DNA of 21,547 nucleotides, from positions 1 through 21,547 of the IMG/VR virus record IMGVR_UViG_3300009161_000271; one strand, 5' to 3'. Positions within the stretch are counted from its first letter, which is position 1. The number at the start of each line of letters is the position of its first letter. Source of the DNA: a virus. A program made the position numbers and the translations under genes. Shown here one piece after another: positions 1 to 21,547 of this stretch. The notes under the pieces are model-generated. The model saw only the letters and a program-made list of their open reading frames with translations, was not told the origin of the DNA and made no database searches.

Positions 1-561
1 AACTCCAATACTTAAATCTTGGATAGCATGACCTTCTTCGCGAATGTCAAGAAACTCCTCAATGTCAGGATGATCGATTGGTAAATATGCGGCAAAACTG
101 CCACGACGAACATTTGATTGTGACACCACACGAGTAACACCGTCAAATAATTCCATAAAGTGTACGGGACCGGAACTTGATCCACCTACACTAATACTTG
201 CACCGCGACCACGCAGTTCTCCGAAATAGCCGGATGTGCCAGCATCATACTTTGTTAACATACCGACTTCGGCAGTCTTTTCAAGAATCGACGCCATGTT
301 ATCCGATATATATGAACCGTTACATGAAATAGATAACCCACGGCCACTACCAAAGTTTGCCCAAATAGGTGACGATAGACTATACCACCCCTTGTACATA
401 TAATCCTCAAACTTGTCGGCAAACCCTTTTTTATTCAAAATCTTTTCGGCAGATTCTGCGATTTGGCGAATGCGTTCAAGTGCGGTTTGGCCTTTAGCCA
501 AATATCCTCTTTCAAGGAAGGTAATTGCTTCCTTGTTTAACCAATAAATTTCCTTTTTCAT
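1..561 (-). CDS. nrdA: Ribonucleotide reductase large subunit, N-terminal part (cut by window edge)
   Basis: This is the class I ribonucleoside-diphosphate reductase alpha chain, which reduces NDPs to dNDPs together with NrdB. I translated it by hand from the ATG at 561; 187 residues are visible and the frame runs open off the left edge. Recognisable family segments in order are SPIWANFG (64-71), the catalytic-site segment GLSISCNGSY with Cys80, DAGTSGYFGELRGRG (106-120), VHFMELFDG (133-141), VVSQSNVRRGSFAAYLPIDH (145-164) and HPDIEEFLDIR (164-174). Only about 63 residues precede SPIWANFG, far fewer than in E. coli NrdA, so the N-terminal ATP-cone is missing. It starts 5 bases after nrdB stops, which indicates co-transcription. 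No clear Shine-Dalgarno is seen. Confidence 0.95.
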   Translation of the reverse strand, partial: MKKEIYWLNKEAITFLERGYLAKGQTALERIRQIAESAEKILNKKGFADKFEDYMYKGWYSLSSPIWANFGSGRGLSISCNGSYISDNMASILEKTAEVGMLTKYDAGTSGYFGELRGRGASISVGGSSSGPVHFMELFDGVTRVVSQSNVRRGSFAAYLPIDHPDIEEFLDIREEGHAIQDLSIGV

Positions 562-566
562 ATATA

Positions 567-1541
567 TTAAAAAATGTCGTCCGATGTGATTGATTGTGTT
601 TTCTTGGCATACTCGACTGGGCGTTTATGAAAGAAATCAGTCATCGTGCTGCCCATTACATCCTCATCCATCCACATAGTCAACTCAATAATATCATTGT
701 CTACTTCAAATATTTTTTTGAATCCAATCATTTCCAAAGAGGAGTTCAAACGATTCTTTACATATTCTTTTAGGATTTCGGCACTGATCTTTTCATCTTT
801 GTAATCGCCAATCATCCAATCAATAATTTTACACTCCGCTTTAAACGATTCGGATGCTTCGTGTAAAATACGCTCTTCGAGTTCAGCATCAAACAGTTCT
901 GGTAGTTCTTCACGGATAGTATTAACAATTTTAATACCGGCTAAAGCATGCAACGTTTCTTCTTTTGCTGTGTATGCAACTTGCTGGGCGGTGTCTTTTA
1001 ACAATCCTTTGTAACGATTAAACCAATTAATAATATAAAACTGACTAAATAAAGATACGTTTTCAACAAACAATGTAAAAAGAATAAGCGAGTATATATA
1101 TTGCTTCCGGCTATCTTTGTAGTGTTTAGCCAGATATTTACGCAAGTATTTAACACGACCTTGAATAATATCAAGTTTTAAATTTTCTTCGAATACATCT
1201 TGTAATTGAAGCACATCTAGTAGTTTTTCATATGCATTGTTATGAATCACTTCAATGTTGCCCATGGTAATACCCAAGTCAGACAACGCCGGATGCGGTA
1301 ATGTATCCCCCAATTTTGTCCAAAATTTCTTTACAGATATTTCTATCTGTCCAATAGCACTCAAAGCATTCTTGATAATGATCTGTTCCTGTGGAGACAT
1401 CTCAGTTTTGTATTGTTGTAGATCACTCGTGAATGTGAATTCGTTTGGCGTCCAATGACCTGACCACATAGCATCAATATATTCTTGTGCCCAAGGGTAG
1501 CGGTTTGGTTTTCTAGCAATCTGTTCGTCAAATATGTTCAT
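567..1541 (-). CDS. nrdB: Ribonucleotide reductase small (radical) subunit
   Basis: This is the class I beta subunit that houses the di-iron centre and tyrosyl radical and hands the radical to NrdA. I chose the ATG at 1541 (324 residues) because it has an AGGA six bases upstream; the frame also opens at a TTG at 1571, which lacks such a site. With this start the metal-ligand pattern can be followed: probable Asp40, Glu97-x2-His100 followed four residues later by Tyr104 (the radical Tyr position), Glu160 in FVENVSLF, and Glu195-x2-His198 in KEETLHALAG. The retained Tyr argues for an ordinary tyrosyl-radical enzyme. The C-terminus ends DDIF, in keeping with the short tail that docks in NrdA. 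It lies directly upstream of nrdA. Confidence 0.95.
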   Translation of the reverse strand: MNIFDEQIARKPNRYPWAQEYIDAMWSGHWTPNEFTFTSDLQQYKTEMSPQEQIIIKNALSAIGQIEISVKKFWTKLGDTLPHPALSDLGITMGNIEVIHNNAYEKLLDVLQLQDVFEENLKLDIIQGRVKYLRKYLAKHYKDSRKQYIYSLILFTLFVENVSLFSQFYIINWFNRYKGLLKDTAQQVAYTAKEETLHALAGIKIVNTIREELPELFDAELEERILHEASESFKAECKIIDWMIGDYKDEKISAEILKEYVKNRLNSSLEMIGFKKIFEVDNDIIELTMWMDEDVMGSTMTDFFHKRPVEYAKKTQSITSDDIF

Positions 1542-1547
1542 AATCTT

Positions 1548-1551
1548 TCCT
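1548..1551 (-). promoter_or_regulatory. Ribosome binding site of nrdB
   Basis: AGGA on the coding strand, six bases before the ATG at 1541. It decides that start over the TTG thirty bases upstream. Confidence 0.6.
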
Positions 1552-1570
1552 ATGGTTTGTTGTTGTGGCA

Positions 1571-1578
1571 ATAAATAT
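1571..1578 (-). promoter_or_regulatory. ATATTTAT box upstream of nrdB (candidate promoter)
   Basis: One copy of the coding-strand octamer ATATTTAT that recurs in the gaps of this window. It lies 29 bases before the nrdB ATG, a spacing that would leave a short 5' leader containing the AGGA site. Function is inferred from recurrence only. Confidence 0.4.
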
Positions 1579-1593
1579 GTTTTAGAAAAACTA

Positions 1594-1614
1594 AATTTCT
1601 AAAAAATAGAAATT
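1594..1614 (-). terminator. AT-rich hairpin at the end of the helicase C-fragment (weak terminator candidate)
   Basis: AATTTCTA and TAGAAATT form a perfect 8-bp stem with a 5-base loop, overlapping the helicase stop codon. On the coding strand it is followed three bases later by TTTTT. The stem is almost all A/T, so termination would be weak at best. Confidence 0.25.
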
Positions 1615-2803
1615 ATAAACTCGAATCATTTCCCTTTTCGTTTTGGCGATGGGAATTCCATTTATTCTTCAATAAATTTTTTACCGAATTACTATCTTCC
1701 TGCATATTTGACTGAATTGCCATAGATTCTCTGGATTTTGCATCAAAGATCTGAATATTTCCCGTACCGGTGTCCATATTTGAATATAAAGTTATACCAT
1801 CTGGTCCAAATCGGTTTTTAATTACGTGAAACCTCGCGGTGTTATTGGCTTTGTCGTCTATATTGCGCGAAAGGCTTAGTACAAAGTCAGCAGTCATGAT
1901 CTTCCTGTAACTATCAGACACATTCTGTGCTTGAACGATATCTTCACCTAAAGCAGTACGATTGGCTTGACTTGCTGTCCAAATTGGAAGTTGCAATTCA
2001 CCTGCGATCTGCCTAAGTTCTTCATATATACTACCGCCTTCGGAATAGCTGTTGCTATTCTTTTCTTTTTCAAGTGGTCGGAGAATATCTGCATAGTCCA
2101 CAATGATTTCATCAATTTTAAAATTGTTCAGCGTCTGAATGCGTTCGACATGAAATTTCAAAGATTGAGCGCACACCGTTTTCAGCGGGAAATACTTAAC
2201 AAAAAGACGGCCCTTGATACTCTTTAATTTTGCCTCGACTGTGGCTTGGTGGTGTTTGATATCTTGGAAATTGATTCCAGTAAAACAACAATCGTATCTC
2301 AATCCGACATAATTTTCATTTAATTCCAATGTAAAATGTGCGACGTTTTTACCCGCCGCCATTGCCTTGGCACCGAGGGAGCAAAGTAGCCAAGAATTGT
2401 GAGATAAAATCCCATTGCTATAATAACAATGTACATCCTCGACCGAGATATCATATAATATTTCATCATTTCCACAATGCTTTTTCTTTATAGACGTTGT
2501 GCCGGACTCGGTTTCTACCACATCCGCGTTCACAATATCTTTTACTTTTTTCCAATCACCATTAATTTTTAATTGATGGTGCTCAGATGTTTTTAATGTT
2601 GTATTATTTTTAAAATACGTGGTAACCGTTTTTTGTTTCTCCGTTCTGAACGCAGTCACGATACGATTGTATCCATATGGAGTATGTACAGACAGTGGGA
2701 ACGGTACAGTCAACGCTGCCAATTCTTTGTCTTCAACGCCGATTCTATGAAATAGATCTTTCATAGAAATTTCTTCTGTTATTAGCCGTTTACGAATTGT
2801 CAT
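1613..2803 (-). CDS. dnaB: DnaB/gp41-type replicative helicase, C-terminal fragment with C-terminal half of a split intein
   Basis: Residues 1-136 are the C-terminal half of an intein and residues 137-396 are the C-extein of a T4 gp41-like helicase. The extein starts at the Walker A serine (SWLLCSLGAKAMAAGK), then TLEL (158-161, catalytic Glu160), Walker B IDEIIVDY (Asp236), and TASQANR (276-282), as in DnaB-family motor domains that unwind the phage replication fork. The start is uncertain. The ATG at 2803 overlaps the upstream endonuclease gene by 14 bases and has no Shine-Dalgarno. An internal ATG at 2764 (Met14) has AGAAG upstream, lies 26 bases after the endonuclease stop and keeps every conserved intein block. 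The protein alone lacks the N-terminal domain and P-loop lysine and should be inactive unless trans-spliced to the fragment encoded at 3756-4589. Confidence 0.92.
   Translation of the reverse strand: MTIRKRLITEEISMKDLFHRIGVEDKELAALTVPFPLSVHTPYGYNRIVTAFRTEKQKTVTTYFKNNTTLKTSEHHQLKINGDWKKVKDIVNADVVETESGTTSIKKKHCGNDEILYDISVEDVHCYYSNGILSHNSWLLCSLGAKAMAAGKNVAHFTLELNENYVGLRYDCCFTGINFQDIKHHQATVEAKLKSIKGRLFVKYFPLKTVCAQSLKFHVERIQTLNNFKIDEIIVDYADILRPLEKEKNSNSYSEGGSIYEELRQIAGELQLPIWTASQANRTALGEDIVQAQNVSDSYRKIMTADFVLSLSRNIDDKANNTARFHVIKNRFGPDGITLYSNMDTGTGNIQIFDAKSRESMAIQSNMQEDSNSVKNLLKNKWNSHRQNEKGNDSSL
2396..2803 (-). other. C-terminal half of the split intein (136 residues, or 123 from Met14)
   Basis: Reading through the half: MKDLFHRIG (14-22), a TPYGYNRI segment (41-48), block B with T72-S-E-H75, block F around YDISVEDVH (117-125), and block G ending NGILSHN with His135-Asn136. 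Ser137 follows as the +1 nucleophile and is also the Walker A serine. All residues needed for the C-terminal splice junction are present. Block B normally sits in the N-terminal half of a canonically split intein; here it is in the C-terminal half. Confidence 0.88.
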
Positions 2804-3722
2804 ATAAAAATTGTTTTATTTTAGTTATTGATTGATTTTTCTGCTTGTTCCAGTCTGATTCCCATACTTCCAACACATCATACCCCATCTCTCGAAGTGT
2901 GTCTACCCTTTTTTTATCATTATTCCAAATTTCTTGAACTGATCGTGGTGTTTCCATATAACCGGCGAGTATTTCATTCGATTTATAAATTGTTGGATTT
3001 GCATGCCAAAAATCTCCGTAAAATTCAATTATTTTTTTATTGATTACGACATCAACAATATATTTGCCGATTGGTTTATTCGCCACCACCATGGGTTCTA
3101 TATTTTCTTTGATGTAATTGTAAAATTCTATCTCCGCTTTACTTGTTCCAGAAAATTTTCCAAAATGGGAAGCCCATTTTCCCGCTCCTATTTCATGAAT
3201 TTTTTGACGCATAGACTTTGATATTTTTATGCGAGAATCAACGGTTCGAGTATGTCCCAAAAATTTTGAAGATTTCGCAGACAATTTGGATTGTCTTTTA
3301 GAAATTTCTTTCTCTGCCATATCTTTGGTATAACCTTTAGCAATCCAATATTCCACTCGCATCCAAGATCGTTTTTCCCAATTTCCTTTGGCAATCGATT
3401 TTTTTGAATTTGATATCTGTATTTCAGTTATTTTTTTCTTCGCTTCTATATCTGAGAATCCTCGCGTCGTCCAATATAATTTAGTGTAAATTGATCCACC
3501 CATTTTTTGTACATCCGACATACGTTTGATGTGGGTAGGATCTTTACATTTTTTTATATTTATGTCTGACAATTTCTTTTTCTGTTGATCGGACATTACC
3601 GATAATGGGACACTTCCGAATTTTATCTTGTAATCGGTTCCATTCATGCCATGTTTGTAGCGTATATGAGAAACGAGTGACGACCCGGAGAATCCGCAAA
3701 CTTTGCATGTTAATATGTTCAT
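2790..3722 (-). CDS. Free-standing homing endonuclease, Vsr-fold/EDxHD type
   Basis: A 310-residue protein likely to cut intein-less helicase alleles at the intein site and so spread the element. The N-terminus carries a C2H2-like zinc finger (Cys6, Cys9, His19, His24: CKVCG ... LVSHIRYKHG). The middle is very basic and holds two copies of a motif, YWTTRGFSDIEAKKKI (83-98) and YWIAKGYTKDMAEKEI (125-140), probably DNA-binding modules. The C-terminal third looks like a Vsr-type nuclease: EIEFY (197-201), KYIVDVVI with Asp224, IIEFYGDFWHANP (Glu233, Asp237, His240), NNDKKR (Asp269) and GYDVLEVWESDW (280-291). Exact catalytic residues are my alignment by eye. It sits between the two helicase fragments and its 3' end overlaps the longer reading of the C-fragment. 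Confidence 0.85.
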   Translation of the reverse strand: MNILTCKVCGFSGSSLVSHIRYKHGMNGTDYKIKFGSVPLSVMSDQQKKKLSDINIKKCKDPTHIKRMSDVQKMGGSIYTKLYWTTRGFSDIEAKKKITEIQISNSKKSIAKGNWEKRSWMRVEYWIAKGYTKDMAEKEISKRQSKLSAKSSKFLGHTRTVDSRIKISKSMRQKIHEIGAGKWASHFGKFSGTSKAEIEFYNYIKENIEPMVVANKPIGKYIVDVVINKKIIEFYGDFWHANPTIYKSNEILAGYMETPRSVQEIWNNDKKRVDTLREMGYDVLEVWESDWNKQKNQSITKIKQFLYDNS

Positions 3723-3727
3723 ATTAG

Positions 3728-3735
3728 ATAAATAT
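3728..3735 (-). promoter_or_regulatory. ATATTTAT box before the endonuclease gene
   Basis: The recurrent coding-strand octamer lies only 5 bases before the endonuclease ATG, inside the 33-base gap after the N-fragment. As a promoter it would give an almost leaderless transcript, so a role in translation or processing is an alternative. Confidence 0.35.
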
Positions 3736-3755
3736 AAACAATTGGAATAAAAACT

Positions 3756-3974
3756 TCAATTTTTATGTTCTTTTTCCGAATCCAGCACCTGCAACTTTAG
3801 TTTCTCTAATTCGAACAAAATATTGTCAATTTGCCAACCAAATAGCATTCTACCATCAAACTCAAATTTATCGAATGGTTTAAACCATAGTATATATTCT
3901 TTACCAGAATTTCCCTTTATTGGAATACCCGTTTCATAATATTGAATATCGATCTTTGTATTTGGACCGACGCA
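3756..3974 (-). other. N-terminal half of the split intein (72 residues)
   Basis: It begins with block A, CVGPNTKIDI, where the Cys codon is 3974-3972, directly after the helicase P-loop GVGK. The remainder holds KEYILWFKPF and a charged, probably helical tail ending EKEHKN. There is no block B (TxxH) in this half. Residues beyond about 25 may be dispensable for splicing or may serve association with the C-half; this cannot be told from sequence. Confidence 0.85.
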
Positions 3975-4589
3975 CTTACCAACACCAGCGGGTGCCACCA
4001 CAACACCCAGTTCCCCCGGCCCAAGGCCACCGTCCATGAGGGAGTCAACGACGTCCCACCCAGTCGGTACGACTTTACGACACATTTCACTCATGCGTGT
4101 TGCCACGTCAATATTGTAATCGTGTCCTAAATTTCTTTCCATGCCAGCCTTCATTGCCTTATCGACTAGCGACTTGATCTTATCATAATCACCGGACTTC
4201 AAATGATCAACGGACTCGACGATGGCCCCCTTGAGTTTTTGATTTTTACAAAACTCCAAAAATTGATCTTTAACAAATTGTAGATCGCTGTCCCTGATCT
4301 TAAACTGGACCGCCTTCAAATGCTCTACCACGGATGCTTTAAATTCATCCGATTTAATAGTATCCAGTCTCACTGAGAACACTTGTCTACTTGGCATTTC
4401 TCGGTATTGATTGTAACACTGGATTACTTCATTTACGATCCACCGATGTGCCTCGTTTTCGAAAGCATCAATTTCAACGATATCAAGGATTCGTTCCAAG
4501 AAAGATTTGTCGGTTAAAATTCCCGCGATAATCTTGATTTGGAATTCGATTCCGTATTTTTGTAGGTTGTCTATGATTACTGGTGCCAT
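3756..4589 (-). CDS. dnaB: DnaB/gp41-type replicative helicase, N-terminal fragment with N-terminal half of a split intein
   Basis: Residues 1-205 are the N-extein: an all-helical N-terminal domain and linker, then the start of the RecA-like motor (VPTGWDVVDSLMDGGLGPGELGVVVAPAGVGK), ending at the P-loop lysine 205. Residue 206 is Cys1 of an intein and 72 intein residues follow before the TGA. The fragment ends in the middle of the Walker A motif, so alone it cannot bind ATP normally; trans-splicing to the 1613-2803 product would restore GVGKS. The ATG at 4589 is the only sensible start, though no Shine-Dalgarno precedes it. It follows the 5' nuclease gene by 45 bases. Confidence 0.92.
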   Translation of the reverse strand: MAPVIIDNLQKYGIEFQIKIIAGILTDKSFLERILDIVEIDAFENEAHRWIVNEVIQCYNQYREMPSRQVFSVRLDTIKSDEFKASVVEHLKAVQFKIRDSDLQFVKDQFLEFCKNQKLKGAIVESVDHLKSGDYDKIKSLVDKAMKAGMERNLGHDYNIDVATRMSEMCRKVVPTGWDVVDSLMDGGLGPGELGVVVAPAGVGKCVGPNTKIDIQYYETGIPIKGNSGKEYILWFKPFDKFEFDGRMLFGWQIDNILFELEKLKLQVLDSEKEHKN

Positions 4590-4634
4590 GATTCAAACGA
4601 TATGATAATAGGTGGTGCCCGTCAATAAAAAAAT

Positions 4635-5684
4635 TCAAGATCTGGCCGAAATCGACAATGGCCAGAATACTTCTTGCAGCCAAACGTGATAATTCGATAT
4701 CGATGCTTGCATACGGTTACGAGTCATTTTTTGAATGAATTGTATCTTGTTATATTCAAAAATTCTTTCCGCTGAACTTTCAACGTTCATTTGTAACGAC
4801 GGAGAGAAGTCTGGATTTTTAAGCTGCATCAATTTATAATTTCTATGAATGATTTCGTGACTATCAAGTACTTTTGCAAATATCTTCTTCTCGTTATATT
4901 GATCCTTACTACGAGCGAGTATTTCTTCTATCGAACTTTCTTTTTCTTCGGTAAGCATAGGAAAAGATTTAATAGCAGTCTTAAGACCGATCCCATTAAC
5001 ACCGTCGATGTTGTCAGAAGTGTCGCCTTCTAAAATTCGATAATATATAAAATTGGTTGGGTGTACACCATATTCATTGATTACATCTTGTACACCATAT
5101 ATTTTTTTCTTGATTGGACTCCAAATACTAACCCTGTTGTTTACCAATTGCAAAAAATCTTTATCACTACTCATGATGGTAACCTTGGCATCTTTGTACA
5201 TCTGTGTGGATATATACGCAATAGCATCATCTGCTTCAATATAATCCACGCAAACTAAACTGATTGGCAATTCTCGCAAGAAATCAATCAGTAATGACAT
5301 TTGTTGCAACATGGCCTTTTTCTCTGTGTCTGGTGTTCCCATATCCTCATACGCACGGTTTACGCGCACCGACATTGCTCGCTTGTCTTTATATTCTGGA
5401 TATAACTTCTTTCTCTTCAAGCTTCCGCCCTTTCCATCAAATACAATGATGACTCTAGTCGGCTTTAACATTTTTATGGCATAGCCCATACTAGTAAGAA
5501 ATCCACTGATCCCGCCAACATGTTCACCGTTATCATTTAAAGTTGGGACAACTGTCCAGCATCTAATGAACGAATTTGTACCATCGACCACCAAGATATT
5601 GCTATTTTTAGTCCGAGCAAAATTCACGGGAGCGTTGCTGTGCTCTTGTTTTATTTGCTCAAATATAGATTTAAATTTATTCAT
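4635..5684 (-). CDS. rnh: 5'-3' exonuclease of the T4 RNase H/FEN family
   Basis: A metal-dependent 5' nuclease that removes RNA primers and 5' flaps during lagging-strand synthesis. The acidic metal-binding residues are in family order: ILVVDGTNSF (Asp34), VIIVFDGKGG (Asp83) followed by the basic arch segment LKRKKLYPEYKDKR (89-102), DYIEADDAIAY (Glu150, Asp152, Asp153), IMSSDKDFLQL (Asp174, Asp176), and LEGDTSDNIDGVNGIGLKTA (Asp221, Asp224, then a helix-hairpin-helix). The 349-residue length is slightly above that of T4 RNase H (305). It sits between uvsX and the helicase, in a single-strand replication cluster. The ATG at 5684 has no Shine-Dalgarno but lies just after a strong hairpin. Confidence 0.92.
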   Translation of the reverse strand: MNKFKSIFEQIKQEHSNAPVNFARTKNSNILVVDGTNSFIRCWTVVPTLNDNGEHVGGISGFLTSMGYAIKMLKPTRVIIVFDGKGGSLKRKKLYPEYKDKRAMSVRVNRAYEDMGTPDTEKKAMLQQMSLLIDFLRELPISLVCVDYIEADDAIAYISTQMYKDAKVTIMSSDKDFLQLVNNRVSIWSPIKKKIYGVQDVINEYGVHPTNFIYYRILEGDTSDNIDGVNGIGLKTAIKSFPMLTEEKESSIEEILARSKDQYNEKKIFAKVLDSHEIIHRNYKLMQLKNPDFSPSLQMNVESSAERIFEYNKIQFIQKMTRNRMQASISNYHVWLQEVFWPLSISARS

Positions 5685-5692
5685 TTAATGAG

Positions 5693-5724
5693 AATCGCGT
5701 GGAGGTATTTCACTCCACGCGATT
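5693..5724 (-). other. Perfect 12-bp hairpin between uvsX and the 5' nuclease gene
   Basis: AATCGCGTGGAG and CTCCACGCGATT form an uninterrupted 12-bp stem with an 8-base loop, filling most of the 45-base gap. On the coding strand no U-run follows (CTCATTAA, then ATG), so it is not a standard intrinsic terminator. It may stabilise or process the uvsX mRNA end, or damp translation of the next gene. Eight bases separate the stem from the ATG. Confidence 0.6.
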
Positions 5725-5729
5725 GTTGA

Positions 5730-6944
5730 TTATTCGTCTAATCCGTCAGCGCCAGAATCGTATTCGATGTCGTCAGACATTTCCGAATTTGGAGCCTTGT
5801 ATTTCATGACGAAGCTTTCGCATATCTTTCCATACAAGTAGTCCTTGCAATCCGAGCGTTGAGATAGAAGTTTCGGCAAGTCTTTCTTTTCAAAAATGAC
5901 TGTCTCTGGGTCTTTACCTTCGACTGGCATGATGAACTGGAGATTCTTTGCTTTCTTATCTTCTTCCTTCTCGTCTTCCAATTGTTTCTTGGTCTTCTTT
6001 ACATCAGATTTAACTTTTTTCGCGTTTGTAACGATATCCCATTCGATTAGCTTTTCCAGCCAATTTCCATAGTTATCAATGCCACGGTCGAAGAAAATAT
6101 CAAATTCAACACTTCTCATGGGCGGACCCATGCGATTTTTGATAACAGTACATTTGGTTTTGATGCCAATAGCTTGTTTGTCCGCGTTTTTGATTTGGCC
6201 AATTGACTTTAGTCTTAGACGCAACGATGCGTGAAATGCAAGTGCTTTTCCGCCGCTCGTGGTATATGGATCACCGAGGCCAACAAATCCAACTTTCTGA
6301 CGTAGTTGGTTTGTGAAAGCCAAGCAGATGCGTTGCTTGGCAATCAGTCCGGTGATTTTTCTCATGGCCTTACTGATAGCGATAGCTTTTCCAGTTGCAA
6401 ATCCGTCGGCACCGTGGTCGCTTGCCATTTCCTTCTTAGTAGAAGCGGCTGCAACAGAGTCAACCAAGATGGTGACCAAACGATTTTTGCTAGATTTGCG
6501 AACCAGCGCGATCATTTCTTCGATCTTGTCAAAGATATCTTCGACAGTGTCAACGTTGATATACAACATCTTCGATACATCCACACCGATTGCATTTAAG
6601 AATTCCGGTGAAACAGACGTTTCCGTATCAATGAATACTGCAAGTCCACCTTTGCGTTGCGTTTCTGCAAGCAAATGTGCACCCATCAAACTTTTACCAG
6701 ATGCTTCTAAACCGGTAAGTTCGGTGATTCTACCAACCGGTAGTCCGGCATTTGGCCGATTAGCAATTGCCAAGTCAACTAAACTATTTCCACTAGAAAC
6801 CCAATCCACAATTTGAGACGGGTCATCTTCGGCGTCCAAAAAGAAAGCGACTTTTCCGTCACTGTTCTTGTTCAACGACTCAGCCAATGCTTCGGCCAAC
6901 TCGTCACGTACTGCATCAGGTTCATTATTTTTTTTATCTTTCAT
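5730..6944 (-). CDS. uvsX: UvsX/RecA-family recombinase
   Basis: A strand-exchange ATPase that forms filaments on single-stranded DNA and drives recombination-dependent replication and repair. Walker A is GLEASGKS (78-85), the catalytic Glu is likely E108 in VFIDTET, Walker B is VTILVDS (157-163), then FTNQLRQKVG (210-219, loop L1 region) and TTSGGKALAFHASLRLRL (228-245, loop L2 and following strand). These segments read as closer to bacterial RecA than I would expect for T4 UvsX. A lysine/glutamate-rich insert (306-334) and an acidic tail (SDDIEYDSGADGLDE, 390-404) follow the core. At 404 residues it is close to T4 UvsX (391). It sits downstream of gp32, its functional partner, behind a terminator. 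The start has no Shine-Dalgarno. Confidence 0.93.
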   Translation of the reverse strand: MKDKKNNEPDAVRDELAEALAESLNKNSDGKVAFFLDAEDDPSQIVDWVSSGNSLVDLAIANRPNAGLPVGRITELTGLEASGKSLMGAHLLAETQRKGGLAVFIDTETSVSPEFLNAIGVDVSKMLYINVDTVEDIFDKIEEMIALVRKSSKNRLVTILVDSVAAASTKKEMASDHGADGFATGKAIAISKAMRKITGLIAKQRICLAFTNQLRQKVGFVGLGDPYTTSGGKALAFHASLRLRLKSIGQIKNADKQAIGIKTKCTVIKNRMGPPMRSVEFDIFFDRGIDNYGNWLEKLIEWDIVTNAKKVKSDVKKTKKQLEDEKEEDKKAKNLQFIMPVEGKDPETVIFEKKDLPKLLSQRSDCKDYLYGKICESFVMKYKAPNSEMSDDIEYDSGADGLDE

Positions 6945-6961
6945 AATTTATAAAGGTTTAT

Positions 6962-7005
6962 ATAAAAAACGCCTATGCACCATTTTGATATGGCGAATAG
7001 GCGTT
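6962..7005 (-). terminator. Intrinsic terminator downstream of gp32
   Basis: On the coding strand AACGCCTAT pairs with ATAGGCGTT (9 bp), enclosing a second CCAT/ATGG stem with a six-base loop, and is followed directly by a T-run. It lies 31 bases after the gp32 stop, so gp32 probably has its own abundant transcript, with only read-through or a further promoter feeding uvsX. Confidence 0.75.
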
Positions 7006-7036
7006 CATACTGTTTGATTAAACAAAACGACTATTC

Positions 7037-7840
7037 TTAGGAACCGAATAGGTCTTTGAATTCGTCGGCGATATCCTTGTTGGAAGGAGCCTTGACAGCG
7101 GCCTTAGCGGTCGCGCTCTTGACTGGCTCGGAAACTTGTTCCGTTTCTTCAACAACAGGGACTGCTGTTTCACTATCTGGATCAGCCGCATTTAGCCATG
7201 CATCCATGACGGTTGCCAATTCGTCATAAGTAAGTTCTGGGAACAACTCGGTGACGTTCTTTTGATTCTTCACCTTATCGACGAGGTTCTTGTCGTTGAT
7301 GTCGAATGCTGGGGATTGATTTGGCTTGACGCGGATAGCTGTTTCTGGGAAAGACTTTCCAGTCTCTTCTGCGGATTTGAATTCCACGACGATATCGCGG
7401 CCAGCTCTTAGATCGGTGATATCACCGTAATCGGCATCGGCGCAAATACTCAAGATTTCTTGATAAACTTGCTTACCCATGCCCCAGAACTTGACACCTT
7501 CGTGTTCTAGTCCGCGAACAAGAACGGGAACATAAGTGCGCATCTTTGGTTCCAATGCACGACCACGCTTCCATTCTTCCTTGTCCTTGGATTGCTTGAG
7601 TCTGTTTGCAAACTCGACAATAGGATCTGGGCGGTTGAACGAGGATGGACTCAAATAAGTCTTTCCGTTCATGTTATAGTGAAAATACAATTCGATGAAT
7701 GGATTTTCGGTATTGTGAGAGTACGGGACAATGCGAATAACTTGCTTGCCAGCGCTCGGTTTCCACAGACTCGTGGACTTTGTTGTGGTGGTCTTGAGTG
7801 CTTCAAGACGCGACTTTACTTTTGATAGATCTAATGCCAT
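7037..7840 (-). CDS. 32: Single-stranded DNA-binding protein, gp32 type
   Basis: It coats single-stranded DNA at the fork and organises helicase, recombinase and polymerase. The N-terminus is a short basic, Ser/Thr-rich segment (LEALKTTTTKSTSLWKP, 12-28), like the T4 gp32 basic LAST motif needed for cooperativity. The core runs from IRIVPY (35-40) to about residue 210. A long linker (217-253) ends in the acidic/aromatic tail DIADEFKDLFGS (256-267), as expected for the protein-interaction tail. In the region where T4 gp32 has its zinc ligands (HYNMNGKTYLSPSSFNRPDP) there is no Cys, so it is probably zinc-free. AAGGA lies five bases before the ATG. At 267 residues it is slightly shorter than T4 gp32 (301). 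Confidence 0.9.
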   Translation of the reverse strand: MALDLSKVKSRLEALKTTTTKSTSLWKPSAGKQVIRIVPYSHNTENPFIELYFHYNMNGKTYLSPSSFNRPDPIVEFANRLKQSKDKEEWKRGRALEPKMRTYVPVLVRGLEHEGVKFWGMGKQVYQEILSICADADYGDITDLRAGRDIVVEFKSAEETGKSFPETAIRVKPNQSPAFDINDKNLVDKVKNQKNVTELFPELTYDELATVMDAWLNAADPDSETAVPVVEETEQVSEPVKSATAKAAVKAPSNKDIADEFKDLFGS

Positions 7841-7944
7841 AATGTTCCTTAACTTTTAACTTTTTAATGTTTAACTTGCCGACTGGTTGAAAAACCAATC
7901 AGTCAATTGATGTGTAGAATGCATCAACGATTGACTATTGTCAA
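7841..7944 (-). promoter_or_regulatory. gp32 mRNA leader, candidate autoregulatory translational operator
   Basis: In coding-strand order there are three small hairpins: TTGAC/GTCAA with a 4-base loop (7944-7931), TTGATG/CATCAA (7927-7907), and a 9-bp stem with one mismatch and a U-rich loop (7904-7881). An unstructured A/U tract with three GTTAA repeats then runs into AAGGA and the ATG. T4 gp32 represses its own mRNA by binding a pseudoknot followed by UUAAA-type repeats over the ribosome site; this leader has the same layout. I have not shown a pseudoknot. Confidence 0.5.
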
Positions 7945-7948
7945 CTTA

Positions 7949-7979
7949 TAATAAGAACTTTCTAAATTTTTACTAGCAA
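7949..7979 (-). promoter_or_regulatory. Weak sigma70-like promoter candidate for gp32
   Basis: TTGCTA (7979-7974) and TATTAT (7954-7949) with a 19-base spacer, longer than ideal. A start a few bases downstream would place the first leader hairpin at the 5' end of the transcript. Confidence 0.25.
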
Positions 7980-8013
7980 CTGATAACTGAGCAATCGTTA
8001 ATTTATTCAATAC

Positions 8014-8021
8014 ATAAATAT
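8014..8021 (-). promoter_or_regulatory. ATATTTAT box in the gp32 upstream region
   Basis: The recurrent octamer, 173 bases before the gp32 ATG and upstream of all leader hairpins. A promoter here would include the whole presumed operator in the transcript. The rest of the 218-base gap holds the leader and the hairpin at 8024-8058, and no ORF. Confidence 0.35.
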
Positions 8022-8023
8022 CG

Positions 8024-8058
8024 AATAACACTCACAATCTTGCACACTTTGTGTTATT
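8024..8058 (-). terminator. Hairpin directly after the 131-residue ORF (weak terminator candidate)
   Basis: AATAACAC and GTGTTATT form an 8-bp perfect stem around a 19-base loop, starting at the base after the stop codon. No T-run follows on the coding strand, so it may protect the 3' end or only be chance. Confidence 0.2.
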
Positions 8059-8454
8059 TTACAAGAAAAAAACACGCAATAATTTTGTGGGCATAATTTT
8101 TATTTTGCCGTCATTTACAACAATTATTGAATCTTTAAATTTAGTCCAATCGACTTGATATGTGTGAGAAAATAGTCCACCATTCTCTTGCTTTATCAAT
8201 TCATTAAGAGCGTTAATTGAATATAATATATTAAAATCTTTTTTGCGGTGTACAGATATTGTCCTCGGAAAATGTTTACCGTTATTTTTTTCTACATTGT
8301 ATGTAAGAAAAATTTCATTTGGAGTTTCCGAATTTTTTAAAATGTAAACTTTACCACCGTCGATCTTGTAAAATTCTTGTATCGATTCAATGTCGGTTTG
8401 ATACGAAGCAACGCCAGAGAAAGTACAAAGTAACTGCGTGTTCGTATTGTACAT
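8059..8454 (-). CDS. Unrecognised 131-residue phage protein next to gp32
   Basis: I cannot name a function. The protein is a compact mixed alpha/beta type without signal peptide, membrane segment or cysteine pairs. Segments that look conserved are LLCTFSGVASYQTDI (8-22), KVYILKN (35-41), TISVHRKKDFN (65-75), LYSINALNELI (77-87) and VDWTKFKDSIIVV (100-112). It starts one base after the 288-residue gene stops, with AAGGG just before the ATG, so the two are translationally coupled. Position between a polymerase and gp32 suggests a replication accessory role, but this is only context. Confidence 0.75.
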   Translation of the reverse strand: MYNTNTQLLCTFSGVASYQTDIESIQEFYKIDGGKVYILKNSETPNEIFLTYNVEKNNGKHFPRTISVHRKKDFNILYSINALNELIKQENGGLFSHTYQVDWTKFKDSIIVVNDGKIKIMPTKLLRVFFL

Positions 8455-8455
8455 G

Positions 8456-9322
8456 TTACCCTTGCTTTTCCGAGAACAATTTTAATTCGTCTCTATCGTT
8501 TGATTTGATCGGAGCAACTTCACCACTTAAACTAACAACTGCAACGACGGACCCGGCGGAATCTCTCCACTCTCCGTATGGAGTTGACGACCAATTTTTA
8601 CTCTTCGCAAATTGTACAGTAATATCAACTTTTGGTTGAACTACCGAGGCGGATGGTTCTGCTTTAGGCACCGGAGCTGCCGTGGCGGCACCTATAGATG
8701 TGGCGGCACCTTTGTTTGAAGGTTCCGTAGTTGACACGGGTATCGGATCTGATTGAGCAGTTGCGGGGGCTTCTGCTGATGGTTCTGAACTTGCAGATGG
8801 TGCCGTCGCTGTTTTTTCCGGTGTAGATCCGCCCGCTGGCATCTGTTGTGTTGCCGGTGGTAAATCGGACGATGTTGAATCTGGTGTAGATGCTTGTGAT
8901 CCGCCCGAAGGCGCTTGTTTTTCTATAGCATTTGGGTCTGTTTGGGAGGTTGCTTGCTGCGTTACTCTCTTTTGCTTTCCTTTTTTCTTGTAATAAAGAT
9001 TCATACCACCTTTTCCATGTGTAGGATCGGCGATTGCATGAGTTCCTTTTTTCAACGCGGCATCCCTATATTCCTTGGATGGGAAAGTAACCAACCAACC
9101 TTCTTTATTGTATGCCTGTCTTTCTGGATGTTTGCCCTCATGTCTAAGTGCTTTAACAACCTCGGACACTGTCGTATCGTCGAAATTCTTTTCTATCAAA
9201 CTTTCCATCAATAAAAACATATGCTCGGTATTTTGAGTATCAAACGTACCATCTTCAACCAACGGATGAACGCATATGTCTAAAATTGAACCATTAACTG
9301 CTTCTAGGATGTCTTGTTTCAT
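8456..9322 (-). CDS. Unrecognised 288-residue protein with Pro/Ala/Ser/Thr-rich linker
   Basis: Three zones are visible. Residues 1-120 form an acidic helical start followed by a basic segment (GWLVTFPSKEYRDAALKKGT, 75-94) and LYYKKKGKQKR (109-119). Residues 121-230 are a low-complexity Pro/Ala/Ser/Thr/Gln linker that should be disordered. Residues 231-288 are a small C-terminal domain (VDITVQFAKSKNWSSTPYGE, then SGEVAPIKS). Such a linker between two small domains is common in tethering or structural phage proteins; no family is recognised. The ATG at 9322 has no good Shine-Dalgarno. It overlaps nothing and is coupled to the downstream 131-residue gene. Confidence 0.75.
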   Translation of the reverse strand: MKQDILEAVNGSILDICVHPLVEDGTFDTQNTEHMFLLMESLIEKNFDDTTVSEVVKALRHEGKHPERQAYNKEGWLVTFPSKEYRDAALKKGTHAIADPTHGKGGMNLYYKKKGKQKRVTQQATSQTDPNAIEKQAPSGGSQASTPDSTSSDLPPATQQMPAGGSTPEKTATAPSASSEPSAEAPATAQSDPIPVSTTEPSNKGAATSIGAATAAPVPKAEPSASVVQPKVDITVQFAKSKNWSSTPYGEWRDSAGSVVAVVSLSGEVAPIKSNDRDELKLFSEKQG

Positions 9323-9336
9323 GAGTTGTTATACCT

Positions 9337-9344
9337 ATAAATAT
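9337..9344 (-). promoter_or_regulatory. ATATTTAT box, proximal, before the 288-residue gene
   Basis: The recurrent octamer 14 bases before the ATG at 9322, one of two copies in a 59-base gap. Confidence 0.4.
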
Positions 9345-9374
9345 ACGCATATATAACAAATATACAATATAATT

Positions 9375-9382
9375 ATAAATAT
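9375..9382 (-). promoter_or_regulatory. ATATTTAT box, distal, before the 288-residue gene
   Basis: Second copy in the same gap, overlapping the last base of the polymerase stop codon and 52 bases before the next ATG. Confidence 0.4.
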
Positions 9383-10752
9383 CACCCCATCTCTATCTTA
9401 TGCATTTCGGCGTAATTTTTCCCTATATAAACTTTGACCGGAAGATCGTCCGCTTCCATGATTTTTTTAAGCTCTTTTATAATATCTAACTTATCGTCTC
9501 CATGGGCGTCGAACAGTATACTGTCATATGTATATAAAATCGGCTTGGTCTTTCTATCTGCGCAGTATCCTAGTAGTTGTTTTAATGTCTTTACGGCCAT
9601 TTCGGTTTCGTATGCCTGTAAGATATAATTAAATAGCTTGTTTGGTGTAGGATCTTCGATGTGACAATCTCTGATTTTACGCTTAAACACTGGAGTTTCT
9701 ATATATCCATTCTGTTTAAAAAACTTCCAGCGGTGGTCAATATATTCCTGTGCCTTCTTATAATAAGGTATGTACATCCATCTATCGTCGATTCCACCAT
9801 ACATTTGATGAAATGTCAGCCCTTTTGATACTGCAATGTCTTCCTCGTCGGCTTCCGGCTTGTTGAAATAGTACTTGGCTAAATATTCATACGGGTTTAC
9901 GTCGTAAGATATTGGGTAGTTTATCAAACGTGCAACCAATCTTGGATGAAACGCATTATAGTCCATCATCACTAACATACCGTTGTCTCCGTGCCTAGAA
10001 ACGAAAGAATTTCTAGATCCGTCGGTCTTGTTAAGTGCCGCATAGTTTACGCCGCCAAACCGATTAGAAGGTCGTCCGGTAGATGTAAATAGGTTGTATT
10101 GTGAGTATACCGTGTTGTTCTTGATGTGCTTCTTCTGCTCAGGACCAAACACGTCAATGAATTTATCAACGTCGATGGTCATGCCTATTGACTCCAACTC
10201 TGAAAAACAGTTTGTCATCATGTCGTTCACGAACTTGAAACCGTCTTCGTTTATATATTTCAACGAGAACTCATCCGCAATGCGTGATTTTTTAAACAAC
10301 GACGCATGTTTGTATAATGGCACGGAACGATTTACATTCGGAATCCCTCTAAAATTATTTTTTATAAATACGTGAGCATTTGTTTCTGTTAGAGTTTCAT
10401 CGGGGGCGTCACCAGCATTAAGGTAGTCGATTACACTCAAGTCGATAAACCCAAAGTCTTTACCGATAAGGTGGATAATATCTTTCTTGTTATTAACCAA
10501 TTTCACCGCGTTCGATTTTTCAAGCGCATTTCTAAATGCATCAAACGCCATAGGAAAAATCGTTGCTTCGTTGTGATTAATTGGTAAACACCAATACTCG
10601 TCATCAGCAACAAACTTGATGAAAATCAACGAGATAGTGTTGTTGTATGAATGTTTCTCATCGTCGGACATAACCAATTCCATATAAAACGTGTCGGTAG
10701 CGACGCGGTTTAACAGTAATCCTAGACTTTCGGTTGATTCGACTATATTCAC
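9382..10752 (-). CDS. Divergent compact family A DNA polymerase
   Basis: A template-directed DNA polymerase, identified from the ordered Pol I-type motifs: FTSTGRPSN (222-230), motif A MMDYNAFHPRLVARL (262-276, catalytic Asp264), fingers helix K310-x3-F314-x3-Y318 (SKGLTFHQMYGG), NYILQAYETEM (375-385, Gln379), and motif C YTYDSILFD (407-415, catalytic Asp410, with Tyr for the usual His and Ser for the usual Glu). The Arg normally four residues before the fingers Lys is Ile306. Residues 1-165 resemble a 3'-5' exonuclease fold (ISLIFIKF ... YWCLPINHNEA) but lack the D-x-E pair, so proofreading is probably lost. At 456 residues it is much shorter than Klenow fragment (about 605). The start is GTG inside a hairpin; an in-frame TAA lies just upstream. 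Replicase or auxiliary enzyme cannot be decided. Confidence 0.85.
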   Translation of the reverse strand: MNIVESTESLGLLLNRVATDTFYMELVMSDDEKHSYNNTISLIFIKFVADDEYWCLPINHNEATIFPMAFDAFRNALEKSNAVKLVNNKKDIIHLIGKDFGFIDLSVIDYLNAGDAPDETLTETNAHVFIKNNFRGIPNVNRSVPLYKHASLFKKSRIADEFSLKYINEDGFKFVNDMMTNCFSELESIGMTIDVDKFIDVFGPEQKKHIKNNTVYSQYNLFTSTGRPSNRFGGVNYAALNKTDGSRNSFVSRHGDNGMLVMMDYNAFHPRLVARLINYPISYDVNPYEYLAKYYFNKPEADEEDIAVSKGLTFHQMYGGIDDRWMYIPYYKKAQEYIDHRWKFFKQNGYIETPVFKRKIRDCHIEDPTPNKLFNYILQAYETEMAVKTLKQLLGYCADRKTKPILYTYDSILFDAHGDDKLDIIKELKKIMEADDLPVKVYIGKNYAEMHKIEMG

Positions 10753-10771
10753 GGTGGTAACTTACCACGTG
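10750..10771 (-). promoter_or_regulatory. Hairpin sequestering the polymerase GTG start codon
   Basis: GTGGTAA and TTACCAC (10754-10768) are a perfect inverted repeat around one base, and the flanking CAC/GTG adds three more pairs across a one-base bulge. The GTG in the 3' arm is the polymerase start codon, and a weak GGTAAG ribosome-site candidate lies in the stem-loop too. This suggests translational control, but no ligand is implied. Confidence 0.5.
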
Positions 10772-10788
10772 TTTAATTAAAGTCAAGG

Positions 10789-11178
10789 TCAATATCCGCG
10801 CCAATACTCAACCAAGTTTGACAAGACAACCGAAAGATCAACTCCGGTTTCAACCTTCGCTCGATTGATTTCGGCTGCGTTATTTTCAGAAACGCTTGAC
10901 TTTTCGATAATACCGTTGACAATTTTCTTTTCTTTTGACCCCGATATTTTCCATGTCAAATTCACGATAACATATAAATTTTTGTCCAATCCAGATATTT
11001 TAGCCGGATCTATTTCAATTATTTTATCCTCGTTTATTTTTTTCGCAAAATATCTAACCAAGATTCCAGAACGATATTGTTCTTTTGTTGGTACTGGATT
11101 ATATTCCATAGGAGGGCTTCCAGTAAAAATTACCGAAGTGTTTCCATACTCAGATACTAATTTATCATTGTAAATCAT
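10789..11178 (-). CDS. Unrecognised 129-residue protein downstream of the hub gene
   Basis: I do not recognise a family. The N-terminal third contains SVIFTGSPPMEYNPVPTKEQ (15-34) and GILVRYFAKKINEDKIIEI (38-56), followed by a beta-rich segment (LYVIVNLTWKISG) and a helical tail ending VEYWRGY. It has no membrane segment or signal peptide. Its ATG overlaps the stop of the 781-residue hub-like gene by 4 bases (ATGA), indicating tight coupling, so a small baseplate or virion component made with the hub protein is the most likely role. The polymerase gene follows after 36 bases. Confidence 0.75.
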   Translation of the reverse strand: MIYNDKLVSEYGNTSVIFTGSPPMEYNPVPTKEQYRSGILVRYFAKKINEDKIIEIDPAKISGLDKNLYVIVNLTWKISGSKEKKIVNGIIEKSSVSENNAAEINRAKVETGVDLSVVLSNLVEYWRGY

Positions 11179-13520
11179 TGGCGAGTCCTTGATATTTGTC
11201 TTAATTCAGCACCAATCGTAGTTTTCCATGTACCGTATGAAATATTATGTTTTACCGATTTTATCGACCAGATTGCATTTTTATAAGAATATTGTTCAGG
11301 TACATGATCCAGTGTATACATTCCAAGAAAAGTGAATCCGGCAATTCCCAAAATTTCAAATTCAAACGTTGTATTTGGCATTACGGGTGTATTGACATAC
11401 GCGGCGGCGGCGTTTCTATCTTCCATCACAATTTGTTTCATCAAAGTGTCAGAAGGCTCATTTAAATAAAAATCCACATTTCCGCGTGAACATATATTGA
11501 ATCCTTCATCGGACGTATTTCTACTAAGTTTTGCTTTTTTGTTTGTAGCGTCCGTATTTGACGTTGTTGACGGTGACTTGTATGCCTTTTCGGCCAAGCG
11601 GTCATTAGACACAAACCTACCAAAAGATGCGGCGTTCTCGGTTGGTTTTGTTTTACCATCGTCTTTATTTTCAGTATCGTTTGGAGCTTTCTTTCCTTTT
11701 TCTCTTTCCGCCAGTTCAGCGGAACCCGCCGTAAACAATACTTGACTCGCCATCTCAGGACTCATTTTTACATCCATCCCAGCACTTAGTAAATATGCAT
11801 GATTCACCGAACCAGGTACAATTCTGGTCAACTCCGCTGCGGTTTTTTCATTTAACACCGGTGCAAATTTTATGTCCATCACGGTCACATAATTTTCATT
11901 GTTGTTAGTGTCTGGAATCAACCGCAATTCGTTTACACCGGAGAGAGCATGTGATATTTTACTAAGAATTGACGCCATCATTGATCTGACATTACCGTTC
12001 TCTTTGACCGCAGTCTTTATAAACTCGGTGGAAATGTATATGTCTTTTAAATATCCAAAATATCCAGCACTTTGTTTATAGAAATTACGAGACGACTCGT
12101 CCATTACGTCGGAATCAGAAAATATAGGAAAAGATTTTCCTTTGAAATTCGGGTCTACATCTGTATTAAGAAGAGCTTCTAAATCATCATATTGGTCTGT
12201 GAATTCAAATTCATTCAAAATACTCTGTATTCTTCCGTATTTTTTATAATGTTCGCCATTTTCAATTGTGCTCAAGTTTCCAGTACCTCCAACTCTTCCA
12301 CTTGTGTCACTTCTGATATATTTAGGTGAAAACTTATTTGGTATGATAACATCGGGATCTATGGATTTTAAACCCGGATGCGCTCCTATTAAAACATTAT
12401 CAATTTTTATCTTCTGCCATTGAAATTGAGTTTCTTTATTGTCTTTATCTAAAACAATCGCAGGAAAATTTGTTGTAAAAAAATGATTTAGTATTTCAAC
12501 AAAATAATCCATCCTAATCCACTGCTTTATTGTTGGAAAAAAACTACCTTGTTCAAATCTAAACATTCTACCCATCGGTTTTGGAAAATCTACTGGAAAC
12601 TCCTCATTTAATTTTTTTGGATCTATTGTTGACAACCCAAGCGTGTCCCACTTGCAATATTTATTAAACTCATTGAAGCTTTCTATTTTCTCAAGCTTTC
12701 CGTCTTTATTTTTGCGTTGAAGAGTTTCTTCTCCATAGTTCTGTCCTTCAAATAACCAAGCAACACTTGTGATTGTTGTACTACATTCATATACTCCGTT
12801 ACCAGAAAGTTTATATGTGTAATCTGTTATAATCCCCATATGAGCATCATAATTTCCATTTGAAATTTTTGCTTTTTCTAAAACGGCTTTCGGATTTCCA
12901 AATATTGCTCGTAATTTTTCAATGTTGTAATCAATCAATGACGATGGATCGTAATTATCCCAGCCCCATTCAATCACACATGTTACTCTGGGAGAAAGGA
13001 AATACGGAGCTAAATAATTTAATTGCTCCAAAGAATATGCTTTCCATTTGACGGTGGATTTTCTGCATGCAGCGCTAAATGGCGCTGACTGTCCTCCTTG
13101 CAATTCTACACTTATGTCATCAACGGATGGTGGCGGTCTATGCGGGAACGTGGTTGAAGTTTCGCTCGATACTGTGTGAGGTTTACCATTGGCGTCTAGT
13201 CCAATAGTAGAAAGTTTTTCAGGATTAAAACCTAGACTGTCGTCAAACCCATTAACGCCAAACATTAAAAATCCGTCACGTTCATTTGACGTGTCATTGA
13301 CTTTCATATTATCTACAACTTTGGTCGGTATTCCATTCGAAAAAAATCTTGCCCATGGAGTTTTAACCGCATTCCTTTTACCGGCTCCTGCGCCGTCCAG
13401 CCCATAATCACTCGATCTATTTTGCAATTCTTTAATTACCCATGGCTTTATAGGATGCAGACCCCAAGGAATAAATGTATCTTGGTCAATAGGACCGAGC
13501 GTGTTTGTGTCAGTTGCCAT
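11175..13520 (-). CDS. Large baseplate hub-like structural protein
   Basis: A 781-residue protein without membrane segments or signal. The most striking stretch is QGGQSAPFSAACRKSTVKWK (141-160) followed by EQLNYLAPYFLSPRVTCVIEWGW (165-187), a pattern I associate with tail proteins of large T4-like myoviruses. The C-terminus (FEILGIAGFTFLGMYTLDHV, then WSIKSVKHNISYGTWKTTIGAEL) has the strand pattern seen at the end of hub proteins such as gpD/gp27-like folds. Residues about 600-670 are a charged, low-complexity linker rich in Lys, Thr and Asp. It lies between a LysM wedge protein and a coupled small protein, in the tail module. The exact equivalence to a T4 gene is inference. Confidence 0.7.
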   Translation of the reverse strand: MATDTNTLGPIDQDTFIPWGLHPIKPWVIKELQNRSSDYGLDGAGAGKRNAVKTPWARFFSNGIPTKVVDNMKVNDTSNERDGFLMFGVNGFDDSLGFNPEKLSTIGLDANGKPHTVSSETSTTFPHRPPPSVDDISVELQGGQSAPFSAACRKSTVKWKAYSLEQLNYLAPYFLSPRVTCVIEWGWDNYDPSSLIDYNIEKLRAIFGNPKAVLEKAKISNGNYDAHMGIITDYTYKLSGNGVYECSTTITSVAWLFEGQNYGEETLQRKNKDGKLEKIESFNEFNKYCKWDTLGLSTIDPKKLNEEFPVDFPKPMGRMFRFEQGSFFPTIKQWIRMDYFVEILNHFFTTNFPAIVLDKDNKETQFQWQKIKIDNVLIGAHPGLKSIDPDVIIPNKFSPKYIRSDTSGRVGGTGNLSTIENGEHYKKYGRIQSILNEFEFTDQYDDLEALLNTDVDPNFKGKSFPIFSDSDVMDESSRNFYKQSAGYFGYLKDIYISTEFIKTAVKENGNVRSMMASILSKISHALSGVNELRLIPDTNNNENYVTVMDIKFAPVLNEKTAAELTRIVPGSVNHAYLLSAGMDVKMSPEMASQVLFTAGSAELAEREKGKKAPNDTENKDDGKTKPTENAASFGRFVSNDRLAEKAYKSPSTTSNTDATNKKAKLSRNTSDEGFNICSRGNVDFYLNEPSDTLMKQIVMEDRNAAAAYVNTPVMPNTTFEFEILGIAGFTFLGMYTLDHVPEQYSYKNAIWSIKSVKHNISYGTWKTTIGAELRQISRTRQ

Positions 13521-13534
13521 ATAATATAACCATT

Positions 13535-13834
13535 TTAAGAATTTGCTCTATTAAATTTCGCAACAATTGTAGAAACATTAGAAGGTATTCTTAGTTGTTG
13601 ACCAACCTTCGGTTTCATAGTCCCTTTTATGCAATTTGCTTGTGCGATTATCCACCATAGTGTAGAATCTTTATAGAACTTATTTGCCAAAGAGTCAAGA
13701 AAATCCGCATCTGTCGCTGTTATATACACGTCACTTGAATTCACAGGTATGGTTGGATAGCGTGTCGTAACAAACACACGTTTACCGTCATATCGGTTTT
13801 TTATATTATTGTAGCTTGTATTGTATCTATTCAT
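13535..13834 (-). CDS. Short LysM-like baseplate wedge protein (gp53-like)
   Basis: A 99-residue protein that ends with a LysM-type module: ADFLDSLANKFYKDSTLWWI, then IAQANCIKGTMKPKVGQQLRIPSNV. This 'DxLWWxIAxAN ... G..LRIP' pattern is typical of the C-terminal part of T4 gp53-like wedge proteins and of phage tail LysM proteins. The module probably docks baseplate parts and is not a cell-wall hydrolase, since no catalytic domain is attached. It starts 2 bases after the 729-residue gene stops and ends 14 bases before the hub-like gene, so the three are made together. Confidence 0.75.
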   Translation of the reverse strand: MNRYNTSYNNIKNRYDGKRVFVTTRYPTIPVNSSDVYITATDADFLDSLANKFYKDSTLWWIIAQANCIKGTMKPKVGQQLRIPSNVSTIVAKFNRANS

Positions 13835-13836
13835 TA

Positions 13837-16026
13837 TTAAGCGTCCGTAGCAGTTATATTATAATGATCTGCGTTTGTACTTGATCTGGACATGTCAACA
13901 AGACTTCCGTTTTCGTCTGTGTCAAATCTTGTTTTTTCCATGAGGTTCATTCCAACGTTGATGTCAACTTTGGTTGGCAATTGACGAGATTTTGTTTCTC
14001 TGCCATAATATATTTTTCCGATATATTCGTTATATTGCTCACCGTTTCCACGGAAAGTTTCCCAGTGTGAATCTTCAGGTATACTCATTCCAACAGAAGT
14101 CAATACAGCGGGTTGATCTCTATACAAATCGCCCATGGTCAATGTTACCATCGGTGGATACATAAATCTGGATGTCATGCCGCTTGAGTCGGACGGTCCT
14201 TTGTCTGTGTATTTTGGTGGTCTTGTCAGTCCTACCAAATAATTAATTCTTGACCACATCGGCACAAGTTCTTCCAAACTGTTAGCGTACACCGTAAAAT
14301 TAAAATTCAAAGTTCTTTCAAATCCTTTATACATGTACAATTTATCCGCTCTTCCAAGATATTGAACTGGATCCCAATCTGGAGAATGTACTTCGTTTAC
14401 AGAAGTAAGTGTTGCTCTGAATGGAACGTATATGTTATTTACCAGATCAAAAAAATGAAAAAATATTAAATCTGTTGATTGACCGTTCCCTAAAGTTAAA
14501 CTTGGTGGAATCGTGTTTCTATCAGCACCACTTATTACTTCTAAAATATTAATTTTATCTGCTACACTGTCTGTGCTTCCTTCTTTTTTATACGATGCAA
14601 ATCCTCTTTTAAAAATTGTAATTTTCTCACTTATCGTATTGGTGAATTTCGTTTTACCTATAGCAGCATATCCATTCACTGCGGTTTTTAATTTAGATAC
14701 TTGATGTGTTTGTATTGAACCACTCGCAGCATCTGCGACTTTAATATCAGTACTATATCGCGTGTCGGCTTTACCTATACGCGGGTATGTTATATATTTT
14801 TTAGGAGTATTACTGTCGTTGCGATAATCCTCCACAGTTTTCAACTGTTCAGTAGATTTTCTAAATTGTGGTCGCTTATCCCAGACATCCGTGGTAACTC
14901 CCACATTTTGTATTATACCATACTGTTTTGTTATACTAAAATTACGAATTCTTGCATTTTCCGAATTTGCTCTATCTCCGGCGTTTGTAAATCCGTATCT
15001 CAGCGTCGGCGTGTATCTGTGGTATTCGTCAACTTTTATCGCATCATCGCTAACTCCGAGTGGTGTTTTTGCAGGTGCACCAAGAAACGCAGTACTTAAA
15101 GAAGATTTTATTGTATCGATGAATCCCGTTTGGCTCTGCGCGTCTGTTTTTGGAGTATTTTTTACAGCTAACATTCCACCTTTATCCGCATACATCGATT
15201 CGTATGCGCCAATTATTCCTTTGTATTCTGGACGAATTTCCCACTTGTTATCGGCACCACCACCAAACCCAAACGGATTTGTGCTTGGTATAAAACTCTT
15301 AAGTTTACTAATAAGCGCCTTGCCTAATGCACTTCCAAGACTTGGTGTCTTTTTATCAACTTGATCGGTCCCAGCATCTGGGAAAAAGGTATTAAATCTG
15401 TTACGACCACCATCACCACTTTCATATCGTATAAGTCCCTTGGCCGGTAAACCGTTCATCTTGGCATAACCAGACAAAGCTGCTCCAGTTGCCGTACCGT
15501 CTGGATTATTTTCTATAGCTTTGCTTTGTATACCAACAACACTTAACAAAGAGGTTGCAATAAAATTGCCTACACCTCCGCTAACAGGTAAAAATCTAAC
15601 TGGTCTGTCAATCAATCCAGTGGATCCTTTAGCAGCAGTAGCACTTAGAAGACTAAGTGGGTTATATATTCTAGTTTCGTTGAAGCTGTTTTGTTTTTGT
15701 AACAAATACTGTTTTCCAATATACAACAGCCCAGTCCCACTTGTTGCAAATTTTGAAACTCTTTTTATATCAAGAAGTGTAGATCCAAAAGGCATTGCTT
15801 GAGAATCAAAACGTGTGATGTTTTTTGAAAAATTGCTACTTGAAACATCAATAAAGACATATGGCTGTGAGCTACCGAGTTTTATACCAGGCCCAGTCGA
15901 TTGTGTATATACCGAATACTTTTTATAAATAGAATTTGATTCTTTATCAAAAGCGGCCAATCTATCCGCAGGTGTTAGTCTTTTTATAGGAGACAATGGA
16001 TTTGAGATTGTTAAGTCGGATAGCAT
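13837..16026 (-). CDS. Large tail/baseplate structural protein
   Basis: A 729-residue virion protein candidate, soluble and rich in Ser, Gly, Thr and Asn. The N-terminal two thirds are not recognisable. The C-terminal part, about 520-700, has a recurring phage tail domain pattern: PFRATLTSVNEVHSPDWDPV, YLGRADKLYMYKGFERTLNF, SLEELVPMWSRINYLVGLTR, PPMVTLTMGDLYRDQPAVLT and LPTKVDINVGMNLME. This domain reads like tube-terminus or tube-initiator proteins of large myoviruses, where it forms a ring at the tube-baseplate junction. It follows the tape measure in the position where T4 has genes 48 and 54, which fits but does not prove that role. Confidence 0.7.
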   Translation of the reverse strand: MLSDLTISNPLSPIKRLTPADRLAAFDKESNSIYKKYSVYTQSTGPGIKLGSSQPYVFIDVSSSNFSKNITRFDSQAMPFGSTLLDIKRVSKFATSGTGLLYIGKQYLLQKQNSFNETRIYNPLSLLSATAAKGSTGLIDRPVRFLPVSGGVGNFIATSLLSVVGIQSKAIENNPDGTATGAALSGYAKMNGLPAKGLIRYESGDGGRNRFNTFFPDAGTDQVDKKTPSLGSALGKALISKLKSFIPSTNPFGFGGGADNKWEIRPEYKGIIGAYESMYADKGGMLAVKNTPKTDAQSQTGFIDTIKSSLSTAFLGAPAKTPLGVSDDAIKVDEYHRYTPTLRYGFTNAGDRANSENARIRNFSITKQYGIIQNVGVTTDVWDKRPQFRKSTEQLKTVEDYRNDSNTPKKYITYPRIGKADTRYSTDIKVADAASGSIQTHQVSKLKTAVNGYAAIGKTKFTNTISEKITIFKRGFASYKKEGSTDSVADKINILEVISGADRNTIPPSLTLGNGQSTDLIFFHFFDLVNNIYVPFRATLTSVNEVHSPDWDPVQYLGRADKLYMYKGFERTLNFNFTVYANSLEELVPMWSRINYLVGLTRPPKYTDKGPSDSSGMTSRFMYPPMVTLTMGDLYRDQPAVLTSVGMSIPEDSHWETFRGNGEQYNEYIGKIYYGRETKSRQLPTKVDINVGMNLMEKTRFDTDENGSLVDMSRSSTNADHYNITATDA

Positions 16027-16031
16027 ATATT

Positions 16032-16039
16032 ATAAATAT
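16032..16039 (-). promoter_or_regulatory. ATATTTAT box before the 729-residue tail gene
   Basis: The recurrent octamer 5 bases before the ATG at 16026, in a 28-base gap. Confidence 0.35.
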
Positions 16040-16054
16040 CGATCCGTGTCAATT

Positions 16055-19000
16055 TTAATCTCTTCCACTGGATGCCATTGCTGAAGAAACTTTTCTTCCA
16101 TCTAGATTTACTGCAATACCGCCACTGCGCATTAAAGATATAAGTTCGTCCAATTTGCCACCAATGCCCCCTGCTTCGGTTGGTACTGCTTCTGCGGTTG
16201 GTGCTGCGGTTGGTGCTGCGGTTGGTGCTGCGGCAGATATCACCGACAATGCCGCCATTTTAATAACACTCATGCTTTCCACTTGGCTGTTCAATTTAGA
16301 TAAAGACAATGTCAACTTATCAATTGATAATGTAAATGCATCGACTGCACCAAAATTTGACATCGAGTTGGATATTTTTTGGATAGAATCGGCGGTAAGT
16401 TGCAATTGACTGCCCATTGAAGACAGTTCTTTTAATTTATCAATTGGATCACCACCCAAGAATCCGCCGATAAAATTACCAATGCCAGCAACTGCCGAAC
16501 CTGCACCAAATGCGGCTAAAGCTCCAGCCAGTGCTGTTATACCAAATGCCGTTTTTAATAATCCATCTCCACCTATCTGACCTATTTTATTTAATGTATT
16601 GGACAGTATTTCAAATCCCGGTGATGCTATTTCTATGGCTTTTCCAAATGCGGCTATACTAAGAGACATAAATGCAATCGCCGCTGCCCCTGCCAGTATG
16701 GCCGCAGCAAAAAATCCAATTATAGCAAATGATGCCGCCGCTCCCGCCACAGTTGCTACTCCCATAGCAACACTAGACCAATCAACTTCGCCGAACATTT
16801 GTAATTTTTCAACAACCGTGTCAAAAGCGTCGAAACCCGGTGATGCAATTTCCATTGCAGCTCCAAATGCCATCATTGCCACAGAAAGTACTCCCAAAGA
16901 AATGGCTCCCATTATTATAAATGGAAGGGCCAATCCCAACACGGAAGCGACATATCCTAATCCTAACATGGTAACAAATCCTTTAGCTATAGTTGACCAA
17001 TCCAAATCGCCAAACACAGAAAATGAATTAACTACAATAGAAAGTCCTTCCGCTATTAATTTTATACCAAACGCAAAACCAACAAACGCCAAAGATAAAG
17101 CGGCTACGGCGGCTATACCTAACCAAGCCATAGGATTGCCGCCTAAAGCAGAAAGACCAGCGCTCATAGCAATTAATCCAGCCGAAAACGGTGTTCCGAG
17201 TAAAGCAATTCCCGCCATACCTATTAACCCAGGGAGCATTACCACTAAAGCAAGCGAAGTGAACATTAGCGCTCCTGCACCAAGTAAAACGTCAACACTT
17301 GCCATTTTTTTCAATCCGGACGCAATTCCGCCGAGGGCTTCCTTTACGGCATCACCGTCAATCATCGACAACAATTTTGCACCGGCAACACCGGGAATCA
17401 TAAGAACAAGTCCAATCGACGCGGGTATAAGATTTAAAGCACCGAGTAAAACGTCAACACCTGCCATTTTCTTAAACCCTTTTGCCATTCCTTCAATCGC
17501 GGCAGAAAGCTTTTCACCGTCAATCATAGATAGCAATTTTGCACCAATAACGCCCGGTATCATGACCACAAGTCCAATTGAGGCTGGTATTAAATTAAGT
17601 GCACCTTTCAAAACTTCAACCCCAGCCATCTTTTTTAACCCAGCCGCAAGGTTTGTTAAAAACGACTTGATTCCGGAACCGTTGTTTGACTTCATCGATC
17701 TTGAAGATTTTTCTGTTTTTTCCACACCCTTTGAAATATCAGGAGTGCTAGTCGTAGTGCTCGGACCCTTAACTTTTTCAATAAGCGACTTTGCAAACGA
17801 TCCCACGGCTTTGAATGGTTTTGCAATCATACCCATGACTGCACCAACACCACCGGAACCAAAAAAGATAGCGGCAATTAAACCTGCTCCAGCAATTTGT
17901 ATCAAAGTGCCAACGGTTGTTCCTAAATCTTTAAATTGCTCTTTGACAAATCCTACAGTTTTTGACCAAGATCCAGTACCATCCGCAATAGAGGCAACGC
18001 CATCTGCTATCCATTTGATGGGACTCAATATCCAAGCAAGACCTTTTGCTATCCAACCAACCGCCCATGCTATAAATGAAAAAACGGGAACAACTATTGT
18101 TACCAGTGGGGTAATTATTGGTTCTAGTATGTTTCCAATCGCAACAACCATTGACTCCAAACTATTTTTTAACTTTGTAATCAAACCTTGAATTTTCTGT
18201 TGCATCAACGCTTTTTCGTTTTGTTTTACCAAATCAGCAGAATCTAAGTCGTTTATTTTTTTCAAAGCCGCTAACTCTTTTTCTTGTGCTTTTAGCGTGG
18301 CTTTTTTACTTTCGTCGTTGCCTTTTAATATAGCATCGCGCTGTGCTTCAACCGCCATCATCTTAGTCAAATCTTTAAGTTCCATACCAGCCGCTTTAGC
18401 CAATGCTTCGCGCTGATAAACATTCATCTTGTTGAAATCTCCGGCATTCTTTACCGTTTCCAAAGTGGCTCTGGCGGAATCTTCAACCCTTCCTTCAAAC
18501 GCTAATTGTCTTGCTAGTTGGAAATTAACATTTTTTCCAAGCAACGCGCTCGCTTCCATTTCATCGGTTATACTGTTGCTAAAGTCGAGAATTTTTCTTT
18601 GAGAAGATACGAGTTTGTTTAATTCCATTCCCATCGATCTTGCCGCAATTGCGGATTTCATCAGTTTTGACGGATTTGCACCCAACATACTGAGAGTATC
18701 TTCCGATGCACTTGCCACGTCTTGCATAACCAACTTGAAAGAAATACCCGCTTTGTCAGATATGCCAGCACCAACTTTTATTACATTCATCGCGGCTTGC
18801 TCAGATGCGCCGCCTAATCCTTGGAATGTAGCTAGTACAGCCGCCGAATGTTCTTCAGCAACACCGAGATTTGCACTCATCAACGAAACGTTTTGCAGTG
18901 CCTCTTTACTGACAAGTGATGTTCTGCCAAACACATCGGTCAACGCCTTTGCAGATTTATATACTTGCTCTATACCAATACCCATGTGTTGGAATTCAAG

Positions 19001-20149
19001 ATTTATAGATTCCGCATTTTTGCGCAATTCTACCATTTGCGTATTACTGTATCCCGTTTGTTTTCTAAATTCCTCAGCTGCTTTATCTAAAGCTATAAAT
19101 CTATCATATCCAGATTTTAATATGAGATCCAACAACATGAATGGTTTTGGAATAAGTTTGGATGTATCAAGAAATTTTCTGACAACATTAACATGTTCAC
19201 CCAATGTACCAAGACTTACTTCTTGATTTCGACCAATGTGCTGTAAATATCCAGCTCTTGTCTTTAAACTCATCAAGTCTTCTTTTCCTTGCTCCGCTTC
19301 TTTTTCAGACAAAAGTATGGTTGCCGCCAAATGGTTTTGCATCGCCTCTTCACGATATTGGGAAACGCCCCGCTGCATTTTATCATAAGCTTTTAAACTC
19401 TTGCCGTCATAAAACGATGCGCCGCCGCCAGTCGCTTCGTACTCAGCATTTAGTTTTGCAAACTTACCGTGCATTTCCTCCATTATTGCTTCTTTATCCG
19501 CCGCCTTCATTCTTTTACCTTGAATCTTTGCCATGTCTTCTTCTAGGATTCGGCGCTGTTCCAGAATTGCCAAACGCCTGTCCTCGACTTGCAAGTTTTC
19601 AGTATCGTACTGCATCTGAGCTTGAAGCTGTGTTAATGTTTGCGTGGAACTTGCCCACTCTGCTCTTTTTTTTTCTAAAATACGAGCGTCAACATTTAAC
19701 ATCGCGGTTTTAGAATCTAGTAATTTTTTTTGTGAAATACCTAGGTTGTCAGTAAGTGTTGTTATTAACGAGGTTGCTAACGACGAATCTTTGGCGGTAA
19801 CACGTTCTAATGCTGAAAATTTCTCTTGTTGTGTTATTAAAAATTTTTGTCTCGACGCCGTCTTTTCAAATCCATTTGCCATCTCGTCGATTGCAAACCT
19901 AGCAGCGATACTTCTGGTCCCAAATACTTCCATCATGTTTCCCATCACACCAACTTGTTCGCCGGTCTGTTTTATAACATTAAAAAGTTTTCCAGCATCT
20001 TTCAGTTGGTTCATCACCTGTTTGGTGAAATCGCGAAGGTCTTTAAAACTTCTAGCAGTCTCCTCAAGTGAGTCATTTATGCCAAGGATTTGCTTTGCAA
20101 AGCCTTTCATACTCTCCTCGTCGAATTCTGTTTTATCTTTCTTTGCCAT
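16055..20149 (-). CDS. Tape-measure protein
   Basis: At 1364 residues it is the longest gene here. Residues 1-300 are charged and heptad-like (coiled coil, e.g. LEQRRILEEDMAKIQGKRMK at 196-215). Residues 300-660 are helical, then a hydrophobic zone starts at LEPIITPLVTIVVPVFSFIA (675-694). Residues 837-985 hold a 54-residue tandem repeat (KKMAGVDVLLGALNLIPASI), and 1046-1191 a 73-residue repeat built on FGxxDWS and EIASPGF. The C-terminus has an Ala/Pro/Thr repeat and a short conserved-looking end (DELISLMRSGGIAVNLDGRK). Length, coiled coil, hydrophobic segments and position between gp26-like and baseplate genes together identify the tail-length ruler, which is also expelled during DNA entry. 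At about 0.15 nm per residue it would fit a tail near 200 nm; this is inference. Confidence 0.85.
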   Translation of the reverse strand: MAKKDKTEFDEESMKGFAKQILGINDSLEETARSFKDLRDFTKQVMNQLKDAGKLFNVIKQTGEQVGVMGNMMEVFGTRSIAARFAIDEMANGFEKTASRQKFLITQQEKFSALERVTAKDSSLATSLITTLTDNLGISQKKLLDSKTAMLNVDARILEKKRAEWASSTQTLTQLQAQMQYDTENLQVEDRRLAILEQRRILEEDMAKIQGKRMKAADKEAIMEEMHGKFAKLNAEYEATGGGASFYDGKSLKAYDKMQRGVSQYREEAMQNHLAATILLSEKEAEQGKEDLMSLKTRAGYLQHIGRNQEVSLGTLGEHVNVVRKFLDTSKLIPKPFMLLDLILKSGYDRFIALDKAAEEFRKQTGYSNTQMVELRKNAESINLEFQHMGIGIEQVYKSAKALTDVFGRTSLVSKEALQNVSLMSANLGVAEEHSAAVLATFQGLGGASEQAAMNVIKVGAGISDKAGISFKLVMQDVASASEDTLSMLGANPSKLMKSAIAARSMGMELNKLVSSQRKILDFSNSITDEMEASALLGKNVNFQLARQLAFEGRVEDSARATLETVKNAGDFNKMNVYQREALAKAAGMELKDLTKMMAVEAQRDAILKGNDESKKATLKAQEKELAALKKINDLDSADLVKQNEKALMQQKIQGLITKLKNSLESMVVAIGNILEPIITPLVTIVVPVFSFIAWAVGWIAKGLAWILSPIKWIADGVASIADGTGSWSKTVGFVKEQFKDLGTTVGTLIQIAGAGLIAAIFFGSGGVGAVMGMIAKPFKAVGSFAKSLIEKVKGPSTTTSTPDISKGVEKTEKSSRSMKSNNGSGIKSFLTNLAAGLKKMAGVEVLKGALNLIPASIGLVVMIPGVIGAKLLSMIDGEKLSAAIEGMAKGFKKMAGVDVLLGALNLIPASIGLVLMIPGVAGAKLLSMIDGDAVKEALGGIASGLKKMASVDVLLGAGALMFTSLALVVMLPGLIGMAGIALLGTPFSAGLIAMSAGLSALGGNPMAWLGIAAVAALSLAFVGFAFGIKLIAEGLSIVVNSFSVFGDLDWSTIAKGFVTMLGLGYVASVLGLALPFIIMGAISLGVLSVAMMAFGAAMEIASPGFDAFDTVVEKLQMFGEVDWSSVAMGVATVAGAAASFAIIGFFAAAILAGAAAIAFMSLSIAAFGKAIEIASPGFEILSNTLNKIGQIGGDGLLKTAFGITALAGALAAFGAGSAVAGIGNFIGGFLGGDPIDKLKELSSMGSQLQLTADSIQKISNSMSNFGAVDAFTLSIDKLTLSLSKLNSQVESMSVIKMAALSVISAAAPTAAPTAAPTAEAVPTEAGGIGGKLDELISLMRSGGIAVNLDGRKVSSAMASSGRD
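16196..16231 (-). repeat. Three tandem 12-bp repeats inside the tape-measure gene
   Basis: The plus-strand unit GGTTGGTGCTGC occurs three times without a mismatch and encodes Ala-Pro-Thr-Ala in each copy near the tape-measure C-terminus. Degenerate copies flank it. The copy number is likely to vary by slippage. Confidence 0.85.
16577..17014 (-). repeat. 219-bp (73-residue) degenerate repeat in the tape-measure gene
   Basis: Two copies at residues 1046-1118 and 1119-1191. Anchors FGDLDWS/FGEVDWS and EIASPGFDAF/EIASPGFEIL are both 73 residues apart. A decayed third copy may begin near residue 1190. Confidence 0.7.
17195..17641 (-). repeat. 162-bp (54-residue) tandem repeat in the tape-measure gene
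   Basis: Copies begin at residues 837, 891 and 945, all with GLKKMA/GFKKMA followed by VxVLxGA. The first two share NLIPASIGLVxMIPG and AKLLSMIDG almost exactly; the third diverges after residue 958. The DNA string gtcaacac recurs exactly 162 bases apart (17291 and 17453). Confidence 0.85.
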
Positions 20150-20155
20150 TTATAT

Positions 20156-20163
20156 ATAAATAC
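20156..20163 (-). promoter_or_regulatory. Near-match ATATTTAT box, proximal, before the tape-measure gene
   Basis: The coding strand reads GTATTTAT, one mismatch from the octamer, 6 bases before the ATG at 20149. Confidence 0.3.
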
Positions 20164-20169
20164 TTACAT

Positions 20170-20177
20170 ATAAATAT
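20170..20177 (-). promoter_or_regulatory. ATATTTAT box, distal, before the tape-measure gene
   Basis: An exact copy of the octamer 20 bases before the ATG, in the 37-base gap after the gp26-like gene. Confidence 0.4.
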
Positions 20178-20186
20178 TATAATTGA

Positions 20187-21107
20187 TCACTTTTTGACCG
20201 TCGGTGGCTTGGATATTTTACTAGAGCCTCCACCTTTAGATGCGCTCTTATTGGCTTCTGCCTCTGCTTTCTTTGCTTCTACTAGTTTTTTTATATAAAA
20301 CGCACGCAACATTGTTGGCATTTTATATACACCATCTTGAGTAAACGCTCCATTACTATAATAACAAAGGTCGAATATCTCAGAGTGTATGTTCATTTTA
20401 CTTTCTGAGTTTATTCCAAATATGTCCGGATTTATTTCTATCTTCGACCTCTTAGAAACAGAACACGACGGGCATGTAAAAGACATCTCGTTCATATAAC
20501 CGGGCATGTTCTTATTATAATAAGACCTGAAAGAGTTGCTATCTACTGCACCTAATTGTTGATCATAAAAATCTTCTATACCATCTTTTTCAACACCGTC
20601 GATACTTAGGGTCATACATTTTATAAATGTCAACCAACTATACTCATCATATATCTTATGTTCGATGCAAGTGGGTAACTTAAAATATACAGTTTTTTTG
20701 CATCTAGGAAACGTATATGATAACTTGTTTACACCCTTTTCATACTTTGAAAAATCAAATTGAACAGATCTAAATGCAAACGAAATGTCGCCTTCGTGTT
20801 CTTGTTCGCACGATTCACATTTGTATTTCGTTTTGGCAACTGCACCGTAATTTGCGATTCTAAGATTTAGTAATATAGAATCACGGTCGCACTTCAATAA
20901 CGTGTCATAGTCAATACCGCCCACCACAACTTCATTCAAAAATTCTCTATCAAGAATTCCTCGTTTAGCAAAGTTTGAATTGGATAGCAACTCTTCTTGC
21001 TTCGCTGTGATTGGGTATATACTAACCTTACCAGAAGATAATATATGGTCCTTGGGATAGAAATATCCCTCGGATGCCAACTCTATTATCTCATAGTTTA
21101 AACTCAC
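20187..21107 (-). CDS. T4 gp26-like baseplate/tail assembly protein with two CxxC motifs
   Basis: A 306-residue protein with two similar halves. The first resembles the T4-type baseplate family core: ITAKQEELLSN (33-43), DYDTLLKCDRDSILLNLRIA, then a strand pair with CESC. The second half has LPTC, SIDGVEKDGIEDFYDQQLG, SFTCPSC and EINPDIFGI, and matches the neighbouring gene's visible part. Each half carries one CxxC that could bind zinc in a ribbon. The C-terminus (KKAEAEANKSASKGGGSSK) is basic and flexible. It uses a GTG start with an in-frame TAG only two codons upstream, so the start is well bounded. It lies 9 bases after its paralogue and just before the tape measure, like T4 genes 26 and 51 upstream of gene 29. 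Confidence 0.7.
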   Translation of the reverse strand: MSLNYEIIELASEGYFYPKDHILSSGKVSIYPITAKQEELLSNSNFAKRGILDREFLNEVVVGGIDYDTLLKCDRDSILLNLRIANYGAVAKTKYKCESCEQEHEGDISFAFRSVQFDFSKYEKGVNKLSYTFPRCKKTVYFKLPTCIEHKIYDEYSWLTFIKCMTLSIDGVEKDGIEDFYDQQLGAVDSNSFRSYYNKNMPGYMNEMSFTCPSCSVSKRSKIEINPDIFGINSESKMNIHSEIFDLCYYSNGAFTQDGVYKMPTMLRAFYIKKLVEAKKAEAEANKSASKGGGSSKISKPPTVKK

Positions 21108-21116
21108 ACACAGCTA

Positions 21117-21547
21117 TCAATCAGTGATGTTTGGCCAGAAGAAGTTTGCACCAAGTGGAATAGATACTCTAGCTTGATGTCCACATGCTGGGCATGTGAA
21201 TTCAAAGGTCATATCCAAATCGGGTGTACTTTCCCTGATAAATCTGCGTAATGCCAAACTATCTTTTGCGGTCAATTGAGTATCAACAAAGTTCTTGACT
21301 TTGGATCTATCAGAGTCACCGTCAATAGACTTGATTGTATATTTAAGTCTGGTTGTGATTTCTGGAGATGCGGCATTTGCTCCCAGCTTGGCCAACGCTT
21401 TCAATTCTTGCTCGATTTCTGCTTCATCTTTGTGAGTAAGCAAACCAAACGTGATGGACTTACCCGACGTTGGCAACGTGAATGCAAATTTGTTATCTCC
21501 CTTTACCAACTTAGAAGTGTCGATGTCTTTTTCGACAACGTTGTCTA
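21117..21547 (-). CDS. T4 gp26-like baseplate/tail assembly protein (cut by window edge)
   Basis: The frame is open to the right edge, so the true start lies outside; a TTG at 21509 (LVKGDNKF) is internal, not a start. The visible C-terminal part has FTLPTSGKSITFGLLTHKDE, a helical segment, SIDGDSDRSKVKNFVDTQLT, and FEFTCPACGHQARVSIPLGA followed by NFFWPN. The CxxC plus 'FFWP' ending is typical of T4-type baseplate proteins of the gp26 family. It shares the SIDG ... CPxC layout with the next gene, indicating an old duplication. Confidence 0.75.
   Translation of the reverse strand, partial: DNVVEKDIDTSKLVKGDNKFAFTLPTSGKSITFGLLTHKDEAEIEQELKALAKLGANAASPEITTRLKYTIKSIDGDSDRSKVKNFVDTQLTAKDSLALRRFIRESTPDLDMTFEFTCPACGHQARVSIPLGANFFWPNITD

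What the first reader, a model, noticed from the sequence alone, without database searches (positions are those of the whole stretch)
1613..4589. Fractured helicase gene: split intein halves on two ORFs with a homing endonuclease between them
Seen: the N-ORF ends in P-loop GVGK followed by intein Cys1 and a stop; the C-ORF begins with intein sequence ending His-Asn and resumes at the Walker A serine. A complete endonuclease ORF lies between. Known: such fractured genes with trans-splicing inteins were described from environmental phage DNA, including gp41 helicases. Inferred: an essential replication enzyme is made only by joining two proteins, giving 465 residues. Every catalytic splice residue is present, so this is unlikely to be a pseudogene.
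Basis: partly seen in the sequence, partly recalled or inferred. Interest (0 to 1): 0.88.

Follow-up and report, generated by a model that had tools for sequence, protein, structure and literature searches.

The report
Phage helicase broken by split intein
A phage's DNA-unwinding enzyme is encoded in two pieces, each carrying half of a self-splicing protein element (an intein) with a DNA-cutting homing gene between them, and related phages show the same element absent, without its cutter, or fused back into one piece.

Summary
Observation confirmed. On the minus strand a DnaB/gp41-like helicase is interrupted between Walker-A Lys205 and Ser by a 1,579-bp element: a 72-aa intein N-half, a 310-aa EDxHD homing-endonuclease ORF (Foldseek best hit I-Bth0305I), and a 136-aa intein C-half. 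An almost identical phage (97% spliced protein identity) has the uninterrupted 465-aa gene, so the element is an insertion and the predicted spliced product is the intact protein. Catalytic residues are conserved and both halves are under purifying selection, so trans-splicing is very probable, though not shown. The arrangement is the known 'fractured gene' type. Three things go beyond it. (1) The intein is split between strands 2 and 3, after an inserted strand-and-helix subdomain, giving an IntN (72 aa) longer than the 15-37 aa reported for atypically split inteins. (2) 42 distinct inteins at this site form a series: split with nuclease, with a nuclease 3' remnant, without nuclease, and contiguous; contiguous forms nest repeatedly inside split clades, suggesting natural trans-to-cis reversion. 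(3) Some relatives carry a second split intein, so the helicase is encoded in three pieces. Verdict: a real, sound finding; a new variant of a known kind.

The parts
3756..4589 (-). N-ORF, 277 aa: helicase N-extein (205 aa) plus intein N-fragment (72 aa) and stop
   Evidence: ORF; PHROG_19 positions 159-366
3975..4589 (-). N-extein, ends ...APAGVGK (Walker A up to Lys)
   Evidence: tblastn/alignment to uninterrupted alleles L005/L013, L012, L006
3972..3974 (-). Cys1 of the intein (Cys206 of the ORF)
   Evidence: invariant in 13 aligned N-fragments; coordinates
3759..3974 (-). intein N-fragment, 72 aa; first ~16 aa = block A / strands 1-2, the rest a conserved accessory segment (Trp30, Pro33 invariant)
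   Evidence: alignment A3; AF2 of contiguous relative L142; dN/dS
2790..3722 (-). free-standing EDxHD (I-Bth0305I-like) homing endonuclease ORF, 310 aa: Ros-like zinc finger, two YW..KG-type repeats, C-terminal nuclease domain
   Evidence: AF2 + Foldseek 3R3P prob 1.0, TMt 0.75, and 2JSP at the N-terminus; invariant E197, D224, H240, D269
2790..2803 (-). 14-bp overlap of endonuclease 3' end and C-ORF start (possible translational coupling)
   Evidence: coordinates; 4-, 14- or 17-bp overlap in every one of 16 loci compared
1613..2803 (-). C-ORF, 396 aa: intein C-fragment (136 aa) plus helicase C-extein (260 aa) and stop
   Evidence: PHROG_19 367-616; Pfam DnaB_C and Intein_splicing
2396..2803 (-). 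intein C-fragment, 136 aa (strand 3 to block G), ends ...SNGILSHN
   Evidence: alignment A2, 14 sequences; VidaL intein best PDB sequence match
2576..2587 (-). block B S-x-x-H (Ser73, His76 of the C-ORF)
   Evidence: invariant S73 and H76; coordinates
2396..2401 (-). block G penultimate His135 and terminal Asn136
   Evidence: invariant; coordinates
1616..2395 (-). C-extein, begins with +1 Ser of Walker A (SWLL...)
   Evidence: contiguous with the N-extein in about 37 uninterrupted alleles
2396..3974 (-). whole inserted element, 1,579 bp, absent from L005/L013 and other empty alleles

Best explanation
A homing element of the 'fractured gene' type sits in the Walker-A codons of a phage replicative helicase. 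The two gene pieces are translated separately. The 72-aa IntN and 136-aa IntC associate into one Hint fold, Cys1 and Asn136 carry out ordinary class-1 protein splicing in trans, and the exteins are ligated at Lys205-Ser to give the normal 465-aa helicase. The EDxHD endonuclease between the halves cuts uninterrupted helicase alleles of co-infecting phages, so that repair copies the whole element in. Because the splice restores the Walker-A loop, the phage is unharmed. The nuclease can later be lost by deletion, leaving a nuclease-free split intein, and in several lineages the two intein ORFs have apparently fused again into a contiguous intein. Shown by computation: anatomy, empty sites, horizontal transfer of the element, nuclease loss, contiguous homologues. 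Inferred: splicing, cutting, direction of the fusion events.
For: Helicase profile matched consecutively across the break. Empty alleles at exactly the junction, one 95-99% identical in the exteins, syntenic on both sides, encoding 465 aa. Element versus host: between the window and L002/L003/L004, extein dS is saturated while element dS is 0.3-0.8; between L002 and L003, exteins dS 1.5-3, element 0.23-0.33, so the element moved sideways. Occupied alleles L003/L004 differ from their nearest empty allele (97% identical) disproportionately in about 8 codons just after the junction (odds ratio about 13, p about 1e-7), as co-conversion would leave. Block A/B/G and +1 residues conserved; dN/dS about 0.05-0.13 in IntN, IntC and nuclease. 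Nuclease fold: 3R3P. AF2 of a contiguous relative (L142, pLDDT 95.6) is a Hint fold, Z 19-20 to solved inteins. A single helicase copy was found in the 297-kb relative. Nuclease deletions leave its last codons: L135 vs L136, L151 vs L152. Cis forms nest in split clades.
Against: No biochemical evidence of splicing or cutting. The window record is a 21.5-kb fragment, so a second helicase elsewhere cannot be excluded for this phage itself. The co-conversion signal is weak for the window's own nearest empty pair (p 0.04) and L003/L004 are not independent. At large scale intein, nuclease and extein distances correlate about equally (r 0.82-0.84), so much of the spread is also vertical or within lineages.
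Confidence: 0.92

Rival explanations
1. The two ORFs work as a non-covalent two-subunit helicase; the intein halves only dock, without splicing.
For: Inteins can lose splicing while still associating; splicing was not tested.
Against: The break runs through the Walker-A loop (GVGK|S), which must be continuous to bind ATP (established for RecA-fold ATPases). All splice residues are invariant across 13-14 loci and dN/dS is low. Contiguous versions at the same site must splice in cis to make a helicase.
Confidence: 0.04
2. Pseudogene or assembly artefact: a decaying helicase disrupted by a nuclease insertion.
For: The gene is in two frames with a foreign ORF between.
Against: Independent contig 99.97% identical; the same arrangement in dozens of contigs; purifying selection on all parts; only one helicase copy in the 297-kb relative.
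Confidence: 0.01
3. For the family history: contiguous inteins are ancestral and the nuclease invaded and split them many times at the same spot (cis to trans), rather than split forms re-fusing.
For: This is the usual model of how split inteins arise (from memory of Dassa et al. 2009); homing can recurrently deliver nuclease genes; cis rows have long branches, so their place is less sure.
Against: With SbcC-type inteins as outgroup, the deepest helicase-site lineages are split and cis forms are scattered tips; AU test rejects cis monophyly, p about 1e-4; nuclease remnants show loss, not gain; the nuclease always overlaps the C-ORF start.
Confidence: 0.3

Closest known systems
Fractured genes with split inteins and Vsr-like endonucleases (Dassa et al. 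2009, Nucleic Acids Res 37:2560; paper not held here, known from memory and citations)
   Same: Replication gene broken by a split intein with a free-standing Vsr-related endonuclease ORF between; phage host; gp41-type helicase among the host genes
   Different: Break at strand 2/3 of the intein after an inserted subdomain, not at the canonical endonuclease site; whole gain/loss/fusion series seen at one site; some relatives broken at two sites
VidaL intein (PDB 6VGV) and PolB16 OarG intein (PDB 8CPN), atypically split at 'S1' directly after strand 2 (PMC13014065, PMC10189870)
   Same: Same topological split position (before strand 3), long IntC, cysteine-dependent chemistry in VidaL; VidaL is the best PDB hit by sequence and by Foldseek
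   Different: Known natural IntN are 15-37 aa; here 72 aa (33-74 in the family) with a predicted three-strand + helix insertion; only about 20% identity
I-Bth0305I, EDxHD homing endonuclease (PDB 3R3P)
   Same: Nuclease fold (Foldseek top hit, prob 1.0) and conserved E/D/H/D; tethered DNA-binding modules
   Different: 17% identity; Ros-like zinc finger and YW..KG-type repeats; between intein halves rather than in a group I intron
Aes123/Aes508-type fractured PolB of Aeromonas phages
   Same: VSR/EDxHD-type endonuclease relative next to a split-intein polymerase
   Different: Different gene, cysteine-less intein, canonical split
Vibrio phage vB_VmeM-32 (KU160494) helicase
   Same: N piece, YW-repeat endonuclease, C piece overlapping it; short IntN
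   Different: Insertion three residues upstream (GVN|TGKS), IntN 27 aa, about 28% identity

Membership tests
Fractured gene (split intein + free-standing endonuclease) | one conserved gene in two ORFs that join exactly at the break | tested here: met
   PHROG_19 366/367; empty allele 465 aa
Fractured gene (split intein + free-standing endonuclease) | complete endonuclease ORF between the halves | tested here: met
Split intein | Cys/Ser1, block B His, block G His-Asn, +1 Ser/Thr/Cys | tested here: met
Split intein | the halves together make one Hint fold | tested here: met
   contiguous relative L142 aligns to both halves; AF2 + Foldseek/VIA Z about 19. The window's own halves were not folded together (tool rule)
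Split intein | trans-splicing activity | not testable with these tools
   needs expression
Canonical (gp41-1/Npu type) split intein | split at the endonuclease site between blocks B and F, IntN about 90-100 aa | tested here: not met
   block B lies in the C-half
Atypically split intein, S1 type (VidaL, PolB16) | split between strand 2 and strand 3 | tested here: met
   strands 7-20 and 71-81 flank the split region in the model of the contiguous relative
Atypically split intein, S1 type (VidaL, PolB16) | IntN of only 15-37 aa, ending directly after strand 2 | tested here: not met
   72 aa in the window, 33-74 in the family; literature range
EDxHD homing endonuclease | catalytic fold of I-Bth0305I | tested here: met
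   3R3P prob 1.0, TMt 0.75
EDxHD homing endonuclease | conserved E, D, H, D residues | tested here: met
   E197, D224, H240, D269 invariant in 13; assignment to the motif letters is by eye
EDxHD homing endonuclease | cuts the empty site | not testable with these tools
   needs purified enzyme
Mobile (homing) element | empty sites in close relatives and transfer between lineages | tested here: met

The most novel reading that the evidence does not exclude
At this one helicase site a natural split intein has repeatedly lost its endonuclease and re-fused into a contiguous, cis-splicing intein, so gene fracture is reversible; and the family defines a new kind of natural split, with a folded 33-74-residue IntN carrying an accessory strand-and-helix subdomain.
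Probability: 0.6. Interest if true: 0.72.

Novelty: new variant of a known kind. Interest (0 to 1): 0.6.

Why it matters
Fractured genes were proposed as a missing link in how split inteins arise, but single examples could not show the order of events. Here one insertion site offers empty, full, nuclease-decaying, nuclease-free and contiguous versions in related phages, with close pairs (L135/L136, L151/L152, L003/L035, window/L013), so gain, loss and fusion can be ordered and tested. The intein also gives a natural split with a long, probably folded N-fragment, useful for comparing assembly with the 15-25-residue fragments in use, and relatives whose helicase needs two trans-splicing events.

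Tried and rejected
phmmer of the nuclease against PDB sequences found nothing real; only the fold comparison did. tblastn of the 72-aa IntN against annotated phages found nothing, so the accessory segment looked like a new appended tail until contiguous relatives showed it is an internal part of the intein. Remains of the nuclease in the linker of contiguous forms were looked for by eye and not found. A Mantel comparison did not separate cassette from host history at large scale. The MAFFT global alignment used first for the nuclease deletions misplaced the gap; the BLAST segments and the translated frames were used instead. Shine-Dalgarno motifs before the three ORFs: none obvious. Dassa 2009 and Burton 2020 are not in the paper library, so statements about them rest on memory and on citing papers; absence of reports of trans-to-cis reversion in the searches does not prove novelty. 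No separate fold search of the accessory subdomain was made.

Full report
Observation. On the minus strand the window holds a 5'-3' exonuclease gene, then an N-ORF (4589-3756), an endonuclease ORF (3722-2790), a C-ORF (2803-1613) and nrdB (1571-567); a RecA-like gene lies further upstream. The N-ORF and C-ORF match the same DnaB-like helicase family, PHROG_19, at positions 159-366 and 367-616, so the gene is broken at one point inside Walker A, GVGK|SWLL. Intein sequence starts at Cys206 of the N-ORF and ends at His135-Asn136 of the C-ORF. The N-ORF carries 72 intein residues before its stop, not just Cys1.

It is an insertion. In IMG/VR about 37 helicase loci related to the window have the two exteins directly joined. 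The nearest, L005/L013, is 95-99% identical in the exteins, is syntenic on both sides and lacks exactly the 1,579-bp element. It encodes 465 aa, 97.2% identical to the predicted spliced protein. An independent contig, L001, repeats the window's arrangement at 99.97% over 8,541 bp. A 297-kb relative with the same element has only this one helicase by a search with the C-extein.

It moves. Between the window and L002/L003/L004 synonymous divergence of the exteins is saturated while that of IntN, nuclease and IntC is 0.3-0.8; between L002 and L003 it is 1.5-3 against 0.23-0.33. Occupied L003 and L004 differ from their nearest empty allele (L035, 97% identical) disproportionately in about eight codons right after the junction (odds ratio about 13, Fisher p about 1e-7; sites treated as independent, and L003/L004 share ancestry). 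The same comparison is weaker for L002 (p about 1e-3 against L037, not significant against L030) and weak for the window (p 0.04). This is what short co-conversion tracts would leave.

The nuclease. Thirteen homologues share invariant E197, D224, H240 and D269. The AF2 model (pLDDT 80.7, pTM 0.41, so domain arrangement is uncertain) matches the I-Bth0305I catalytic domain 3R3P (prob 1.0, TM 0.75 by target length) and, at the N-terminus, the Ros zinc finger 2JSP. dN/dS is about 0.13, so it is kept by selection. In all 16 loci compared its 3' end overlaps the start of the C-ORF by 4, 14 or 17 bp; I infer translational coupling, which would tie the host's C-half to reading of the selfish gene.

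The intein. Cys1, block-B Ser73/His76 and the terminal His-Asn are invariant; the +1 residue is Ser in all. Unlike gp41-1-type split inteins, block B lies in the C-half. By sequence and fold the closest solved intein is VidaL, atypically split. The literature held here states that natural atypical splits fall directly after strand 2 or after helix 1, with IntN of 15-37 aa (PMC13014065; PMC10189870). Here IntN is 72 aa. A scan with the IntC alignment found contiguous relatives at the same site (L142/L143 204 aa, L146 187, L176 193, L179 193, L168 172), which align to both halves of the window's intein. AF2 of L142 (pLDDT 95.6, pTM 0.88) is a Hint fold with residues about 21-63 forming three short strands and a helix inserted between strand 2 (7-20) and strand 3 (71-81); about 137 residues align to VidaL, Z 19. 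So the window's 'tail' is an internal accessory subdomain, and the split lies after it. Its dN is 0.016-0.024 against dS 0.2-0.42: it is kept by selection.

The series. Of 42 distinct inteins at this site, 27 are split with a nuclease, 3 keep only a nuclease 3' remnant, 7 are split with no recognised nuclease, 5 are contiguous. Loss is seen directly: L135 against L136 and L151 against L152 lack about 750 and 870 bp but keep the last nuclease codons that overlap the C-ORF start. Nuclease-free and contiguous forms are scattered over the tree; the AU test rejects one clade for each (p about 2e-47 and 1e-4). With related inteins of SbcC-like proteins as outgroup, the deepest helicase-site lineages are split and contiguous forms are tips. 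The simplest reading is split + nuclease -> nuclease lost -> ORFs fused, more than once; long branches of the contiguous forms and a short alignment make this an inference (about 0.6-0.7).

Relation to what is known. New here, as far as the held literature shows, are the split position with accessory subdomain, the full life-cycle series at one site, and helicases in three pieces: L126, L132, L133, L140, L147-L150 and L153 have a second, canonically split intein at about SQ(A/S)NR|C...HN|S in the same gene. Not tested: splicing and DNA cutting.

Noticed in passing
L126, L132, L133, L140, L147-L150, L153 (relatives): Helicase apparently encoded in three ORFs: a second, canonically split intein (IntN ~90 aa, IntC ~45 aa) at about SQ(A/S)NR|C, often with its own endonuclease, in addition to the Walker-A one.
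   Followed up: partly
L051 (KU160494.1 60789-71712): Vibrio phage vB_VmeM-32 has a fractured helicase (3044-3742, 3845-4981, 4953-6119) and a fractured UvsX (742-1656, 2158-2709) whose pieces are annotated as hypothetical proteins or not annotated at all.
   Followed up: partly
L180-L184, L188-L192, L194-L199; L185-L187: Related C-inteins interrupt SbcC-like proteins, apparently at their Walker A (GGK|C in L190), and, in L185-L187, the terminase large subunit; some split with an upstream nuclease, some contiguous.
   Followed up: partly
L015-L021 (e.g. L016 4400-4870): Several phages with the empty helicase site carry a 26%-identical EDxHD-type nuclease ORF about 1.1 kb upstream of the helicase; could be a free-standing relative or give site exclusion.
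   Followed up: no
L130-L136 nuclease ORFs: The nucleases of this clade lack the N-terminal Ros-like zinc finger and start at the YW..KG-type repeats.
   Followed up: no
window 9382-10752: 456-aa protein with only a weak family-A DNA polymerase match (C-terminal part of the profile, E 6e-5); divergent or partial polymerase.
   Followed up: no
window 11175-13520 and 16055-20149: 781-aa and 1,364-aa proteins (the latter probably a tape-measure protein) without any PHROG match at E 0.1.
   Followed up: no
window gene starts: No clear Shine-Dalgarno sequence before most genes, including the three helicase/nuclease ORFs.
   Followed up: no
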